The notes under the pieces: model-generated | Seen by the model: only the letters and a program-made list of their open reading frames with translations | Databases searched by the model: none | Told to the model about the DNA's origin: nothing | Assembly (NCBI GenBank): GCA_030615745.1 | Contig: JAUWYR010000007.1 | Location: 5,405-69,404 of the forward strand | DNA: 64,000 bases | Direction: 5' to 3' | DNA from: Candidatus Zixiibacteriota bacterium | GTDB lineage: Bacteria > Zixibacteria > MSB-5A5 > SM23-73-2 | Shown here: piece after piece, positions 1-64,000 of the stretch | Layout of the letters: each line of letters begins with the position of its first letter | Position numbering within the stretch: the first letter of the stretch is position 1 | Position numbers and translations under genes: made by a program

Positions 1-49
1 TCTGTTACCGATGTAGGTTGATAATACACTAAAGCCTTGAGTTACTTAT

Positions 50-793
50 CTAATTCACAGCTAAAACTAAAGTCGCACCTACGATTTTTTTAGCTCCATT
101 ATCTTTGAGAACTCTGGCGCATTCATCAAGAGTAGCTCCTGTGGTTATCACATCATCCACCAGAATAATCTTTTTATCTTTTATCATCTCAGGAAAAGAT
201 ACTTTAAATGCGTCCTTAACATTCTTTCTCCTCTGTTCATCATTCAGTTTGGTTTGATCTTTAGTATTCTTTATCCTTTTTAATTCATTCTTCAAAAAAG
301 GGATACCCAAATCTTTTGAAATGACCTCTCCCATGATTTCACTCTGATTGTATCCTCTTTCCCTTTTTCTTGCAGGATGCAAAGGAACTGGAATCAGAAA
401 ATCAAAGGAGGAAAATCTTTTGTCCTTTCTTATCTCTTCTCCCAATTTCTTGCTCAATTTCTTTCCTAAACTCACCTTTCCTTTGTATTTGAATTTATGG
501 ATAAGCACTTTGTAAAAATCATCAAATATCCCTAAGGACCTTACATATAAAAGATTTGAATCTGTTGAACAGAAAAGGCATCTGGACTTTTCATCAGAAA
601 AAAAAGACTTGCAGTTTGGGCAAAAAGGGTCAGGAATTATCCCCAGACTATTCCAGCACCCCTCACACAAATCTTTCTCTTTTTCAGAAAGATATCTTCC
701 ACAGACAAGACAATGCGGTGGATAGACAAAATCCATAATGGAGTCTTTTAACTCTAAAAAATAATTTAAAAGTTCAGAAAAGTGGGGGTTCAT
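50..793 (-). CDS. comF: ComF-family phosphoribosyltransferase-like protein
   Basis: This 247-residue protein belongs to the ComF family, associated with DNA uptake and DNA processing. The N-terminus has two zinc-ribbon units with cysteines at about 28/31, 43/46, 58/61 and 72/75. The C-terminus has a type I phosphoribosyltransferase fold with the PRPP-binding motif ILVDDVITTGAT at about 210-221. A PVPLHPARKRERGYNQ segment in the middle is also typical of the family. It is the last gene of the mreC-to-lgt transcription unit, 24 bases after lgt. Its biochemical reaction is not known for most family members, so the symbol is by family only. Confidence 0.9.
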   Translation of the reverse strand: MNPHFSELLNYFLELKDSIMDFVYPPHCLVCGRYLSEKEKDLCEGCWNSLGIIPDPFCPNCKSFFSDEKSRCLFCSTDSNLLYVRSLGIFDDFYKVLIHKFKYKGKVSLGKKLSKKLGEEIRKDKRFSSFDFLIPVPLHPARKRERGYNQSEIMGEVISKDLGIPFLKNELKRIKNTKDQTKLNDEQRRKNVKDAFKVSFPEMIKDKKIILVDDVITTGATLDECARVLKDNGAKKIVGATLVLAVN

Positions 794-817
794 CCTGCTC
801 CCAAAAAGATTTTCTTT

Positions 818-1618
818 TTACCGATTAGACCTTTTGAGGTGATTTAAAGCCAAAAAAGAGGTTAAAAATAAAAATACCATCACCACCTGATTCACAGAGA
901 AAGCTGTTTTTCCGATTCGTAAAAAAACCATGCTCTCCTCATAATATCTAAAAAAATCGACTACAAATCTGGCAACCGAATATAAAATTATCATAAGCCA
1001 GAAAGTGAAACCATCGAATTTTTTCTTTTTTTCAAAAAGAATCAAAATCAAAAAGATCGTCGCTCCGAAAAAAGACGAGATAAGTTGTGATGGATACAAA
1101 GGGGTATCTGGAAAGTAATATCCAGCTGGTGAATCGTAAGGGAAAACCAACCCAAGAAAAGATTCAGTTGGCTTGCCAAAACAACATCCGTTTAAATGGC
1201 AGCCGACTCTTGCTATAGCCAAACCCAAGGGAAAGGAGGGAGCCACAATATCAGCGACTTTCCAGATATTTATTCTTTTTAGATAAAGATATAAAATCCC
1301 AGAAAAAATTGCTAAAACAATTCCACCTGCCATTGAAAGACCAGCAATACCTATCTCACCAGTGGACTGAATAGGATTAATCATATCCAAAAGTCTACCC
1401 TCAAATTCATCCAGATGAAAAATAACATAGAAAAACCTTGAACCAAAAACAGATGATAAAAGGACAATCAGGAAAAGATCTAAAATATACTCTTTTTTGA
1501 TCTCAGAGCCTTTGGTCCGAGTCAAGGAAAACAAAAGTCCTACTGCAAATGCTAAAGTTAACAAAACCCCATAGCTTGTTATAACAATAGGACCTATTTT
1601 AAAAAGAACAGGATGCAT
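818..1618 (-). CDS. lgt: Prolipoprotein diacylglyceryl transferase
   Basis: Lgt transfers diacylglycerol from phosphatidylglycerol to the lipobox cysteine of prolipoproteins in the inner membrane, the first step of lipoprotein maturation. The 266-residue product is of normal length, with about seven hydrophobic segments. The signature around residues 136-150 reads ARVGCHLNGCCFGKPT, a cysteine-rich variant of the usual GRxGNFxNGE box. The N-terminus (HPVLFKIGPIVITSYGVLL) is typical of the family. Lnt, which completes lipoprotein maturation, is at 50369-51847, and a lipoprotein substrate is encoded at 57976-59109. The gene lies 66 bases after rodA. Confidence 0.95.
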   Translation of the reverse strand: MHPVLFKIGPIVITSYGVLLTLAFAVGLLFSLTRTKGSEIKKEYILDLFLIVLLSSVFGSRFFYVIFHLDEFEGRLLDMINPIQSTGEIGIAGLSMAGGIVLAIFSGILYLYLKRINIWKVADIVAPSFPLGLAIARVGCHLNGCCFGKPTESFLGLVFPYDSPAGYYFPDTPLYPSQLISSFFGATIFLILILFEKKKKFDGFTFWLMIILYSVARFVVDFFRYYEESMVFLRIGKTAFSVNQVVMVFLFLTSFLALNHLKRSNR

Positions 1619-1684
1619 AGATCTGAGGGTAAAGAATTTTAAATAGATACGTTAATGAAAACTAAATTGTCAATTGGTGGATAG

Positions 1685-2896
1685 TTAATATTCATACCAC
1701 TTCGATTGAATAGCCAATAAAAGACCCATCAAAACCCAAAAGGTAATCATAGAGGAACCCCCATAGCTCACAAAAGGCAAAGGAAGTCCAGTAACAGGGA
1801 GAATCCCCAAAGCCATTCCAATATTCACAACCATCTGAAAAGCAAAAATTGAACTGATACCAATTGCGACATAGCTTGCGAATGTGTTTCTTGCTTTGCG
1901 TGCAATCTGGACACCTTTAAATATTATAAAAGAAAAAAGGATTATCAAAATAATTGCTCCTAAAAATCCGAATTCCTCTCCTAAAACCGAGAAGACAAAA
2001 TCGTTGTGTTGAGCAGGTAAAAAATCGAGTTTGGTCTGGGTTCCATGCAAAAAGCCTTTGCCAAAAAGTCCACCAGAGCCGATTGCTACCTTGGACTGGA
2101 TCACCTGATACCCAGCTCCATAAGGGTCTACCCCCGGATCAAGAAAGACCAATATCCTGTTTCTCTGATATTGATGAAGATTGTTCCAGAACAGCTGAGC
2201 AATTGATCCAACAGCTAAATTTGTGAACAAACTCGCCATCGAGAACAAAAAGTTGGGTCGAAGATGATACAAAAGTAAAATCAAGAGAAGAAAAAAGATT
2301 GCCCAGATTAAGATGTGGGGATGTAAGGCACAAATTAGACTAAAAAGGGGAGCCACTATCAAAGCTAAGTACAGGATTGGCACACCTGACCAGAAAAGCA
2401 TCACAAAAAATACAAAAAGAAAAACCAAAGAGGTTCCAAGGTCAGGCTGGCGAAGGACCAATAAAAAGGGGAATAAAACAAAAAAAAGAGCAATGCTTAT
2501 CCAACTAAAGCTGTAAATCGACCTTTTCGAATAGGTCAAAAATCTGGCTAAAGCCAAAACAAAAGCAACCTTCAAAAGTTCAGATGGCTGAAAAGTGAAA
2601 GGTCCAAAACTAAACCATCGAGAAGAACCTACTATAAAAAGAGCTAAAAGTAAAGCTATCCCTATCTCATAATAAACATAAGAAAAGACGTCGTGAAATC
2701 TTAAAGGAATAAAAAACAAAATCCCTGCTATTATAATTCCAAAAAATATCCAAAAAATCTGTTTTAAATAAAAAGTCTGTTCAAAAGGAGAAGATGAGTT
2801 GTGTTTCGCACTATAGATTAAAAAAACACCTATGACGCAAAGAAGAAAAGCAGCAAAAAAAAGCAAAAGGTCTAAATCTTGATTTTTAATCTTCAT
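1685..2896 (-). CDS. rodA: Rod shape-determining SEDS glycosyltransferase RodA
   Basis: RodA is the SEDS-family peptidoglycan polymerase of the elongasome and works with PBP2. The 403-residue protein has about ten hydrophobic segments. It shows the family hallmarks: RWFSFGPFTFQPSELLK near residue 95, the GLFGKGFLHGTQTKLDFLPAQHNDFVFSVLGEE stretch (in pieces) in the long periplasmic loop, and LPLPFVSYGGSS near the C-terminus. It follows mrdA by 10 bases, which supports a RodA rather than FtsW assignment. A separate FtsW is encoded in the dcw cluster. Confidence 0.95.
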   Translation of the reverse strand: MKIKNQDLDLLLFFAAFLLCVIGVFLIYSAKHNSSSPFEQTFYLKQIFWIFFGIIIAGILFFIPLRFHDVFSYVYYEIGIALLLALFIVGSSRWFSFGPFTFQPSELLKVAFVLALARFLTYSKRSIYSFSWISIALFFVLFPFLLVLRQPDLGTSLVFLFVFFVMLFWSGVPILYLALIVAPLFSLICALHPHILIWAIFFLLLILLLYHLRPNFLFSMASLFTNLAVGSIAQLFWNNLHQYQRNRILVFLDPGVDPYGAGYQVIQSKVAIGSGGLFGKGFLHGTQTKLDFLPAQHNDFVFSVLGEEFGFLGAIILIILFSFIIFKGVQIARKARNTFASYVAIGISSIFAFQMVVNIGMALGILPVTGLPLPFVSYGGSSMITFWVLMGLLLAIQSKWYEY

Positions 2897-2906
2897 CTCA
2901 ATTCTT

Positions 2907-4724
2907 TTAAAAACCTCCCACTTTTTGCTCAGGGACTTTAACCATCACATCTTTTTTAGCTTTCTTATCGAAATATTTCTTGAAAATAATCTTTGCTATG
3001 GGTGCTGCCACCTCGCCACCGTGACCACCATTTTCTATAAGCACATAAACTAAAATCTCAGGGCCTTTAGCTGGAGCAAAGCCAACAAAGGATGCATGGG
3101 GCTTTCCATAAGGATTTTCAGTAGTCCCTGTCTTTCCGCCAACAACAACCTCCTTCATCTTGGCAGCTACACCTGTTCCTTTGGGATGATTTACCACTCC
3201 AACCAGAGCATCTTTTAAAAATCTTAGTGTTTTAGTTGAAAAAGGAAGTGTCAACAATAAATTTGGGTTATTGATTATCCTTTTGTCTTTTTCAATTAAC
3301 TCTTTGAGTAGATGAGGATAGTAGACCTCACCGTTATTAACAAGACCACAAAAAAAACTTGCTAAACCGATCGGGGTTAAAACGATCTCCCCCTGTCCAA
3401 TACTTAAATTGATCACCAAATTCTTAACCCAGTTACCCTCCCCATATTTTTTTTTGTAAAATTTGAGTGTTGGAATAAAACCCTTTTGCTCATAGGGCAA
3501 ATCCACTTTCAGCACTCTATCCAAGCCACATTTTTTTGCGTATTCTGACCATTTCTCCAGACCCAATTTTAAGCCGAGTTGATAAAAGTAAACATCACAG
3601 GAAAAGACAATCGCTTCTTTAAGGTCTATTTTTCCATGACCCTCAGGCCTCCAGCAATGAAATGCTCTGTTCCCAAAGTAAAAAACCCCTTTGCAAGGTG
3701 AAAGAAAAGTATTTGGCTCAATTATTTTCTCCTCCAAGGCTGCTGCTGCAGTGAGAAGTTTCAGAGTGGAACCTGGAGGATAAAGCCCCTGAGTACATCT
3801 GTTGAGCAAAGGTCTTTTAGGATCGTTTATAAGCTCCTCCCACTTTTTTTCTGTCAAAACCCCACTGAACAGATTGGAATCAAAGCCGGGCTTGCTCACC
3901 ATCGCCAATATCTCCCCTGTTTTTGGATCCATCGCAATCACACATCCACTGGAATAAGGTTCTAAAGCATCCTCGGCTGCGTTTTGTAAATCCAAATCAA
4001 TGGTTAAAACTAAATCAGAACCCTTGACTGGTAAATCAGGTTTTTTTTCCTCAAGCTCACCTAAAATTTTTCCAACTGCGCTAACCTCAAAGTATTTAAC
4101 TCCATTCTTACCCCTGAGGTCTTGGTCATATTTTTTCTCAATCCCCTCTATTCCAAAAAGTTCAGGGTCTTCTGTTTTAATAGAATCATTTATCTGAGCT
4201 GGTTTCTTTCCAACATAGCCCAATAAGTTTCCAGTCCAATCCCTTTTGGGATATTTTCTTTTCAACTCCGTCTCAAAAAACACTCCAGCTAAATCTTCGT
4301 TTTTCTCCTCGATTATGCATAAAGTGGCGAAGTCAACATCCCTTTTCAACTTTATTGCTTGGAACCTTTTAGGCCATCCAACCTCTAACTTTTTCTCTAA
4401 ATAGGATTTCTCCAAACTTAAAATAGAAGAGAGTTTTAAGATGACCTCCCTTTGCTTTTCATCTTTCACCTGATAGGGAAAAACAGAGATTGTATAAGAG
4501 GGACCATTGGATACTAAGACCTTCCCTTCTCTATCATAGATAATTCCCCTTGGCGCAATCAGGGCAACTGGATGAATTCTGTTTCCCTCAGAGATACCTC
4601 TGTAATAAGAGCTTTTGATTATCTGAAGCTGGAATAATCGAAAAAAGATCACACTCATCAAAAATACTATTGTGTATATTAAAACTTTGCTTCTTATTTC
4701 CTTTGTATATTCTGAAAGCTTCAT
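2907..4724 (-). CDS. mrdA: Penicillin-binding protein 2 (elongation transpeptidase)
   Basis: This is a class B penicillin-binding protein that cross-links peptidoglycan during elongation as partner of RodA. A single N-terminal membrane anchor spans residues 13-33. The dimerisation/pedestal region has the APRGIIYDREGKVL signature near residue 57. The transpeptidase motifs are STLK (319-322, catalytic Ser319), SCD (375-377, in the SxN position) and KTGT (531-534). The length of 605 residues is normal. The stop is 3 bases after mreD ends, so translation is probably coupled. Confidence 0.95.
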   Translation of the reverse strand: MKLSEYTKEIRSKVLIYTIVFLMSVIFFRLFQLQIIKSSYYRGISEGNRIHPVALIAPRGIIYDREGKVLVSNGPSYTISVFPYQVKDEKQREVILKLSSILSLEKSYLEKKLEVGWPKRFQAIKLKRDVDFATLCIIEEKNEDLAGVFFETELKRKYPKRDWTGNLLGYVGKKPAQINDSIKTEDPELFGIEGIEKKYDQDLRGKNGVKYFEVSAVGKILGELEEKKPDLPVKGSDLVLTIDLDLQNAAEDALEPYSSGCVIAMDPKTGEILAMVSKPGFDSNLFSGVLTEKKWEELINDPKRPLLNRCTQGLYPPGSTLKLLTAAAALEEKIIEPNTFLSPCKGVFYFGNRAFHCWRPEGHGKIDLKEAIVFSCDVYFYQLGLKLGLEKWSEYAKKCGLDRVLKVDLPYEQKGFIPTLKFYKKKYGEGNWVKNLVINLSIGQGEIVLTPIGLASFFCGLVNNGEVYYPHLLKELIEKDKRIINNPNLLLTLPFSTKTLRFLKDALVGVVNHPKGTGVAAKMKEVVVGGKTGTTENPYGKPHASFVGFAPAKGPEILVYVLIENGGHGGEVAAPIAKIIFKKYFDKKAKKDVMVKVPEQKVGGF

Positions 4725-4727
4725 TTT

Positions 4728-5234
4728 TTAAGTCAATTTAATAGAAGTTCTTTTAGGCAGGATAAAAAGGATAAACCCCCACAAAGAAGTATATAAGCCG
4801 GATAAAAAAGAGCTATACCACAAAACCTCAAAAGTCTTTTGCAGATCAAAGCCAGTGGATAAAAGATAATAAAGGAGGTCGTTGAAAAGGACCGAAAGAA
4901 ACAAGATGATAACTTTTGAAAAGATACTTTCCAAAAATAAAGTCTCTTTAAAATTTCCAACAGAAAATCCTATAAAACACTTTATTAACGCGCCCAGACC
5001 AAGAAAATGGGGGGTGAAAATATCCAAAATAAGCCCAACCCAAAAACCAAATAAAGCTCCATCTTTTGAACCTTTAAGAATAGCTAAATATACTATGACC
5101 AAAATGGGTAAATCAAATTTCACCCCATTTATTTTAAAAAGTTCCAAAAAGAAACTCTGATAAAGAACAATCAAAAAAAGGATTAGAGCCAAAAAAAGGA
5201 TTTTCTGATAAATTAAATTTTTGCCTAAAGCCAT
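4728..5234 (-). CDS. mreD: Rod shape-determining protein MreD
   Basis: MreD is an integral membrane component of the elongasome. The 168-residue product is almost entirely hydrophobic, with about five transmembrane segments and the YLAILKGSKDGALFGFWVGLILD pattern (in pieces, residues 50-72) seen in MreD. It starts 3 bases after mreC ends and ends 3 bases before mrdA, giving the standard mreC-mreD-mrdA order. Sequence similarity in this family is low, so operon position carries much of the weight. Confidence 0.9.
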   Translation of the reverse strand: MALGKNLIYQKILFLALILFLIVLYQSFFLELFKINGVKFDLPILVIVYLAILKGSKDGALFGFWVGLILDIFTPHFLGLGALIKCFIGFSVGNFKETLFLESIFSKVIILFLSVLFNDLLYYLLSTGFDLQKTFEVLWYSSFLSGLYTSLWGFILFILPKRTSIKLT

Positions 5235-5237
5235 ATA

Positions 5238-6044
5238 TTAATCTCTCTTTTCAGATTCAAGCACAAACAACTCCTCTAATTGGTTGAAGTCAACTCCTGA
5301 TTTCACAAGAATCGATTTAAAAAATTCTCCTTCCTTTTCCCCTCCTACCTTTTTAACCTTTCCGATCTCGAGCCCGGCAGGAAATACCCCTCCCAGCCCA
5401 GAGGAGATGATTTTGTCATCCACCTTTACATCTTCTTCAAAAGGGACATTATCCAGTCTCAAAAGATTTCCTTCAGAGCCTCGAATGATCCCATGAACCC
5501 TGCTTCTCTGAGCCAATACAGCTACTCTGCAGTTAGGGTGAAGAAGAAGCTCCACCCAACAACTCCCTTTTTTTACCTCTGTTACTTTTCCAACAAGCCC
5601 TTTCATATTTATAACAGGCAGATTTTTTTTAACACCTTCTTTTTCTCCGATATCAAGCATCACAGTATAGCTTTTTCGATTAGGCTCCAAAGCCACAACC
5701 TCAGCCGGAATCACCTTAAATTCCGAATATTCCGATTTGGACTTAAATTGCAAAAGTTCTCTTAGGCGGAGATTTTCAAGACTCTCCTCCTTTGCCTTGA
5801 GGTTTTCAAGCTTTAGCTGGATCAAGGCTTCACTTAATCTCTTATTCTCTTGACTAACCTGATAGAGCTCCCTTAATTTAAAATTGAGTTGATAAAAAGG
5901 AGAATAAACGAAAGTGAATGTCAAATCAGAGATTTCCCTTTTATATGAATTTGGAAGAACTAAAAGGAGCAAGGAGAAAACCAGATAGGGCAAAAGAACC
6001 TGTTTTTTATTACCTCTTATTAAAAAAGATTTAATCCAGCTCAT
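5238..6044 (-). CDS. mreC: Rod shape-determining protein MreC
   Basis: MreC is the bitopic periplasmic scaffold that activates PBP2/RodA. The 268-residue protein has one N-terminal membrane segment (about 17-31), a coiled coil (about 58-100, ending in LRELLQFK) and a C-terminal beta domain. That domain contains VINMKGLVGKVTEV and ISSGLGGVFPAGLEIGKV, both typical of MreC. It is the first gene of its transcription unit. MreB, usually directly upstream, is absent; a 390-base repeat-bearing gap lies there instead. Confidence 0.94.
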   Translation of the reverse strand: MSWIKSFLIRGNKKQVLLPYLVFSLLLLVLPNSYKREISDLTFTFVYSPFYQLNFKLRELYQVSQENKRLSEALIQLKLENLKAKEESLENLRLRELLQFKSKSEYSEFKVIPAEVVALEPNRKSYTVMLDIGEKEGVKKNLPVINMKGLVGKVTEVKKGSCWVELLLHPNCRVAVLAQRSRVHGIIRGSEGNLLRLDNVPFEEDVKVDDKIISSGLGGVFPAGLEIGKVKKVGGEKEGEFFKSILVKSGVDFNQLEELFVLESEKRD

Positions 6045-6435
6045 CCTATATAAAAGTGGTTTTTAAAAAATATTGGAGTGTAAACCTCAATGATTTTGTT
6101 TTTCAAAGACTTTACAGTAAAGCTAAAGCTTTATCATCAATCTCTTGATCCATATGGAGATGCCGAAGGTCAAGAGACTTCGCACACTCCAAAAGAAACC
6201 TTACAAGTTTGAATTTTTTTATATTTTTTAAAAACTTGATTCAATTTCCCTTAAAAGTATAGCTTTGGAGAAAATCTACTTTATGTAATCAATTGTTTGA
6301 TCAAAGTTTTCGTTTTTCCTTGTTGTAATCCCGAACGATTTTGAAAGATAAAAAATCTTTTTTTATCATTCAACTAAATCGAGCATCTCTAAAAGCTCTC
6401 TCAAGCAGTTAAAAGACGCATTAAATGAATGTAAT
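6045..6435. other. Intergenic region with a palindromic repeat
   Basis: No gene is visible in these 391 bases. They hold a 120-base element with 9-base terminal inverted repeats (6073-6192, listed separately), followed by AT-rich sequence. The region must contain the promoter for mreC on the minus strand, but no convincing -35/-10 pair was found by eye. Confidence 0.6.
6073..6192. repeat. Palindromic element with TTGGAGTGT terminal inverted repeats
   Basis: The ends are perfect inverted repeats, TTGGAGTGT at 6073-6081 and ACACTCCAA at 6184-6192. Inside are two further hairpins: TAAAGCT-AA-AGCTTTA near 6115-6130, and TCTCTTGA (6141-6148) paired with TCAAGAGA (6170-6177). Related ends recur at 41360-41425 and 51926-52015. 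No transposase or clear target duplication is visible, so it resembles a MITE or REP-like element. Confidence 0.75.
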
Positions 6436-6831
6436 TCATCCTCCTATTATTCCTAAAAGTTCAGATAATGTTTTATAAAAACGTCTTTCAAAGATTTCTT
6501 GATCTATCCTTGTAAATTTCCATTTTTTGTCAGTCAAATCCGTGACGTCCTCACACACATCAGCTTTGTCGAAATTGTTGGTTCTGCATTCTATTACTAC
6601 TTTTTCAACTTCTTCCATTGTTACCGGAGCGTTCAAAGGTCCCACGTGAACTGCTCTATCACCTTTTCTACCGTGCAAATATCTGAAACCAGTCAAAACC
6701 TGAGCCTGGTAGAGTTTTAGCATAAAGGCGAGGTATTCATCCTCTTTTTTCTGCCAGTAAACGGTTTCATAATTTCCAATGTTCCATAGCTCGAAAGGTC
6801 GGGCAGGCTTTCCGTAGTTCTTATTTTTCAT
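6436..6831 (-). pseudogene. Detached C-terminal fragment of the DNA methyltransferase
   Basis: This 131-residue reading frame begins MKNKNYGKPARPFELWN and continues with segments such as GFRYLHGRKGDRAVHVG. From memory of the family, these sequences normally follow the catalytic part of long Mod-like methyltransferases with no break. Here they are separated from it by the HepT/MntA pair. The start overlaps the hepT stop by 11 bases, so it may still be translated. After residue 91 (NNFDKAD) the expected family sequence stops and about 40 different residues follow (VTDLTDKKWKFTRIDQEIF and onward), which suggests an internal deletion joined to another gene's end. It could alternatively be a small functional protein; no enzyme motif is seen. 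Confidence 0.6.
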
Positions 6832-7177
6832 CTTCAGACTCCCCTTTTAGCACTTCCTGAATTTTCACAACTAAGTCTGGAATTTTATTTTGAATTATAT
6901 CCCATAAAATTTCATTGTCTACTCCAAAATATCCATGGATGACTATATCTCTCAAACCTACAATCTTCCTCCACTCAATCTTGGGATATTTTTGTCTTAT
7001 TTCATCTGGTAGATTTTTAGTTGCTTCGCCAATTATCTCAAGGTTTCTAACCACTGCATCTATTAGCATCTGGTCTTTTGTAAATTCCTCAAATGATTTA
7101 CCTCCGGTATAATCCAATATTCTATTGGCACAATCCCTGATATCAGTAATAAAGAGTTTATAATCTCTTTTAGGCAT
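6821..7177 (-). CDS. hepT: HepT-like HEPN-domain ribonuclease toxin
   Basis: This 118-residue DUF86/HEPN protein carries the HepT motif RX4HXY (R76, H81, Y83 in RDIVIHGY). In the characterised HepT-MntA systems the R and H form the RNase active site, and the tyrosine is adenylylated by the partner antitoxin. The MNT partner lies immediately upstream and its end overlaps the hepT start. Downstream, its stop overlaps the next reading frame by 11 bases. The pair sits within a DNA methyltransferase locus. All motif residues are present, so it is probably active. Confidence 0.9.
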   Translation of the reverse strand: MPKRDYKLFITDIRDCANRILDYTGGKSFEEFTKDQMLIDAVVRNLEIIGEATKNLPDEIRQKYPKIEWRKIVGLRDIVIHGYFGVDNEILWDIIQNKIPDLVVKIQEVLKGESEDEK

Positions 7178-7481
7178 AAGTTACCTCTGATAAAATATTT
7201 TGCTTTATTTCATCCCTTATTGTTGTTTTGATCACCAAATCAATCTTTGAGTTTAATATTTCTTCAAGGAAAAATTTAAGCTCCATATAGTTATCAAATG
7301 TTTTATAGCCATCTTCAAACTCAACCAGGATATCTATATCACTTTCCTCTCTCTGCTCACCTCTAACATAAGACCCAAAAACACCTATTTCCCTAATCTT
7401 AAATTTCTCTTTAATATTGATACTATGAAGTCTTAAAATTTTAATTATCTCACTTATAGATTTTGCCTTCCTACCTCTCAT
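7170..7481 (-). CDS. mntA: MntA-like nucleotidyltransferase antitoxin
   Basis: This 103-residue minimal nucleotidyltransferase has the GSYVRG motif (36-41) followed by SDID (47-50), giving the GS...DxD metal-binding centre. In studied HepT-MntA modules this enzyme neutralises HepT by adding AMP to its tyrosine. The start ATG overlaps the methyltransferase stop (ATGA), and its own end overlaps hepT by 8 bases, so the three genes are translationally coupled. Confidence 0.9.
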   Translation of the reverse strand: MRGRKAKSISEIIKILRLHSINIKEKFKIREIGVFGSYVRGEQREESDIDILVEFEDGYKTFDNYMELKFFLEEILNSKIDLVIKTTIRDEIKQNILSEVTYA

Positions 7482-8572
7482 TTTCCTTGCTCCTCATCCA
7501 CTAAATCCTTCGAATTATGAATATCCAAAAGCCTTTTTCTTGTAACCTGAATGGCAAATTTGGATAGATCAGACCCTATCCATCTTCTTCCAAGTTTTTC
7601 CGCAACTGCTAAGGTTGTGCCTGAGCCACAGAAGAAGTCTGCAATAATGTCGCCGGGGTCAGAAGAAGCAAGGATAATGCGTTTCAAGAGGGCTTCGGGT
7701 TTTTGGGTTTGAAAATCCAAAATTTCACCGTGGATATAGCCTATAGTTGCTACATCAGTCCACCAATCTTCTGGTAATTTCCCTCTCTTATCCAATGCCA
7801 TAAGATATTCGTCATCTTTTCGCCCTGTTAATGTAGTCCGTCCTGTTGCTAAGCTTGATTTTTTATAAGGCACTCTAAGTAAATCAATATTAAAAACATA
7901 CTTCTCTGATTTAGTGTATCGAAATATTATATCGTGTTTATCAGGAAAATCTCTACTTTGTCGTGATGGTCCTGTATAACACCATACTATCTCATTTCTG
8001 CAATTTGTCCATCCAAACACCTCATCCATCATTACCTTAACATAATGACCCACATGCCAATCTAAATGCACATAAATAGAACCATTCTCAGCCAGAAGTT
8101 CCCTCATCAAAACCAATCGCTCATACATATACTTGAGATAGGAGGCAATCCCGCCGCTCCAGGTATCTTTGTAAGCCCTCTCTTCTATAATAGAAGGTTC
8201 TTTTTCTATTCTTTCATCCCCAAGTTTTGTTCTTACAGTAAAATCCGCTCCCGTGAAAAATGGAGGATCAATATAGATGAGATTAATCTTTCCAGCCCAA
8301 CCCTGCTTTATCAATGACGACATAACAAATTTGTTGTCGCCCCAGATTAAAAGATTTTTCCAGTCCTTAGGATAGTTTTTAGGATATTCACTTTTGGGAT
8401 AAAATTCCTTTCCAAGCTCTTCTTCATATTCTTTCATCCTCGGTTCATTTATGGACTCTATCGTTTGAAAAGGAAGATTGGGTTTTTCTACCGGGAATTT
8501 TTCACCCAGATCAATCCTATCCAATTTGTCAGCCCAGATAAGCTCTACAAATTTTTTATTATTCCTGTTCAT
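7478..8572 (-). CDS. Adenine-specific DNA methyltransferase, Mod-like, truncated
   Basis: The protein resembles the Mod subunit of type III restriction systems (beta-class N6-adenine methyltransferase). The catalytic motif DPPF (about 102-105) precedes the SAM-binding motif FCGSGTT (about 314-320), with the TQKPEALLKRII motif before the latter. The first in-frame start is a TTG at 8605; the ATG at 8572, preceded by AAAGGG, is preferred and gives 364 residues. The protein ends at DEEQGK, where family members continue into a long C-terminal region. That region appears as the separate frame at 6436-6831. No restriction subunit is present nearby, so it may be an orphan methylase or a decaying system. 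Confidence 0.85.
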   Translation of the reverse strand: MNRNNKKFVELIWADKLDRIDLGEKFPVEKPNLPFQTIESINEPRMKEYEEELGKEFYPKSEYPKNYPKDWKNLLIWGDNKFVMSSLIKQGWAGKINLIYIDPPFFTGADFTVRTKLGDERIEKEPSIIEERAYKDTWSGGIASYLKYMYERLVLMRELLAENGSIYVHLDWHVGHYVKVMMDEVFGWTNCRNEIVWCYTGPSRQSRDFPDKHDIIFRYTKSEKYVFNIDLLRVPYKKSSLATGRTTLTGRKDDEYLMALDKRGKLPEDWWTDVATIGYIHGEILDFQTQKPEALLKRIILASSDPGDIIADFFCGSGTTLAVAEKLGRRWIGSDLSKFAIQVTRKRLLDIHNSKDLVDEEQGK

Positions 8573-8656
8573 ATCGTAAGACCCTTTGCATTCCCCTCCC
8601 TTCAATTACCCTACTTCTAAACCAACTTTTTAATTTGCCTGTAGCCGATTACTTTA

Positions 8657-9109
8657 TCATTCAACTGAATCTAAAATTTCTAAAAGCTCCTTGGGACTTT
8701 TTATCTTTAACAGCTTCTCTCTGTTCTCCTCGCTTTTCATAATATACGAAAGTCTTGCCATAACATTCAAATGGGAACCTATTGCATCCTCTGGAGCAGC
8801 TATAAGGAAAAAAAGGTGCACCAGCTTTTTATCCATGGCATCGAAATCAATCCCTTGGTCAGATCTTCCGAAAGAGATCACAATTCCTTTAACCGCCTTA
8901 CTTTTTGCATGGGGAAAAGCAACACCATACCCCACTCCAGTGGTAACAAGTTTTTCCCTTTCCAAAACCGCTTTTAAAAGCTCATTTTTATCCTTTACCA
9001 ATTTGGACTTCGATGCTAAATTCACAAGCTCTTCAATTACCGCATCTTTTTCTTTTGATTTCAACTCAAAAGATATCAGCCCCTCATCACAAAACCTGGA
9101 TAATTTCAT
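8657..9109 (-). CDS. ptsN: PTS IIA-like nitrogen-regulatory protein (PtsN family)
   Basis: This 150-residue single-domain EIIA of the fructose/nitrogen class has the phosphorylatable histidine in FPHAKS (His67). The usual TTGVGYGVAFPH context and an LIAAPED segment are also present. In other bacteria such stand-alone IIA proteins have regulatory roles rather than sugar transport. No other PTS gene is in the window. It lies 21 bases after the small zinc-ribbon gene and in line with accA, so the three are probably cotranscribed. Confidence 0.88.
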   Translation of the reverse strand: MKLSRFCDEGLISFELKSKEKDAVIEELVNLASKSKLVKDKNELLKAVLEREKLVTTGVGYGVAFPHAKSKAVKGIVISFGRSDQGIDFDAMDKKLVHLFFLIAAPEDAIGSHLNVMARLSYIMKSEENREKLLKIKSPKELLEILDSVE

Positions 9110-9130
9110 CTGATTTAACCTCCGTATTTT

Positions 9131-9295
9131 TCAAAACTTTTCAGCTTCATCAATAAGCAAAACTGGTATATCACCATCTATCCTGTACTTCAATCTGCAG
9201 TTATTGCACAAAAGCTTTTGTTCCTTTCTATCATACTCTAACTTTTTTTTACATTTAGGACAAGCTAAAAGTTCAAGTAATTCCGAATCGAGCAT
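9131..9295 (-). CDS. Trm112-like zinc-ribbon protein
   Basis: This is a small 54-residue frame starting MLDSELLELLACPKCKKKLE. It has four zinc-ribbon cysteines, CPKC at 12-15 and CNNC at 30-33, and ends GDIPVLLIDEAEKF. This is the Trm112/YcaR pattern: ACPxCK near the N-terminus and a RIxDGIPVLLxxEA-type end. Trm112 homologues activate methyltransferases in eukaryotes and archaea; the bacterial role is less certain. It lies between accA (18 bases) and the PtsN-like gene. Confidence 0.88.
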   Translation of the reverse strand: MLDSELLELLACPKCKKKLEYDRKEQKLLCNNCRLKYRIDGDIPVLLIDEAEKF

Positions 9296-9313
9296 TTTTT
9301 CTCTTTTCGTTCG

Positions 9314-10276
9314 TTATATTTCCTCAATAAATTGCCCCATTTTCCTGAATTTCTCAATTCTTTTTTCAAGAAGTTGTTCTTTGGAAAGTCCTTTCAACTC
9401 CTTCAATGCAAATAGTATCTCCTCTTTTAAAATTTGAGCTTGCTTAAGGTAGTCTCTATGAGCCCCACCCAAAGGTTCTGGGATGATTTTATCGATCACT
9501 CCTATCTCCAGCAGGTGCGGTGCGGTGAGTTTTAAAGCCTCTGCTGCCTGAGGAGATTTAGAGACATCTCTCCACAAAATAGATGCGCACCCCTCTGGTG
9601 AGATCACCGAGTACCAGGAGTTCTCGAGCATAAAAATCTTATCACCAACTCCAATCCCCAAAGCGCCCCCACTTGCTCCCTCGCCCACAATATTTATTAT
9701 AATAGGAACTGGAATACGAGACATCTCCTTCAGATTTTTTGCGATAGCTTCAGCCTGTCCCCTTTCCTCTGCCCCTATTCCTGGATAGGCTCCTGGGGTA
9801 TCGATCAAGATAATTATAGCCTTATCAAACTTAGCAGAAAGCAACATCAAGCGCAATGCTTTACGGTATCCCTCAGGATGCATCATCCCGAAGTTGCGAA
9901 AAAGCTTTTGTTTTGTATCCTTTCCTTTCTCTTGACCAATAATCACAACAGGTTCCCCATCCAGCTTAGCAAAGCCTCCCACAACAGCTTTATCATCAGC
10001 AAAAGCTCTATCACCGTGAAGCTCAACAAAATCTGTGGTCATCAAATTTATATAATCTAAAGAATGGGGTCTTTGAGGATGGCGCGCTAACTGCACTCTC
10101 TGCCAAGGAGAAAGATTGGAATAGACATCTTTTTGAAGTTTTTTTAGCGTCTCCTCTAAAGCCTCTATCTCCCGAGAGATCTCAACATTCTTATCTTTCG
10201 CAAAATCCTTCATATCCTTTATTTTTCTCTCGAGCTCTATAACAGGTCGCTCGAAATCTAAGAATTGCCCATTCAT
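9314..10276 (-). CDS. accA: Acetyl-CoA carboxylase carboxyltransferase subunit alpha
   Basis: AccA forms, with AccD, the carboxyltransferase that makes malonyl-CoA for fatty acid synthesis. The 320-residue length is standard. The N-terminal coiled coil (LDFERPVIELERKIKDMK) is followed by WQRVQLARHPQRPHSLDYI. The crotonase-like core has IGQEKGKDTKQKLFRNFGMMHPEGYRKALR (in pieces), DTPGAYPGIGAEERGQAEAIA and GEGASGGALGIGVGD. The accD partner is not in the window. Two tandem copies of a TCTCTTGATCTTCGA repeat lie directly upstream in the leader. Confidence 0.97.
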   Translation of the reverse strand: MNGQFLDFERPVIELERKIKDMKDFAKDKNVEISREIEALEETLKKLQKDVYSNLSPWQRVQLARHPQRPHSLDYINLMTTDFVELHGDRAFADDKAVVGGFAKLDGEPVVIIGQEKGKDTKQKLFRNFGMMHPEGYRKALRLMLLSAKFDKAIIILIDTPGAYPGIGAEERGQAEAIAKNLKEMSRIPVPIIINIVGEGASGGALGIGVGDKIFMLENSWYSVISPEGCASILWRDVSKSPQAAEALKLTAPHLLEIGVIDKIIPEPLGGAHRDYLKQAQILKEEILFALKELKGLSKEQLLEKRIEKFRKMGQFIEEI

Positions 10277-10280
10277 ATTC

Positions 10281-10327
10281 TATCTCTTGATCTTCGATCT
10301 CTTGATCTTCGATGAATCCTTAGGATT
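10281..10327. repeat. Tandem TCTCTTGATCTTCGA repeat upstream of accA
   Basis: Two tandem units, TATCTCTTGATCTTCGA followed by TCTCTTGATCTTCGATGAATCCTTAGGAT, end 5 bases from the accA start. The second unit matches the copy inside murG (30338-30370) at 27 of 28 positions by eye. In the accA transcript it forms the leader and may influence initiation. Confidence 0.8.
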
Positions 10328-10331
10328 TTAA

Positions 10332-11210
10332 TCAACGCAATTTATAAATGATAAACCCTAAACTCACAAAAATCAAGCGCACAATAATCCCAGAAAAGAC
10401 CAAAAACTTTAAAAAAGAATTAGCACGAAAATGCTTACGATAAAAATAATACATACTCCGATGATGCTCCAACTGCATCTTGAGCCTATTTTGAGAGGTG
10501 CTTTTTCCTAAATAATGAACGAAGGTAACAAAAGGAAAATAAAACACTTTCCATCCCTTTTTTTTAGCCCGGTAGCACAAATCGACATCCTCAACGTACA
10601 TAAAATAGTTTTCATCCAGAAGTCCAATTTTGTCCAACATCTCCTTTTTGGCTAAAAGACAGGAGCCTGAAACCCAATCGACCTCCGCAGGTCTAAAGTG
10701 ATCCAGATCTTTCAATAAGTATCTTTTCGACAATGGATTCCCAGGAAAAAGGCGGTTCAATATCGAATGACTCGATGAGATCGAAGTAGAAAGGGAGGGA
10801 AAAGTCCTTGCTGAATACAATAACTTACCTTCTTTGTCTATCATCTTACATCCTAAAATCCCAACATTTTCGTTTTTCTCCATAAAAACACATGCTTTTT
10901 CAAATCCTTTTTCTGGAAACACTGTGTCGGGATTTAAAAGCAAAATATAATCCCCTTTAGCTTTTTTTATCCCCTGATTACAAGCTTTAGTAAAACCTAA
11001 GTTTTTCTGGTTAGAAAAAAGGCTCACCTCTGGGAATTTGTTTTTAACCATTTCGAAAGAATTATCTTTTGAGTGATTATCCACAACAAAAATCTCCGAA
11101 ACAACATCTTCATAATCTTTTGATTTTAAAATCGATTCCAAACATCTTATAAGATATTCCCTAACATTGTAGCTAACAATTATAATAGAAAGCTTTTTTT
11201 TAACACTCAT
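10332..11210 (-). CDS. Glycosyltransferase family 2 (rhamnosyltransferase-like)
   Basis: This 292-residue GT-A fold protein has the GT2 start KLSIIIVSYNVREYLIRCLES, FVVDNHSKDN and LLLNPDTVFPE. These are followed by VSGSCLLAKKEMLDKIGLLDE and EDVDLCYRAKKKGWKVFY. The overall pattern is that of WbbL-like rhamnosyl/galactofuranosyl transferases. A hydrophobic segment lies at the C-terminus (about 267-286). It overlaps the preceding gene by 4 bases and is the last gene of the glycan operon. The sugar and acceptor cannot be told from sequence. Confidence 0.88.
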   Translation of the reverse strand: MSVKKKLSIIIVSYNVREYLIRCLESILKSKDYEDVVSEIFVVDNHSKDNSFEMVKNKFPEVSLFSNQKNLGFTKACNQGIKKAKGDYILLLNPDTVFPEKGFEKACVFMEKNENVGILGCKMIDKEGKLLYSARTFPSLSTSISSSHSILNRLFPGNPLSKRYLLKDLDHFRPAEVDWVSGSCLLAKKEMLDKIGLLDENYFMYVEDVDLCYRAKKKGWKVFYFPFVTFVHYLGKSTSQNRLKMQLEHHRSMYYFYRKHFRANSFLKFLVFSGIIVRLIFVSLGFIIYKLR

Positions 11211-11923
11211 AATCTACCCAAAATGCTTAAAAGCCTGAGCTTCCAGACCATCCAAACAGCTTCCCGGACAATCTTTTTGGACATCTTGGATCTTCCTTCT
11301 CTTCTGTCCTCAAATACGATCGGGATCTCCTTAATTTTAAAACCCTTTTTCCAGGCTCTGAGACTCACCTCTATCTGAAAAGAGTAACCTTCGGATTTAA
11401 CTTTATCCAAATCCACACTTTCTAGGACCTTCCTTCTAAAACACTTGAAACCTCCAGTGGCGTCTTTAACTGGCAACCCAGTCACCAAACGAGTATAGAC
11501 ATTAGCATAATAGGATAACAAAAGCCTGGACATAGGCCAGTTTATCACGTTAACTCCGGAGATATATCTTGATCCCAAGACCAGATCAGCTTCTTTTATC
11601 GCCTCCAAAAAAGATGGAATACATTTGGGATCATGGGAGAAATCAGCATCCATCTCGAATATATAGTCATATCCATTCTCTATTGCATATCTGAATCCGG
11701 CTTTATAAGCAGTGCCCAATCCAGATTTTTTCTCACGATGTATCACAAAAATTTTTGAGTTTTTTTCAGCCATCTTATCTGCTAACTCTCCGGTTCCATC
11801 AGGGGAGTTATCATCCACTATTAAAACATCAATCGATTGATCCTTATCTAAAATCTCAGGAACAATCCTTTCTATATTCTCACTTTCGTTGTAGGTTGGT
11901 ATGATAACTAAGGTTTTCATCAT
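11207..11923 (-). CDS. Polyprenyl-phosphate mannosyl/glucosyl transferase (DPM1-like)
   Basis: This 238-residue GT2 protein of the dolichyl-phosphate mannose synthase type has VIIPTYNESENIERIV, VDDNSPDGTG, EMDADFSHDPKCIP and LVLGSRYISG. There is also a C-terminal DRREGRSKMS segment. It has no C-terminal membrane domain, as in soluble DPM1-type enzymes. Such enzymes charge a polyprenyl phosphate with a hexose for use outside the membrane. The adjacent YfhO-like membrane protein (overlap 4 bases) is a plausible user of that donor. Confidence 0.88.
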   Translation of the reverse strand: MMKTLVIIPTYNESENIERIVPEILDKDQSIDVLIVDDNSPDGTGELADKMAEKNSKIFVIHREKKSGLGTAYKAGFRYAIENGYDYIFEMDADFSHDPKCIPSFLEAIKEADLVLGSRYISGVNVINWPMSRLLLSYYANVYTRLVTGLPVKDATGGFKCFRRKVLESVDLDKVKSEGYSFQIEVSLRAWKKGFKIKEIPIVFEDRREGRSKMSKKIVREAVWMVWKLRLLSILGRL

Positions 11924-14346
11924 CTCCCCCTTAGAATTTTCCGATACAAAGGCTTTTTTAAAAAGCTAAAAAACAATCCAAAAAATATGAAAAGGAGGCT
12001 GATACCACTAACCCTTTTCGCAATTTTGTAGGACGGTGAGTCGAAAATAAATTTTACTTGATGACTCCCTTTATCTAAAAATACCGCTCTGAAGGTGTAG
12101 TTAGCCCGGTAGATTTGAGTCTTTTTTCCATCCACATAAGCTTTCCAAGCAGGATAATAATTTTCGCTTAAGAAAAGGAAGCCATCCTGTTGCATTTCCA
12201 CATCCACTTTAAAACTGTTTATTCTGTAGTCATACACCTTAGCTGGCATAGGTTGGTTTGATGAAATCTTCGTGGTATCGGGTGAGATATTTGCAGATGC
12301 ATGGGCTAAGAAGATTTTCTGCCGAATGTCAAATTGCGGGTTTTTCAACTCTAAAAGGATTTTTTTTTCGTCTTTCTCCACCTCCCAAGAATATACCGGA
12401 AATGCCCTGGGAAGATAATTAAGATTCTGATACACATATATTCCTTCGGCTTCAAAAACCTGTTTGATCCAGGGAGTATTTAGCTGCGAAGGGCTAAGGA
12501 GGTATTTGACATTTAGCAGGTTCATGAAATTTGGATGGGTTAGATTGGGATTTTGTAGATGGCGCCCGACGAACTCATCATAGATGCGCAAATGATTGCC
12601 GTGCATAGCAGTAAGTGAGACCTCCTCAATCCCATACAGGGCCAAGTAGTTATCCGGGTAGCTTTTCGGAAGCATGAAAACCCGGAAAGGCTCCTCCTTC
12701 TGTCTCTCCTGGAGAAAATCGACCACCGAAGATTTTCGGTAGTATTGGTCGGGATCGACAACGATGATGAAACGGGAGTCAAAACGAAAAAGATCAACTA
12801 AAGCTATAACTGCTAAAGCTCCCACAAACAGACCTTCCTTTAAAGCTCCTTTTAAATGGAGATGTAAGACGCCGTACCCCAGCCATAGAAGAAAAGTGGA
12901 GATCCACAATCCACCGATGATCCTGGGAATATTTTGCTCTAAAGCGGCTTTTTTTGCCGGTTTAATTCCACTGTAAAGTATGGCAATCCAGCCATCGAAG
13001 AATGACTTGCCTAACAGACTTATCACAATTGCAAGACCGGAATAAGCTATCACAAAAATGAAAGCTATCTTAAGAAATTTATCTGCCTGCACTTTGTCAT
13101 CTTTTAATTTAAAGTAGTTTTCTAAACCCAACATGGCGATGGTTACTGTGGAGAAACAGAACAGAAAATTTATCATGCTGGGTCCCCGGAAGTTTTGAAC
13201 TCCGGGAACTAAATGATAGAAGATCCTAAAAAACGGAGTCGTCCCCCCCAGAGCGTAGATAAAGGCTAACCCACCTAACCCTATGAAAAACCAGATCAAG
13301 CGGCTGCGTCGATAAATGATGGTCACCATAGCCAAGAAAAAGGCAAGAAGTCCAATATACTCACTGTTCAGTTTGAAAGGATTCCGCCCCCAGTAGAAAT
13401 TTCCCTGGGTGTGAACGTTGTCTCCACAAAATTCCGGAACGATCTCCGAAGCTAATTCCTCTAAATGCATAGACCAGGAGGTAGCATACTCATACCCACC
13501 CCTATCCTCTGTGTGCATGGTGCGCATAGAATGGGTCTTAAGATAAAGATAAGGAGAGAGCAGTTGAATCATGGAGATGGAGAGGCCCAGGATGATGGAA
13601 ATCACAAAATATGCTATATACTTAAGTATCTTTCTATTCCCTTTTCGGTAAATGTTCCAAATCTGGAACAAAAAGAACAAGCCCAATCCCCAGCAGGCAA
13701 AATAGGCCATCTGCATATGGGCAGAAAGGATAAGCAGGGCGAAGGCCAAACTGAAAAGGAGAAAGTGAAACAGTCGCCCACTTTTGCAAGCCCGATTAAG
13801 GATCAAAAAAGCCAAAGGCGTAAGCGCCATGACAAACATCTTGCCGTCATGACCCGGGTAAACCAAAGAAACCAGGCAGGGGGAAAACATATAAAGCAAC
13901 CCACCTAAGAAGGAGATCCCCTTTCTCAGGTTTAAACCCCTTAAAAAGTAAAACATGAATAGCCCCGCCAGAAAGACGTGAAGAACCAGCTTCAGGCTCA
14001 TGACGTAGGTGACCGAAAGAAGAAGTTTTAAGATCGATGTGGGGTAGAATATGTCGCCATGCATGCCGTCCACAAAAGGCATCCCTCCATGAATATAAGG
14101 GTCCCAAAGAGGGATGGTGTGATAAGTCTCCCAGAAATTTTTATAGAAGGTATCCCAGAAGACCCTGGAACTCATGGCATCGGTGCCATAAAGCATCTGA
14201 TCGGAGAACACAAAATCTCTGAATAGGATAATTGTCGAAACGAAAAGCAGTGCAATTATAAGAGTTGTCTGGAGACGAAGATGTTTTTTCCAGAATGACT
14301 TTGCCTTTCTTTTATTAACCTTTTTTTGATGTTTTCCCTTGGTCAT
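11920..14346 (-). CDS. YfhO-like polytopic membrane protein
   Basis: This 808-residue protein has a short basic N-terminus, about 12-14 transmembrane segments and a large extracytoplasmic region near residues 525-780. The last hydrophobic segment is near residues 780-800. The layout and motifs such as YLALYGIEEVSL, NLLNVKYLLSPSQLNTPW and a final ENYYPAWKAYVDGKKTQIYRAN (in pieces) match the YfhO family. In Gram-positive bacteria that family takes part in glycosylating cell-wall polymers or lipoteichoic acid. Neighbouring DPM1-like and GT2 genes suggest a GT-C type transfer from a polyprenyl-phosphate sugar; that role is inferred. Confidence 0.8.
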   Translation of the reverse strand: MTKGKHQKKVNKRKAKSFWKKHLRLQTTLIIALLFVSTIILFRDFVFSDQMLYGTDAMSSRVFWDTFYKNFWETYHTIPLWDPYIHGGMPFVDGMHGDIFYPTSILKLLLSVTYVMSLKLVLHVFLAGLFMFYFLRGLNLRKGISFLGGLLYMFSPCLVSLVYPGHDGKMFVMALTPLAFLILNRACKSGRLFHFLLFSLAFALLILSAHMQMAYFACWGLGLFFLFQIWNIYRKGNRKILKYIAYFVISIILGLSISMIQLLSPYLYLKTHSMRTMHTEDRGGYEYATSWSMHLEELASEIVPEFCGDNVHTQGNFYWGRNPFKLNSEYIGLLAFFLAMVTIIYRRSRLIWFFIGLGGLAFIYALGGTTPFFRIFYHLVPGVQNFRGPSMINFLFCFSTVTIAMLGLENYFKLKDDKVQADKFLKIAFIFVIAYSGLAIVISLLGKSFFDGWIAILYSGIKPAKKAALEQNIPRIIGGLWISTFLLWLGYGVLHLHLKGALKEGLFVGALAVIALVDLFRFDSRFIIVVDPDQYYRKSSVVDFLQERQKEEPFRVFMLPKSYPDNYLALYGIEEVSLTAMHGNHLRIYDEFVGRHLQNPNLTHPNFMNLLNVKYLLSPSQLNTPWIKQVFEAEGIYVYQNLNYLPRAFPVYSWEVEKDEKKILLELKNPQFDIRQKIFLAHASANISPDTTKISSNQPMPAKVYDYRINSFKVDVEMQQDGFLFLSENYYPAWKAYVDGKKTQIYRANYTFRAVFLDKGSHQVKFIFDSPSYKIAKRVSGISLLFIFFGLFFSFLKKPLYRKILRGR

Positions 14347-15075
14347 TTATCCTTGCTTTCTTTTTTGGGCTACACATATATACCCTAAAGCAAAAATCTT
14401 TTCCTTATCAAAAACTTTATCTAACAAATAGCAAGGTTTCACGCAAAACCACTTATTAATGAAAAAGACAATCTTTTTTATTATCGGAATATGCCAGAAC
14501 AAACAGACGAAAATTGTTGAGAACTGATGTCCTAAGAAGCTAAAAATCCCCCCTTGTAACGTAATCTCTAAAACTTCAAAACCTGCATTTTCTAATAGAG
14601 ACCTGAGACCGTATTTTGTATATCTGAAAAAACCATTAGGTTCTTCGTGCAAGCGGGCAAGGTGCGGGACTGAAAGTATTAACATTCCACCTTTTTTTAA
14701 TATTCTATTGATTTCCGCAATCGCCTGGAAGGGATTTTGCACGTGTTCTAAAACTTCAAAGCACACAGCAGAGTCATAACTATTATTACTTATCATATCC
14801 ATATTCTGAATGTCACCCACAAAATTGACTTCCGCTACACGCCTCTCTATGTCAAAAGTATCATATTGAGTAACTTTATTCAGAATAAGCTCTTTGTATG
14901 GCATATCTCCGCAACCAATATCTATAAGTTTCCCGCAAGCGTATGCAAGAATAGCTGGCACTTTTACTTGGTAATCACCATAAGTCGCCGGTGAAAAGAA
15001 CCTCCGTTGTTTAGCGTTTCTTAGTTCTTTATTCACCCTTAACCTATTCCTCTTCAATAGCTTTTCTTTGGTCAT
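14347..15075 (-). CDS. Class I SAM-dependent methyltransferase
   Basis: This 242-residue protein has motif I LIDIGCGDMPYKELI (about 51-65), VCFEVLEHVQNPFQAIAEINRILKKGG (in pieces, about 107-133) and a following VPHLARLHEEPNGFFRYTKYGL. These indicate a small-molecule or glycan methyltransferase of the Methyltransf_11 kind. It abuts the YfhO-like gene with no gap. Its target is unknown; the context suggests a glycan or lipid-linked sugar. Confidence 0.85.
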   Translation of the reverse strand: MTKEKLLKRNRLRVNKELRNAKQRRFFSPATYGDYQVKVPAILAYACGKLIDIGCGDMPYKELILNKVTQYDTFDIERRVAEVNFVGDIQNMDMISNNSYDSAVCFEVLEHVQNPFQAIAEINRILKKGGMLILSVPHLARLHEEPNGFFRYTKYGLRSLLENAGFEVLEITLQGGIFSFLGHQFSTIFVCLFWHIPIIKKIVFFINKWFCVKPCYLLDKVFDKEKIFALGYICVAQKRKQG

Positions 15076-15139
15076 CTTTTCCTTAACTCAAAACCTATGT
15101 TTGTCTAATCTTACTAACCTGACATATAGAATCTTCAGT

Positions 15140-16024
15140 CTAAAGCCGAAATGATACAGCTAATCCCAAGATTTCCGCCGTTGTCATCCACAGGCGAGAA
15201 AGCAAAGCGATTAAGGTAGCTACCGGCAAGGGAAAATAGTTTGACAGATATATAACCAAAAGTCCCTCCCTCACCCCCAACCCTCCCGGAACAAAAACAC
15301 TCAAGAAACCAACGATGTAGGAAAAGACAAAAGTCGAACCTATAAACGGTGCGAGGTTCCAGGAATAGGGGGTCAAAGATCTGATAAAAATGTTGAAAGC
15401 TACTCCGTAAACACACCAGCTCAGCATGAAAAACAAGGTAAAAGCCAGATTATGTCGAAAACTTAAATTGATCTTAAGTTGCTCCTTTTTCAAAATTTTT
15501 AAAAAAAAATTGAGTAATTTTTCTATCCAAGAAGGATGAAGTATAATAAGTAGGATCAAACCTAAAACGAGATAGAAGGGGGTAGGGAGATGACCAAACA
15601 ATCTTTTCCCAGATAGTAAAACCACCAAGATCAATCCACCCACAATATTAAAGGCTTGATTTAGTATTGCTGAGGTGAAAGTAGCACTCTTGGGAATTCC
15701 CTCTTTCTCGCAAAGATAAACCATGCCCATTATAGACCAGACCTTTCCAGGAACATATTTTCCCATACTGGAATAAAACCAGATTTTAAATGCTTTTTTA
15801 AACCCTAAGGTATAGCCTAATCCAGAAAGGAGTTTCCTCCAAATCTGAATTAAAAAAACAAAATTAAATATAACTAACAAAATGGATACAGTCAATAGCT
15901 CGTATCGAAATTGCCACTGATATTGTGATACCAAACTCCAATTCTTATATATATATCTTATAAAGAAAAAAAGAATCGCTGCCACTATTATCATCTTGAT
16001 ATGATACCCTTTATTTTTAAACAT
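15140..16024 (-). CDS. Lysylphosphatidylglycerol synthase TM/UPF0104 flippase-like protein
   Basis: This 294-residue membrane protein has about eight hydrophobic segments. Family motifs are WFYSSMGKYVPGKVWSIMGM near residue 87 and FVPGGLGVREGLLVIYL near residue 243. They match the AglD/YbhN (UPF0104) membrane family often found in glycan clusters, where a role in moving or modifying lipid-linked sugars is suspected. It lies between a methyltransferase and a GT4 gene in the same operon. Confidence 0.82.
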   Translation of the reverse strand: MFKNKGYHIKMIIVAAILFFFIRYIYKNWSLVSQYQWQFRYELLTVSILLVIFNFVFLIQIWRKLLSGLGYTLGFKKAFKIWFYSSMGKYVPGKVWSIMGMVYLCEKEGIPKSATFTSAILNQAFNIVGGLILVVLLSGKRLFGHLPTPFYLVLGLILLIILHPSWIEKLLNFFLKILKKEQLKINLSFRHNLAFTLFFMLSWCVYGVAFNIFIRSLTPYSWNLAPFIGSTFVFSYIVGFLSVFVPGGLGVREGLLVIYLSNYFPLPVATLIALLSRLWMTTAEILGLAVSFRL

Positions 16025-16043
16025 GACTTATTAGGAAAATTAT

Positions 16044-17237
16044 CTAAATAGATTCATAAATAGCTTTAAGCTTTTTGGAAATTGATCGGGGGGTGAAGTT
16101 TTCATGAACAAAGGTATAACCCTCCTCAGATACTTTCTTCCTTAGCACTTCATCCTCAAAATATCTCTTCAAAGCTTTGGCTAAGGCTTCTGGATCTTTC
16201 TCTGGAACCAAAAGACCTGTTTTCTCATGAAGAACAACATCTACGATTCCACCTGATTGGGTTCCTATCACCGGAGCTTTACATGACATTGCCTCCATCA
16301 AAACCATGCCTAAACCTTCAGCTTCCATCTTCCAATCAGTTACCGAGGGGAGAACAAACACCTGGCTTCTATTATAGAAAAAAATAAGATCTTTCTGCGG
16401 TATGTTGTGCAGGATTTCTATCACATTCTCCAGACCTAAATCCTTTATCATCCGCCTTATCTTTCCCTCCTCTGGTCCACTACCAATGATGGTAAGTTTA
16501 AAGTTGACATTCTCATTCTTCAATATACCGCAAGCCCCTATCAGATACTCATATCCTTTCCTTTCAATCAATCGTCCAATACTCAGAATGTGTCCCATTT
16601 CAGTCTGTTTGTCTTCCAGAGGATAGAATTTTTTGTCATCGAAAGGCATAGGAAACGTCCAAATCCTTTCCTTTGCTATTCCCAGCTGAGAAGAAAGCAA
16701 ATCTTTCAGATAAGTGGAAATAGCTGTTACGGCCACAACCTTTTTGAAAATTAATCTTGCCATAGGCAAAGCCCAGCGAAATTTTCTCAAGATGAAAATA
16801 TCTGATCCGTGGGTAGTCAGAATCAAAGATATGGGATTGGTTAGAGAAAGTAAATGCCCTACAACCCCTGCGGGTATCCACCAGTGACAGTGGAGAATTC
16901 GTATCTTTTCCTTTTTTATAATCTTTAAAGCATTAAAATAGAATGATAAAAGAAAAAACAAAAAGACAAATTTGCTGAAGAAACTACGAAACACCTGCTC
17001 ATGCATATCACCTCGGTAAGCCAGAGTCTCAAACTGAGGGAGCTGGTAACGGAATCTATAAACCCTCAATCCATCTATAATCTCTTTAAGGGGCAAACCC
17101 TTCTGATGAGGAGCTAACACGTAGATCTCAAAATCATCTGCCAGCTCTTTCATCAAAGTGAAGATAAACTGACCCGCAGAATCCTCACGATAACGGATGA
17201 AATTATGAGTTAGAACCAAAACTTTCTTGGAGTGCAT
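16044..17237 (-). CDS. Glycosyltransferase family 4
   Basis: This 397-residue GT-B protein has the N-terminal LVLTHNFIRYREDSAGQFI, TTHGSDIFIL and a C-terminal half with LSIGRLIERKGYEYLI. The donor-site EX7E region reads EGLGMVLMEAMSCKAPVIGTQSGG. This is a retaining GT4 (PimA/WcaL-like) that uses a nucleotide sugar. It lies 16 bases after the upstream GT2 gene. The sugar and acceptor are unknown. Confidence 0.9.
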   Translation of the reverse strand: MHSKKVLVLTHNFIRYREDSAGQFIFTLMKELADDFEIYVLAPHQKGLPLKEIIDGLRVYRFRYQLPQFETLAYRGDMHEQVFRSFFSKFVFLFFLLSFYFNALKIIKKEKIRILHCHWWIPAGVVGHLLSLTNPISLILTTHGSDIFILRKFRWALPMARLIFKKVVAVTAISTYLKDLLSSQLGIAKERIWTFPMPFDDKKFYPLEDKQTEMGHILSIGRLIERKGYEYLIGACGILKNENVNFKLTIIGSGPEEGKIRRMIKDLGLENVIEILHNIPQKDLIFFYNRSQVFVLPSVTDWKMEAEGLGMVLMEAMSCKAPVIGTQSGGIVDVVLHEKTGLLVPEKDPEALAKALKRYFEDEVLRKKVSEEGYTFVHENFTPRSISKKLKAIYESI

Positions 17238-17253
17238 ATTTTAAAAGTATAGC

Positions 17254-18192
17254 TTATCTGGTAATCTTATTGCTTAACTCCTCTATCTTCTCTCTTAGAT
17301 TTACAATTGCCTCAGCTAAAAATCCTAAAGCGAAAAAAGAAGCCCCTAATGACATACATAAGATAACCAAATACAAAAGCGGTCTATACCCTGTGTGCAT
17401 AATTATTCTCAAGTATAGGGCAATAATACCAATAAAAACCCCTAAGATAAAAAGTCCCAGACCTAAAGAACCGAAAAAAAGCAAAGGCTTTTTCATAAAG
17501 GATAGCTGAAATTTAACACTTAAAAGATCCAAAAAGCCTATTGGGATTCTCCAGAACCCGAATTTGGACTCTCCGTATTTCCTCGGATAAAGGGGAATTT
17601 TGACCTCCCCAATTTTAAACCCCAATTCATTTGCCATAACCACCATGTATCTATGCCAATCCTTTCTCAAAACCGGAATCTCTTTTATTATCTTTTTTTT
17701 GAAAGCTTTAACCGAGTTCAAATCGTGGATTTTTATTCTAAAAATCGATCTGGAGAGTGTGTTATAAACAAAAGAGACGAATCTTTTCATCCCATAATAT
17801 CCCTGTTTCCATCCGCAGACCACATCATAGCCCTCATCTATTTTTTCAACAAGTTTTGGAATATCCTCAGGCATATATTGCAAATCAGCGGGCCAAAAAA
17901 CAAAAATCTCACCTCTTGAATTTTCAAAACCGGTTAAAAGTGAATCTGTTACGCCTCGATTTGTCCGGTGTGATATCACCTTCAAAAAAGGATATTTTTC
18001 CTCACATCTTTTAGCCTCATCCAGGGTTTTGTCAGTTGAGCCATCATCCACTAAGATCACTTCACCTGAAAGCTTTGATCGCTCAAACATAAGAGAGAAT
18101 TTTTCCATAAGGATGGGGATATTCTCCATCTCGTTATAAGCTGGAACAATGATAGAAACCTTTAAATTACCTGATTTTCCCATCATATCCAT
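17254..18192 (-). CDS. Glycosyltransferase family 2 with C-terminal membrane helices
   Basis: The catalytic domain has VSIIVPAYNEMENIPILME, LVDDGSTDKT and FWPADLQYMPEDIP. It is followed by two transmembrane segments (about 227-260 and 270-300) and a charged tail, as in ArnC/GtrB-type polyprenyl-phosphate glycosyltransferases. The earliest in-frame start is a GTG at 18216. The ATG at 18192, preceded by AAAGG at normal distance, is preferred (312 residues). It is the first gene of the glycan operon, behind a good promoter at 18235-18263. Confidence 0.87.
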   Translation of the reverse strand: MDMMGKSGNLKVSIIVPAYNEMENIPILMEKFSLMFERSKLSGEVILVDDGSTDKTLDEAKRCEEKYPFLKVISHRTNRGVTDSLLTGFENSRGEIFVFWPADLQYMPEDIPKLVEKIDEGYDVVCGWKQGYYGMKRFVSFVYNTLSRSIFRIKIHDLNSVKAFKKKIIKEIPVLRKDWHRYMVVMANELGFKIGEVKIPLYPRKYGESKFGFWRIPIGFLDLLSVKFQLSFMKKPLLFFGSLGLGLFILGVFIGIIALYLRIIMHTGYRPLLYLVILCMSLGASFFALGFLAEAIVNLREKIEELSNKITR

Positions 18193-18234
18193 AAAAAGCC
18201 TTTGCGAAGCATTCACACGAATTTTTCGTTTTCA

Positions 18235-18263
18235 AATATATTTCTTTTAAAAACAAAAGTCAA
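18235..18263 (-). promoter_or_regulatory. Sigma70-type promoter of the glycan operon
   Basis: On the minus strand TTGACT (18258-18263) and TATATT (18235-18240) are separated by 17 bases, about 45 bases upstream of the GT2 start. It would drive the seven-gene glycan operon down to 10332. Confidence 0.7.
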
Positions 18264-18472
18264 TAAAAATAACCTTTATATGCTAAGCTCGAAGAGTCCT
18301 TCGGACATTAATACTAATATTTATATCGACCTAAACATGATCTTTCATCTTGATAAAAAGACTCAATCACAAGAGCTTATGCAGGCTAACTCAACTTAAA
18401 CCCCATTTAGAATAGCTTAAAAAAAGAATAAAACCTTATCTTTGTTACAATTTCCACAAGGACATTTTTTAC
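18264..18472. other. Divergent intergenic spacer
   Basis: This AT-rich spacer lies between two divergent promoters. A CGAAGAGTCCTTCGGACATT stretch at 18288-18307 contains the TCCTTCGGA core seen in other repeats of the window. No gene is visible. Confidence 0.5.
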
Positions 18473-18500
18473 TTGACAAATGGAAAAATATACTTATATT
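18473..18500 (+). promoter_or_regulatory. Sigma70-type promoter of the secreted dockerin-like protein gene
   Basis: TTGACA (18473-18478) and TATATT (18495-18500) are 16 bases apart. A transcript from here would have a leader of about 135 bases. That leader contains a perfect AGTGGA-TTCT-TCCACT hairpin at 18547-18562 and a strong AGGAGG ribosome-binding site before the ATG. Confidence 0.7.
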
Positions 18501-18643
18501 ATAATTAAAATATAGGTAAATACATCTAATAACATTGATGAGAGCAAGTGGATTCTTCCACTGCAGGAGAGTTATTTCCTTTCTGATTCAACTAAGAGAT
18601 AAGTTAATTTAAAACTTTTTCACTTTAAAAATAGGAGGTTTTC

Positions 18644-21600
18644 ATGAGAGTAGCTAAAGTTTTTGTGGTTGCTCTTCTTGTAGCTTTGGTTTTTTGTTTC
18701 TTTTTAACCACAAAAGTTAAGGCACAAGACCCAGACCCAGGAGCACCTGACACTGTGATTATTGCGAGAGAAGGAATCACCAGCACCACCGGATTGAGCT
18801 TTCAAGTTCCAATTGAAGTGCATAATGATCAGTTTCTCACTAAGATGAGTTTTTATCTAAAGATTATACAGAAGAATTTTGCCCGTTTTGATTCTTTCTC
18901 CTTTGTGGACACACGCCTTTACAATGATTTGATATTACCACTCAGATACACTTCGTATATTGATACATCTGAAAATGAACCAGCTTGGATAGAAATCATT
19001 CTCAGTGTCGAGGAGATAGAAGATACCCTTGCACCAGATACAGGACTAATTATCAGCTTATGGTTCACTGGGATCGACTCGGGTGAATTTGAAATTGTGG
19101 AGGAAGAATCGACTGTATTCATAAGTTTCCAGACGCTTTTTTATCCTCTATTTATTAGTTATCCTTGTAGTATATCTTATTATCCTGATCCTGATTCTAC
19201 TGACACCCTATGGATAAAGAGAGGAGCGATTAAAGATACTGTGGGCATTTATGCCAAATATCCTGTGCCAGTTACAGCTTTTAATGATGAGATCTTATCT
19301 GGATTCCATTTTCCATTTGTGTTCAGCGGAACTAATTTACCTGCCTTCAATAGCGTGAGTTTTAAGGGAACTGATTTAAAGTTCGATTCTGATACTATCT
19401 TTTGGTGGGATTACGACACAAGCAAGGTAGATGGAGAAGGTGAGGATACTGCTTTTCTTAAAATTGAGATCAAAAATTTAAATAAGGACACCCTTCTCAT
19501 ATCTGGAGATAAAAACAATCTTTTTTCTTTATGGCTGAACGCAGATACTTTGGATGGGAACTTTTCTTTGTATACTGATAAAATTTTGGGCTTTGGTGAC
19601 CTTTTGTTCATTGACACTTCGGCTGGATTTCGCCCTGAGTCTTACGGCTATTCCTGTACAACTTTTACATATAAACCAGGAGATATAACGGCTAATAGCA
19701 ATGTAAACAACGTTGATCTCTTCTATCTCATGGTTTACCTTTTCCTCCCTCCTGAGGAAAGTTCTTCAGGTGAAATGATATACGATTTCAGTCTACTGAA
19801 TCGAGCCAAAGATCAGAACTTATTAAAATTAGCTGAAATCTCTGCTGAGAATGAGACAACCTTTTCACAGATTCTATTCAGAGGAGATATCAATGGAGAT
19901 TCACGCACAGATCTGGGAGACCTATTCTATTTTTCCAGATACTTCCAGGTGGAGGAGTCTGAAACCTTAAAATATGGCTGGGCAGATCCTCAAGAGGTTC
20001 TGACCAGTGAAAATGATACACTGAGAATAAATCTAAGAAAGGGATATGCTGGTCAAAAAGTCCCAATATTAGTAGAAATTTACAACAAAGATTCACTTTC
20101 AGCCATCGATATTCCTTTACAAATAAAGATCGAAGATACCTCAAAAATCCGTTGCGATTCCATAATTTTTACTAATCCGTATGATACACTGAGATTTGAT
20201 TGGGAATGGGCTACCTGGGATGAGGATTATGATAAAGATACAACCAATCAAGATCTTTTAATTGTTGTTTCAACTTTGGGAAACGAAGATTTTCCATACC
20301 TACCAGCAAATACACCGGGTCATCCTGATTCCTTCTTCATCCTCTGGTGTGAGATTAAAAATGATCTCATCTCTGATTCATCCTACATAAAACCAGCGTC
20401 TTTACTTCCCTCACACAATCTTAGCTTCTTTGACACAGGAACCGGCTACAGCTTTATCCCGGTGATTGATCTATCCTTTGTGGATACAATATATGCTGAT
20501 TTCGGAGATGCTCCTGACAACACCTGGGGTTATGATGGAGGGTTCCCCACTATATTTAATAGTGTAAATGTAGATTCTGGAAGACAAGCTCCATTTCACA
20601 AAACAACTATATATGAGTGGTTAGGAGGACCTGAAGATACAACCACAAAGGAGTGGAATGCCAAGGTAGGAGTGATGGATGAGGACAGCTCGAATGCAGA
20701 GTTTTACTTTTATATGACAGAAAAAGATTCTTGTTTAAATGGATGGTTTGTTATTCCCATCAGCGTAGCAAATGACACCCTTGATGTAATCCGGTATCTA
20801 AATGTATTATATGATAGAAATAACGACCTTGAGTGGAATAAAAACCAATCAGATGCAGAGTGGGTGGTGCAGAACAAAATAATAAAAATAGAGCCCGGTA
20901 AAACAGAAAAGACAATTTTGGATAGCTTTTATCTAAATATAACTCTGTCAGATACCATTAGATGGACACGATTCACTTTAACCAGAGAACCGATTAAATT
21001 TGGAGGTGATACCCTCTGGGATGGAAGCGGACCTAAAGGTGGATGGGAATATGGAGAGACTGAGGATTTTCCCTTTACCTTACTGTCCGAAAACCAAGTT
21101 CAAAGTAAAGAAATTTTTTCCATAAAAGTAGATTCTCTAACCCCTGTCCCTGATACTGGCAAATATTTCACAGTTACTGTTGCCAACTATGGTATATCTG
21201 TAGATAGTCTTTCTTTAACTTGGGCTTTTCTCGATACTTTTATATGTTGCACCGACTCACTTGAAATCGAGCTAATATCAGGACCAGATACTCTTAATTT
21301 CGATTTACCTCGTGATTCGGTAGAAGAATTCGTATATCACGCGCAATTTGTACCTCCGGCTAATAAGCGAGAATGTAGAATTTACTGGAAGGTAAGCAAA
21401 AATTCAGGAGATGGGACAAAACTCGTAGCGTCTACTGTAGGAAAATTGGAAGAGTCAGCCCTCCCTTACTTTGTTTTTTTGAACCCCTCAGGAGATAGTA
21501 TCTCCTTGAGGGACACTACCATAAGTTATTATGGAGGGGTGATTGATCTAAAGTTCAATGTCAAAGACCCAGACAATGATTATCCAGTTACTGTAACATT

Positions 21601-22531
21601 CGACAGAAGTGAATTCTCAGACGCGGTATATGATCCGATTTTTGCTGATAGTAAATTCGATACAGTGGCAGAAGTTTCTTCTCCTGACGAAACTCTCAGT
21701 TTTTACTGGGCAGCTGACCCTGCGGATATTGGAACCTGGACAGCTATTTTTACCGCGAAAGACAGTGAAGCCGACTCTTCCGATACCACTCTCATATTTA
21801 AAGTGACTGACGATACTACTTTAGTGCCATTGCCACCCAACAAAGTATGGGTTGGAAGGGAAGGTGTTATTAAGCCGCCAAATGCATCCTTCAGGGTAGC
21901 TGTGGAAGCTTTTAACCTGGACACCTTGGAAAAAATAACTTTGCCATTTAAAATAAAAGGTGACGTCAGCTATTTGCTGGATACCTTAATGGCAGATCCA
22001 GAATGTCGACTATACAGCGATTCAGTTTTAAGTCATCGAGAAACCGATCCAGATACCTTTCCACAGCCCCATCCTGAAACTATTAAGCTTGAGTTTACCC
22101 AAGTATCAGGTCAATATGGTCTATCTCCAGGCTTTGGGAAACTCTTCTACTTAATATTCAAAAGTGATTTTGAGACTTCCTTTGAAATCGATACTACAAG
22201 TCCAATCATATTCGAGCCTGAAGTCGGTGTTATTATAGATACCGCAGACTTTAAATCTCACCCTGTAATCGTAACTGAGTCTGAAACAACCTGGTACTGC
22301 GGTGATGTTAATTGCGATAATTTGATAAATATTGGTGATGTTATCTATCTTGCAAATTACTTACTTAAAGGTGGACCTCCTCCTTGTCCGGTTATTCTGG
22401 CAGGAGATATCAACTGCGATGGGAAGGTCAATTTAAGTGACGTTATATACTTAGCTAACTATTTATTGAAAGGTGGACCCCCTCCTAAGGTATGTCATGG
22501 CTGCGTTCCTAAGCCTGAGCCCCCCAGATGA
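18644..22531 (+). CDS. Secreted multidomain protein with GEVED-like and dockerin-like domains
   Basis: This 1295-residue secreted protein has a signal peptide of about 27 residues (cleavage after KVKA). Three or four cohesin-like beta domains begin near residues 34, 192, 465 and 1072, each opening with a pattern like VWVGREGVIKPPNASFRV. A dockerin-like calcium pair is split: one half at about 346-368 (GDITANSNVNNVDLFYL) and the second at 414-438 (GDINGDSRTDLGDL). A GEVED-like domain runs from DFGDAPD (619) to GETEDF (804). Two intact dockerin-like loops end the protein at 1220-1281 (GDVNCDNLINIGDVIYLANY and GDINCDGKVNLSDVIYLANY). This type is common in FCB candidate phyla. A surface or extracellular role is likely; ligand unknown. 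Confidence 0.8.
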   Translation: MRVAKVFVVALLVALVFCFFLTTKVKAQDPDPGAPDTVIIAREGITSTTGLSFQVPIEVHNDQFLTKMSFYLKIIQKNFARFDSFSFVDTRLYNDLILPLRYTSYIDTSENEPAWIEIILSVEEIEDTLAPDTGLIISLWFTGIDSGEFEIVEEESTVFISFQTLFYPLFISYPCSISYYPDPDSTDTLWIKRGAIKDTVGIYAKYPVPVTAFNDEILSGFHFPFVFSGTNLPAFNSVSFKGTDLKFDSDTIFWWDYDTSKVDGEGEDTAFLKIEIKNLNKDTLLISGDKNNLFSLWLNADTLDGNFSLYTDKILGFGDLLFIDTSAGFRPESYGYSCTTFTYKPGDITANSNVNNVDLFYLMVYLFLPPEESSSGEMIYDFSLLNRAKDQNLLKLAEISAENETTFSQILFRGDINGDSRTDLGDLFYFSRYFQVEESETLKYGWADPQEVLTSENDTLRINLRKGYAGQKVPILVEIYNKDSLSAIDIPLQIKIEDTSKIRCDSIIFTNPYDTLRFDWEWATWDEDYDKDTTNQDLLIVVSTLGNEDFPYLPANTPGHPDSFFILWCEIKNDLISDSSYIKPASLLPSHNLSFFDTGTGYSFIPVIDLSFVDTIYADFGDAPDNTWGYDGGFPTIFNSVNVDSGRQAPFHKTTIYEWLGGPEDTTTKEWNAKVGVMDEDSSNAEFYFYMTEKDSCLNGWFVIPISVANDTLDVIRYLNVLYDRNNDLEWNKNQSDAEWVVQNKIIKIEPGKTEKTILDSFYLNITLSDTIRWTRFTLTREPIKFGGDTLWDGSGPKGGWEYGETEDFPFTLLSENQVQSKEIFSIKVDSLTPVPDTGKYFTVTVANYGISVDSLSLTWAFLDTFICCTDSLEIELISGPDTLNFDLPRDSVEEFVYHAQFVPPANKRECRIYWKVSKNSGDGTKLVASTVGKLEESALPYFVFLNPSGDSISLRDTTISYYGGVIDLKFNVKDPDNDYPVTVTFDRSEFSDAVYDPIFADSKFDTVAEVSSPDETLSFYWAADPADIGTWTAIFTAKDSEADSSDTTLIFKVTDDTTLVPLPPNKVWVGREGVIKPPNASFRVAVEAFNLDTLEKITLPFKIKGDVSYLLDTLMADPECRLYSDSVLSHRETDPDTFPQPHPETIKLEFTQVSGQYGLSPGFGKLFYLIFKSDFETSFEIDTTSPIIFEPEVGVIIDTADFKSHPVIVTESETTWYCGDVNCDNLINIGDVIYLANYLLKGGPPPCPVILAGDINCDGKVNLSDVIYLANYLLKGGPPPKVCHGCVPKPEPPR

Positions 22532-22554
22532 TGTATACGTGGAGCAATGAACCA

Positions 22555-22592
22555 AAAGAGGAATGGAGTTTTTCTCCATTCCTCTTTTTTTA
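22555..22592 (+). terminator. Rho-independent terminator
   Basis: A 14-base stem, AAAGAGGAATGGAG (22555-22568) with loop TTTTT and CTCCATTCCTCTTT (22574-22587), runs into a T tract. It sits 23 bases after the stop of the secreted protein gene. Confidence 0.9.
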
Positions 22593-22645
22593 AGAAATAA
22601 TTTCACATCAGATAGTTTTAATCTACACCACTTTAACAATTTCAC

Positions 22646-22673
22646 TTGCCCTCCAAAAAATTTTGATTATAAT
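22646..22673 (+). promoter_or_regulatory. Promoter of rpmB
   Basis: TTGCCC (22646-22651) and a perfect TATAAT (22668-22673) are separated by 16 bases. They lie 48 bases upstream of the rpmB ATG, which has an AGAAGGAGG ribosome-binding site. Confidence 0.65.
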
Positions 22674-22720
22674 GGCTTTCGAGTTCGTATAATTGAAGTA
22701 AATCCGAGAAGGAGGATAAG

Positions 22721-22912
22721 ATGGCTAAAGTCTGTGAGATTTGCGGGAAAAAACCTTTTTTTGGACATAACATCTCCCATGCTCATAACCTTACAAAACG
22801 CAGGTGGTCCCCTAACTTGCAAAGAGTTAAAGTTATGATGAATGGGAAAAAAAGGACTATCTATGTGTGTACCTCTTGCCTTAAAGCTGGAAAAATAGCG
22901 AAAGCAAGGTAA
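22721..22912 (+). CDS. rpmB: Ribosomal protein bL28, zinc-binding form
   Basis: This 63-residue large-subunit ribosomal protein starts MAKVCEICGKKP and contains NISHAHNLTKRRW and VKVMMNGKKRTIYVCTSCL. It retains both cysteine pairs (C5/C8 and C50/C53), so it is the C+ form that binds zinc. It is monocistronic, with its own promoter and terminator. Confidence 0.97.
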   Translation: MAKVCEICGKKPFFGHNISHAHNLTKRRWSPNLQRVKVMMNGKKRTIYVCTSCLKAGKIAKAR

Positions 22913-22933
22913 ATCTTAATCTCTGATGAAGCT

Positions 22934-22961
22934 AAAAAACCATCCATTGGATGGTTTTTTT
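22934..22961 (+). terminator. Rho-independent terminator of rpmB
   Basis: The hairpin AAAAAACCATCC-ATT-GGATGG is followed by seven T residues, 21 bases after the rpmB stop. The A-rich left flank would also let it work for transcripts from the opposite strand. Confidence 0.9.
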
Positions 22962-23004
22962 GTTGCCTTTTCTATTGTGGTGTCTCTAACATTTCTTTGC
23001 ACTA

Positions 23005-23071
23005 TCATTGCGAGGGACGAAGTCCCGAAGCAATCTCTTACCGAGATTCCTCGCAAAGCTGAGGAATGACA
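23005..23071. repeat. TCATTGCGAGG...GAAGCAATCTC palindromic repeat
   Basis: The element runs from TCATTGCGAGG (23005-23015) to GGAATGACA (23063-23071). TTGCGAGG pairs with CCTCGCAA (23049-23056), and GGGAC-GAA-GTCCC forms an inner hairpin at 23014-23026. Repeats of the form ATTGCGAG...GAAGCAATC are widespread in uncultured bacterial genomes. A second copy is at 45823-45909. Confidence 0.8.
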
Positions 23072-23203
23072 GGAAAGTAAAGCTATTTGTGAGACACTAC
23101 ACTATGAATCCTTGCTTAAGAAATTTATGAAGGATAGGTTTTGTATTGGTTCTTTGCATATGCGAAAAAGACCAAAGAAATTAAAAATAATTTTGAATTT
23201 TTC

Positions 23204-23226
23204 ATCTCTTGATCGATACCGATTTT
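23204..23226. repeat. TCTCTTGATCGATACC repeat copy
   Basis: These 23 bases, from ATCTCTTGATCG to ATACCGATTTT, are identical to 39759-39781, which lies inside the rsmH coding sequence. Here the copy is intergenic. Confidence 0.85.
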
Positions 23227-24874
23227 AAATTTTGAATTTACTCTCCCTCTCAGCTTTTTTAAACTCTTTAATCAAAAACCTTTTATCTATTCCGGTATCA
23301 ATTATATCCCAGGGGAAAAACAAAGAAAAATCCTTTTTTTCAAAAACGAAGAAATCGAAGTTGACTTTAGCCTTTTGCCATGCTTTGGTAAAATTCAATC
23401 CATCTACTACACGATAATATAAAGCATCCCCAACTCTTCTGTTACCTAAAGATAATATCCCCTGAAGCAAAGCTTCCCTAATGCTTTTTTTCTCAAAGAA
23501 AACATTAGAAAAAGATTTTGTTTTCTCAAAAATGGTTTTGAGCTTGAATTTAAGCTCAGATTCTTTATTCATATAAGTCCATTGAAAAGGTGTGTTTGCC
23601 TTTGGAATAAAGGGGTTAACTGATAGTGTGATCCTCCCTTTTTCAAAAATTTTGTGAATTTCTGTTATCAACTCAACAATAGCACCTATATCATTTTCAT
23701 CCTCCCAGGGTAACCCAACAATAAAATAAAGTTTCAGTTTTTTTATCCCGGATTCTTTTGCGATCTCAACTGATTTTAAAACATCCTCTTTTGTTATCTT
23801 TTTATTTATCACCTTCCACATCTTACAAGACCCAACCTCTGGAGCTATGGTTAAGCTTTTTAATCCAGATTTCAAAAGGATTTGTAAAAGGGGTTGGCTC
23901 ACTTTATCCACACGGAAAGAGGATATTTGAATTTGAAACCCTTTAAGATAAATCGTAGAGCAAAGCCTTTCTAACTCAGGAAAGTCTGAAACTAAAGAGC
24001 CGACCAATCCTATCCTTTTTGAATCTTTTGCGAAAAAATCTACCTGGTCTAAGATATTCTCTTTGGTGTGAAATCTTGTGGGTCTGTATAAATATCCAGC
24101 AGCGCAGAATCTACACCCTCTGGAACATCCTCTTCCCACCTCAACTAAGAAAGAGTCTTTAAAATGGGAAAAATGAGTGATTATCGGAGAGAAAGTCTGA
24201 ATCGAAAAAAGATCGACCTTTCTTTTTTTCACCACTTTCGGAATACCCTGTTTTGCCTTGATATCAGTTACCCATCCGCATCCATTATAATATGGCTTGT
24301 AGAATCGTGGCACATAAATTCCAGAGATTTGCGAGAAATTAAAAAGCATCTTTTCTTTTGAAAGCTTTTCTTTTGAAAATTCAAGGTATTTCTGGACAAA
24401 CTCCAAGATTACATCCTCTGACTCGCCGATAAAAAGGCAGTCGAAAAAAGAAGCCATAGTCTCAGGATTTAAAGATACAGCTATACCTCCAGCAATCACC
24501 AAAGGATAATTTTTGCCCCTTTGTTCGTATTTTAAAGGAATCCCGGAAAGTTTTAGAATTTTCAAAATGTTCAAATAATCAAGCTCATAGGCAACAGAAA
24601 AGGCAATTATTGAGAAATGGTTTAAAGGAAGATTTGACTCCAGAGTTTTCACTTTTTCAGAGGGTGAGTAGTCGAAAAAGAAAAACCTCTCACAGAAGAC
24701 CTCATCTATTTGATTCAAAAGCTTATAGATTGTCAGAAAACCGAGATTCGACATCCCGAGCTCATAAGTATTAGGAAAGCCTAATGCTATTTTTAGTTTA
24801 TATCTTTTCTTAAAAAAAGTCCCTTTTTCAGAGGAGAGAAGTCTTTTTCTTTGGGGAAGAAATTTTTTTCGCAT
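23225..24874 (-). CDS. B12-binding-type radical SAM protein
   Basis: This 549-residue protein has an N-terminal segment resembling the B12-binding domain (GFPNTYELGMSNLGFLTIY, then GGIAVSLNPETMASFFDCLF). A radical SAM core follows, with the 4Fe-4S motif CSRGCRFC (C250, C254, C257) and an LKLYFIVGLPWEDENDI segment. It looks like the B12-binding/radical SAM family often fused to a DUF2344 domain. Here the protein ends at about the radical SAM core, so that fusion partner is absent. It lies downstream of ftsZ in the same orientation, with a repeat-filled gap of 355 bases. Substrate unknown. Confidence 0.85.
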   Translation of the reverse strand: MRKKFLPQRKRLLSSEKGTFFKKRYKLKIALGFPNTYELGMSNLGFLTIYKLLNQIDEVFCERFFFFDYSPSEKVKTLESNLPLNHFSIIAFSVAYELDYLNILKILKLSGIPLKYEQRGKNYPLVIAGGIAVSLNPETMASFFDCLFIGESEDVILEFVQKYLEFSKEKLSKEKMLFNFSQISGIYVPRFYKPYYNGCGWVTDIKAKQGIPKVVKKRKVDLFSIQTFSPIITHFSHFKDSFLVEVGRGCSRGCRFCAAGYLYRPTRFHTKENILDQVDFFAKDSKRIGLVGSLVSDFPELERLCSTIYLKGFQIQISSFRVDKVSQPLLQILLKSGLKSLTIAPEVGSCKMWKVINKKITKEDVLKSVEIAKESGIKKLKLYFIVGLPWEDENDIGAIVELITEIHKIFEKGRITLSVNPFIPKANTPFQWTYMNKESELKFKLKTIFEKTKSFSNVFFEKKSIREALLQGILSLGNRRVGDALYYRVVDGLNFTKAWQKAKVNFDFFVFEKKDFSLFFPWDIIDTGIDKRFLIKEFKKAERESKFKI

Positions 24875-25062
24875 AGCTATTTAGAGTAGGTCGAGATTCT
24901 AATCTCGACTTTTAACACTTATTTGAAATTTATCAAAAAGAAAAATTTTTGTCAATAAGGACTTTCAGAAGTAGACATAAGTTCTTTTGTGAACTTCTTT
25001 GCTAATTTTAAAAAATGTGATGACCAAACAAAACAAAACCAAAAGAGGAAAAAAGTTATGTT

Positions 25063-25116
25063 GTGTCAGGACCTCTCCGCCAAAGGCGGATCCACCTTCG
25101 GTGGAAGTCCTGACAC
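25063..25116. repeat. Three-way-junction palindrome downstream of ftsZ
   Basis: The closing stem is 10 bp: GTGTCAGGAC (25063-25072) with GTCCTGACAC (25107-25116). Inside are two adjoining 6-bp hairpins, TCCGCC-AAA-GGCGGA (25076-25090) and TCCACC-TTC-GGTGGA (25091-25105). All three stems are perfect. On the plus strand a CCTTTTTT tract follows, so it could terminate plus-strand transcription towards ftsZ. Confidence 0.9.
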
Positions 25117-25132
25117 CTTTTTTAAGCGTCAG

Positions 25133-25146
25133 CCTGCCCGGCCAGG
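25133..25146. repeat. 14-base palindrome CCTGCCCGGCCAGG
   Basis: This is a free-standing copy of a short GC-rich palindrome that recurs at 41376-41389, 43467-43480 and 63735-63748 in either orientation. Confidence 0.7.
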
Positions 25147-25229
25147 GGAGAAAAGCTTTTGACTCAACTATTTAAAAAACTCTGATGGTCAAAAAATCTT
25201 TTAACCTGTTCTTAAAACTTTTTAAAAAA

Positions 25230-26387
25230 TTACTCCTCAGCTTTCTTTCTAATAAAAGTCGGAATCTCCAGGTCATCCGGGGTAAAAGAATGAACATTTT
25301 TTTTCTGAATGGTCTCCTTCTGGTTGTTCTGCCCCTTACCGGAAAAAGTGTGACTTTCCAGAGTGAGCTTGCGCGAGGAGAAAAGGTCTCCAAACTTTTC
25401 CTCCTGTTCGGGTTTGTTTGACCGACCTCTGTTCCCAAAACCTGTTGCAATAACTGTTACCCTTATTTCGTCTTTTATCTGATGGTCAATAACCGCACCA
25501 AAGATAATATTTGCATCTGTGCCCACAGCATCCACAATCACCCCAGCAGCCTCATTTACCTCGTGCAGGGTTAGACCAGCACCTCCGGTGATATTAATTA
25601 GAACTCCTTTTGCTCCAGATATGGAGAGGTCCTCTAAAAGCGGGCTTTCGATAGCTTTATGAGCAGCCTCAACTGCCCGGTTCTCTCCGTTACTATACCC
25701 TGTTCCAAAAAGCGCATCCCCCATCTCAGCCATGACCGCCTTTACATCTGCGAAATCCAAGTTGATCAATCCAGGAACCGTGATCAGATCAGATATTCCT
25801 TTTGTTGCCTGGAGAAGAACATCGTCTGCCAGCTTAAATGCATCGGTCAACTTTGTCTCCTTGGTAACCACGTTTAAGAGCCTTTGATTGGGAATGACAA
25901 TGAGTGTATCAACTTTGTCTTTCAACTCATCTAATCCAGCCAGTGCCTTAGACATCCTCTTTTTTCCCTCGAAATCGAATGGTTTGGTTATCACTGCAAT
26001 TGTGAGTGCTCCTTGTTCTTTGGCTGTCTCTGCAATAATCGGGGCAGCCCCTGTTCCAGTTCCACCTCCCATGCCACATGTGATAAAGACCATATCCGCT
26101 CCAACCAGACTCTCTGCTACCAAATCCCTATCCTCTTCAATTGCTCTCCTACCCAATACCGGGTCCGACCCAGCGCCCAATCCCTTGGTGATTCTACTCC
26201 CTATCTGGATTCTTTGAGAAGCCCTGCAGGCATCAAGAGCCTGAGCATCGGTGTTGATCGATACAAAATCAACGCCAGAAAGACTAGCATCAATCATTCG
26301 ATTAATAGCATTTCCTCCAGCTCCTCCTACTCCAATAACTTTCATTTTGGCATAGTTTTGCTTCTCGACCTCTAAATCGAACAACAT
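25230..26387 (-). CDS. ftsZ: Cell division protein FtsZ
   Basis: FtsZ is the tubulin-like GTPase that forms the division ring. The 385-residue protein has GVGGAGGNAINRM near residue 19, the tubulin signature GGGTGTG (107-113) and NLDFADVKAVM. After a variable linker it ends in the conserved peptide LEIPTFIRKK, which binds FtsA and other partners. It lies 15 bases after ftsA with a strong GGGAGGA ribosome-binding site and closes the dcw cluster. Confidence 0.98.
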   Translation of the reverse strand: MLFDLEVEKQNYAKMKVIGVGGAGGNAINRMIDASLSGVDFVSINTDAQALDACRASQRIQIGSRITKGLGAGSDPVLGRRAIEEDRDLVAESLVGADMVFITCGMGGGTGTGAAPIIAETAKEQGALTIAVITKPFDFEGKKRMSKALAGLDELKDKVDTLIVIPNQRLLNVVTKETKLTDAFKLADDVLLQATKGISDLITVPGLINLDFADVKAVMAEMGDALFGTGYSNGENRAVEAAHKAIESPLLEDLSISGAKGVLINITGGAGLTLHEVNEAAGVIVDAVGTDANIIFGAVIDHQIKDEIRVTVIATGFGNRGRSNKPEQEEKFGDLFSSRKLTLESHTFSGKGQNNQKETIQKKNVHSFTPDDLEIPTFIRKKAEE

Positions 26388-26402
26388 AAATCCTCCCTCT
26401 TT

Positions 26403-27629
26403 TTAAAAGTATTCACTAAAACAACTTTTTAAATATTTAAAGATTTTTTTAAACTTCCCTCCTTCTTTTTGATTTAACTCTTTTTTATGCTTTTGCCCAT
26501 AAAGGATTAAACCAACACCGGTGGAGTGTATGGGTGAGGAGGCTTGCTCTGTAAGTCCAGTTATCCCCTTTGGCCTTCCCACTCTGGCAGGCATATCAAA
26601 GACTTTCTCAGCAAGCTCCACCACCCCCTCCATCAAAGAACCCCCTCCGGTCAGAACAACTCCACTGGTTAAATCTTCAAAACACTCTCCCCTTTTAACT
26701 TCCCTTAAACAGAACTCAAGGATCTCCTCCACCCGGGGCTCGATGATCGAGGCTAAAACAGACCTTGAAAGCTCACGAGGCTCTCGCCCTCCAACCCCTG
26801 GAACTTCTATCATCTCATCCGCATCCACCGATCGAACAAAAGCACAACCATAGTTCTTCTTAAGCTCCTCAGCATAATCTGTTGGTGTCTTAAGCCCAAA
26901 GGCTATGTCATTTGTAACATTCTTCCCACCTAATCCGATAACCGCAGTGTGCCTTATGCTTCCCTCATAAAAAATTGCGATATCAGTTGTCCCCCCTCCG
27001 AGGTCTATCAAGACTACTCCCAATTCTCCCTCCTCAGGATAGAGAAGTGCATAACTGGAGGCTAATGACTCCAACACTAACTCTTTTATCTCCAGCCCTG
27101 CTCTTCTAACTGATTTATAGATATTTTGGGCAGAGGTAACTGCCCCGGTTACGATATGCACCTCAGCCTCAAGCCTTACCCCGGACATACCAACCGGATC
27201 TTTGATCCCGGATTGATCATCTACACAAAACTCTTGAGGCAAAACATGGATGATCTCTCGATCCTGAGGAATAGCTAAAGCCTTGGCTGCCTCAATAACC
27301 TTTTCCACATCAAAAGAATTTATCTCATCTTCTGCTTTTGAGAGCGCTATCACACCGCGTGAGTTTATGCTTTTTATATGGTCTCCAGCAATTCCACAGA
27401 AAACAGAATCAATTTTTGTTCCGGACATAAGCTCCGCATCCTCTACTGCCTTGATGACGGAATTGGTGGTCTTCTCCAGATTCACCACCACACCTTTTCT
27501 AAGACCTTCTGAGGGGTGGATGCCAATACCTGAGATCTTTGGTGGCTGACCACTCTCAATTTCTGCTACCAAACAAGCGATCTTTGTTGTCCCTATGTCG
27601 AGTCCTGCTAAAACTTCGCGAGCAGGCAT
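26403..27629 (-). CDS. ftsA: Cell division protein FtsA
   Basis: This actin-like ATPase anchors FtsZ to the membrane. The 408-residue protein has GLDIGTTKIACLVAE (phosphate 1), LVLESLASSYALL, LIDLGGGTTDIAIF (phosphate 2) and LTGGGSLMEGVVELAE (adenosine). The C-terminal FKKIFKYLKSCFSEYF is a basic amphipathic helix expected to bind the membrane. It starts 2 bases after ftsQ ends. Confidence 0.97.
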   Translation of the reverse strand: MPAREVLAGLDIGTTKIACLVAEIESGQPPKISGIGIHPSEGLRKGVVVNLEKTTNSVIKAVEDAELMSGTKIDSVFCGIAGDHIKSINSRGVIALSKAEDEINSFDVEKVIEAAKALAIPQDREIIHVLPQEFCVDDQSGIKDPVGMSGVRLEAEVHIVTGAVTSAQNIYKSVRRAGLEIKELVLESLASSYALLYPEEGELGVVLIDLGGGTTDIAIFYEGSIRHTAVIGLGGKNVTNDIAFGLKTPTDYAEELKKNYGCAFVRSVDADEMIEVPGVGGREPRELSRSVLASIIEPRVEEILEFCLREVKRGECFEDLTSGVVLTGGGSLMEGVVELAEKVFDMPARVGRPKGITGLTEQASSPIHSTGVGLILYGQKHKKELNQKEGGKFKKIFKYLKSCFSEYF

Positions 27630-27631
27630 TC

Positions 27632-28342
27632 TTATCCCTCTTTCACCTTTTTAACTAAAGCTTGGTCTTTAAATCTAAGATCAATAGTCTTAACATCTTT
27701 CAAATTTTCTAAAGCTAATATAGATTTCAGCCTTTTAATTTTTATTGGATAATCACCTGTTCCGAGCATCACCTTCACACCATAAGGAAAAAGATATAAA
27801 ACCGGATTATCCAAATCCCTTAAATTTATCTCAGAAATCATTGAGAAAAAAGTAGAATCAACCTCTTTTATAGCATGATAAATGTCTGTAGAAAGATTTG
27901 TTTTTTGGGTGTTTATTTGACGATAAAAGTTAAAAGATGAAAGCCCTAATCCAGTTATTATAGGATACCTGTAACTTTCATCTTTTGCAAAAAGAGGTAT
28001 TATCTCCCTTTTCTCAGTAAAGCCATAGATATTATCGAGATTAACAAGAAAAACAGGTTTTTTCCTAAAAACGTATACCATAAGTTCGGAAGGCAACCTT
28101 TTTTCGATCTTGACCTCTTTTATCTTTGGATCACCTCTTATCATCTTTTCAATATCTTTCAAAGGAATTTTGAAGATGTTTTCTCCCATAAAAAATGTAA
28201 ATAATTTGTTCAAATCATTTGTATCTTTATAAAAGTCTCCTTTCAAAACTATCGATTTAAGTTCAAATAAAGGGGAATTAGTCAAAAATAGATATCCACC
28301 AATAAATAGAAGGGAAGTCCAGACTAAAAAATTCGCTTTCAT
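27632..28342 (-). CDS. ftsQ: Cell division protein FtsQ
   Basis: This 236-residue bitopic protein has one N-terminal membrane segment (about 5-24). A POTRA-like region follows (LKSIVLKGDFYKDTNDLNKL) with ENIFKIPLKDIEKMI and LPSELMVYVFRKKPVF. The order murC-ftsQ-ftsA supports the call; FtsQ sequence is poorly conserved. It overlaps murC by 4 bases. Confidence 0.92.
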   Translation of the reverse strand: MKANFLVWTSLLFIGGYLFLTNSPLFELKSIVLKGDFYKDTNDLNKLFTFFMGENIFKIPLKDIEKMIRGDPKIKEVKIEKRLPSELMVYVFRKKPVFLVNLDNIYGFTEKREIIPLFAKDESYRYPIITGLGLSSFNFYRQINTQKTNLSTDIYHAIKEVDSTFFSMISEINLRDLDNPVLYLFPYGVKVMLGTGDYPIKIKRLKSILALENLKDVKTIDLRFKDQALVKKVKEG

Positions 28343-29733
28343 TTTTTACCCCTGTAATTTTTAAGAAACTCCTCCCCTATTTTGTATATATCTCCTGCGC
28401 CCAAGGTTAAAAGCATATCCCCATCTTTTATTAGGTCTAAAAGAAAGGGAACTAATTTTTCTTTTTTCTCGATATAAAAAACCTCCTTATGACCATAATC
28501 TTTCGCAGATTTAGCAATAAGTTCTCCGGTTACCCCAGGAATTGGGACTTCTCTTGCTGGATATACATCGGTGACCACCAAAACATCAGCATTGAAAAAT
28601 GACCTGCCAAACTCCTTGTAGAAATCTTTAGTTCTCGAATAGAGATGGGGTTGAAACAAAGCTACGACCCTTTTTCCCCATCCATCTTTAGCCGCTTTAA
28701 GTGTAGCTAAGATCTCAGTAGGATGGTGAGCATAATCATCCACAATTATTGTTTTTCCGATTCTCCCTTTGATCTCAAATCTTCTGCAAACCCCGGAGAA
28801 ATTTGTTAAAGCTTTAGAGACCTTCTCCCACGAAATATCCAGCTCCAATCCTACACCTAAGGATGCAAGTGAGTTTTTAACATTATGAACTCCTGGCACC
28901 TGGAGTGTTATCTTTCCTAATTTTTTATCACGGTAGTAAACAGAAAAAGAGCTTTTATTTTCAGAAAAACTCAAATCCTTTGCATAGATATCTGCTTGAG
29001 GTAAAAGCCCATATGAAAGGATTGGTCTTTCAATTTGCGGTAAAAGGTCTTGGAGGGATCCCTCATCCAGACAGATGACAACTGAGCCATAGAATGGAAC
29101 TTTGTTAATGAACTCGAGGAATGCTTTTTTAATCTCTGAGAATTCCTTGTAATAATCTAAGTGTTCAGCCTCTAAGGTAGTCACCACAGCAATTGTGGGT
29201 GTGAGTTTTAAAAAAGAGCGATCGAACTCATCCGCCTCTGCAACTAAATATTCGCCCTGGCCTAATTTGGCACTGCTTTTTAAATTCACCACCCTTCCTC
29301 CTACAATCACAGTAGGGTCCAATCCACCCTCAGTTAAAATCTCACCTATCATCGAAGTTGTGGTTGTCTTTCCATGGGTCCCAGCGACTCCAATTCCAAA
29401 CTTCATCCTCATCAGCTCGCCAAGCATCTCTGCCCTTCTTATCACCGGGATTTTTCCTTCTTTAGCGAATTTTATCTCAGGGTTATCATCCCTTATAGCT
29501 GAGGAGATCACCACAACATCCGCATCACCCACATTCTCAGGTTTATGCTCATAAAATATCTTGATTCCAAGTTCTTCTAATCTTTTAGTGACAAAAGTGA
29601 GCTTTATATCAGACCCGGTGATTTTATATCCTGAGTTCAACAACACCTCAGCTATTCCGCACATCCCGGTTCCACCTATTCCCACCAGATGAAGCTTTTT
29701 TATTTTCCTGAGCTTGATCATATGCTTATGCAT
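28339..29733 (-). CDS. murC: UDP-N-acetylmuramate--L-alanine ligase
   Basis: MurC adds L-alanine to UDP-MurNAc in the cytoplasm. The 464-residue protein has the Rossmann motif LVGIGGTGMCGIAEVL near the N-terminus, the ATP loop GVAGTHGKTTTTSMI (about 114-128) and VDDYAHHPTEILATL. It overlaps murG by 8 bases. murB, often next to murC, is not present in this cluster. Confidence 0.97.
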   Translation of the reverse strand: MHKHMIKLRKIKKLHLVGIGGTGMCGIAEVLLNSGYKITGSDIKLTFVTKRLEELGIKIFYEHKPENVGDADVVVISSAIRDDNPEIKFAKEGKIPVIRRAEMLGELMRMKFGIGVAGTHGKTTTTSMIGEILTEGGLDPTVIVGGRVVNLKSSAKLGQGEYLVAEADEFDRSFLKLTPTIAVVTTLEAEHLDYYKEFSEIKKAFLEFINKVPFYGSVVICLDEGSLQDLLPQIERPILSYGLLPQADIYAKDLSFSENKSSFSVYYRDKKLGKITLQVPGVHNVKNSLASLGVGLELDISWEKVSKALTNFSGVCRRFEIKGRIGKTIIVDDYAHHPTEILATLKAAKDGWGKRVVALFQPHLYSRTKDFYKEFGRSFFNADVLVVTDVYPAREVPIPGVTGELIAKSAKDYGHKEVFYIEKKEKLVPFLLDLIKDGDMLLTLGAGDIYKIGEEFLKNYRGKK

Positions 29734-30886
29734 TCATATGAAAAGATCTTTTGGACAGAAGGTTTACCATCTCGTCAACCAGATAAGATGTTGCCTCTGG
29801 TTGAGATAGTCTTTTTGATGCCTCTGCCATTTTTTTTAGCCTTTGTTCATCCTTTAAAAGTTCCAAGACTATTTTAAAAAGGGTTCTGCCGTTCAAATCC
29901 TTTTGTAAAATGATCTCAGCTGCTCCCCCTTTTTTTAAAGATTCCGCATTATGTCTTTGATGGTCAGAAGCTGCAAAAGGATAAGGGATCAACAAAGCTG
30001 GCTTGCCACAACATAAAATCTCAGCTAAAGTCAAAGCACCTGCTCTCGATACTAAAAGATCAGAGACTTTATAAGCTTCGCTCATATTTTCAATAAATGA
30101 AAGAACAGAAATTTTTGATTTATATACTTTCACCATATCTTTGATCCTTAGATAATCTGATTTACCAGTCTGCCATAAAATCTGGATATCTTTTTCTTTT
30201 TCCAACAAATCCAGTCCATCTAACAAAGCATCATTTATCGCCTTAGAGCCCTGACTTCCACCCAAAATAAAGACCGTTTTTTTATCAGATTCCAAATTGA
30301 ATTTTTTTAAAGAATTTTTTTTTCCTCCTTCTTTTTCTATCTCTTGATCTTCGATGAATCCTTCGGATATATCTTCCCTTACTGGATTCCCGATTACCTT
30401 TAGATTCTTTTTTTTGGTAAAATATTTTATAGACTCAGGGTAAGCCAAGCATACCCGGTCTGCCCATAAAGATAAAATCCTGGTTGAGATTCCAGGATAG
30501 GAGTTCTGCTCCTGGATAAGGCTGGGGATATTTTTCAAGCTTGCTAAAAATACAACTGGGAAGCTCACATATCCTCCTGTCCCCACTACAAGATCAGGAG
30601 AGATACCTTTTAAGATCTGATAAGATTGCAAAAGAGATAGGAGCACGTAAAAAGGGAAAAGGAATATCTTGAAATCAAGCCTCCTTTTTATACCTTTAAT
30701 TTTAATGTAATACAACTTAAAACCTCGTTTTAAAACCACCTTCGCCTCCAACCCTCTTTTTGTGCCCACGAAAAACACCTCAGATTCGGGATAACGTTTT
30801 TTAAACTCCTCGGCCATAGCAATAGCTGGGAATAAATGTCCTCCAGTTCCTCCTCCGGCAAAGATAACTTTTACTTTTTTCTCCAT
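29726..30886 (-). CDS. murG: Undecaprenyldiphospho-muramoylpentapeptide GlcNAc transferase
   Basis: MurG makes lipid II by adding GlcNAc to lipid I at the inner membrane. The GT-B protein has GGGTGGHLFPAIAMAEEF (11-28), VGTGGYVSFPVVFLA and FILGGSQGSKAINDALL (206-222), plus the C-terminal RAGALTLAEILCCGKPALLIP. Residues about 173-184 (ISEGFIEDQEIE) are encoded by a dispersed nucleotide repeat. They form an extra segment between GNPVR and the second domain, lengthening the protein to 386 residues. It overlaps ftsW by 16 bases. Confidence 0.96.
   Translation of the reverse strand: MEKKVKVIFAGGGTGGHLFPAIAMAEEFKKRYPESEVFFVGTKRGLEAKVVLKRGFKLYYIKIKGIKRRLDFKIFLFPFYVLLSLLQSYQILKGISPDLVVGTGGYVSFPVVFLASLKNIPSLIQEQNSYPGISTRILSLWADRVCLAYPESIKYFTKKKNLKVIGNPVREDISEGFIEDQEIEKEGGKKNSLKKFNLESDKKTVFILGGSQGSKAINDALLDGLDLLEKEKDIQILWQTGKSDYLRIKDMVKVYKSKISVLSFIENMSEAYKVSDLLVSRAGALTLAEILCCGKPALLIPYPFAASDHQRHNAESLKKGGAAEIILQKDLNGRTLFKIVLELLKDEQRLKKMAEASKRLSQPEATSYLVDEMVNLLSKRSFHMNA
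30338..30370. repeat. TCTCTTGATCTTCGATGAATCCTTCGGAT repeat inside murG
   Basis: This copy of the dispersed repeat matches the accA leader copy (10298-10327) nearly exactly. It is read in frame within murG in the minus orientation, encoding ISEGFIEDQEIE. Confidence 0.85.
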
Positions 30887-32004
30887 CTAAAAGATTTAGA
30901 ATAAAATCTTTTGTTTTTAAAAGATTTTTGTTGAGAGATATTCAACAAAATCCCTGCTCCGCACATAGCCAAAACCAGAGATGATCCTCCATAGCTTAAG
31001 AACGGAAAAGGTATCCCGGTTGTGGGAAGAAGCCCTAAAACCACACCCGAGTTAATTAACACACCTAAAATTATGGTTGAGGTGATACCAAAAGCTAAAA
31101 GGAATCCGAAACGATCAGGAGCAGATAAACAGATTTTTATTCCCCTCAAGCCGAAGATGAAAAGTAAGAGCATAATTCCAAAGGTGGCAACAAATCCACC
31201 TTCCTCTCCAATAGCTGAGAATATGAAGTCGGTATGAGGTTCAGGCAAAAAGAACAACTTCTGCCTGCCATCACCGAGCCCTTTTCCATAAAGACCTCCA
31301 CTTCCAAGACCTATAACAGATTGCTTGAGCTGATAGCTTCCTTCTAAAGGGTCCTCAATAGAACGGATATAATCTTTTACCCGATCTTTCTCGTAGCCCA
31401 AGCCGAAGACAAAAAGAGATCCTAAAAGGAAAACCGGAAGGATTAAGATTAAAAGATGTCTCAATTTAGCTCCTCCTACAAAAAGCAAAAGGACTGAACC
31501 GCAACCGATAGAGAATATAGCTCCTAAATGAGGCTGATTGATTATCAAAAGAAAAGCAAAACTTAAGATGAGAAAATAAGGGACCAAAAGATGTTTGAAC
31601 TTTTTGATTTTCACACCCTTTCTGACCAAAGATGCGGAGATAAATAAAACAAGAGAGTATTTAAAAAATTCAGAGGGCTGAAAACCTATACCACCAAATC
31701 TGAGCCACCTTTTAACTCCCTTGGTAGGCTCAAAAAATAAAACCGCAACCAGAAGGACCAAAGATAAAACAAGAGACAGATTAGCTAAAAATTTGAGCTT
31801 ATGGTAGTCCAAACTTTTAAAAATAAAAAGCAAAACAAAAGAGAGGGTAACCCATAAGATCTGTTTTTTCAGAAAGTAGAGGGAGGTCTTAAAACCAGAA
31901 TCAGCCACAAAAGCAGATGAGGAATATATCATCACCGAACCGAAGATGACCAGTATCATCACAATCAAAAGAATACCATAGTCTGGAGAATTGCTATATT
32001 TCAT
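30871..32004 (-). CDS. ftsW: SEDS-family peptidoglycan glycosyltransferase FtsW
   Basis: FtsW polymerises septal peptidoglycan with FtsI. It has about ten membrane segments, KRWLRFGGIGFQPSEFFKYS, the GLYGKGLGDGRQKLFFLPEPHTDFIFSAIGEE loop (in pieces) and TGIPFPFLSYGGSS. The open frame extends upstream to 32100. The ATG at 32004, preceded by GGAG and overlapping the end of murD, gives a normal N-terminus (MKYSNSPDYGILLIV, 377 residues) and is preferred. The position between murD and murG fixes it as FtsW rather than RodA. Confidence 0.96.
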   Translation of the reverse strand: MKYSNSPDYGILLIVMILVIFGSVMIYSSSAFVADSGFKTSLYFLKKQILWVTLSFVLLFIFKSLDYHKLKFLANLSLVLSLVLLVAVLFFEPTKGVKRWLRFGGIGFQPSEFFKYSLVLFISASLVRKGVKIKKFKHLLVPYFLILSFAFLLIINQPHLGAIFSIGCGSVLLLFVGGAKLRHLLILILPVFLLGSLFVFGLGYEKDRVKDYIRSIEDPLEGSYQLKQSVIGLGSGGLYGKGLGDGRQKLFFLPEPHTDFIFSAIGEEGGFVATFGIMLLLFIFGLRGIKICLSAPDRFGFLLAFGITSTIILGVLINSGVVLGLLPTTGIPFPFLSYGGSSLVLAMCGAGILLNISQQKSFKNKRFYSKSFRWRKK

Positions 32005-33364
32005 CTTTTTTCTCCATAACTTTTGATTTAAAAACTTTTCCTCTATGTTCGTAGTTTTCAAACATATCGAAGCTTGAACATCCTGGTGAGAGAAGGACAC
32101 AGTCTTTTGGTTTAGCTTTACTATAAGCCATATCCACTGCTTCTCCTATATCCTGGGCAAAAGATGATGGAACTAAATCGCCTAATTGAAATTTAATTTT
32201 ATCTTTAGCCTCCCCTAAAAGTATCAAGTGTTTAACCTTTTCTTGAACAAGTGGTTTTAATTTAGTAAAATCTCCTCCTTTATCTCTCCCACCCAAAAGA
32301 AGAATAATCGGGCAGTCAAAGCTTTCAAGCGCATACCACACAGAGTTCACATTGGTTGCTTTCGAATCGTTTACAAATTTTACCCCAGAAAAAGTTAAAA
32401 CCTCCTCCAGTCTGTGCTCTACCCCTGGGAAGGTTTCCAAAGCCTTAGCTATTGCCTCAGTTTTCACACCAAGAACCTTGGCAATGCAGGTGGCACAGGC
32501 TGTGTTGGAAAGATTATGTGGTCCTTTTATTCTAATTTTATCAATATCAATCACTATCTCCTCTTTGCCAAAAAATCTAAATACAAGCTCATTTTCTTTA
32601 ACAAAGACCCCTTGTTCCGGTCGATTTTGGGTGCTGAAGAAAAGCTTCTGGGCTTTAACAATGCTATCCAGAAATCTTGTTTCAGTATCATCTGAATTCA
32701 AAATGGCAAAATCGTCTTTGGTTTGATTTTCAAAGATTTTTAACTTTGCCTCTTTATAAGATTTCAGATCAGGGTATCTGTCCAGATGGTCAGGGGTTAT
32801 ATTAAGCACTGCTGCTATCTCAGGATGAAACTCATCGATTTTTTCAAGCTGAAAACTGGAAAGCTCCAAGACAACTATATGCTTTTGGGAGAGGTCTTCT
32901 GTAACTTTTGAAAATGGTAGACCTATATTCCCACAAACTACAAACTTTTTGCCATCCTCTTTTAAAATCTCACCTAAAAGGGTAGCTGTGGTGGTCTTTC
33001 CATTTGAACCTGTTATCCCCACTACCCTCCCCTGGCTTAACCAGTATGCCACCTCGATCTCAGAGTAGATCGGGATTTTTTGATTTTGTGCCCCCTTTAA
33101 TAAAGGGAGATCAGTTGGCACTCCAGGACTTAAAACGATAAAATCTTTTCCCTCTAATGCTTTCTGGGTGTGTGCACCTGTTTCCCAATCGATTTTAAGT
33201 CTTTTTAGCTCCTCAAATTCTAATTCCTTTTCCATATCCTTTTTAAGTTCAGTCACAAAAACATCTGCGCCGAATTTTTTCAAAAGAGAAGCTACAGCCA
33301 GACCGGATTTTCCCGCTCCAAAAACAGTTACCTTTTTCCCTGCAATTTTTTGTTTTCTTTCCAT
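31994..33364 (-). CDS. murD: UDP-N-acetylmuramoylalanine--D-glutamate ligase
   Basis: MurD adds D-glutamate to UDP-MurNAc-L-Ala. The 456-residue protein has the N-terminal VTVFGAGKSGLAVASLL, the ATP loop GITGSNGKTTTATLLGEIL (about 115-133), LDRYPDLKSYKEAKLKIF and the C-terminal LLLGGRDKGGDFTKL and LLSPGCSSFDMFENYEHRG. It lies 3 bases after mraY and overlaps the ftsW start. Confidence 0.97.
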   Translation of the reverse strand: MERKQKIAGKKVTVFGAGKSGLAVASLLKKFGADVFVTELKKDMEKELEFEELKRLKIDWETGAHTQKALEGKDFIVLSPGVPTDLPLLKGAQNQKIPIYSEIEVAYWLSQGRVVGITGSNGKTTTATLLGEILKEDGKKFVVCGNIGLPFSKVTEDLSQKHIVVLELSSFQLEKIDEFHPEIAAVLNITPDHLDRYPDLKSYKEAKLKIFENQTKDDFAILNSDDTETRFLDSIVKAQKLFFSTQNRPEQGVFVKENELVFRFFGKEEIVIDIDKIRIKGPHNLSNTACATCIAKVLGVKTEAIAKALETFPGVEHRLEEVLTFSGVKFVNDSKATNVNSVWYALESFDCPIILLLGGRDKGGDFTKLKPLVQEKVKHLILLGEAKDKIKFQLGDLVPSSFAQDIGEAVDMAYSKAKPKDCVLLSPGCSSFDMFENYEHRGKVFKSKVMEKKDEI

Positions 33365-33367
33365 CTT

Positions 33368-34453
33368 TTATCTAATCTTCAGTGTGCTTAAAGTCAGAAG
33401 TGCACAGATGGCGCCGATTATCCACAATCTAATTACCACTTTAGACTCTTTCCATCCCAAAAGTTCGAAATGATGATGAAGGGGAGCCATTTTGAACACC
33501 CTTATTTTTTTCCACTTATAGAAGAAAACCTGTATTATTACTGACAAAGCCTCAGCCACAAAGACCCCACCCACTATCACCAACAGAAGTTCCTTTTTGA
33601 CCAAGACCGCGATCAATCCCAAAGAGCCTCCTAAAGCTAAAGCTCCGGTATCACCCATAAAGACATCCGCAGGGTGGGAATTGAACCATAGAAAACCCAA
33701 GGAAGCGCCGATAATAGCTCCACAGAAAATAGTCAACTCACCGCTTCCCTCTAAGTAGGTGACAGCTAAATACCGACTGAAATCAACTCTTCCGGTGATA
33801 TAACACAATCCAGCAAAGGCAACTGCACAAAGACCAATAAGACCTATAGCCAGCCCATCTAATCCATCAGTTAAATTGACCGCATTTGAAGAACCAGTGA
33901 TCACAAGCCAGACAAAAAGGATGTAAAAAATACCAAAATCCAATACCCAGTTTTTGAAAAAAGGGATCTCAGTTGTGGTCCCGAAATTGATTGATGGTGG
34001 ATGTAAAAGAAGGATAATTCCTAAAATAACCCCTAAAGCTGTCTGTCCAACAAGCTTTTTTCTTCCTACCATCCCCTTTGGCTTTAGCTTCACAGCTTTG
34101 AGATAGTCATCCATAAAGCCTAAAAGACCAAGCCAGATCGTGGTCAAAAGTATTAAATGTATGTATGGATTTGTAAGGTCTGCCCAAAGGACAGTGGGCA
34201 CAACCACCGAGAGCAATATTATAAGTCCTCCCATGGTTGGCGTCCCCTCCTTCGCCAAGTGCGTGGCTGGCCCCTCTGCCCTGATCTTCTCCGCTATCTT
34301 TCTCTCCCTTAACTTCCTTATTATCATGGGTCCAAAAATCAAACTTAAAAGAAGCGCAGTTAAAGTAGCATAGGCTGCCCGAAAGGTTATATATCTAAAT
34401 ATGTTGAAAAATGAGATAGATGAACTTAACGGATATAAAAGATGATAAAACAT
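33368..34453 (-). CDS. mraY: Phospho-N-acetylmuramoyl-pentapeptide transferase
   Basis: MraY forms lipid I from UDP-MurNAc-pentapeptide and undecaprenyl phosphate in the inner membrane. The catalytic aspartates lie in FMDDYLKAVKLKPKG and VNLTDGLDGLAIG, and the C-terminal APLHHHFELLGWKESKVVIR is conserved. The open frame extends to 34558 inside murF. The ATG at 34453, one base after the murF stop, gives the usual N-terminus MFYHLLYPL and 361 residues, and is preferred. Confidence 0.96.
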   Translation of the reverse strand: MFYHLLYPLSSSISFFNIFRYITFRAAYATLTALLLSLIFGPMIIRKLRERKIAEKIRAEGPATHLAKEGTPTMGGLIILLSVVVPTVLWADLTNPYIHLILLTTIWLGLLGFMDDYLKAVKLKPKGMVGRKKLVGQTALGVILGIILLLHPPSINFGTTTEIPFFKNWVLDFGIFYILFVWLVITGSSNAVNLTDGLDGLAIGLIGLCAVAFAGLCYITGRVDFSRYLAVTYLEGSGELTIFCGAIIGASLGFLWFNSHPADVFMGDTGALALGGSLGLIAVLVKKELLLVIVGGVFVAEALSVIIQVFFYKWKKIRVFKMAPLHHHFELLGWKESKVVIRLWIIGAICALLTLSTLKIR

Positions 34454-34454
34454 A

Positions 34455-35867
34455 TTAAATTTTTCTATTTTTTGCGGACGCATCAAGAGATAAAGCATCC
34501 ACCACTTTTTCAAGCTCCATTTTCCTCGAGCCTTTAACCAACAATAAATCTCCATCACAAAGATTTTTTGAAAGATAAGAAATTACCTCACCTCTATCTG
34601 AGAAGCTTAAGATTTTTGTTTTGTTCATATTAGATTCTTTTGCAGACTGAGCAATAAACTCAGAGAGATTGCCAAAAGTCAAAAGAAGGTCAACATCTGA
34701 TTGGGGGATGAGCTTGCCAATTTCTCTGTGAAAGTGTTTGCTTTTCTCACCTAACTCAAGCATATCACCTAACAAAGCGATCTTTCTACCTTTGTTTTCC
34801 ATCCTTTTCAAGGTCTCTAAAGCAAATTTAACTGAAACCGGATTAGCGTTATAGGAATCATTTATCACCCTTATTTTTCCGATCTCAACTAATTCCATTC
34901 TAAACTCAGAAGGGGTATATTTTTCCAAAGCGGTCTTTATATCTTCTTTTTTCAAACCTAACCTTTCTCCAACAGCAAAAGCTGCCAAGGCATTGTAGAT
35001 ATTATGTTCTCCCAAAAGCTTCAGTTCTATGCGGAAATCATTTAAAGTAAAGCTAACCCATCCTCTCTCTGAAAAACGAACATCCTTTGCAAAATAATCT
35101 GCTCTGTTTCTAATTCCGAAAGTGATAGCTTTTAATTTATTTTTTTGAATTTTTTCAGAGATGATTTTGTCATCAATATTTAAGATTGCAACACCCTCTA
35201 AATTTATTCCATCTAAAAGCTCAAATTTTGCTTTTGCTATCCTTTCCAAAGACCTCATCGATTCAAGATGAGCTGGCCCGATATTTGTTACAACACCTAT
35301 ATCAGGTGAGACAATCTCAGTTAAAACGCCAATTTGACCCAAATCGGTTGTTCCGAGCTCTACTACCAAAGCCTCGATTTCAGGTGTTAATTGAAACAAA
35401 GTCAAAGGAATTCCCACTAAATTGTTGTAGCTTTTTGGAGATTTTAAAACCGAGTATTTTCCCTCAAGCACTTTAGCGACCATATCCTTTGTGGTGGTCT
35501 TTCCATTGGTTCCGGTTATCGCTACAGTTTTGAGATCAAACTTCTCTCTATACCATTTAGCTATTTCACCTAAAGAGGACTTAGTATCATCGACTGCAAA
35601 AAAGAAAACATTTCCTTTTGCATAATCTTTAAACTCTTTAGCTTTTTTCTCTTTTACAACAACTCCTTTTGCTCCCTTTTGGATTGCATCCTTTACGAAG
35701 TCATGACCATTGAACCTCTCCCCTTTTAAAGCAAAAAAGATGTTATCTTGTTGAATAGTTCTCGAATCAATAGAAATACCCTGGAAAAGTATATTTTCGT
35801 CGTATGGGAAATTCAGAATTTTCGCATTTGTAACATCTTTTAGATCTTTTAAACTAAGCTTTATCAT
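34455..35867 (-). CDS. murF: UDP-MurNAc-tripeptide--D-Ala-D-Ala ligase
   Basis: MurF completes the pentapeptide precursor. The 470-residue protein has an N-terminal IDSRTIQQDNIFFALKGERFNGHDF (in pieces), the ATP loop AITGTNGKTTTKDMVAK (about 115-131), INDSYNANPVS and ALLGDMLELGEKSKHFHREIG (in pieces). Its last dozen residues (LSLDASAKN) are encoded by a copy of the TCTCTTGAT repeat. It overlaps murE by 14 bases. Confidence 0.97.
   Translation of the reverse strand: MIKLSLKDLKDVTNAKILNFPYDENILFQGISIDSRTIQQDNIFFALKGERFNGHDFVKDAIQKGAKGVVVKEKKAKEFKDYAKGNVFFFAVDDTKSSLGEIAKWYREKFDLKTVAITGTNGKTTTKDMVAKVLEGKYSVLKSPKSYNNLVGIPLTLFQLTPEIEALVVELGTTDLGQIGVLTEIVSPDIGVVTNIGPAHLESMRSLERIAKAKFELLDGINLEGVAILNIDDKIISEKIQKNKLKAITFGIRNRADYFAKDVRFSERGWVSFTLNDFRIELKLLGEHNIYNALAAFAVGERLGLKKEDIKTALEKYTPSEFRMELVEIGKIRVINDSYNANPVSVKFALETLKRMENKGRKIALLGDMLELGEKSKHFHREIGKLIPQSDVDLLLTFGNLSEFIAQSAKESNMNKTKILSFSDRGEVISYLSKNLCDGDLLLVKGSRKMELEKVVDALSLDASAKNRKI
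34470..34491. repeat. TCTCTTGATG repeat at the murF 3' end
   Basis: TTTTGCGGACGCATCAAGAGAT is a variant of the copies in priA (56001-56023, 57065-57089). It is read in frame as SLDASAK near the MurF C-terminus. Confidence 0.75.
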
Positions 35868-37368
35868 AAAAAAATATTGGGTTTTTCTTTTTTATCCCCT
35901 TTTCTTTAAAGAATTTTTTAACCTCTTCTTTATCAGAGAAATGGATTTTCCTTTTACCTAAGATCTGATAGTCCTCATGTCCCTTGCCTGCTATAATAAC
36001 AGTGTCATTTTCTTTTGCTAACTCCAAGGCATGCTTTATAGCTTTTTTTCTATCAACTAAAAGCTCGACCTCTTTTTTGTGTTCTGTCCCTTGATATATC
36101 TGTTGAACAATAGCTTCTGGATCCTCGGTTCTCGGATTATCCGAGGTTATTATAACCCGATCAGCTAAATCTGATGCTATCTTACCCATAATAGGTCTTT
36201 TTCCTTTGTCCCTGTCTCCACCACATCCAAAAACCAGAATTAAATTACCTTTGGTGATCTCTTTAGCATCCTCCAGAACCTTTTCCAAGGCATCAGGGGT
36301 ATGAGCATAATCTATCAAAACATTATATTTCTGGCCTAAAACAATCCTTTCCATCCTTCCAGAAACATCCCTGAAAGATTCCAATCCCTTTTTTATAGTG
36401 GATAGGTCAATCCCCAGGGCTACACAGCAGGTGACACTTGCCAGTGCATTGTAAAGGTTTAATTTGCCTAAGACATCCAGATTTATCTTTTCTTCTCCGA
36501 GCGGTGTTGAAAGATTTAGCTTTGTTCCAGAAAGTTCACTTCTAAACTCCACAGGAAAAACATCACCATCCCCCTTTTTTAGAGAATAAGTGAGCTTGGG
36601 AACTTTAGCTTTGCTTTCAAAAAATTCCCAATTTGGGTCATCACGGTTTAAAATAGCCCATTTATCATCCTCTTTTAATTTTTCGAAAAGAATCCCCTTT
36701 GCTTCTCTATAGGACTCAAAGGTCTTGTGAAAATCTAAGTGGTCCCTGGTGAGATTTGTGAAAATCCCGATATCAAAATCAACATCCTCTACTCTATGCA
36801 AGGCTAAAGAATGAGAGGAGACCTCCATAACAACATAAGAGATTCTTTCAGATACCATCTGGTAAAGGATTCTATGCAGGTCCAAAGACTCAGGTGTGGT
36901 GTGGAAAGCTTGGATTTTCTTCTGGTCGATTATGTGGGCAATAGTTCCAATTAAACCAACCTTTTTTTTCGCACCTTCGAGAATCGATTTGATCATATAA
37001 GTTGTAGTAGTTTTGCCATTGGTTCCAGTTACACCGATAACTTTGAGTCTTTTTGAAGGAAAGTGATAAAATCTATCAGAGATTTGAGAAAGCGCAACTC
37101 TTGTGTTAGAAACAACTATCTCTGCTTTTAAGGAAGGCTTTAGTTTTTCAAAAAATCCCCGGGACTTTTCAACCACAACTGCTACCGCACCTTCTTCTGT
37201 AGCCTCGGGGATGAAATCATGACCGTCAAATTCTTTACCTTCGATCGCGACAAAAAGGTCATTTTTTGATACATTTCTCGAATCATACTCCACCTTTTCG
37301 ATTTTTATATCAGTGTCACCTGAAATTCTTTTGATTTTAACTCCCTTTAAAAGCTCAGCTAATATCAT
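35854..37368 (-). CDS. murE: UDP-MurNAc-L-Ala-D-Glu--meso-diaminopimelate ligase
   Basis: MurE adds the third peptide residue. The ATP loop is VTGTNGKTTTTYMIK (about 113-127), and VFGCGGDRDKGKRPIMGKIA marks the C-terminal domain. The substrate motif reads SDNPRTEDPEAIV. DNPR is the signature for meso-diaminopimelate over lysine, consistent with a diderm cell wall. Length is 504 residues. It starts 18 bases after the end of ftsI. Confidence 0.97.
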   Translation of the reverse strand: MILAELLKGVKIKRISGDTDIKIEKVEYDSRNVSKNDLFVAIEGKEFDGHDFIPEATEEGAVAVVVEKSRGFFEKLKPSLKAEIVVSNTRVALSQISDRFYHFPSKRLKVIGVTGTNGKTTTTYMIKSILEGAKKKVGLIGTIAHIIDQKKIQAFHTTPESLDLHRILYQMVSERISYVVMEVSSHSLALHRVEDVDFDIGIFTNLTRDHLDFHKTFESYREAKGILFEKLKEDDKWAILNRDDPNWEFFESKAKVPKLTYSLKKGDGDVFPVEFRSELSGTKLNLSTPLGEEKINLDVLGKLNLYNALASVTCCVALGIDLSTIKKGLESFRDVSGRMERIVLGQKYNVLIDYAHTPDALEKVLEDAKEITKGNLILVFGCGGDRDKGKRPIMGKIASDLADRVIITSDNPRTEDPEAIVQQIYQGTEHKKEVELLVDRKKAIKHALELAKENDTVIIAGKGHEDYQILGKRKIHFSDKEEVKKFFKEKGIKKKNPIFFYDKA

Positions 37369-37386
37369 ATCTGAAAATCCTTTGGT

Positions 37387-39318
37387 CTATTTTGGCTCAC
37401 ATTTTATCACACATATTTGTTCTCGAGAAATCAAAGTCCCGGCTTCAGGCTCTTGATTTGCCACAATACCGCTTCCTGAAAGTCTGAAATCGACATCATA
37501 GCTTGATAAAATCAAGGCTGCTTCTCGAGCAGTTAGTCCAGTCACATCAGGCACCTTTAAAAGTTTTTCTTTGGATAACTCCTTACCTGAATATAAATCT
37601 TTTTCAACATCTTTTTCAGAGTTTTTTTCGATTATAACTTTTTCAGAGGAGGCAAAAGGGGTTTTTTGCAAAGAGAAGATCTTAGATACGATACTTTTGA
37701 AAGCAGGTCCTGCGGTCTGCCCTCCAAAGTGTTTGCCTTTAGGATTATCCAGAGTAACCAGCCCAATTATCTTGGGGTCTTCTACCGGAAAAAAGCCTAC
37801 AAAGGATGCGATATATTCTCCATCTTTATACCCTCCATTAACTAAATCAGGCTTCTGGGCAGTGCCTGTCTTTCCACCAATGGAAATTCCATCTATTTTC
37901 GCCTCCATTCCAGTTCCACGCGAGACTACATCTTTCAAAAAATCAACAAGTATTCTTGAGGTCCTTTCACTTATCACTCGTCTTCTTACTGTTGGACCGA
38001 ACTTTTTTTCAGGTTTATCATTCTGGTCTAAAACTTTTTTGACAACATAAGGCTTCATTAAGAATCCTCCATTAACTACCGCAGCATAAGCTGTTATGAG
38101 TTGAATAGCTGTCAAGGAGACTCCCTGCCCTACAGAGAAAACTGATAGGGTATAATCTGATAATTTGCTCGAAGAGGGTAAAAAACCTTTTGATTCGCCA
38201 GGTAGGTCGATTCCGGTTTTCTCACCGAATCCAAATTTTTTGACATATTTTAAAAAGTTTTCCTTTCCCACCTCAAGCGTGACCTTTGCAATTCCTATAT
38301 TGCTGGAAAAAACTAATGCCTCTTTGAACGTGATCCATTCATGAGGTTTATGATCGTGCAGAATCTTTCCTTTTATATTAAAAACACCCTTTTCAGCATA
38401 GATTTTATCCTCTGGTCTTTTTATCCCTTGCTCCAAAGCAGCAGCAGAACAGACGATTTTAAAAGTTGACCCGGGCTCGAAGTTGTCAGATATCGCTCTG
38501 TTTTTTACAGGAAAAGTCGATTCTTTTTTATTAGAGCAAAAAGCTAAAGCTAATATTTCCCCTGTTTTTGGATTCATCAAAATCCCCGTTCCTTCATCTG
38601 AATCAGTCTTTTTGATCGCTTTTTTCAGCTCCTCCTCAAGAATTGACTGAAGGTTTAAATCTAAGGTCAAAACTAAACTCTTCCCGGAAATTGGTGGCGT
38701 TATCGGATACTCCTCAGTAAAATAAGAGTTTCCAAAAGCATCCCTTAAAAATATACCCTCACCATTCTCTCCAGAAAGAATTTCGTTATAGCGGTATTCT
38801 ACTCCAGCCAATCCCTGATTATCAATATCGCAGAACCCTAAAATATCCTGGGCTAAAGGATAGTATGGATAGTATCTTTTTATCTCCTTTCTGAAAAAGA
38901 CCCCTTTTAAATTCCAAGAGGAGATTTTTTCACTTTCCTCCTTTTCAGTTTTTCTTTTCAACCAGACAAATTTCTTTTCAGTTTTCAATTTGTTCTTTAC
39001 TTTCTCTTTTGAGCAACCAGCAAGTTGAGAAAATTTTTCAGCTACTAAGTCTTTTTCCTCAACCTTTTTCGGCACTGCAAAAAATGAATGAGTAGGAAGA
39101 TTAAAAGCTAAAACCTTCATATTGCGATCATAGACTATTCCTCTTTTAGCTTCTAAATTCATTCGAATAAGATGTTGACCTGTGGCGATTTTTTTGTATT
39201 TTTGGTGTTCTAATATCTGAATGGAAAAAACCCTGAAAACGATTACCCCCCATATAAAAAACCCAAAGAATAAGACTAAAAAAACCCTAATTCTATCGCT
39301 TTTTGATCTATAGGTCAT
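37387..39318 (-). CDS. ftsI: Penicillin-binding protein 3 (FtsI) with PASTA domain
   Basis: This class B penicillin-binding protein cross-links septal peptidoglycan with FtsW. One membrane anchor spans about 11-30, followed by EAKRGIIYDRN-like pedestal motifs (here EAKRGIVYDRN, 56-66). The transpeptidase motifs are STFK (284-287, Ser284), SSN (338-340) and KTGT (483-486). A PASTA domain starting KVPDVTGLTAREA occupies about 588-643. The extra domain makes it longer (643) than E. coli FtsI. It overlaps the FtsL-like gene by 11 bases. Confidence 0.96.
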   Translation of the reverse strand: MTYRSKSDRIRVFLVLFFGFFIWGVIVFRVFSIQILEHQKYKKIATGQHLIRMNLEAKRGIVYDRNMKVLAFNLPTHSFFAVPKKVEEKDLVAEKFSQLAGCSKEKVKNKLKTEKKFVWLKRKTEKEESEKISSWNLKGVFFRKEIKRYYPYYPLAQDILGFCDIDNQGLAGVEYRYNEILSGENGEGIFLRDAFGNSYFTEEYPITPPISGKSLVLTLDLNLQSILEEELKKAIKKTDSDEGTGILMNPKTGEILALAFCSNKKESTFPVKNRAISDNFEPGSTFKIVCSAAALEQGIKRPEDKIYAEKGVFNIKGKILHDHKPHEWITFKEALVFSSNIGIAKVTLEVGKENFLKYVKKFGFGEKTGIDLPGESKGFLPSSSKLSDYTLSVFSVGQGVSLTAIQLITAYAAVVNGGFLMKPYVVKKVLDQNDKPEKKFGPTVRRRVISERTSRILVDFLKDVVSRGTGMEAKIDGISIGGKTGTAQKPDLVNGGYKDGEYIASFVGFFPVEDPKIIGLVTLDNPKGKHFGGQTAGPAFKSIVSKIFSLQKTPFASSEKVIIEKNSEKDVEKDLYSGKELSKEKLLKVPDVTGLTAREAALILSSYDVDFRLSGSGIVANQEPEAGTLISREQICVIKCEPK

Positions 39319-39739
39319 CCTTTATCTCTTTTGCCTCCAGGCTACTTTGAGGTACATCCAAAAAATTATCTGCTAACTTTTTAAAATATTGGACAAGGTC
39401 AATTTTATTTTCCTTTTTTTTGGTTTTTATGAAATTACTTTCCTTTAAAAAAACGACCTGCTCTGTTTTGGGATAAGAAAGACCGAGCCTCAATTGAGCA
39501 ATACTCTCAATTCTTTCAATTGAGGAAAGCTTTGCAAGCTCTATCTTTAGATACTTGCACTTTTTCTCCTTTTCTGCGATCTCTGATTTTATCCTTTTTA
39601 TATCTTGAGTCAATTTCAGAGCTGTTACCCTTTGCCAGATATAACCTATGGCTAAAAAACCTAAAAAGATTAAGACAAAAAATATTTTGATAAAATTAAA
39701 ACCTCTTCTTTTGATATATTTTCTTTTGTTTCTTTTCAA
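39308..39739 (-). CDS. ftsL: FtsL-like division protein
   Basis: This 143-residue small bitopic protein has a very basic N-terminus (KRNKRKYIKRR), one membrane segment (about 15-34) and a coiled coil (about 40-72). Position between rsmH and ftsI is the classic ftsL slot; sequence conservation in FtsL is too weak to prove identity alone. The start is a TTG overlapping the rsmH stop (TTGA), with GAGAAG upstream. Confidence 0.82.
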   Translation of the reverse strand: MKRNKRKYIKRRGFNFIKIFFVLIFLGFLAIGYIWQRVTALKLTQDIKRIKSEIAEKEKKCKYLKIELAKLSSIERIESIAQLRLGLSYPKTEQVVFLKESNFIKTKKKENKIDLVQYFKKLADNFLDVPQSSLEAKEIKDDL

Positions 39740-40740
39740 CTTATCTTCTCATTAGCTAATCTCTTGATCGATACCGATTTTTCACAAGCTCTTAATTTAG
39801 CTGATTTTGCTCTCGGATTTTTTTCTTTTTCAGTTTTATCTGGGACAACAGGCTTTTTGGTTAATATCTTTAATAATTTTTCCCATCCGCAAACGCATTT
39901 AGGGAAAGTAGGTGGACAAATACAACCTTTTGAATACAATTTAAAAGTGGACTTTACTAATCTGTCTTCAAGAGAATGATAAGAGATGACACACAATCTC
40001 CCACCTGGTCTTAAAAATTTGATTGCCTGATTTAACCCTTCCTTTAATTCATCCAATTCATCGTTTACCTCTATCCTTACCGCCTGGAAAATTTTTGACA
40101 AAGATTTAATTCTATGTCTTGGATTAACCTTTGATTGAACTAAATCTCTTAACTGTTTGGTAGTTTTAATCTTATCTCTTTCCCGTTTTTCCACAATCGC
40201 CTTAGCTATGAGTTTTGCCCTTTTCTCCTCACCATATTTTTGGAAAATCTGGATTAACTTCTCCAGAGGGTAAAAATTAACTACATCGAATGCTTTCTTT
40301 TTTTGTGATAAGTCCATTCTCATATCCAGAGGTCCATCTTTTGAGTAACTGAATCCCCTTTCAGGGTCATCCAATTGTATTGAGCTCATTCCTAAATCAA
40401 AGAGAAATCCTGAAACTCTATCTGTTTTTAAGTCTTGAAGATACGAACCTATATTTTTAAAATTTATCCTCGCAAAAATGACTTTTCCCTTGAATTTTTT
40501 TAATCTTTTCCCGCAATATTCCAAAGCTTGTTCATCTCTATCACAACAGATTAACCTTCCTTCTGGTGCTAACTTTAAAAGTATTGCCTCACTATGTCCA
40601 CCTCCGCCACAACTTGCATCGAGATACATACCCTTAGGGCCGGTCAGCAAATATTTTAAAACTTCTTCCAGAAGAACCGGAACATGAACTAAAGCCGAGT
40701 CACTCTTCTGGCTTGAACAACTCCTCAGCGATTTCTTCAT
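39736..40740 (-). CDS. rsmH: 16S rRNA (cytosine-1402-N4)-methyltransferase
   Basis: RsmH (MraW) methylates C1402 of 16S rRNA. The 334-residue protein has HVPVLLEEVLKYL, the SAM motif YLDASCGGGGHSEAILL (about 40-56), FLFDLGMSSIQLDDPERGFSY (in pieces) and the C-terminal ISYHSLEDRLVKSTF. The ATG start overlaps mraZ by 41 bases, an unusually long overlap; no better in-frame start is seen downstream. Residues about 320-328 (SVSIKRL) come from a copy of the TCTCTTGAT repeat family. Confidence 0.96.
   Translation of the reverse strand: MKKSLRSCSSQKSDSALVHVPVLLEEVLKYLLTGPKGMYLDASCGGGGHSEAILLKLAPEGRLICCDRDEQALEYCGKRLKKFKGKVIFARINFKNIGSYLQDLKTDRVSGFLFDLGMSSIQLDDPERGFSYSKDGPLDMRMDLSQKKKAFDVVNFYPLEKLIQIFQKYGEEKRAKLIAKAIVEKRERDKIKTTKQLRDLVQSKVNPRHRIKSLSKIFQAVRIEVNDELDELKEGLNQAIKFLRPGGRLCVISYHSLEDRLVKSTFKLYSKGCICPPTFPKCVCGWEKLLKILTKKPVVPDKTEKEKNPRAKSAKLRACEKSVSIKRLANEKIS
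39759..39781. repeat. TCTCTTGATCGATACC repeat at the rsmH 3' end
   Basis: This copy is identical over 23 bases to 23204-23226. It is translated in the minus direction as part of the RsmH C-terminal tail. Confidence 0.85.
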
Positions 40741-41149
40741 ATGTTTTTTCAGCTGAGGCTAAATATTGATCGTAAACCTCAGGATTCCAAATCTCGATTC
40801 TCTCTAACACACCTAATATCAAAACTTCCTTTTTTATCTTTGCTAAATCAAGAAGGTGTGAGGGAATTTTTATTCTTCCTTGACGATCCAAAACTACATC
40901 GCGGGCATTCGGCAAAAGGTGACGCTCAAAAAGCCTTGTTTTCTTTTGAGTAAATGAGAGCACTTTAAGTTTTTCTTCAACTCTCTCCCATTCCTCTATA
41001 GGATATACGAAAAGACACCCTTCTAAACCACGCGTGATGACAAAAGTGTCATGTGTTGTGGAAAAGCTCGATTTCCTGAATTCAGCAGGAATATTCACTC
41101 TTCCTTTTTCATCAACTGAGTGTCTATAGGTTCCTTTGAAAGTCGCCAT
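40700..41149 (-). CDS. mraZ: Transcriptional regulator MraZ
   Basis: MraZ is a DNA-binding repressor of the dcw operon made of two AbrB-like halves. The 149-residue length is standard. The first half has TYRHSVDEKGRVNIPAEFRK and the second VVLDRQGRIKIPSHLLDLA, each with the DxxGR/RIxIP pattern. It is the first gene of the cluster. Three matching operator repeats lie 24 bases upstream of its start, so autoregulation is likely. Confidence 0.97.
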   Translation of the reverse strand: MATFKGTYRHSVDEKGRVNIPAEFRKSSFSTTHDTFVITRGLEGCLFVYPIEEWERVEEKLKVLSFTQKKTRLFERHLLPNARDVVLDRQGRIKIPSHLLDLAKIKKEVLILGVLERIEIWNPEVYDQYLASAEKTYEEIAEELFKPEE

Positions 41150-41172
41150 AAAAGAGGTTTTTTAAATTTTTA

Positions 41173-41197
41173 TCCCACAATCTCCCACTTTTTACCA
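41173..41197 (-). promoter_or_regulatory. MraZ operator (three TGGGA-type repeats)
   Basis: On the minus strand the sequence reads TGGTA-N5-TGGGA-N5-TGGGA, with repeats at 41193-41197, 41183-41187 and 41173-41177. The 10-base spacing matches the known MraZ box, direct TGGGN repeats separated by 5 bases. It begins next to the -10 element and covers the expected transcription start. Confidence 0.9.
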
Positions 41198-41198
41198 C

Positions 41199-41227
41199 AA
41201 TCTAATTAAGAATACAACTGTTGTCAA
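41199..41227 (-). promoter_or_regulatory. Promoter of the dcw cluster
   Basis: On the minus strand a perfect TTGACA (41222-41227) and TAGATT (41199-41204) are separated by 17 bases. The predicted start site falls inside the MraZ repeats, so bound MraZ would block initiation. Confidence 0.82.
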
Positions 41228-41594
41228 GGAAAAAATTAGATATTTTTAAAAAAATTATTGGTGGAAATGCACAATTTGTAGGGGGTTAGACTACTATATA
41301 TAGAGTTTAGGATTAAAGCAATGTAATTTTATTATTTTTAGTTCAAAAAAAGGGGTTATTGGAGTGTAAACCTTTCCTGGCCGGACAGGCAGGTTTACTT
41401 GGTCAAGCTCAAGCTTGACACTCCATGAATATCTGGAACGTAAACCTTCAGGTTTACTTAGCAAAGCTAAAGTCGAAGACCTTGATGGCCTTGCACTCCC
41501 ACGCGTAACCATCCCAATCTTGAAAGAATATGAGTTTACAATTTAATTTCGTGATTCTAATTCAAAACTAATCGACATTATCAAGCTTTTCAAA
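41228..41594. other. Divergent intergenic region with palindromic repeats
   Basis: This gap between mraZ and the plus-strand radical SAM gene holds the three-way-junction palindrome at 41360-41425. A second, related copy follows at about 41431-41500, with GTAAACC-TTCA-GGTTTAC as its hairpin. A candidate open frame on the minus strand at 41294-41512 is made of these repeats and is not a gene. Confidence 0.65.
41360..41425. repeat. Three-way-junction palindrome with nested 14-base palindrome
   Basis: The closing stem TGGAGTG/CACTCCA (41360-41366, 41419-41425) encloses two hairpins: GTAAACCT/AGGTTTAC (41366-41373, 41391-41398) and GTCAAGCT-CA-AGCTTGAC (41402-41419). The loop of the first hairpin contains the palindrome CCTGGCCGGACAGG (41376-41389). 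The neighbouring copy at about 41431-41460 lacks that insert. Confidence 0.85.
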
Positions 41595-41622
41595 TTGACA
41601 ACCTCTCTTTTTCTCCTATCTT
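41595..41622 (+). promoter_or_regulatory. Promoter of the B12-type radical SAM gene
   Basis: TTGACA (41595-41600) and TATCTT (41617-41622) are 16 bases apart, 25 bases upstream of the ATG at 41648. Confidence 0.6.
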
Positions 41623-41647
41623 GTTCCATAATTACTTAAAGTAAAAA

Positions 41648-43357
41648 ATGATCGACTTAATTCTACTCCATCCCCCAACAATCTACGACTTCAGAAAGAA
41701 AAATATCCTTTTCGGTCCAATTGCTGATGTTATCCCATCTACTCCTGTTTTTGAGATGTATCCTTTGGGTTTTGTTAGCCTAACTTCTTACCTTGAAAAA
41801 AGAGGTTTTAAGGTCAGGATTATAAATATAGCTTTGAAGATGCTTTTAGACCAAGGATATGACGTTGAAAAAGAGATTAAAAATCTCAATCCGAAAGCCT
41901 TTGGAATTGATTTGCACTGGCTTCCCCATTGTCACGGAGGATTGAGAATTGCAGAGATTGTAAAAAAATATCATCCAGAAACCCCGATAATATTCGGAGG
42001 TCTTTCAGCTACATATTATCATCTTGAATTAATAAAATATCCACAGGTTGACTTTGTGGTAAGAGGGGATTCAGCAGAAGAGCCATTATTTCAATTGCTC
42101 AAGAGTTTAAAAAATAAAGGTGATTTTTCCTCTGTGCCGAATCTAACCTATAAAGAAAAGGGTGAAGTAAAGACAAATCAACTATCCTGGGTTCCTTCTG
42201 ATTTGAATCATATAAACATAGATTATTCCCAAATAGCCTCCTCGGTTAGAAGGGATAAAGATTTCTGGGGTTATGTTCCATTTTACGGATGGGAAACATA
42301 TCCAATTTTATCTGCTTTAACCTGCAGGGGTTGCACTTACAATTGTCCTTCCTGTGGAGGGTCTGCTTCTTTTTATAATCAATTTTGCAAAAGAAAAAGA
42401 CCTGCTTACAGGGACCCGGAGCAGGTTTTAGCTGATATCAAATTATTGAATCTTTTAGTCAAAGGTCCTGTTTTTGTGATAGGTGATATTTGTCAGTTAA
42501 GTGAGGATTATGCCCAAAAACTACTTTCCCTTATAAAAAAACAAAGAATTCAAAACCATTTTGTCTTTGAGTTTTTCAAGTTGCCAGAACCTGAGTTTGT
42601 TGAGAAAATAAAAAAACACGTTAAGAATTTCAACGTTCAGTTATCACCTGAAACACATGACCAGAATATCAGACCCCCTTTCAGAAGCTATTTTGAAAAT
42701 AAAAAATTAGAGGAGACAATAAATTTATTTTTAAATTCAGGTTGTAATAAAGTTGACCTTTTCTTTATGATCGGACTTACAGGTCAAACTTATAATTCAG
42801 TCCTACAAACAATTGATTATTGTGATTATCTTTTAGGAAAATTCAATAAAAAGCCTATCCCATTTATCGCTCCTTTAGCCCCTTTTGTGGATCCAGGAAG
42901 TTTAGCTTTCGAAAACCCGGAAGAACATGGTTATAAAATTTTTTACAAAAGATTGGAAGAGCACAAAAAAGCATTGGAAATGCCTTCCTGGAAATACTGG
43001 CTTAATTACGAGACGAATTGGATGACCCGCGAGCAAATAGTTGATGTTACCTATAAATCCGCAGAAAAATTGAACCAGATTAAATTTAAACACGGACTGA
43101 TCTCTGAGAAAAGATTTGAACAAACAAAAACTCGAATTGAAAATTCTTTGAAAGCTTTAGAGCAAATCGATAAGTTCGTCAAAAATAATTGTAATAAAAT
43201 TGAGGGAAGAAGGAACCATGTTTTTACCCCACACTATCCGACAATATGTGAGAAAGATGAGTTGAGGTGGCCTGTTATTTTTTCGGGAATTAAATTACCA
43301 CAAACAGTTGTTAAAACCTTTTTTTTCATCATTCGAAATATCCTGAAAATCTTTTAG
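41648..43357 (+). CDS. B12-binding-like radical SAM protein (Ta0216-like)
   Basis: This 569-residue protein has an N-terminal cobalamin-binding-like domain (LILLHPPTIYDFRKKNILFG, then PLGFVSLTSYLEKRGFKVRI and FGGLSATYYHLELIKYP). The usual DxHxxG histidine motif is not clearly present. The radical SAM cluster motif is CTYNCPSC (C229, C233, C236), preceded by an extra cysteine pair partner, C226. From memory it resembles the B12/radical SAM family named after Ta0216; that match needs a search. It stands alone on the plus strand and faces a glycosyltransferase group. Substrate unknown. Confidence 0.8.
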   Translation: MIDLILLHPPTIYDFRKKNILFGPIADVIPSTPVFEMYPLGFVSLTSYLEKRGFKVRIINIALKMLLDQGYDVEKEIKNLNPKAFGIDLHWLPHCHGGLRIAEIVKKYHPETPIIFGGLSATYYHLELIKYPQVDFVVRGDSAEEPLFQLLKSLKNKGDFSSVPNLTYKEKGEVKTNQLSWVPSDLNHINIDYSQIASSVRRDKDFWGYVPFYGWETYPILSALTCRGCTYNCPSCGGSASFYNQFCKRKRPAYRDPEQVLADIKLLNLLVKGPVFVIGDICQLSEDYAQKLLSLIKKQRIQNHFVFEFFKLPEPEFVEKIKKHVKNFNVQLSPETHDQNIRPPFRSYFENKKLEETINLFLNSGCNKVDLFFMIGLTGQTYNSVLQTIDYCDYLLGKFNKKPIPFIAPLAPFVDPGSLAFENPEEHGYKIFYKRLEEHKKALEMPSWKYWLNYETNWMTREQIVDVTYKSAEKLNQIKFKHGLISEKRFEQTKTRIENSLKALEQIDKFVKNNCNKIEGRRNHVFTPHYPTICEKDELRWPVIFSGIKLPQTVVKTFFFIIRNILKIF

Positions 43358-43421
43358 CTTGCACAGGTTTATATTCCTTTTCCTACTAGTGCCATTCCAA
43401 TTAAATTATGCAAATTTTTCT

Positions 43422-43496
43422 GTAGGGGAGGGGCTCGTCCCCTCCCAACCACCAACGGGAGACCACCCTGGCCGGGCAGGCGAGGGTCTCCCCTAC
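43422..43496. repeat. GTAGGGGAG...CTCCCCTAC palindromic repeat
   Basis: The ends are inverted: GTAGGGGAG (43422-43430) and CTCCCCTAC (43488-43496). GGGAGACC (43457-43464) can pair with GGTCTCCC (43485-43492). The CCTGGCCGGGCAGG palindrome lies in that loop (43467-43480). The element sits between two convergent genes and could terminate both. Confidence 0.8.
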
Positions 43497-43549
43497 GTAT
43501 TAGGTTTATTTTGTTGGATAAGCACTAGAAGTTGGAGGCACAAATATTC

Positions 43550-44467
43550 TCATCTACTTACTCCTATCGTCAAGATGCTTCGCATAAATTTTTTAAGATA
43601 GAAAAACAAAATTCTTAGCAATGCTCCAAAAAAAAGAATTGTTCCAAAAAAGATCAAAAGAAATGTGTTTAAAAAGCCTCTTTTGTATTTTTTTAAGAAT
43701 TTAAAAAAACCTAAATGAGATAGAAAAATCATCTCAGGTCTTGCTTTTTTTGTTGAAAAGCCTTTTAAGTGAATAGCTTTTGCCTCAGGGTAAAAATAGA
43801 TTTTCCAACCAGATCTTTTTATCCTAAAGCACAAATCCACATCTGAGAAAAAAATCTTAAAATTCGTATCGAAGAGTCCTGCCTGGTTTAATGTTTTTCT
43901 TCTTAGAAGAAGGGCAGAGCCCATAGGTTGTGGAACTTCTCTTGTGAAATTATGGTCGAAATATCCCATGCGCCATCTTCCGAATATTCTGCTTTTTGGG
44001 AAAAAATAAGAAAGCCCGGAAAGCTCCCATATAATAGTTGAAAAAAAAGGGAACTCCCTGCAAGAGGGTTGAACTAAACCATCCGGGTTTAAAAGTTGGG
44101 GACCTAAAGCACCCACTTTTTGATTTTTTTGCATAAATTCAAGCATTTTAAAAAGAAAGTTATTCATAAACTTAACATCTGGATTCAAAAGAAGGACAAA
44201 CTCCCCTTTTGCTTTTTCGATGCCCTGATTATTAGCAAAAGAATATCCTAAATTCTCTGGGTTCGAAATCAAGTTAACCTCAGGAAAAAACTCATTTATT
44301 ATTTTTTTGGTATTATCTTCAGAACCGTTATCCACAACGATTACCTCAAAATCAATTTCATCTTTTTGTGAATAGACCGAATCCAGACAATCTTTTATCA
44401 CCTCCTCTGAGTCCCAGGTGACAATGATAATAGATGTGTCAAGCTCTTTTCTTATTTTATCCATCAT
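43550..44467 (-). CDS. Glycosyltransferase family 2
   Basis: This 305-residue GT2 protein of the rhamnosyltransferase type has TSIIIVTWDSEEVIKDCLDS, VVDNGSEDNT, LLLNPDVKFM and PMGSALLLRRKTLNQAGLFD. SDVDLCFRIKRSGWKIYF follows, then a C-terminal hydrophobic stretch. It parallels the GT2 at 10332 in layout. It overlaps the upstream GT4 gene by 11 bases and ends the group. The start is the first of two ATG codons. Confidence 0.88.
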   Translation of the reverse strand: MMDKIRKELDTSIIIVTWDSEEVIKDCLDSVYSQKDEIDFEVIVVDNGSEDNTKKIINEFFPEVNLISNPENLGYSFANNQGIEKAKGEFVLLLNPDVKFMNNFLFKMLEFMQKNQKVGALGPQLLNPDGLVQPSCREFPFFSTIIWELSGLSYFFPKSRIFGRWRMGYFDHNFTREVPQPMGSALLLRRKTLNQAGLFDTNFKIFFSDVDLCFRIKRSGWKIYFYPEAKAIHLKGFSTKKARPEMIFLSHLGFFKFLKKYKRGFLNTFLLIFFGTILFFGALLRILFFYLKKFMRSILTIGVSR

Positions 44468-45740
44468 TTATTTGAAGGCTATCAAAGATTTGAGCTAACT
44501 TAGAGGTTAAATATTTTCTTTCGAAAAGGTTTAAATCCTTTTCATCGAATACATTTGGCTTCTCTTTTCTTTCGAAAAAGAATTTTATCGCCTCTTTGAT
44601 CTCATCGATGTCCTCAGGGGAGATTACCTTGCCTCTTTTGAATCTTTTGATCAACTCCCCTGTAGCACCCAAAGGAGGAACAACAGCCAAGATAGGCTTT
44701 TTTGCATAAAGATATTCGAAGATTTTCCCAGTGGAAATCTGGTCTTTTCCTTCTGAAATTAAAAGAAGCAAAAGGTCAGCAGACGCCATCTCTTTCAACG
44801 CCTTTTTATGAGGAAGATAACCTTTTCTTTGAATAAATTGATTCAAATTATATTTTTTTATAAGTTCATCCAGGTCGATTCCAAAAAAGTTTCCGATATG
44901 AACTAACCTGATTTTTGACCTCAAACTTTCTTCTTCCATTATAAGATTGGAGAAAGCCAAAAAAAATGGCTCAGGATCTGCATCCGGACTTAAAGTTCCG
45001 CAGTAGACTATCTTAAAATAATTCTTTTTTTCATCTTTTTGAAAAGAAAAATCTTCTTTGTCATATCCGCTGGGTATTATATCACAAACACAACACTCTT
45101 TTTCTTTTATTTTTTCAGCTATTTTTTCATTTATAGTTATTATTTCGTCTGCTTTTTTGAAAATATTTTCTTGTATTTTTTCTTTCAAGAACCTATGAAA
45201 AACTGTAGGGAGATACTGGAGTCTATAACCTGTCCACATATCTCTGAAATCAGCCACCCATTTTTTACCAGTTAGAATCTTTAAAAAATATGCAAGAAGA
45301 TGTGCTGTTGGTGGAGGAGAGGAAGAAAAGATCAAATCGACTTTCTCTTTTTTAGAGATAATAAAACCTTTTGCCAAAGCGAAGGGAAGCCATCCTATCT
45401 TCGAATCAGGGAAAAAAATCGAAGAGAAAAGCTTTCTTGATTCAGATGGATAAAAGTTTTTTTTAAAAGTTTTTTTTAATTTGAAGATTTTTTTTAAAAT
45501 AAAAAAAAGCCTTAAGGGGTCAAAAGAGCCGGAACGAAATACTTTGACCTCATCTGGAATCTCATCTAAAAGGGATGAGTCAAAAGCAAAATATTCTATC
45601 TCTTTTACCGTTAGAACAACTGGTTCCCAGCCAAAAGAAGTGAGATATTTTACGAACTTGGAAACCCTCTGCACACCACCCATCCCCAAGGGAGGGAAAT
45701 AATAGGAGATAATAAGAACTTTTTTTTTGCTCATCCTCAT
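44457..45740 (-). CDS. Glycosyltransferase family 4-like protein
   Basis: The GT-B protein begins KKKVLIISYYFPPLGMGGVQR and has FSSSPPPTAHLLAYFLK, WVADFRDMWTGYRLQ, IVYCGTLSPDADPEPFFLAF and a C-terminal GKIFEYLYAKKPILAVVPPLG. The pattern is that of GT4 enzymes which use FEYL in place of the EX7E donor motif. The open frame begins at a TTG at 45773; the ATG at 45740, preceded by GAGCAGG, is preferred (427 residues). Confidence 0.85.
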   Translation of the reverse strand: MRMSKKKVLIISYYFPPLGMGGVQRVSKFVKYLTSFGWEPVVLTVKEIEYFAFDSSLLDEIPDEVKVFRSGSFDPLRLFFILKKIFKLKKTFKKNFYPSESRKLFSSIFFPDSKIGWLPFALAKGFIISKKEKVDLIFSSSPPPTAHLLAYFLKILTGKKWVADFRDMWTGYRLQYLPTVFHRFLKEKIQENIFKKADEIITINEKIAEKIKEKECCVCDIIPSGYDKEDFSFQKDEKKNYFKIVYCGTLSPDADPEPFFLAFSNLIMEEESLRSKIRLVHIGNFFGIDLDELIKKYNLNQFIQRKGYLPHKKALKEMASADLLLLLISEGKDQISTGKIFEYLYAKKPILAVVPPLGATGELIKRFKRGKVISPEDIDEIKEAIKFFFERKEKPNVFDEKDLNLFERKYLTSKLAQIFDSLQINDG

Positions 45741-45822
45741 TCTAACCTGCTCTTTTAATTTTAGGGAGTCCAAAGTTTTCTCTCACTGGGGTCTCTGAAA
45801 AATTCATACTATTAACCCTTTT

Positions 45823-45909
45823 TCATTGTGAGGCTTGTCCCGAGCGTGAGCGAGGGAACTCAACGAAGCAATCTCAAGGGATTGCCACGCCCTTCGGGCC
45901 CGCAATGAC
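45823..45909. repeat. TCATTGTGAGG...CAATGACA palindromic repeat
   Basis: This is the second copy of the ATTGCGAG/GAAGCAATC family. It has TCATTGTGAGG at 45823-45833, CGAAGCAATCTC at 45864-45875, and ends GCCCGCAATGACA. It fills the gap between two glycosyltransferase genes. Confidence 0.8.
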
Positions 45910-45943
45910 AAAATACATACTTTTTCAGAGCTCTTTCACTATC

Positions 45944-47005
45944 TTATTGACAGAGCTCTAAAAATCTGTTTTCAATCACCCTCATATTCTCTTCCCAGAT
46001 AGCCTTTTCTTTAATAATAGAGAAATTTTTCTTTTTGAAAAACTCATATTTTTCTAAGTTGCTAATCAATTGGATAATTTTTTGAGCTAAATCCTTATAA
46101 TCTTTAGGAGAAAACAAAAAGCCATTCTGATTCTCCTTAACCCACTCTCTGTTTCCCGGAATATCTGTGACAACCGGGATAAGACCTGATGCCATGGCTT
46201 CGAGAAGTGAAACTGAGGTGCTGTCTGAAAGTGATGTGGAAACATAAATATCAGAATAGCTCAAAAGTCTTAAAAATTCATCTTGAGTAACCCTTCCTTT
46301 GAATTCAACATAATCTCCTACATTTAAACTATAAGCTAAAGTCATAAGATAATTTTTCTGGGAGCCCTCTCCTACAATCACAAATTTTGTTGGTTTTTGG
46401 GTCTTTTTTAAAACCAAAGGAATTGCACAGATTAAAGTCTTTAAATCATATAAAGGCTCCAAGCGCCTCAGGCTTAAAATAGTTATAGAATCTTTGTTTT
46501 TCTTTTTTTCAAGGTTTAAGAAGTTTTCATCCACTCCCATAGGAGAGGTGACAATCTTTTGCCCATCCACTCCCATACCCATCAAAACCTTTGTTAAACT
46601 AAAACCATCTGAGGTCAAAAGCTCAGCTCTATTAAGCACATAATCTACCCTGAGCCTGTGGAGAAAAGATTTTTTTGGTGAGAGCAAAATATCTGAGCCC
46701 CAACAGGAGACCACGAGGGGTCTTTTTTTAACCATAGCTCCTAAAACACCATAGCTTATCACAAAATGGGTATTTATTATATCAGGCTTTATCTTTAATA
46801 TAATCTCTTCCGTCTCTTTTTTTGCAAAAAAAAATTTTAAGCCCGGATGGGAAATCTTAGGTGCCAGAAAGTGAAACTTTGACTTTATACCTTCACCTTT
46901 TTCAAAGGAAATTAAATGGCAATTATGCCCTCTGGAAACAAAGTAGTTCACCCATCTTTCAGTGTGATAGCTTTTAGCATCTGCCAGAAAACAGATTCTT
47001 TTCAT
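45944..47005 (-). CDS. Glycosyltransferase family 4
   Basis: This GT-B protein has KRICFLADAKSYHTERWV at the N-terminus, VSCWGSDILLSPKK and ILSLRRLEPLYDLKTLI. The donor site reads STSVSLLEAMASGLIPVVTDIPGNREWV. It is a retaining GT4 enzyme, of the kind that uses a nucleotide sugar. The first in-frame start is a TTG at 47026; the ATG at 47005 gives a normal N-terminus (353 residues). Confidence 0.87.
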   Translation of the reverse strand: MKRICFLADAKSYHTERWVNYFVSRGHNCHLISFEKGEGIKSKFHFLAPKISHPGLKFFFAKKETEEIILKIKPDIINTHFVISYGVLGAMVKKRPLVVSCWGSDILLSPKKSFLHRLRVDYVLNRAELLTSDGFSLTKVLMGMGVDGQKIVTSPMGVDENFLNLEKKKNKDSITILSLRRLEPLYDLKTLICAIPLVLKKTQKPTKFVIVGEGSQKNYLMTLAYSLNVGDYVEFKGRVTQDEFLRLLSYSDIYVSTSLSDSTSVSLLEAMASGLIPVVTDIPGNREWVKENQNGFLFSPKDYKDLAQKIIQLISNLEKYEFFKKKNFSIIKEKAIWEENMRVIENRFLELCQ

Positions 47006-47059
47006 CTCGAATTGATTTAAAGACAAAAGTTTTGTAACTCTTCGATTTTATTCTCCTTA

Positions 47060-47114
47060 CGCGTAGCGGAGGGTTTATCCCTCCGTAACAGAGCCATAAA
47101 GGCTCTGCTACGCG
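47060..47114. repeat. Three-way-junction palindrome CGCGTAGC...GCTACGCG
   Basis: The closing stem CGCGTAGC (47060-47067)/GCTACGCG (47107-47114) encloses GGAGGG-TTTAT-CCCTCC (47068-47084) and CAGAGCC-ATAAA-GGCTCTG (47089-47107). All stems are perfect. A larger relative is at 59158-59292. Confidence 0.9.
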
Positions 47115-47163
47115 ACTCTTGAATCTTGCATCTTGAATCTTGCCCCTTTCATCACCATCGAGT

Positions 47164-48201
47164 TTAGACTAATTTTCTGGTTTTTTCCAAGACCCTTCCG
47201 CAAAAACTTTCCCATTCCCAGATTTTATAATATCTTTTCTTCGTGCCCCAGGACTCTTTAAATCTCAACATCCCCAAACCCTTTTCTGGTGTTGCTCCGA
47301 AGTTATAGATTTTGAAATTGTTTTTTTTAGCCCAGAGAAGTGAATGAAATCTCAAAGCATCATTAGGGCGTAAGCTCTGGTAGTTATAATCTGATGCACC
47401 TTCCCAGGCAAATAGCATATCCTTAAAATAAAAATTTATCAAAGATCCAACTATCTTTTCATCTTTTTTTGCCACAACCCACTTCAAAAGATTCTGCCCT
47501 CCTATTATATAAAGGATATTTTTAAAAAGCAAAAAAGGATATTTGGGTTTTTTCATTCGGTACCTCTCATAGGTCGAAAGTGTAAGCTCGTAGCATTTTT
47601 TAACCTCATCCTCTGATTCCACATTTTTTACAGATATCCCTCTTTTTTGAGATTGAGAAACCGCTTTTTTTCTCTCTTTTGTGAAACTTTTAAATGGATT
47701 AGCTTCATCGAACTCATTTAAATTCAGAATATGAGTAAAATACCTTCTTGATTTAAATCCAAAAGATCCTAAGAAACCAAAGCCTTCGAAAAAATCGACC
47801 ACCTCAATTTTTAAAACATTCCATCCTTTCAAGGTTTCAATACACCGTTTAATAAAATAGAAAACTTCTTTTTCCCCAAGTTTTTTATCGAATACAAATC
47901 CTCCATAGGTTCCAAAAGGAAGGGAAAAAAAAATTTTCAATCCAAATTTTTTTTTTACCCAAAAAGGAAGTCCTGCCAGATAGTTTTTTTCTTGATCTTC
48001 CAAGAGAAATAAATAGAAATCAGTTTGAGGATACGATTTTTTCCATACCAGAAACCACGGCTTGGTATGGAAAAATGTGGTGAAGTTAGAGTTTTTCAAA
48101 AGCTCTAACCATTTTTTATCATCTAACTCATCTATGTTTTTAAAAATGACCTTTCCCAAAATCTTTGAAAGTTTTTTAAAAAAATTATTGTTCCCTGACA
48201 A
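47164..48201 (-). CDS. FemAB/GNAT-like acyltransferase
   Basis: This 345-residue protein resembles the FemAB-type double-GNAT fold. It has NSNFTTFFHTKPWFLVWKKS near the start, FKSFTKERKKAVSQSQKRGI in the middle, GSLINFYFKDMLFAWEGASD and SLRPNDALRFHSLLWAKKN. The last phrase is typical of FemAB-related proteins that sit in exopolysaccharide clusters. The start is a TTG that overlaps the upstream gene by 17 bases; no ATG or GTG is better placed. The acceptor is unknown. Confidence 0.8.
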   Translation of the reverse strand: MSGNNNFFKKLSKILGKVIFKNIDELDDKKWLELLKNSNFTTFFHTKPWFLVWKKSYPQTDFYLFLLEDQEKNYLAGLPFWVKKKFGLKIFFSLPFGTYGGFVFDKKLGEKEVFYFIKRCIETLKGWNVLKIEVVDFFEGFGFLGSFGFKSRRYFTHILNLNEFDEANPFKSFTKERKKAVSQSQKRGISVKNVESEDEVKKCYELTLSTYERYRMKKPKYPFLLFKNILYIIGGQNLLKWVVAKKDEKIVGSLINFYFKDMLFAWEGASDYNYQSLRPNDALRFHSLLWAKKNNFKIYNFGATPEKGLGMLRFKESWGTKKRYYKIWEWESFCGRVLEKTRKLV

Positions 48202-50359
48202 CAGCTATTTTCCCCAAAGTCCCTTCCCCTTTTTTGACTTGAAGATAAAAAAGATATATCCCGGAAGCAACAAACTCACCAGCTTTATTCTTTAGGTCCC
48301 ATTCCCATTCCCAGCCCACATCAGGCTCGATCTGCTTTACCAGCTCACCAGCCAGAGTATATATCTTTATTTTTTGAGCGCCCAAAGGGATGTTTTTAAA
48401 TTTGACCGTATTTCCATCCATATAGGTAACAATAACCGGGTTAGGAAAAGAGACAACCTTTTTTTTGGGAGGAGTATATTTTGACAACCCATGTTCTGTT
48501 CCAATCCAGACCTCTTCATTTTTCTCAATCAGTATGCAGTTTATCTGATCAGAGACTAAATCTGAGTTGGAGGTATTGAAAACTAGAGTGAACTCCTCTT
48601 TATCACTTAAAATCCCTAAACCATTGTTAGTGCCAACCCACTTGTTATTATATTCATCCACTGCAATGAAATTCACCTTAAGACCAAGTTCTGGTGGATA
48701 GGCCACTTTGTCAAATTCCTCAAAATAGGGGTCGAATCTGACTAAACCATTGTTGGTTCCAACCCAAAGAATTCCCTCCTTGTCGAAAGTAGTGCACCGT
48801 GCCTGGCCGGAAAGCTCTTCTGGGGTATAGCATTTCAGTGTATCGTCAAGTTTATTAGCCACAGTTCCTCTATAATTTAAATCGCACAGCCCGCTCCACC
48901 TGTGGCAGATAAAAAGATGTCCATCTGAGACATAAATTTTGTTGAAAACTGTATCCAAAAGCCCATCCTGTGTGGTAAAGACAGTCCATAAGGTCTCAGG
49001 ATCATCCAAAGCTAAAAGCCCTCTTCCTTCCTCAGCTTGTTCATTTAGAAACCATTTTGTGTTATTTCCATCCACAGATATACCATTTACAACAACAACA
49101 CTATATCCAGCCGCATGTTTTAAAGGGCTGTTTTTATCATCATAATGAGACCAGAGTCCAGAAAAATCTCTCTTGTATAGGCCATCGCCCCATGTTCCCA
49201 CCCACAAATTGTTTTTCTTATCCACCTCAAGTGAATGGATGTTCCGACCCCGCCTACCGAAGACCGAGTCTAACACATCTGAATAGGATCTCCAACCCTC
49301 TGGACCAACAGATGATAATCCGTCGTTCCAGTTAGCGCACCAGAGCTTCCCGTCTGAGTCCTGTGCGATGTCCATAAAAATATTTCCTGAAGGTCCATCT
49401 ATTTCATAGTTTTTCCAGGTTGAACCATCAAAAAATGAAAGACCCTCTCCTGCTGTGCCGATCCAGATATGACCCTGTGAATCTAAATATAAACTCTTTA
49501 CATTCAAACTGAGAAGGTTCTCAGAGGGAAAAGGCTCCCTTTTGTTTTCTTTATATACAAAAATTCCGTTGGCTGTAGCTGAATAAATTTGAGTCCCGAA
49601 AATTTTTAAATCATTTATAAAATGTTTTGTTACCCCAAGCGAGTCATCAACATTTATAAAGGTTGAATCGACTGAACTGAACTTCAAAAGTCCAATAGGT
49701 GTGCCCAGAAAAATCTTTTCTTGTGCATAAAGGATTGTTTTAACGAAACCGATTTCAAAAGAAGTCCAGCTTTTCGGGTCCTGTAAGTTAAACTTAGAGA
49801 CATCTTTTGGAGCAAAGGCTACCCCCTTATCTGTTCCCACCCACACTTCATCCTCTGTTAAGCAAATGCAGTTTACCGTATCAGGAGAGATAGTTCCAAA
49901 TTTTTTATAGGTCTCCTTTACCTCCCCTTCGTTTTTCTCTATCAAAAAAAGGCTTACTCGATCACCAGAAGCAATCCATAATTTATCACCCTCCGGAACT
50001 ATATCTCTTATTTTCAATTTCTGGCTCATAAAATCTTTGTATACTCTCCAAAAATTTTTGGTTGGGTTATATTTGGTTAAAGTCCCGTTTTTTCCACCAA
50101 ACCAGAAGTTTCCAGAAGTGTCAGAGCCTAAAGAAAAAAGGTAGTTGTCTCCTAAGCCCTCCACATTGGTGATTTTTTGGACTGAACCGGTGCCAGTATC
50201 AAGAATAGCTAAACCACCAAAAGTAGCACACCAAAGTTTCTCATTTTTCAGCGTAATCTCCCAAACATAGTTCATATCAGTGTAGGTTACCCATTCAGCT
50301 GAGAAAAGAGAGCGGGATAAGAATAAAAGATTTAGGATAAAAAATATAGTTTTTCTCAT
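48185..50359 (-). CDS. Secreted two-component-regulator-type propeller protein with C-terminal sorting-like domain
   Basis: The 724-residue protein has a signal peptide of about 21 residues. Many propeller repeats of the form NxLWVGTxxGLxxFD follow (for example HIWIGTAGEGLSFFDG, NLWVGTWGDGLYKRDF, ILWVGTNNGLVRFDP, NKWVGTNNGLGILSD). The last 90 residues (FPNPVIVTY, IKIYTLAGELVKQIE, GEFVASGIYLFYLQV) form an Ig-like C-terminal domain of the kind used for type IX or related secretion in FCB bacteria. It lacks kinase and transmembrane signalling domains. The start is the ATG at 50359, not the GTG one codon before. Confidence 0.86.
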   Translation of the reverse strand: MRKTIFFILNLLFLSRSLFSAEWVTYTDMNYVWEITLKNEKLWCATFGGLAILDTGTGSVQKITNVEGLGDNYLFSLGSDTSGNFWFGGKNGTLTKYNPTKNFWRVYKDFMSQKLKIRDIVPEGDKLWIASGDRVSLFLIEKNEGEVKETYKKFGTISPDTVNCICLTEDEVWVGTDKGVAFAPKDVSKFNLQDPKSWTSFEIGFVKTILYAQEKIFLGTPIGLLKFSSVDSTFINVDDSLGVTKHFINDLKIFGTQIYSATANGIFVYKENKREPFPSENLLSLNVKSLYLDSQGHIWIGTAGEGLSFFDGSTWKNYEIDGPSGNIFMDIAQDSDGKLWCANWNDGLSSVGPEGWRSYSDVLDSVFGRRGRNIHSLEVDKKNNLWVGTWGDGLYKRDFSGLWSHYDDKNSPLKHAAGYSVVVVNGISVDGNNTKWFLNEQAEEGRGLLALDDPETLWTVFTTQDGLLDTVFNKIYVSDGHLFICHRWSGLCDLNYRGTVANKLDDTLKCYTPEELSGQARCTTFDKEGILWVGTNNGLVRFDPYFEEFDKVAYPPELGLKVNFIAVDEYNNKWVGTNNGLGILSDKEEFTLVFNTSNSDLVSDQINCILIEKNEEVWIGTEHGLSKYTPPKKKVVSFPNPVIVTYMDGNTVKFKNIPLGAQKIKIYTLAGELVKQIEPDVGWEWEWDLKNKAGEFVASGIYLFYLQVKKGEGTLGKIAVVREQ

Positions 50360-50368
50360 CACAGTAAT

Positions 50369-51847
50369 TTATAACTTTTTCAAAAGAAATGAAAGTCCAA
50401 AAAACAAAATCGAGATAAAAAAGGAGCCTTTTCCAAAAAAATCGCCAAATTTTGTAAAGAAAGTTTTTGTTTTTTTCAAAGATATTTCATCCACCACATT
50501 TTTTTGAACAAAAATTTTGGTTTTGCTGTAGGTTCTGCCATAAGGGTCAATAAACATCGATACCCCGGTGTTTGCGCACCTTGCTATCGAAATTCTGTTC
50601 TCGATCGCTCTGAAAACAGCTATCTGAGCATGCTGGAAAGGTCCCGGTGATTTTCCGAACCAGGCATCATTGGTTATATTCACTAAAAAATCTGCACCTT
50701 TTCTAACAAAATTTCTCACTAAATCAGGGAAGACCGACTCAAAGCAGATAAGGCAGGCAAATTTTCCTTCAGGGTGGTTAAACATAACATACTCAGCTCC
50801 AGAAGAGAAATCTGCCTGACCCAGGCGAATCTCTCTCATAATATGAAGTCTATCTCTTAAAGGCATCCTTTCGCTGAAAGGAACTAAATGAAGCTTTGAG
50901 TAGATTTGAGGAAAATCACCATTGGGCTTAAAAAAGAAAGCTGAATTAAAGAAAATATATTCGCCCTCACCAACTGTTCTGTAATGATTAGCTCCGGTGA
51001 ATATTGGCGTTTTCAAACTACAAGCCAAAAAATAGACTAAATTAAAGTATTTGGGGTCATATGCTAAATAGGTTGGAGCAGCTGTTTCTGGCCATACAAT
51101 AAGGTCAACATTTTCTTTAGCCACCTTTTTGCTCATCTCAGTATATATCTGGAAATTATAATCTAAAAATCTTGAGTCCCATTTCATCTCCGGGTCGATA
51201 TTTCCCTGAAGCAATGCTATCCTGAATTCCCCTTTTTCAATCTTTTCGGGGATAACTTTGGTTCCGTAAAAATATGGGATTATTATAAACAAAAAGAAAA
51301 GAACAAAAGCTAAAGAGAGCTTCTTTTTGTAAGCGAAGTTTTTTACTCCAAAATATGCTAAAACGTTCAAACAGGCTACCCAGAAGGAGACACCATAAGA
51401 CCCGGTAAAAGATGCATACTGAATTAACTTCAGATAATAGCTCTGGGTATAGGCTAAATTAAGCCAGGGAAACCCTATCTCCAGAAGAGACCTTCCAAAT
51501 TCCATACCCACCCACAAAAAAGGAAAAAAAAGGAAAGTTTTTTGTTTGGCTATCTTTTGAATCTGAGAATAGACTAAAAATAACACTGCGGTGTAAAATG
51601 ACAATGCCAATATAGCCCCTACTGCTCCTGGGAGGGTGGCATAACCGATCCAGTATAAAAGAATGGAGTTTGATATTAGTCCGAAAATATAGCCTAATTT
51701 AAAAGCATCGAAGTTTTTCTTACCCTCCAGAGCATAGATCAAAAAGACCCCAAAAAAGTAAGCTAAAAAGCCAAAGGGCAGGGGTGGAAAGGTGAGGGAG
51801 AAAAGAATTGCGGAGATTATGGTTAAAGTGTAGGGTTTTCTTTCCAT
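50369..51847 (-). CDS. lnt: Apolipoprotein N-acyltransferase
   Basis: Lnt adds the third acyl chain to lipoproteins in the inner membrane of diderms. The 492-residue protein has about six N-terminal membrane segments, a periplasmic nitrilase domain and a final hydrophobic segment. The catalytic triad is visible as Glu in WPETAAPTYL, Lys in YSKLHLVPFSER and Cys in ACLICFESVFPDLVR. It starts the group that runs into the propeller gene, 9 bases away. Confidence 0.95.
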   Translation of the reverse strand: MERKPYTLTIISAILFSLTFPPLPFGFLAYFFGVFLIYALEGKKNFDAFKLGYIFGLISNSILLYWIGYATLPGAVGAILALSFYTAVLFLVYSQIQKIAKQKTFLFFPFLWVGMEFGRSLLEIGFPWLNLAYTQSYYLKLIQYASFTGSYGVSFWVACLNVLAYFGVKNFAYKKKLSLAFVLFFLFIIIPYFYGTKVIPEKIEKGEFRIALLQGNIDPEMKWDSRFLDYNFQIYTEMSKKVAKENVDLIVWPETAAPTYLAYDPKYFNLVYFLACSLKTPIFTGANHYRTVGEGEYIFFNSAFFFKPNGDFPQIYSKLHLVPFSERMPLRDRLHIMREIRLGQADFSSGAEYVMFNHPEGKFACLICFESVFPDLVRNFVRKGADFLVNITNDAWFGKSPGPFQHAQIAVFRAIENRISIARCANTGVSMFIDPYGRTYSKTKIFVQKNVVDEISLKKTKTFFTKFGDFFGKGSFFISILFFGLSFLLKKL

Positions 51848-52078
51848 TCAAAATCAAGGTAAACTTAAAGGTTTATCGTCAAGATGTCGTCAAGACTCTT
51901 CGAGCTTCGCACGCTCCAATGTTTTTTGGAGTGTAAAGCCCCGCCTGCGGCGAGATCTACGACTTCAGCTTTACCAAAAAGATTCATCTTAATAAACCTA
52001 AAGGTTTATACTCCAAATTTTATACGAGTTTTTTTCACTCCACAATTTACAGGATACCAACAAAACTTCTTTTAGAAT
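51848..52078. other. Repeat-filled gap upstream of lnt
   Basis: This 231-base gap is filled by palindromic repeats, including the element at 51926-52015. A CGTCAAGATGTCGTCAAGACTC stretch (in part) lies at 51878-51897 and a CGCACGCTCCAA end at 51908-51919. No gene is visible. Confidence 0.6.
51926..52015. repeat. Three-way-junction palindrome with TTGGAGT ends
   Basis: The closing stem TTGGAGT/ACTCCAA (51926-51932, 52009-52015) encloses two hairpins. One is GTAAAGC/GCTTTAC (51933-51939, 51968-51974) with a CGCC-TGC-GGCG mini-hairpin in its loop. The other is ATAAACCT-AA-AGGTTTAT (51992-52009). It is related to 41360-41425 in sequence and layout. Confidence 0.82.
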
Positions 52079-53599
52079 TCAGGTCCTCAGTGATTCTCCT
52101 TCCATCTGTTCAGGCTTTTTTATCTTAAGATACTCCAGAATCGTAGGTGCGACATCAGCTAATATTCCACCATCTTTAAGTCTTCCTTTGAAATCATCAT
52201 CCACTAATATGAAAGGGACAGGATTGGTTGTGTGAGCAGTGAAGACCTCACCTGTTTCTGGGTCTGTCATCTTCTCTGCATTTCCATGGTCTGAACAAAC
52301 CATACACACTCCTCCAACATCCTTCACCGCGGAGACCACCTTTCCCACACATTCATCAACTGTTTCAATCGCTTTGATTGCTGATTCCAAGACCCCGGTA
52401 TGACCAACCATATCCGGATTAGCATAATTTAAAATTATAACACCATACTTTTTTGATTTTATCTCCGACCTCACCCTATCGGTGACTTCATAGGCGCTCA
52501 TCTCTGGCTTTAAATCATAAGTGGGCACCTTAGGTGATGGAATCAATATTCTATCCTCTAAGGGAAATGGTTTTTCTTCTCCTCCATTGAAGAAAAAGGT
52601 GACATGAGCATATTTCTCTGTCTCTGCTATTCTCAGTTGCGGTATTTTATTTTCGGATAAGACCTCACCCAAGATCTTCTTTAATTTTATTGGCGCAAAG
52701 GCTACATCCGTGTTCAGATTTTTTTCGTAAAGGGTCATTGAGACTAAGTTTATGGTGAAATTTTCTTTTTTAAACTCGGAGAAGTTTTTGTCTGTAAAAG
52801 CTCTGGAAAGCTGGCGAGCTCTATCTGCCCTGAAATTGAAAAATATCCCAACATCACCCGGGTTTACCATCCCATCTTCAGACTTTTCATCGCTTCGGAC
52901 AACAATGGGTTTAACGAATTCATCAGTTACCTTATTTTGGTAGGATTTTTTTAACGCAGCTAAAGGATCCGAGGTTTTTTCTCCTTCCCCACAGACTATC
53001 GCTCGATAAGCTTTTTCAATCCTCTCCCACCTTTTATCCCTATCCATGGCATAGTATCTTCCCTCTATCGTTGATAGCCTTCCCACACCATATTCTTTAA
53101 ATTTATCCAAAAGCTCTTTTATAAAACCTTCGCCTCCAGTTGGTGAGGTATCCCTCCCATCTAAGAAAGCATGAACCCAAACCTTTTCCAATCCATTTTC
53201 CTTAGCTAACTTTAACAATGCATAAAGATGAACAGGTGAGCTGTGAACACATCCATCTGAGACCAGGCCCATAAGATGCAAATTAGAGTTTTTTGCTTTA
53301 GCCATCTCTATTGCTTTTAAAAGCGTTTTGTTTCTAAAAAAAGAGCCGTCCTTAATAGCTTTATAAATTCTTGTGATCTCCTGATAAACAATCCTTCCCG
53401 CACCCAAATTCAGATGACCAACCTCTGAGTTTCCCATCTGCCCCACGGGCAATCCAACATCCAAGCCAGAAGCACCTAAAAGGGTGTGGGGATAATCTTT
53501 AAAAAGCTTATTTAGATTAGGTTTTTTAGCCAAATACACAGCATTGCTCTTTTTTTCATCTGAGATCCCGAAACCATCCATTATTAAAAGTAAAATCAT
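52079..53599 (-). CDS. gpmI: 2,3-bisphosphoglycerate-independent phosphoglycerate mutase
   Basis: GpmI interconverts 3- and 2-phosphoglycerate with two manganese ions. The 506-residue length is normal. It begins with ILLLIMDGFGIS (metal-binding Asp8). The phosphorylated serine is Ser58 in MGNSEVGHLNLGAGR. Further motifs are HAFLDGRDTSPTGG, NFRADRARQLSRAF, NYANPDMVGHTG and CSDHGNAEKM with metal ligands. It ends a run of same-strand genes with purM 8 bases upstream. Confidence 0.96.
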   Translation of the reverse strand: MILLLIMDGFGISDEKKSNAVYLAKKPNLNKLFKDYPHTLLGASGLDVGLPVGQMGNSEVGHLNLGAGRIVYQEITRIYKAIKDGSFFRNKTLLKAIEMAKAKNSNLHLMGLVSDGCVHSSPVHLYALLKLAKENGLEKVWVHAFLDGRDTSPTGGEGFIKELLDKFKEYGVGRLSTIEGRYYAMDRDKRWERIEKAYRAIVCGEGEKTSDPLAALKKSYQNKVTDEFVKPIVVRSDEKSEDGMVNPGDVGIFFNFRADRARQLSRAFTDKNFSEFKKENFTINLVSMTLYEKNLNTDVAFAPIKLKKILGEVLSENKIPQLRIAETEKYAHVTFFFNGGEEKPFPLEDRILIPSPKVPTYDLKPEMSAYEVTDRVRSEIKSKKYGVIILNYANPDMVGHTGVLESAIKAIETVDECVGKVVSAVKDVGGVCMVCSDHGNAEKMTDPETGEVFTAHTTNPVPFILVDDDFKGRLKDGGILADVAPTILEYLKIKKPEQMEGESLRT

Positions 53600-53607
53600 C
53601 TTTCTCC

Positions 53608-54642
53608 TTAACAGATAAGCTTTACCTCTTTTTTTCCAGAGATGACCTCGCCAATATGATAAACTTTCTCTTTTACTTTTTCTAAATTTCTTTTCACTTT
53701 CTCTTTCTCTTCTCTCGATACTAAAAGCACCAATCCAATCCCCATATTGAAAACCTTATACATCTCCTCTCGGTTAATATTTCCTGTTTTTTGAATAAAT
53801 GAAAAAACAGAGTGCTTTGGCCAGGCTCTGGTATCGATTACAGCTTTTAACCCATCCGGTAAGATCCGAGAAAGATTGCCACCTATGCCTCCTCCAGTTA
53901 TATGAGCCATCCCTTTGATCTCATATCTTTTTATTATATCAAAGATCGAAGGAGCATAACATCTATGTATTTTCAAAAGTTCTTTTCCTATAGTTGTCTT
54001 GAGTTCTTTAACATAATCTCCTACTTTATATCTTCCTATATCAAAGATAACCTTGCGTGCCAATGAATATCCGTTAGTATGAAGTCCATTCGATTTCAAA
54101 CCCAATATCTGGTCTTTTGGCGAAATAGAGGAGCCATCGATTATTTTTCTCTTTTCTACCACACCAACTATAAAACCCACCAGATCATATTCCCCCTTAT
54201 TATAAAATCCAGGCAACTCAGCCATCTCGCCACCTATAAGTGAGCAACCCACCTTTTTACATCCCTGGGATAAGCCAAAGATGATATCTTTTACCACTTT
54301 TGGGTTTAATTTGCCTGCTCCAATATAATCCAAAAAAAACAAAGGCTTTGCTCCGTGAACCAAAATATCATTAACACAGTGATTCACTAAATCCTGACCA
54401 ACTGTGTTATGTTTATTCATCATAAAAGCGACCTTGAGCTTGGTTCCAACAGAGTCTGTGCTCGATATTAAAACAGGCTCTTTATGTCTTTTCTTAAAGG
54501 CATAAAATCCACCGAATTTTCCTAATTCAGATAAAACCTCAGGAGTGAAAGTAGATTTAGCTAAGGATTTGATCTTCTGTTTTGCAAGATCCGCTTTATT
54601 TATGTCAACACCAGAGTCTCTGTAGGTAATCTTCTGAGTCAT
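53608..54642 (-). CDS. purM: Phosphoribosylformylglycinamidine cyclo-ligase
   Basis: PurM forms the imidazole ring of AIR in purine synthesis. The 344-residue protein has TYRDSGVDINKADLAKQKI, LISSTDSVGTKLKVAF, GQDLVNHCVNDILVHGAKPLFFLDY (in pieces), GCSLIGGEMAELPGFY and AHITGGGIGGNLSRILP. No other purine gene is in the window. It lies between gpmI and an HD-domain gene. Confidence 0.96.
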   Translation of the reverse strand: MTQKITYRDSGVDINKADLAKQKIKSLAKSTFTPEVLSELGKFGGFYAFKKRHKEPVLISSTDSVGTKLKVAFMMNKHNTVGQDLVNHCVNDILVHGAKPLFFLDYIGAGKLNPKVVKDIIFGLSQGCKKVGCSLIGGEMAELPGFYNKGEYDLVGFIVGVVEKRKIIDGSSISPKDQILGLKSNGLHTNGYSLARKVIFDIGRYKVGDYVKELKTTIGKELLKIHRCYAPSIFDIIKRYEIKGMAHITGGGIGGNLSRILPDGLKAVIDTRAWPKHSVFSFIQKTGNINREEMYKVFNMGIGLVLLVSREEKEKVKRNLEKVKEKVYHIGEVISGKKEVKLIC

Positions 54643-54670
54643 TCCATCGAGTAATTAGGTAAAATATGTT

Positions 54671-55342
54671 TTACAAAAGTCTCTGTCCATTGATCTCAAG
54701 CTCGAATTTCATCTTTAAAAATTCAGCTGCCCTGCGGCAGACCACCATCCTCGATAAAAATATCTCGAAATACTCCATCACCTGAGAGACAGAGGTATCG
54801 ATTTTAATCTCTAAAGATATAGTTTTTTTCTCAGGGTCCACTCGGAGAAAAGAGGATTTAGCAGCATAGTTCACCCGGTCGTGAATGTCCAGCCTTATCA
54901 TCTCTAAATTTCTCACCCGGGAGAAATGGACGTCTGATTTATCAGCTAAAATAACTGCAGCACAAATATCTGAGATAGGCTGACCATTCTTCTCATCATG
55001 ATTGCCGATAGCTGCTACCACCTCCATAACGTCGTCTATGGGCATCCTCATATCCAGCAAAATATTATATGCTATAATTGCACCGGTCTGTGCATGATAA
55101 TCTCTGTTGATCACATTACCTATGTCGTGAAGATAGGCGGATATAGCAGCTAAATTGGCTTCCCTTTCAGATTTTTTCAACCTCTGCATTATATTGTAAG
55201 CTATATTCGCAGAAAGAGTGGCGTGACGCTCTCCATGTTCGGTATATCCGATAACCCCTAAATACTCGTCCGTTTTGGCAATCAAAGATTTAACCTGAGG
55301 ATTTTTCTTGAGTTCCTCTATGGTAACTATCTTATTTAGCAC
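54671..55342 (-). CDS. HD-domain phosphohydrolase
   Basis: This protein carries an HD metal-dependent phosphohydrolase domain. It has HGERHATLSANIAYNIM (H36/H40), the HD pair in AYLHDIGNVINR (H72, D73), DYHAQTGAIIAYNIL (H83), IGNHDEKNG and ILADKSDVHFSRVR. The open frame runs to a TTG at 55360; the GTG at 55342, with GGAGGAGG at normal distance, is preferred (223 residues). A nucleotide or signalling-nucleotide substrate is possible but not indicated. Confidence 0.85.
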   Translation of the reverse strand: MLNKIVTIEELKKNPQVKSLIAKTDEYLGVIGYTEHGERHATLSANIAYNIMQRLKKSEREANLAAISAYLHDIGNVINRDYHAQTGAIIAYNILLDMRMPIDDVMEVVAAIGNHDEKNGQPISDICAAVILADKSDVHFSRVRNLEMIRLDIHDRVNYAAKSSFLRVDPEKKTISLEIKIDTSVSQVMEYFEIFLSRMVVCRRAAEFLKMKFELEINGQRLL

Positions 55343-55368
55343 CGCCCTATCCTCCTCCAAAATTTTTT

Positions 55369-55384
55369 ATCCGAAGGATTCATA
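55369..55384. repeat. ATCCGAAGGATTCATA repeat copy
   Basis: A 16-base match to 63668-63683, and the reverse complement of ATGAATCCTTCGGAT in the murG copy. It lies between priA and the HD-domain gene. Confidence 0.65.
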
Positions 55385-55397
55385 GAATAAGTCAAAT

Positions 55398-57893
55398 TTA
55401 TACGATTTCCAGAGGGTCAACATTAACAGATATACGGATAGATTTTTTCCTTTTAAAGCTTCTGTCCTCAAAAGCAGACCTGAGCAATTTCAGAATCTTT
55501 TTTAAGGACTTTGCCTTGACCAGAATCTGGTATCGGCTTTTACCTTTTAATCTGAACTTGAAAGCTAAAGCAGGTCCTAAAATCCTTTTTTCTGAGATTT
55601 TTTCAGATATAAATCTTTTTTTAAGTATTTTTCCAAATGACTGGGAAACCTTTTTTACCTCAAGATGATTTTCACCTGAAAATTTAATCAATATTAGGTG
55701 GGTAAATGGAGGATAGTCGAGCTCCTCTCTGAGTTTGATCTCATTTGCAAAGAATTTTGAAAAGTTTTTCTCACTCACTGACTTTATTGCCCAATCAGAG
55801 GGATAATAAGTCTGGATAATTACCTCTCCATTCCTTTTTGCTTTTTCTATCATCTGGAAAAGGAGCTGAAAGGTCTTTTCCCTTGCTCTAAAATCGGGAA
55901 AATCAAGTCCGAAATCAGCTGAGATAACCCCTACCAAACTAATATCTGGAAGCTCAAGTGATTTTATTATCATCTGGGTGCCCAGAAGAAGGTCAAATTT
56001 TTTTGCGTATGCATCAAGAGATTCGCCAAAATCTGATAAAGTTTTAAGATGTGAACTCTTGATGGTATCACTATCTATTCTTCCAAGCAGAATCTGAGGG
56101 TGATATTTTTTTATCTCCTCCTCAATTCTTTCAATTCCAACTCCCTTGTAGCTCAACTTAAAACTTTTGCAAGCTGGGCAAAGATTTTGTGGGCTTCCAA
56201 TATATCCACAATAATGACATCTGAAAGACCTATCTGCAAGATGAAATGTTAAACTTATATCGCAATTGGGACATCTGAAAACATACCCGCAATCCTGACA
56301 TTTCACCACTTTTGAAAAACCCCTCCTGTTCAAAAAAAGGATAACCTTCTGGTTTTTTTTAATATTTTCCTCAAGAAGTTGGCTTAATTTTTTTGAAAAA
56401 TATCCGAAATTTCCTCCTTCCCTCTCTTTTCGCATATCCACTATTTTAACCTGGGGAAAAGACCTCATATAATCTTCTGTTTGTAATTGTAAAAGAGTGT
56501 ATTTTTTCTTTTGAGCATTGAAAAAAGATTCGACGCTTGGGATAGCTGAGCCTAAGATAGCAACACAATTGTTGATTTTTGCCCGCATCACAGCAACATC
56601 TCTTGCGTTATACCTTGGATTTTGGTCCTCCTGTTTAAAAGAGGGGTCGTGCTCATCGTCTACAACAATCAAACCTAAATTGGTGAGTGGAGCAAAAACA
56701 GCAGACCTTGGACCCACCACCACCCTCACCTCCCCATTTTTTATCCTTTCCCACTCAGTAAATCTTTCGCTTAAGGAAAGTTTTGAGTGGAGACAACCTA
56801 TATTTTTACCCAAATAGGATTTGAAAAAAAGTATGGTCTTTGGTGTTAGAGTTATCTCAGGAACTAAGACTAAAGCAGATTTACCTTTTTTTAAAACCTC
56901 TTTTACTATCTTAAGATAAATCTTTGTTTTTTCAGATGTTCTGTCTCCGAATAGAAGAAAAACCTTATGGATATTCTGGTCTATCGCATCTTTGATCTTC
57001 TCACAAACTTCTTTCTGAGAAGAATCTAAATCAAAATCTGTGGCAAAATCAAAGAGTTCTGGTCTTTTTGCGAATGCATCAAGAGATTTGTTTTCCTCCT
57101 TTAAGATAGCCTCCACAAGATTTTTTTCCTCTAATTTTTTTAAAATTCGATTGGTTGAATTAGAAGTCGTCTTTAATTCTTTTTGTGAAATTTCACCCCC
57201 CTTTAGCAATATCTTAAGGCAGGATGCTTGTTTAGGAGCCTTTTTTTCAAGAACAGAGATTTTCTCTTCAAAATATTTAACTACATCTTCTAATCCATCC
57301 GGTTTTTTTAAAACGTAAAATATCTCTTTTTTTATCCTTGCTTTAAACTTAGGAATCTTATCTCTTGATGCATACGCATAAAATAGGTGGATGAGTTTTT
57401 TTTCTTGCAAACTTTTTAAAGTATGATAGATTTTTTGTTCTTTTAATTTCTTTTTTAAGGAGGATACCGTCATCTGGTTTTTCTCTTCCAATAACTCTAA
57501 AATCTTTTTCTCTTTTAAAGAGACCTTTTCTGGTTTGATTTTATCTTTAGATGAGTTCAATTTAACCCACGATTTAGTCTGGGCAGAAAGTTGAGAAGGT
57601 AAAGTTGCTTTCAAGCACTCTCTTAGAGAGCAAAAATAATATTCAGAGACCCACTCACAAAGAGAAAGGATCTCTTTTGAAAAAACAGGCTCAAACTCTA
57701 AAATAGAAACTATTGATTTTAACTTTTGAACATCGCTTTTAGAAGATATACCGACAACAAAGCCTGAAAGTGTTCTTTTCTCCAGAGGGACCAAAACCCT
57801 CTGCCCCACCTTTATATCTTTTTCAAAAGATTCTGGGACAAGATAAGTTAAAGTCTTATCTAATCCCTTTGGAAAAACGATCTGCGCATACAT
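55398..57893 (-). CDS. priA: Primosomal protein PriA with degenerate helicase motifs
   Basis: PriA restarts stalled replication forks. The TTG at 57914 opens the frame, but the ATG at 57893 gives the normal N-terminus MYAQIVFPKG (831 residues). The N-terminal DNA-binding domain and all eight zinc cysteines (CQDC, CPNC, CHYC, CPAC, about 528-575) are present, as is DDEH (about 412). The Walker A loop is GDRTSEKT (316-323) where GxxGxGKT is expected. Motif V is GTQMIIKSLELP and motif VI is QMIEKAKR (680-687) in place of QVAGRAGR. ATPase activity is therefore doubtful. Three copies of the TCTCTTGAT repeat are read within it. Confidence 0.93.
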   Translation of the reverse strand: MYAQIVFPKGLDKTLTYLVPESFEKDIKVGQRVLVPLEKRTLSGFVVGISSKSDVQKLKSIVSILEFEPVFSKEILSLCEWVSEYYFCSLRECLKATLPSQLSAQTKSWVKLNSSKDKIKPEKVSLKEKKILELLEEKNQMTVSSLKKKLKEQKIYHTLKSLQEKKLIHLFYAYASRDKIPKFKARIKKEIFYVLKKPDGLEDVVKYFEEKISVLEKKAPKQASCLKILLKGGEISQKELKTTSNSTNRILKKLEEKNLVEAILKEENKSLDAFAKRPELFDFATDFDLDSSQKEVCEKIKDAIDQNIHKVFLLFGDRTSEKTKIYLKIVKEVLKKGKSALVLVPEITLTPKTILFFKSYLGKNIGCLHSKLSLSERFTEWERIKNGEVRVVVGPRSAVFAPLTNLGLIVVDDEHDPSFKQEDQNPRYNARDVAVMRAKINNCVAILGSAIPSVESFFNAQKKKYTLLQLQTEDYMRSFPQVKIVDMRKEREGGNFGYFSKKLSQLLEENIKKNQKVILFLNRRGFSKVVKCQDCGYVFRCPNCDISLTFHLADRSFRCHYCGYIGSPQNLCPACKSFKLSYKGVGIERIEEEIKKYHPQILLGRIDSDTIKSSHLKTLSDFGESLDAYAKKFDLLLGTQMIIKSLELPDISLVGVISADFGLDFPDFRAREKTFQLLFQMIEKAKRNGEVIIQTYYPSDWAIKSVSEKNFSKFFANEIKLREELDYPPFTHLILIKFSGENHLEVKKVSQSFGKILKKRFISEKISEKRILGPALAFKFRLKGKSRYQILVKAKSLKKILKLLRSAFEDRSFKRKKSIRISVNVDPLEIV
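56001..56023. repeat. GCATCAAGAGAT repeat in priA (copy 1)
   Basis: TTTTGCGTATGCATCAAGAG continues to ATT; in the priA frame it encodes ESLDAYAK (about residues 624-631), just before the GTQMI motif. Confidence 0.8.
57065..57089. repeat. GCATCAAGAGAT repeat in priA (copy 2)
   Basis: Same orientation and reading frame as copy 1, encoding KSLDAFAK (about residues 269-277). It lies in the linker before the helicase core. Confidence 0.8.
57359..57382. repeat. TCTCTTGATGCATACGCA repeat in priA (copy 3)
   Basis: This copy is inverted relative to the other two, so the opposite strand is translated, giving YAYASRDK (about residues 171-179). Eighteen bases match copy 1 exactly. Confidence 0.8.
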
Positions 57894-57920
57894 ATTCGTA
57901 TGAATGCTACCCAAAGAAAT

Positions 57921-57950
57921 AAAAAGGCAGCTTAAAGCTTTGCTGCCTTT
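57921..57950 (-). terminator. Rho-independent terminator of the TPR lipoprotein gene
   Basis: On the minus strand AAAGGCAGC and GCTGCCTTT form a 9-bp stem (57942-57950 with 57923-57931), continuing into TTTTTATTTC. It lies between the lipoprotein stop and the priA start. Confidence 0.75.
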
Positions 57951-57975
57951 CAGTTTTTAAATTTAATCAAAATAA

Positions 57976-59109
57976 CTACAGTTGTTCAGCTTTCTTTGCC
58001 GCCTCCTCAGCTTCTTTCTTCATCCCTTTCTTAGTGTAAGCTATTGCCAGGGACTCCCAGGCATCTTTGTTGTTGGGGTCGAGCTCAATTAATTTCTCCA
58101 GGACTTTTATAGCTTCATCTGTCTTATCCTGGCTCATAAGGGAATAGGAGAGAAATTGCATCGCCTCCTGATCCTTGGGGTCAAGCTCTAAGGTCTTTTT
58201 GAAATCTGCCTCAGCTTTGGAGAATAAATCTTTTTGTTCTTCTATTAAGGTCTTTGAGGTATCTATAAGTGCTTGATTTTTTGGGTCTTTCTCCAATGCC
58301 TCTCTTATCTCGACTAAAGGTTTATAAAGTGTCTGAGCATGATTCCAAAACAAGCCCCCACGGTTAAAGTAAGCATCTTTATACTCCGGGTCAATCTCTA
58401 TAATCTGGGAATAAATAAAAAGAGCGCTATCTGGCTGATTTTTCTGTTCATATATCATAGCTATATTGACTAAGACATTAACATTCTGGGGGTCTTTCTC
58501 TTTCACTTTTAGATATATTTTTAAAGCTTCGGAATACTCTCCACAGTTAAAAGAGACCTGGGCATAGGTATTTAAAACTTGAAAATCTTCTGGTTTTGAT
58601 TGGTAGGCATTTTTTAAATATCTCATCCCTTTTTGGCAATCCCCTAATTTCACAGCCTGAACCCCACCATTAAGCCAGGCTTCATATCTTGTGGAATCGA
58701 TCAGTATCGCAGTTTCAAATCTCTCCAAAGCCTTTTTAAGACTATCCTTGGTGGCAAAATTTACCCCTGAATTGAATACCATTACCCATTCTGCTTTGAT
58801 GACACCATCTATTTTAGAATTCCATTTAGGGCTTAAGCTTTTGCAGGCTGTAAAAGCTGAAACCATCTTTTCATAGTTTTTTTTCTCCGAGTGAATATAA
58901 CCTAAAATATAATATGCCTCTGCATTGTCTGGATTATGCTCTAATTCAAGTTCTAACTGCTCCTGCGCATTTTTGTAATCAGGTGGTGTGAGCCCTAAAT
59001 ATATCTTGGCTGAGGTGATATACTGACTTTTAACACCACACCCGGAAAGAGAAATAATTATAACCAAAAAGATGAAAAATTGAATTAATAGACTTTTGTA
59101 GATTCTCAT
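57976..59109 (-). CDS. TPR-repeat lipoprotein
   Basis: This 377-residue lipoprotein has a signal peptide ending in the lipobox LSGC (Cys24). Residue 25 is Gly, so outer membrane retention is plausible. The rest is a run of about eight tetratricopeptide repeats, for example PDNAEAYYILGYIHSEKKNY, PEDFQVLNTYAQVSFNCGEY, PQNVNVLVNIAMIYEQKNQP, PEYKDAYFNRGGLFW and PNNKDAWESLAIAYTKKGM. Such proteins usually act as protein-protein scaffolds; the partner is unknown. The ATG has a GGAGGA ribosome-binding site. A terminator follows. Confidence 0.9.
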   Translation of the reverse strand: MRIYKSLLIQFFIFLVIIISLSGCGVKSQYITSAKIYLGLTPPDYKNAQEQLELELEHNPDNAEAYYILGYIHSEKKNYEKMVSAFTACKSLSPKWNSKIDGVIKAEWVMVFNSGVNFATKDSLKKALERFETAILIDSTRYEAWLNGGVQAVKLGDCQKGMRYLKNAYQSKPEDFQVLNTYAQVSFNCGEYSEALKIYLKVKEKDPQNVNVLVNIAMIYEQKNQPDSALFIYSQIIEIDPEYKDAYFNRGGLFWNHAQTLYKPLVEIREALEKDPKNQALIDTSKTLIEEQKDLFSKAEADFKKTLELDPKDQEAMQFLSYSLMSQDKTDEAIKVLEKLIELDPNNKDAWESLAIAYTKKGMKKEAEEAAKKAEQL

Positions 59110-59372
59110 TTATTCCTCCATATTTCAGATTTTAACTATCTTTTCAATTTTTTTAATCGCATAGCAGCGTCCCTGGCCAAGGAGCCTTTAGGGCTCCTCT
59201 CTTTGTTTGTGCGGGAATTGTCGTAAAGACCCGTTCCGGGGATTTCCCGCACAGGGCTCCATAATGCGAAGGGATAAACCCTTCGCTACGCGAAAAATAC
59301 AAGAACAGATTTTTCAAGTTACCATTCTTTCTCCTTTTCTAAAAATTTCAGCTACGAAACTTTAATTTCTTT
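59110..59372. other. Intergenic region with a branched palindrome
   Basis: This 263-base gap between the DUF4139 gene and the TPR lipoprotein gene is filled mostly by the repeat at 59158-59292. No gene is visible. Confidence 0.6.
59158..59292. repeat. Large branched palindrome CGCATAGC...GCTACGCG
   Basis: The closing stem CGCATAGC/GCTACGCG (59158-59165, 59285-59292, one mismatch) encloses GGAGCC/GGCTCC (59181-59197) and GTGCGGGAA/TTCCCGCAC (59209-59217, 59244-59252). A third arm is GCGAAGGG-ATAAA-CCCTTCGC (59266-59286). It shares outer stem and one arm pattern with 47060-47114, and holds a CCTGGCCA half of the 14-base palindrome at 59172-59179. Confidence 0.85.
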
Positions 59373-60737
59373 TTAGCGGACATACATCACCGTGTAATTT
59401 AAAACAGTTTCCCCATCTTTTTCAACCGGCAATTTGAACTCGATTGTCTGAGCATCTTTTTTGATATAATCGAAATTAGTTTCGGTAATCCTCCATTCTG
59501 TATAGAAGTGTAGATGCTCCACTACAGTCACCTCGATTTTTTCTTCTTTATGATTCCTTATCTTTATCTGGTAAGATTCCTCCCATACATCCGCTGAGAT
59601 CTTTTTGTAATCTATCCTTTTTCTTTCACCCACGATATCAAAAGCATCTCCTAAATAGACCCTCACCTTTTCATCTTTGGGGGTATGATTGATTAAATCT
59701 TCACCCACGAACTCTAATGATTTATCCACATCCTCTTTATAAACCCTTATTTTACCTTTTGGCAGAGGTATTCCCAGCCCCTGTTGTTTAGAATTCATAA
59801 ACTCTAAATTCACCTTTATCTTCTTGGCATCTCTTGCTCCATCATAAATAAAAAGTTTATCCACAAAGACTTTTTTGTTAGGGAACAAAGTGATCTGTTT
59901 GACTTCTTTATCTTTCAAAGTTGATGGACGTTTGAGAGTGTATAAATGATACTCGAAAAATGGTTTTTCTTCAAAGGGAACAGCCCTTTCCGCAAGAGCC
60001 TCAATTCCTTTGGCTAAAACAGGAAAAGGAGGTCTTTCCTCAACCCGATGGACCTCACCAGCTATGAGTTTTATCTTGGCATTCTTATAAGTTGCTCCGG
60101 ATTTGTTGTCAATGGATACCCAGCCCGATAGCTCCAAATTTCTGTCATCTTTGTCCACTACCCCAACGTATTCAGCATGCCAATTAATCCCTTTGGTTAA
60201 ATAACTCACCTCAGTTTTGTTTTTTCCAGAAATATCTGAATCCAAAAGCCAGACTAAGGTTGGACGGGTTATCAATCCCTCAGGCAGAGAAGGGAAATAA
60301 AGATCTAAAACCTCAGCTCTCGACACAATTCTTATCTTTTCATTCTCCTCACGCAGAGTCAAACTCTTTGAAGAAAAAGATAAAAGTTCTCCTCTGTATG
60401 TTTTTTCCTCTTTAGCTTTTATTTCAATCTTTTTGTCAATATATTTCTCTAAGATCTTATCTGAGCTCACCAGATCATATCGATAGTTCTGTTCGAGGAT
60501 AACGACCTTCTCCGGAGAATCCAAAGACTTGAAATGAACTGAGGTTGGGTCGATCTGTGAGGCAACATCAGTAAATTTTATCTCATTTTCCCCTTTTCGA
60601 AGCTCTAAAATCCTTTTGTCCTTAACCAGAGCTAAGTTCTGATTGTAGATGGTTATGGCGACCTTTTTCTCTTGAGCAAGGGCTAAAGAAGAAAGAAAAA
60701 GGACAAATACAAATACAAAAATGAAATTTTTTCTCAT
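59373..60737 (-). CDS. Secreted DUF4139-domain protein
   Basis: This 454-residue protein has a signal peptide (cleavage after LALA, residue 21). The body matches DUF4139 proteins: VAITIYNQNLALVKDKRIL at the start, PTLVWLLDSDISGKNKTEVSYLTKGINWHAEYVGVVD (in pieces), then LSGWVSIDNKSGATYKNAKIKLIAGEVH (in pieces) and a C-terminal ETVLNYTVMYVR. It is probably periplasmic or outer-surface exposed. The biochemical role of the family is not established. It follows valS by 24 bases. Confidence 0.85.
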   Translation of the reverse strand: MRKNFIFVFVFVLFLSSLALAQEKKVAITIYNQNLALVKDKRILELRKGENEIKFTDVASQIDPTSVHFKSLDSPEKVVILEQNYRYDLVSSDKILEKYIDKKIEIKAKEEKTYRGELLSFSSKSLTLREENEKIRIVSRAEVLDLYFPSLPEGLITRPTLVWLLDSDISGKNKTEVSYLTKGINWHAEYVGVVDKDDRNLELSGWVSIDNKSGATYKNAKIKLIAGEVHRVEERPPFPVLAKGIEALAERAVPFEEKPFFEYHLYTLKRPSTLKDKEVKQITLFPNKKVFVDKLFIYDGARDAKKIKVNLEFMNSKQQGLGIPLPKGKIRVYKEDVDKSLEFVGEDLINHTPKDEKVRVYLGDAFDIVGERKRIDYKKISADVWEESYQIKIRNHKEEKIEVTVVEHLHFYTEWRITETNFDYIKKDAQTIEFKLPVEKDGETVLNYTVMYVR

Positions 60738-60761
60738 TTTTTTAACCTCTTTTAAAGTTTT

Positions 60762-63440
60762 TTACCATCCTACAATTGCCTCTAAGTTTTTCTCCAATTT
60801 CTCTATTATCTTCTGATAATCTTCTTTTTTGGCAACTTCTTTTTCAATTATCTGTTTGGGAGCTCTTTTCAGAAAATCATCATTGGAAAGCTTTTTTATT
60901 GTTTTCTCCAGAAGCTCGGTATATTTCTCAATCTCTTTTTGAAGCCTTTTTTGCTCTATTTCCGGGTCGATCAAGTTCTCCAGGGGTAAAAAAACCTCTG
61001 CCTTTTTTATCACAGCGGATGCTGACTTAATCGGTTTTTTTATCTTCTTCCCAATCTTTAAGGTCTTGACTTTGCCCAAATTGATGATGTAATCTTTATT
61101 CTCCTCAATTATTTTAAGAATATTCTGGCTCTCCACCTTAATCAAAACATCTGCCTTTTTTTGAGGTGATACATTCATCTCAGAGCGTATGTTTCTGATA
61201 GCATAGACTACGCTTTGAACAGTCTCCATTCTCTCTTCTAACTTATAATCGATCAGATTTTTTTGAGACAAAGGAGAAGGTTGTTTTGTCAAAGTATTGG
61301 TATAGTCATTTATATCTATTTGATAGAGGTGATGCCAGATCTCCTCTGTTATAAAGGGCATAAATGGATGCAAAAGACTCAATATATTATCCAGAACCCA
61401 GATTGCAACTCTTTTTGCTTTTAAATGGTCAGGGTCATCCTCAGATAACTTCAATCTGGGCTTAATTATCTCCAGATACCAATCACAGAAATCGTGCCAT
61501 ACAAAATCGTATAGAGTCTTTATAATGGAGTTAAACCGATAAGTTCTCAGAAGTTCTTTTACCTGGCGGATGCTCTGATTTAATCTGCTTAAAATCCATC
61601 GGTCTGCCAGTTCTAAACCCTCGGAGCTTTCGATTTTTATCTTGTCTTTCTCCGGCTTCCAGGATTTGAGATTCAAAAAGATAAATCTTGACGCATTCCA
61701 GAGTTTGTTACAAAAATTTCTTCCTATTTGAAAGGTGTTAAATGAGATACAGGGGTCCTGTCCTTCTGGAGTCACCAAAATCATGCTTACTCTTAAAGCA
61801 TCAGTCCCGTATTCGGATATGATGTCCAAAGGGTCGATCCCATTACCCAGGGATTTGCTCATCTTTATCCCTTTCGCATCCCTCACAGTTCCATGAATAT
61901 AGATATCTGAGAAGGGAACCTCACCCATAAACTCCAGACCAGCCATTACCATTCTTGCTACCCATAAAAATATGATCTCCGAGGCAGTAAATAGAGCTTT
62001 GGTCGGATAGAAGTCTTTTAAGTCCTCAGTCTTTTCAGGCCAGCCAAAGGTGGAGAAAGGCCAAAGCCATGAGGAAAACCAGGTATCTAATACGTCCTCA
62101 TCCTGCTTCAGCTTCTTTGACTTACATCCAGGACAATTTTTTGGCTTTTTTCCGGAAACAATAGTTTGATTACAATCCAGACAATACCATACCGGAATTC
62201 TGTGTCCCCACCAAAGCTGTCTTGAGATGCACCAATCGTGAATGTTCTCCATCCAGTGCAGGTAAACCTTTGCCCAGTGCTCTGGATAGAATCTGATTTT
62301 CCCATTTTTCAAAGCCTCGACTGCCGGTTGAGCTAAAGGCTTCATCCTCACAAACCACTGCTCAGAAAGATATGGCTCCAAAACTGTGTTACATCTGTAG
62401 CAAAGGGTTAATGGGACCTTATAAGGCTCTTTTTTTTCCAGAAGCTTTTTTTTCTTCAATTCGGAAAGTAAAGCTTTTCTGCACTCGAATCTATCCATCC
62501 CCGCAAATTTTCCAGCATTTGGGTTCATGGTGCCATCTGGATTTATAACCACGATTGCTTCGAGATTATGGCGCTTTCCCATATCGAAATCATTGGGGTC
62601 ATGGGCTGGGGTGACTTTAACTGCACCAGTCCCGAATTTCGGATCCACAAGTTCGTCAGCTATTATTTTCAACTCCCTATCGAGAATGGGAAGAATTGCT
62701 GATTTGCCAACTAAATTTTTATATCTTTTGTCCTTGGGATTAACTGCCACCCCGGTATCGCCGAGCATGGTCTCAGGTCTGGTGGTGGCAACTGTTATAT
62801 ACTTATCACTTCCTTTTATCTTATACCTGATATACCAGAGATGCCCATCGGTCTCTTTTCTCTCGGTCTCGTCATCAGATAAGGAGGTCTGACAGCGAGG
62901 GCACCAATTAACTATGTATTTTCCACGATAAATTAGATTTTTATTGTAAAGATGAACGAAAACTTCATATACCGCATTTGAGAACCCCTCATCTAAAGTA
63001 AAGCGGGTTCTATCCCAATCGCAGGAACAGCCGATCTTTTTTAGCTGATTTAGGATCGCATCTCCGTTTTTCTCTTTCCATTCCCAGGCTAACTTTAAAA
63101 ATTTCTCTCTACCGATATCCTCTTTTTTCTTACCTTGTTTGGCTAAATTTTTTTCTATCACCACCTGAGTTGCGATACCAGCATGGTCTATTCCAGGAAG
63201 CCATTCAGCTTCATAACCCTCCATCCTTTTCTGTCTTATCAAAATATCCTGAAGTGTATTATTAAGAGCATGACCGAGATGGAGGATATCGGTCACATTA
63301 GGAGGCGGAATCACCACGCTGAAAGCTTTTTTACCATCGAGTCTATCCGCATGGAAAAATCTCCCCTTTAGCCAAAATTCATACCACCTGTCCTCGACCG
63401 ATTTAGGATTGTATTGCTTGGGCAAATCTTTTGTGACCAT
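60762..63440 (-). CDS. valS: Valyl-tRNA synthetase
   Basis: ValRS charges tRNA-Val. The 892-residue class I synthetase has HLGH (54-57) in the HIGH position and KMSKS (526-530). An editing domain carries TVATTRPETMLGDTGVAVNP, and WCISRQLWWGHRIPVWYC follows. Zinc-like cysteine pairs lie near CLDCNQ and CPGCKS. A C-terminal coiled coil (about 815-892) is typical of ValRS. The stretch before HLGH reads PPPNVTDIL where most ValRS have PPPNVTGxL. The ATG has an AGGTGG ribosome-binding site. Confidence 0.97.
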   Translation of the reverse strand: MVTKDLPKQYNPKSVEDRWYEFWLKGRFFHADRLDGKKAFSVVIPPPNVTDILHLGHALNNTLQDILIRQKRMEGYEAEWLPGIDHAGIATQVVIEKNLAKQGKKKEDIGREKFLKLAWEWKEKNGDAILNQLKKIGCSCDWDRTRFTLDEGFSNAVYEVFVHLYNKNLIYRGKYIVNWCPRCQTSLSDDETERKETDGHLWYIRYKIKGSDKYITVATTRPETMLGDTGVAVNPKDKRYKNLVGKSAILPILDRELKIIADELVDPKFGTGAVKVTPAHDPNDFDMGKRHNLEAIVVINPDGTMNPNAGKFAGMDRFECRKALLSELKKKKLLEKKEPYKVPLTLCYRCNTVLEPYLSEQWFVRMKPLAQPAVEALKNGKIRFYPEHWAKVYLHWMENIHDWCISRQLWWGHRIPVWYCLDCNQTIVSGKKPKNCPGCKSKKLKQDEDVLDTWFSSWLWPFSTFGWPEKTEDLKDFYPTKALFTASEIIFLWVARMVMAGLEFMGEVPFSDIYIHGTVRDAKGIKMSKSLGNGIDPLDIISEYGTDALRVSMILVTPEGQDPCISFNTFQIGRNFCNKLWNASRFIFLNLKSWKPEKDKIKIESSEGLELADRWILSRLNQSIRQVKELLRTYRFNSIIKTLYDFVWHDFCDWYLEIIKPRLKLSEDDPDHLKAKRVAIWVLDNILSLLHPFMPFITEEIWHHLYQIDINDYTNTLTKQPSPLSQKNLIDYKLEERMETVQSVVYAIRNIRSEMNVSPQKKADVLIKVESQNILKIIEENKDYIINLGKVKTLKIGKKIKKPIKSASAVIKKAEVFLPLENLIDPEIEQKRLQKEIEKYTELLEKTIKKLSNDDFLKRAPKQIIEKEVAKKEDYQKIIEKLEKNLEAIVGW

Positions 63441-63466
63441 ATAAAAACCACCTCCAAAACAAAAGA

Positions 63467-63495
63467 AATTTAATAAAAAGAAAATCCTTTGTCAA
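63467..63495 (-). promoter_or_regulatory. Promoter of valS
   Basis: On the minus strand TTGACA (63490-63495) and TAAATT (63467-63472) are separated by 17 bases, about 27 bases upstream of the valS ATG. The leader would be short, with no T-box visible. Confidence 0.72.
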
Positions 63496-63734
63496 GACCA
63501 ATAAAATGTTTTGTTGTATTTTATAGGTAGATTGTATCCGGGTTGTTTGTTAATATAATCATCTAAAAAGACAAAAGGCAAGTTAAAAATTTCTGGTGGA
63601 TAATTATCTCTTGATGTCTCTTGACCTTCGGCATACGCATTTTCTTTTGACTGGCTTAGAAGTTTTATCCGAAGGATTCATAGAACTGGTGATCCCCATT
63701 TATAGAGGTTGTCTCTCTGGTAGTTGAACCAATA

Positions 63735-63748
63735 CCTGCCTAGCCAGG
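63735..63748. repeat. 14-base palindrome CCTGCCTAGCCAGG
   Basis: A variant of CCTGCCCGGCCAGG, sitting in the loop of a larger TATAGAGG/CCTCTATA inverted repeat. Confidence 0.6.
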
Positions 63749-64000
63749 GAGCCTCTATAGCTCAGAGTCTTAACCCTAAAACTGATGAGTCCTATTTGTG
63801 CCAGACAGTCCTTAAGTCCACAAAAAAGCAAAAGCCCACTTTTTATCCACCTCTTTATCCCTTTATCAATAGATTAAAAAACTCTCATACGAAATTTTAG
63901 GGAATATTTAAAAACTTCTTTTTTTGATATCTTGTAAAATCAACTCAATTGCTCTTAAGATATAACCTGACTACCTATCTTTTCTTATCCGAAGGATCAA

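Follow-up and report, generated by a model that had tools for sequence, protein, structure and literature searches.

One question raised by a toxin-antitoxin pair that lies inside the coding sequence of a DNA methyltransferase is whether the arrangement is a single accident or marks a place at which such modules repeatedly settle, and what either partner could gain from it. The locus considered here lies in a 64,000-nt stretch of DNA from Candidatus Zixiibacteriota bacterium (GCA_030615745.1, contig JAUWYR010000007.1, 5,405 to 69,404), referred to below as the window, on which all positions given without a locus name are counted. In this analysis, we argue that one family of type III Mod enzymes, itself widely transferred, probably offers a docking site for toxin cassettes in the linker between its N-terminal (ModN) and C-terminal (ModC) parts.

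Organisation of the locus

Four overlapping frames follow one another on the minus strand in the order methyltransferase, MntA, HepT and a 131-aa Mod-like frame. The first (7478..8572, 364 aa) encodes ModN, the N-terminal portion of a type III Mod methyltransferase including its catalytic part, which contains the motifs IYIDPPF and DFFCGSGT, matches PF01555 (N6_N4_Mtase; E 1e-48) and could alternatively start at a TTG at 8605. Its stop after DEEQGK overlaps the start of the antitoxin gene in a 4-base ATGA (7478-7481). MntA, a minimal nucleotidyltransferase of 103 aa (7170..7481), in turn overlaps HepT by 8 bases (7170-7177), and HepT, an intact HEPN RNase toxin of 118 aa (6821..7177), overlaps the last frame (6436-6831) by 11 bases (6821-6831). 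The last frame has its own ATG, and a GGGGAG inside the end of the HepT gene (6839..6844) is its probable ribosome-binding site. A preliminary description of this DNA had reported a complete HepT-MntA pair between a methyltransferase and a resuming Mod-like frame, with junctions formed by stop and start overlaps; all of this stands, and the overlap between MntA and HepT can be added to it. The start and stop codons are predicted to leave both halves translatable, as it had also proposed. A scan for internal promoters and terminators gave no informative signal.

The inserted pair has the defining composition of type VII HepT/MntA modules, a PF01934 HEPN protein (E 3e-32) with RX4HXY, here RDIVIHGY at residue 76, adjoining a PF01909 MNT protein (E 7e-19) with GSX10DXD at residue 36, both motifs being those described for class I HEPN/MNT pairs (PMC7641770). 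Against NF047751 and NF047752 (the latter the model for MntA) the scores of 53.6 and 53.1 bits fall below the 60-bit equivalog cut-off of NCBIfam, which is a naming threshold and not a defining property; judged by sequence, the pair belongs to this family and lies beyond its curated equivalog core. It is apparently an intact module, its activity, in which MntA would neutralise the RNase toxicity of HepT by AMPylation, being predicted from what is known of the family. The insert has starts and stops of its own and, by open reading frames and Pfam, holds only MntA and HepT, without the features of an intein, an intron or a transposon.

The 131-aa frame had been taken for the second half of Mod, a view that fails for this copy, in which the frame is a truncated Mod-Res fusion. 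Residues 1-92 (6556..6831) correspond to the first 92 of the ~265 codons of ModC and are 79-93% identical to the ModC of 18 relatives. Residues 93-131 (6436..6555) derive from the final 39 codons of a gene for Res, the type III restriction subunit, that has otherwise disappeared; they are joined in frame and 35-49% identical to the C-terminal ends of Res-like genes in L017, L023, L024 and L026-L031 (46% for L017 and L023), genes which in L017, L023, L024 and others sit 3-6 kb downstream. The protein junction reads KADV/CED, and in the DNA ModC codons ending GATGT join the Res codons TGTGAGGAC. A complete ModC was considered for this frame and ruled out, the tail being Res. An adjacent Res with ResIII helicase and endonuclease domain, present in the relatives L101 and L024, is represented in the window only by the 39-codon remnant; Res-like genes also occur in L026 and L028.

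The surroundings bear on how this copy arrived. G001, a genome from the same genus, has an empty site with a spacer of only ~296 bp between EIIA and mreC; in the window this interval measures 2.6 kb and is bounded by a 37-bp direct repeat, the original copy being the 3' end of the PTS EIIA gene (8653..8689) and the second, 86% identical by comparison within the window, lying on the far side of the cassette (6362..6398). No integrase gene was seen at the window locus. The locus would have entered between EIIA and mreC, after which a deletion, estimated at ~3 kb, would have removed the greater part of ModC together with almost the whole of Res and fused what remained, the frame being kept by chance. 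To judge from its reading frames, the window copy is a decayed restriction relic in which ModN, MntA and HepT are intact.

One linker, several kinds of insert

Relatives were collected by a genome scan with the 131-aa protein and by genome searches, their ModC being mostly 79-93% identical to that of the window. Close ModC relatives occur in archaea and many bacterial phyla, nearly all the loci being metagenome-assembled. The junction is readable in 25 relatives: 11 are unsplit (L015, L017, L022-L025, L027, L030, L105-L107), with a linker that reads ...RKRLLDIHNSKDLLDEKKKKYGNPARPFELWNIGNYE..., and 14 are split at the identical linker (the window, L013, L014, L016, two copies in L018, L019-L021, L026, L028, L029, L033, L101). 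As a rule a split ModC starts M-x-x-K-x-Y, a purine-rich GGAG-like site preceding nearly every one, and L019 and L020 are split loci without an adjacent Res. Viral contigs hold mostly distant relatives, and no close full-length relative of the joined ModN-ModC protein was found in plasmid and phage records. An IMG/VR contig (L147:299-2467) encodes a 722-aa ModN relative which ends shortly past the same linker, with no ModC.

Unrelated self-neutralised modules occupy this one identical point, comprising three MntA/HepT groups, at least two groups of MNT/HEPN class II and a SoFic-type Fic. By MNT identity they fall into window/L013/L026 (64-84%), L019/L028/L101 (62-81%), L014/L033 (69%), the first module of L016, and the second module of L016 with L021 and L020 (38-68%), with 22-47% between groups; the partners of the nested MNT proteins are, by Pfam, HepT-like (PF01934) or class II HEPN (PF05168). 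The Fic inserts of L018 and L029 are 74% identical to each other, and that of L018 matches SoFic in the PADLOC models and has a class II-like Fic inhibitory motif, SSQIEG. Among the 14 split loci, no recognisable cargo other than self-neutralised toxin modules was found.

In L069:1290-1493, HEPN has behind it a small third frame (KMRKEEAE...CDGGCEYC...), of which a remnant persists in L020:5700-6010, and upstream of the unsplit mod of L105 (genome G195) lies a gene beginning with an HNH-like CxxC...DHVIPL motif (L105:9168-10772). A second hotspot, for accessory genes of these type III systems, lies between ModC and Res or immediately behind ModC and contains a 23S-IVP-like gene (L017, L101), an HTH-M78 peptidase with DUF4411 (L017, L027, L028), or AAA and subtilase genes (L018, L023).

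Exchange of cassettes between Mod flanks

Cassettes are gained, lost and exchanged independently of the Mod flanks. On the ModC tree, whose deep branches are weak and whose change counts are made rough by recombination, the split loci do not form one clade (p-AU 5e-6) and at least 5 state changes are needed, an earlier run with partial rows having given 8. Nor is nested HepT one clade when set against the free-standing HepT of the same genomes (p-AU 1.8e-4), the nested HepT of L014 grouping with a free-standing one. A single origin of the split with vertical descent is ruled out by these two trees; the split may instead have arisen early, with cassettes exchanged and genes re-fused afterwards, a course for which the uniform start of ModC leaves room.

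The window and L013, the latter binned as the archaeon Candidatus Methanolliviera with binning errors possible, illustrate the exchange. At fourfold sites their MntA and HepT genes are the same in 38 of 45 cases (7 different), as against 44 of 111 (67 different) in ModN and ModC (Fisher P 3.6e-7), and identity climbs inside the cassette and drops toward its edges. Since the cassette is so much younger than its flanks, cassettes must move independently of them. At synonymous sites the window ModC is nearest to the unsplit L027, L023 and L015, not to L013. In L016, where two different MNT/HEPN modules are present, the final ~120 nt of ModN recur between them at about 95% identity (L016:2639-2764), which is what the arrival of modules through recombination in the ModN end would be expected to leave behind. 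The conserved flanks, the 3' end of ModN and the 5' end of ModC, would let new cassettes in by homologous recombination.

What the cassette and the restriction locus may gain

If the linker is a docking site, the cassette would gain a safe, mobile and co-transcribed location, and might in return make the restriction locus costly to lose, as an addiction or a backup device. The alternative that survives best is pure hitchhiking, in which the linker is simply a rare harmless place for insertion and the module, useless to the restriction system, decays there. The state of the toxins speaks for it: in the nested MNT modules MNT is open in 13 of 13, and HEPN is intact in 7 and broken or missing in 6 (P 0.015), by internal deletion (L014), frameshifts (L028 and L021), a stop (L033) or loss (L026 and L020); some of these breaks may be sequencing errors, though errors would strike MNT too. 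Six losses in 13 indicate that the toxin is not always needed at the nested site, and this decay favours a self-serving cassette over a guard required by the restriction system. Both the variety of unrelated module types and the loss of Res and most of ModC in the window also fit hitchhiking. It sits less well with the repeated acquisition of toxin modules that are specifically of a self-neutralised kind, with the seven modules whose toxins are intact, or with the long co-residence of module and flanks in L028 and L101, and we rate it as possible, a little short of an even prospect.

A broader form of the docking-site explanation would make the type III Mod gene a general cross-domain docking site with a working two-chain Mod, its translation coupled through the toxin module, so that loss or blockage of Mod unbalances the toxin; this we regard as doubtful. 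A guard resembling PrrC, in which the Mod/Res complex would hold or sense the toxin and let it go once a phage blocks restriction or restriction is lost, has precedent, this mode of action having been proposed for PrrC of type Ic loci and for the HEPN genes of many restriction neighbourhoods (PMC3710099), and the module does share overlapping frames with Mod. Against such a guard, the modules bring their own neutraliser (MNT, or SSQIEG in the Fic of L018), their interchangeability makes them ill-suited to specific binding by Mod, and no toxin is fused to Mod, so that we consider it unlikely. The preliminary description had suggested that HepT activity may be tied to loss of the methyltransferase; the frequent decay of toxins beside intact Mod halves and the swapping of self-neutralised modules would argue against restraint of the toxin by Mod itself.

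Ancestry and function of the split methyltransferase

As the single-gene reference for Mod we used the PADLOC profile for type III methyltransferases (MTase_III, PDLC03633, 616 positions), of which the first frame of the window covers 20-357 and the last frame 363-443, as compared with 20-615 for the unsplit Mod of L024 (632 aa). The halves of L013, L016 and L019 meet at the same place (20-357 and 363-613/616); in L101, ModC covers 363-615 and ModN matches in two stretches. Type III Mod is thus present in the window in two pieces, without its C-terminal third, and the flanking frames are not chance neighbours, because both match one profile. Stand-alone phage methyltransferases align only as far as residue 357-362 of the L024 Mod, and MboIIA (260 aa) only to residue 344, placing the break at a domain boundary; the AlphaFold model of the unsplit Mod, with a mean pLDDT of 56, is too poor for placing the linker.

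More distant Mod relatives, 28-45% identical, are contiguous wherever checked, including a paralogue in the genome of the window (L006:4441-6435), and for this reason one gene is taken as the ancestral state and the interruption as derived. The paralogue and the 942-aa helicase-like gene that follows it constitute a second, unsplit type III-like locus in that genome (L006:1604-6435). The expectation of the preliminary description that both parts are normally one protein is borne out by these relatives and by L022-L025, L027, L030 and L105-L107; the converse, with the parts usually separate or no contiguous protein, was looked for among relatives and did not hold. Its proposal of a precise insertion within one gene is likewise upheld, the break lying exactly at a short charged linker. 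An original state with two separate genes, from which the unsplit proteins would have arisen by later fusion, might be read from the uniform M-x-x-K-x-YGKPARPFE start of split ModC in nearly all split loci; given the contiguous distant relatives and the one profile spanning both parts, we rejected this ancestry as very improbable. Chance adjacency, an assembly chimera or pseudogene remains misread as structure, as the deletion in the window copy and the decay of L014 and L033 could suggest, is scarcely credible and was discarded for the family in view of an identical junction shared by 14 loci of many phyla whose inserts differ, full open frames in L101 and L016, and purifying selection.

Selection is also informative as to function. 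For loci that are split but keep a full-length ModC, pN/pS is about 0.10, similar to the unsplit loci, with synonymous sites near saturation. Between L028 and L101, which share a module class, it is 0.23 for ModN, 0.14 for MntA, 0.10 for ModC and 0.14 for Res, and the synonymous divergence of MntA is almost that of the flanks, as expected of long co-residence; L101 retains the complete set of ModN, MntA, HepT, ModC, a 23S-IVP-like protein and Res. Because both pieces are under purifying selection, in some cases with an intact Res, the split enzyme is probably functional in loci other than the window. Since a domain boundary coincides with the break, Mod would survive in the form of two chains, each translated on its own.

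Comparison with known systems

Restriction genes with neighbouring toxin modules are already known; what appears to be new here is a recurrent, precise site inside a methyltransferase coding sequence, occupied in bacterial and archaeal genomes alike by toxins that are unrelated to one another. The collection amounts to a natural replicated experiment on the acquisition and swapping of defence cargo, provides naturally split Mod enzymes together with unsplit relatives matched to them, and offers a direct way to ask whether restriction systems are stabilised by toxin modules. In the open-access literature searched, no account of a nested toxin site recurring inside mod was found.

The locus shares with type III restriction-modification of the EcoP15I type, which is defined by sequence-specific methylation and ATP-dependent cleavage, the Mod methyltransferase domain and, in intact relatives, a downstream Res helicase-endonuclease, but its Mod consists of two polypeptides with a toxin module between them, and the window has no Res. 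M.AquI is a naturally split methyltransferase in which one enzyme is formed from two chains, as is predicted for the split Mod, but it has no toxin module between its parts. Type VII HepT/MntA modules elsewhere have the same PF01934 and PF01909 proteins, the same RX4HXY and GSX10DXD motifs and MNT upstream of HEPN, and are usually free-standing operons, whereas here the module is nested within another coding sequence (PMC7641770). PrrC of the EcoprrI system and HEPN genes in restriction neighbourhoods, which are well described, likewise have a toxin RNase co-encoded with a restriction system; there, however, the toxin has a gene of its own, next to the subunit genes or between them and not within the methyltransferase frame, and fusions, if any, are to nucleases, helicases or other ATPases (PMC3710099). 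The MNT-HEPN module inserted in the lysine operon of Thermus thermophilus HB8 also represents a recent insertion into an operon, but as a single case, in contrast to the recurrent site inside one gene, filled by unrelated modules, that we describe here (PMC2701414).

Follow-up and report, generated by a model that had tools for sequence, protein, structure and literature searches.

The window (the whole 64,000-nt stretch of Zixibacteria DNA analyzed here) carries branched inverted repeats at 25063, 41360, 47060, 51926 and 59158, which the first-pass annotation had described as unrelated in sequence but alike in design, each with a closing stem enclosing two or more hairpins. When folded as single-stranded DNA, the stretches 25063-25116 and 47060-47114 each gave a clean three-way junction (z −7.3 and −7.6, respectively), and in both cases 0 of 200 shuffled sequences were as good. 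At 41361-41424 and 51928-52014 the three-way junction obtained has one further hairpin, placed in the left arm's loop (z −4.2 and −4.6 for the stretch folded). The branched design thus stands, far beyond shuffled DNA, for four of the elements, but 59158-59291 is a looser composite whose closing stem is weak (z −4.6). The parts of these elements, and of related repeats in the window, are compiled in Table 1.

Table 1. Positions and composition of REPs, REPINs and inserts in the window.
Feature	Position	Strand	Composition
Decayed GGAGTG...CACTCC pair	6073..6192		variable interior
Single REP	24886..24909	+	foot GTAG, arms GTCGAGAT/ATCTCGAC
REP of 25063 element	25060..25116	+	foot GTTG, arms GTGTCAGGAC/GTCCTGACAC; plain form elsewhere with loop CTA or CTCA
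30-nt double-hairpin insert in loop of 25063 REP	25076..25105	+	TCCGCC..GGCGGATCCACC..GGTGGA
M15 copy in decayed GCGTCAG context	25133..25147	+	CCTGCCCGGCCAGGG
Left REP of 41360 REPIN	41361..41398	+	foot GGAGT, arms GTAAACCT/AGGTTTAC, 15-nt insert in loop
M15 in 41360 left REP	41375..41389	-	CCTGTCCGGCCAGGA on minus strand; excision gives back GTAAACC-TGAA-GGTTTAC
Right REP of 41360 REPIN	41402..41424	-	foot GGAGT, arms GTCAAGC/GCTTGAC
Extra GTAAACC hairpin adjoining 41360 REPIN	41439..41457	+	degenerate foot
Left REP of further REPIN, absent from the first-pass list	43422..43446	+	foot GTAG, arms GGGAGGGG/CCCCTCCC
Right REP of 43422 REPIN	43457..43496	-	foot GTAG, arms GGGAGACC/GGTCTCCC, M15 in loop (43466-43480)
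Interval around 47060 element	47006..47113		108 bp here, 25 bp in congener G001 (site without element)
Left REP of 47060 REPIN	47063..47085	+	foot (CGC)GTAG, arms CGGAGGG/CCCTCCG
Right REP of 47060 REPIN	47089..47111	-	foot (CGC)GTAG, arms CAGAGCC/GGCTCTG
Left REP of 51926 REPIN	51928..51974	+	foot GGAGT, arms GTAAAGC/GCTTTAC
24-nt insert in loop of 51926 left REP	51940..51963	+	CCCGCCTGCGGCGAGATCTACGAC
Right REP of 51926 REPIN	51992..52014	-	foot GGAGT, arms ATAAACC/GGTTTAT
59158 composite	59158..59291		degenerate left part; GTGCGGGA hairpin 59209-59252 with loop insert; right REP
Right REP of 59158 composite	59266..59289	-	foot (CGC)GTAG, arms GCGAAGGG/CCCTTCGC

The sequence base consisted of stretches totalling 707 kb, partly picked around hits, and the key counts were redone on 302 kb picked otherwise. 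With a strict detector (closing stem of at least 6 bp plus at least two hairpins, at least 20 bp in total) 26 branched elements were found in 424 kb of the genome, against 0-4 in shuffled sequence; the hit-independent 302 kb sample yielded 10 branched elements with at least 18 bp, against 0-3. Energy-based local folding (Lfold) did not separate real from shuffled DNA, and was dropped.

The elements did not prove to be unrelated, since their ends bear one of a few short feet. Elements 41360 and 51926 carry GGAGT and have the end GGAGTG in common, 47060 and 59158 carry GCGTAG and share GCGTAGCG(G/A)AGGGTTTATCCCT(C/T)CG, and 25063 is a GTTG-GTGTCAGGAC hairpin, of which other copies in the genome lack the inner hairpins. 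A REP consists of such a short fixed foot immediately 5' of a perfect hairpin, GTAG being the canonical foot and GGAGT and GTTG variant feet. All three feet were overrepresented 5' of hairpins: GTAG was observed 92 times (20 expected), GGAG 92 times (38 expected) and GTTG 57 times (26 expected), and the longer TGGAGT 44 times with 1.2 expected. The 707 kb contained 205 REPs, against 16-31 in shuffled sequence, and only 40 of them lay inside ORFs, although ORFs cover 83% of the DNA. Among same-foot neighbors within 20 bp, 22 of 28 were oriented head to head (p 4e-9). These elements are very probably REPINs, doublets of REPs that face each other head to head and are spread by RAYTs. It follows that pairing between the two feet makes up most of the closing stem.

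In the GGAGT REPs the arms vary with full compensation while the foot is constant: covariation in the arms was 0.811 (0.192 in shuffled sequence), and changes on both sides numbered 38 versus 11. The proposal that structure rather than sequence is recognized agrees with these compensated arms, but it overlooked the short conserved foot, and hence the shape is not independent of sequence. By analogy with published work on relatives (PMC8266576), a RAYT may recognize the structure. The active form may be other than the three-way junction, because 10 of 25 pairs were predicted to be more stable as a single long mismatched hairpin.

A search of the genome for REP-associated tyrosine transposases, as the first-pass annotation had advised, revealed three proteins that pass NCBIfam NF047646 with 145, 103 and 129 bits (cut-off 80). 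The RAYT profile matched the TnpA-REP structure PDB 4er8 (E 1e-41), and the motifs of the Y1 family are present, with HUH as DHFH, EHFH or NHLH and the catalytic Tyr in YIH.NP. Hits of the RAYTs also underlie the assignment of the genome to the Zixibacteria. Each of the three genes has flanking REPs of its own class, namely GTAG-GTCAGGAGC, GTTG and GTAG-GTCAAGT. No RAYT with GGAGT REPs on both sides was found in this genome; such genes are present in the congener (G001:C12) and elsewhere in the order (G005:C142 and G009:C143). In G001:C24 a RAYT is flanked on both sides by GTTG REPs with arms GTGTCGGGAC/GTGTCAGGAC/GCGTCAGGAG, and the GTCGAGAT class also flanks a RAYT in the congener. The GCGTAG class yielded no more than a similar RAYT locus in G003 (L072). 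The elements at 47060 and 59158 are absent from the matching congener sites between the same genes, a difference compatible with gain or loss; at 59158 the interval measures 191 bp here and 32 bp in G001. Because RAYTs are REP-flanked, the arms covary and the congener lacks these two elements, the suggestion of a TnpA-REP transposase is supported, and the kind of element is a known one.

Besides the pairs more stable as one hairpin and the lack of a GGAGT-flanked RAYT, further features count against the REPIN reading. There are far more arm families (at least eight) than RAYTs (three) in the same genome, and about two-thirds of the REPs in the unbiased sample lie outside detected same-foot head-to-head pairs. 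The refuting case set out by the first-pass annotation, in which most repeats are single hairpins, is thus partly true, but its other half, that branched ones are chance neighbors, does not hold given the orientation bias. Chance juxtaposition of GC-rich hairpins in AT-rich intergenic DNA could draw on these many single hairpins and on the failure of energy-based folding alone to tell real from shuffled DNA; strict detection, foot enrichment, orientation bias and covariation, all far above shuffled controls, refute it and leave it a negligible probability. We consider it improbable, though less so, that the repeats are RNA elements (terminators, mRNA-stability hairpins or regulatory RNA) whose shape selection has preserved. 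Their positions are intergenic, in most cases between co-directional genes, a run of T follows 25063, and covariation suits RNA equally with DNA. However, an Rfam search of the window gave no match, the matching congener sites between the same genes lack the elements, and neither the fixed foot nor the flanking of RAYT genes would be explained.

We propose that in REPINs, paired foot-out, the closing stem would be made by the two feet and the branches by the two hairpins, giving all families the same shape whatever the arm sequence. The RAYT, an HUH-Y1 nuclease, would bind foot and hairpin on single-stranded DNA, cut alongside, and transfer the doublet in single-stranded form. Constraint would act on the foot and on parts of the hairpin, leaving the remaining arm free to drift provided that both sides change together. 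Foot enrichment, pairing, orientation, covariation, RAYT flanking, presence or absence between species and the hairpins restored after insert excision are directly supported; transposition itself we infer.

In each of the 27 head-to-head pairs the two hairpins differ (identical, 0/27), whereas RAYT-linked pairs elsewhere are identical in 15 of 25 cases. Identical pairs built in silico all collapsed to a single long hairpin. This suggests that unlike pairing serves to avoid long palindromes: unlike hairpins may keep the doublet from becoming one long near-perfect palindrome. A preference for unlike partners has been noted in GTAG-tagged REP families with 'no obvious explanation' (Di Nocera 2013, PMC3733652), and the strict pairing observed here is relevant to that open question in REP research, the reason for favoring heterodimers.

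Part of the inner hairpins at 25063, 41360 and 51926 apparently derives from later inserts; loops would gather small hairpin inserts and so acquire more complex branched forms. The 30-nt double-hairpin insert of 25063 recurs in reverse orientation at L019:713-742, and other GGAGT REPs bear inserts that share the GATCTACGAC tail of the 51926 insert and differ from it in their hairpin arms. The smallest, M15, is a 15-nt palindrome (CCTGYCCGGCCAGGR) with 105 copies here and 5 in the congener, found within at least eight different REP hairpins. Exact 15-nt excision restored a plain stem of at least 7 bp in 28 of 46 cases (2.2% at random sites), and the junction has G on the left and mostly A on the right. 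Tentatively, M15 may be a self-contained mobile insert that enters hairpins of many unrelated REP families and has multiplied here and, separately, in a distant Zixibacterium with 12 copies. Alternatively, and also possible if somewhat doubtful, it is an apical extension common to REP families through modular exchange (template switching between hairpins). Most copies do sit in REP hairpins, and loop sequences common to REP families are on record, as in proteobacteria (PMC3733652). Against exchange, excision gives back plain arms in several families, including sites that split the stem (CGG^AGGG, CAG^AGCC and GCGTCAG^GAG), the distant G048 has the same M15 in a different REP with the same G^A junction, and some copies lie outside recognizable REPs. 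An origin as half-elements left by a larger insertion was rejected: the host arms tested showed no solitary halves, only diverged full-length copies. In comparisons of M15 sites with relatives, the only matching intervals differ in the entire REP cluster (L045:7556-9170, against 128 bp).

As a mobile insert M15 would be smaller than any known to us. The SDR elements of Nostoc, which Elhai reportedly described in 2008, are said to be very small dispersed repeats of 21-27 nt in cyanobacteria that insert precisely into another repeat, some families resembling one another in structure while their sequences differ; M15 differs from them in its 15 nt, its occurrence in Zixibacteria and its seat in REP hairpins. 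PMC4390886 cites the Elhai work. Insertion sequences such as IS1397 and ISPpu9 also use REPs as landing sites (PMC1525189), but the inserts here are 15-30 nt and are not insertion sequences. With the REPIN/REP doublets and their RAYTs (Bertels and Rainey 2011, PMC3116915; Nunvar 2010 and 2013, PMC2817692, PMC3686654) the present elements share foot plus hairpin, intergenic inverted doublets, cognate REPs flanking RAYT genes and compensatory arm changes; they differ in belonging to the candidate phylum Zixibacteria, in having GGAGT and GTTG feet beside GTAG, in combining three RAYTs with eight or more arm families, and in the lack of identical pairs. Head-to-head dimers, preferred unlike partners and differing loop sizes recall the GTAG-tagged families (PMC3733652, whose running text, figures aside, does not contain the letters GGAG or GTTG), but here unlike pairing is strict and across families in one genome. 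The E. coli BIME likewise joins two differing REPs, Y and Z, in inverted order (PMC6006769), but the E. coli bulge is missing from the present arms, which are perfect palindromes, and several independent families exist.

The REPIN kind is thus already known, and what is unusual is the number of differing families that follow a single rule of shape, together with a 15-nt palindrome that has apparently been inserted in many of them. If M15 is mobile, REP hairpins would be landing pads for single-strand insertion, leading to nested hairpins, and the lower size limit of mobile DNA would have to be set anew and the copying of so small a sequence explained. The findings extend RAYT-REP biology to an uncultured phylum, and because several families in one genome hold one shape while their arms change, the rule by which a RAYT recognizes its target can be read from natural variation.

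The branched repeats at window positions 25063, 41360, 47060, 51926 and 59158 were described in the first-pass annotation as unrelated in sequence but built to one branched design. Folding revealed a closing stem with two hairpins in the first four (z-scores of -4.2 to -7.6); the element at 59158 proved to be a composite whose closing stem is weak. With a strict detector, 26 branched elements of at least 20 bp were found in 424 kb (0-4 in shuffled sequence), and 10 of at least 18 bp in an unbiased 302 kb (0-3 when shuffled). The supposed lack of sequence relatedness did not hold, because the elements carry common feet (see table). When the 5′ flanks of all hairpins were listed, GTAG, GGAG(T) and GTTG were enriched immediately beside the stem. 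Perfect hairpins preceded by a foot numbered 205 in 707 kb, versus 16-31 in shuffled DNA; here the foot classes were defined and counted in the same data, the sampled sequence represents 31% of the source genome (2.28 Mb in 74 contigs, the window being on contig C9), and copy counts do not equal independent events. Of 28 same-foot neighbour pairs no more than 20 bp apart, 22 were oriented head to head. We conclude that: i) the foot-plus-hairpin units are REPs, ii) the branched elements consist of REPs paired head to head, and iii) foot-foot pairing makes up most of the closing stem. Branched repeats with the ends ATTGCGAG...GAAGCAATCTC form a class apart from the foot-type REPs; this motif presumably resembles one common across environmental genomes.

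In 19 distinct GGAGT REPs of equal length the arms paired at 100% of positions, although full pairing is partly by construction, since REPs were selected as hairpins. The telling feature is the many compensated arm types beneath one fixed foot. Changes on both sides numbered 38 versus 11 in shuffles, and covariation was 0.811 versus 0.192; shifting the partner 1-3 columns out of register abolished the signal. The basal G-C pair of the stem was invariant.

The proposed search for TnpA-REP transposases was productive: the source genome has three RAYTs, each with flanking REPs, whose profile matched the solved TnpA-REP structure (PDB 4er8) and whose best matches among named genomes are Zixibacteria. 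The source organism is most likely an uncultured representative of that phylum. RAYT2 carries NHLH and YIHNNP motifs like those of subclass 2.6, whose REPs were termed atypical (PMC6006769); RAYT2 itself is flanked by regular GTTG-foot hairpins. Other REP classes lack a RAYT in the source genome but have one in relatives, among them G001, the closest searchable relative and a member of the same genus. The literature likewise has examples of REP classes outlasting the loss of their RAYT (PMC3686654).

REP classes, RAYT loci and other features (bare coordinates, window; G000, source genome; L, sampled loci)
Feature	Location	RAYT locus or remark
GGAGT class	41360, 51926	none in source genome; G001:C12, G005, G009
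GCGTAG class	47060, 59158	nearest candidate G003:C73 (L072), REPs start CGCGTAG
GTTG-GTGTCAGGAC class	25063	none in source genome; G001:C24
GTCGAGAT class		none in source genome; G001:C113
GTAG-GTCAGGAGC REPs		RAYT1, C17
GTTG REPs		RAYT2, C25 (L030, G000:C25)
GTAG-GTCAAGT REPs		RAYT3, C65
ATTGCGAG...GAAGCAATCTC repeats	23008-23056, L011:19008-19090	
30-nt double hairpin	25076-25105	extends loop CTCA of GTGTCAGGAC REP; reversed copy at L019:713
Inserts, varying hairpin arms and GATCTACGAC tail	e.g. 51940-51963	in GTAAAGC and GTCAAGC REPs
Interval including element	47006-47113	108 bp; 25 bp in G001
Interval including element	59121-59311	191 bp; 32 bp in G001
M15, Y5/R15 examples	41375-41389, 43466-43480	
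M15, apparently coding	L221, L222 (G048:C30:49447, C35:23994)	
M15 pairs at contig starts	G000:C9:204 and 524; G000:C11:204 and 525	
M15 tandem array	L050:17083-17127	

None of 27 head-to-head same-foot pairs had identical stems, whereas 5.6 would be expected if partners were drawn at random among REPs matching in foot and initial three stem bases (p about 2e-4, a rough value given the shared descent of the copies). Of 25 GTAG pairs at RAYT loci, most of these from other phyla, 15 were identical (Fisher 7e-7 against 0/27), and the identical pairs had spacers of at least 15 bp; the median spacer here is 8 bp. When a mirror image of the left REP was substituted in silico for the right one, 25/25 pairs collapsed to one long hairpin, whereas 15/25 native pairs folded as two. 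Di Nocera and colleagues saw a heterodimer preference without obvious explanation and proposed protection from clearance (PMC3733652). Unlike pairing is compatible with avoidance of long palindromes, which would be needed most at short spacers such as these.

Several REP loops contain further hairpins. The clearest of these nested inserts is M15 (CCTGYCCGGCCAGGR), a 15-nt palindromic module with 46 copies in the sample. Exact excision of the 15 nt restored a hairpin of at least 7 bp in 28/46 copies, compared with 2.2% at random sites and 12/1319 at other CCGG-centred sites. Host arms include GTAAACC, CGCAACC, GGGAGACC, CCCACGTTG, ATCGAGGATG, TCAATCC and CCCGCCAGGTC; in CGGAGGG, CAGAGCC and GCGTCAGGAG arms M15 splits the stem itself, which argues against mere loop extension. 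The preceding base was G in 44/46. The source genome holds 105 matches to the pattern CCTGYCCGGYCAGGR; the congener has 5, G048, which belongs to another family, has 12, and the remaining Zixibacteria among 118 genomes searched have 0-3; in G048, M15 lies within a different REP (GTAGGGGTTTG^M15^ATTAATCAAACCCCTAC). M15 may be a 15-nt mobile element.

Y5 and R15 of M15 co-vary nearly always (C with G, T with A); they are unpaired in the obvious CCTG/CAGG hairpin, and an alternative hairpin, YCC-GGCCA-GGR, would pair them. Two copies in G048 lie in apparently coding, lysine- and glutamate-rich stretches, where M15 would contribute five in-frame codons. Near-identical stretches at two contig starts, a repeated region at contig ends, hold two M15 each at the same spacing. 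A small tandem array consists of two M15 separated by 15 nt, which enclose a third, diverged copy (CCTGCCCGTTCAGGG).

Two element-bearing intervals are longer in the window than in G001, the 41360 element is likewise absent from the corresponding G001 region, and several further intervals in REP-rich stretches differ likewise; in this comparison of two genomes the differences fit gain or loss equally. The elements belong to a known kind, the REPIN with its RAYT; new here are the nested inserts, the strictness with which unlike hairpins pair, and feet that depart from GT[AG]G.
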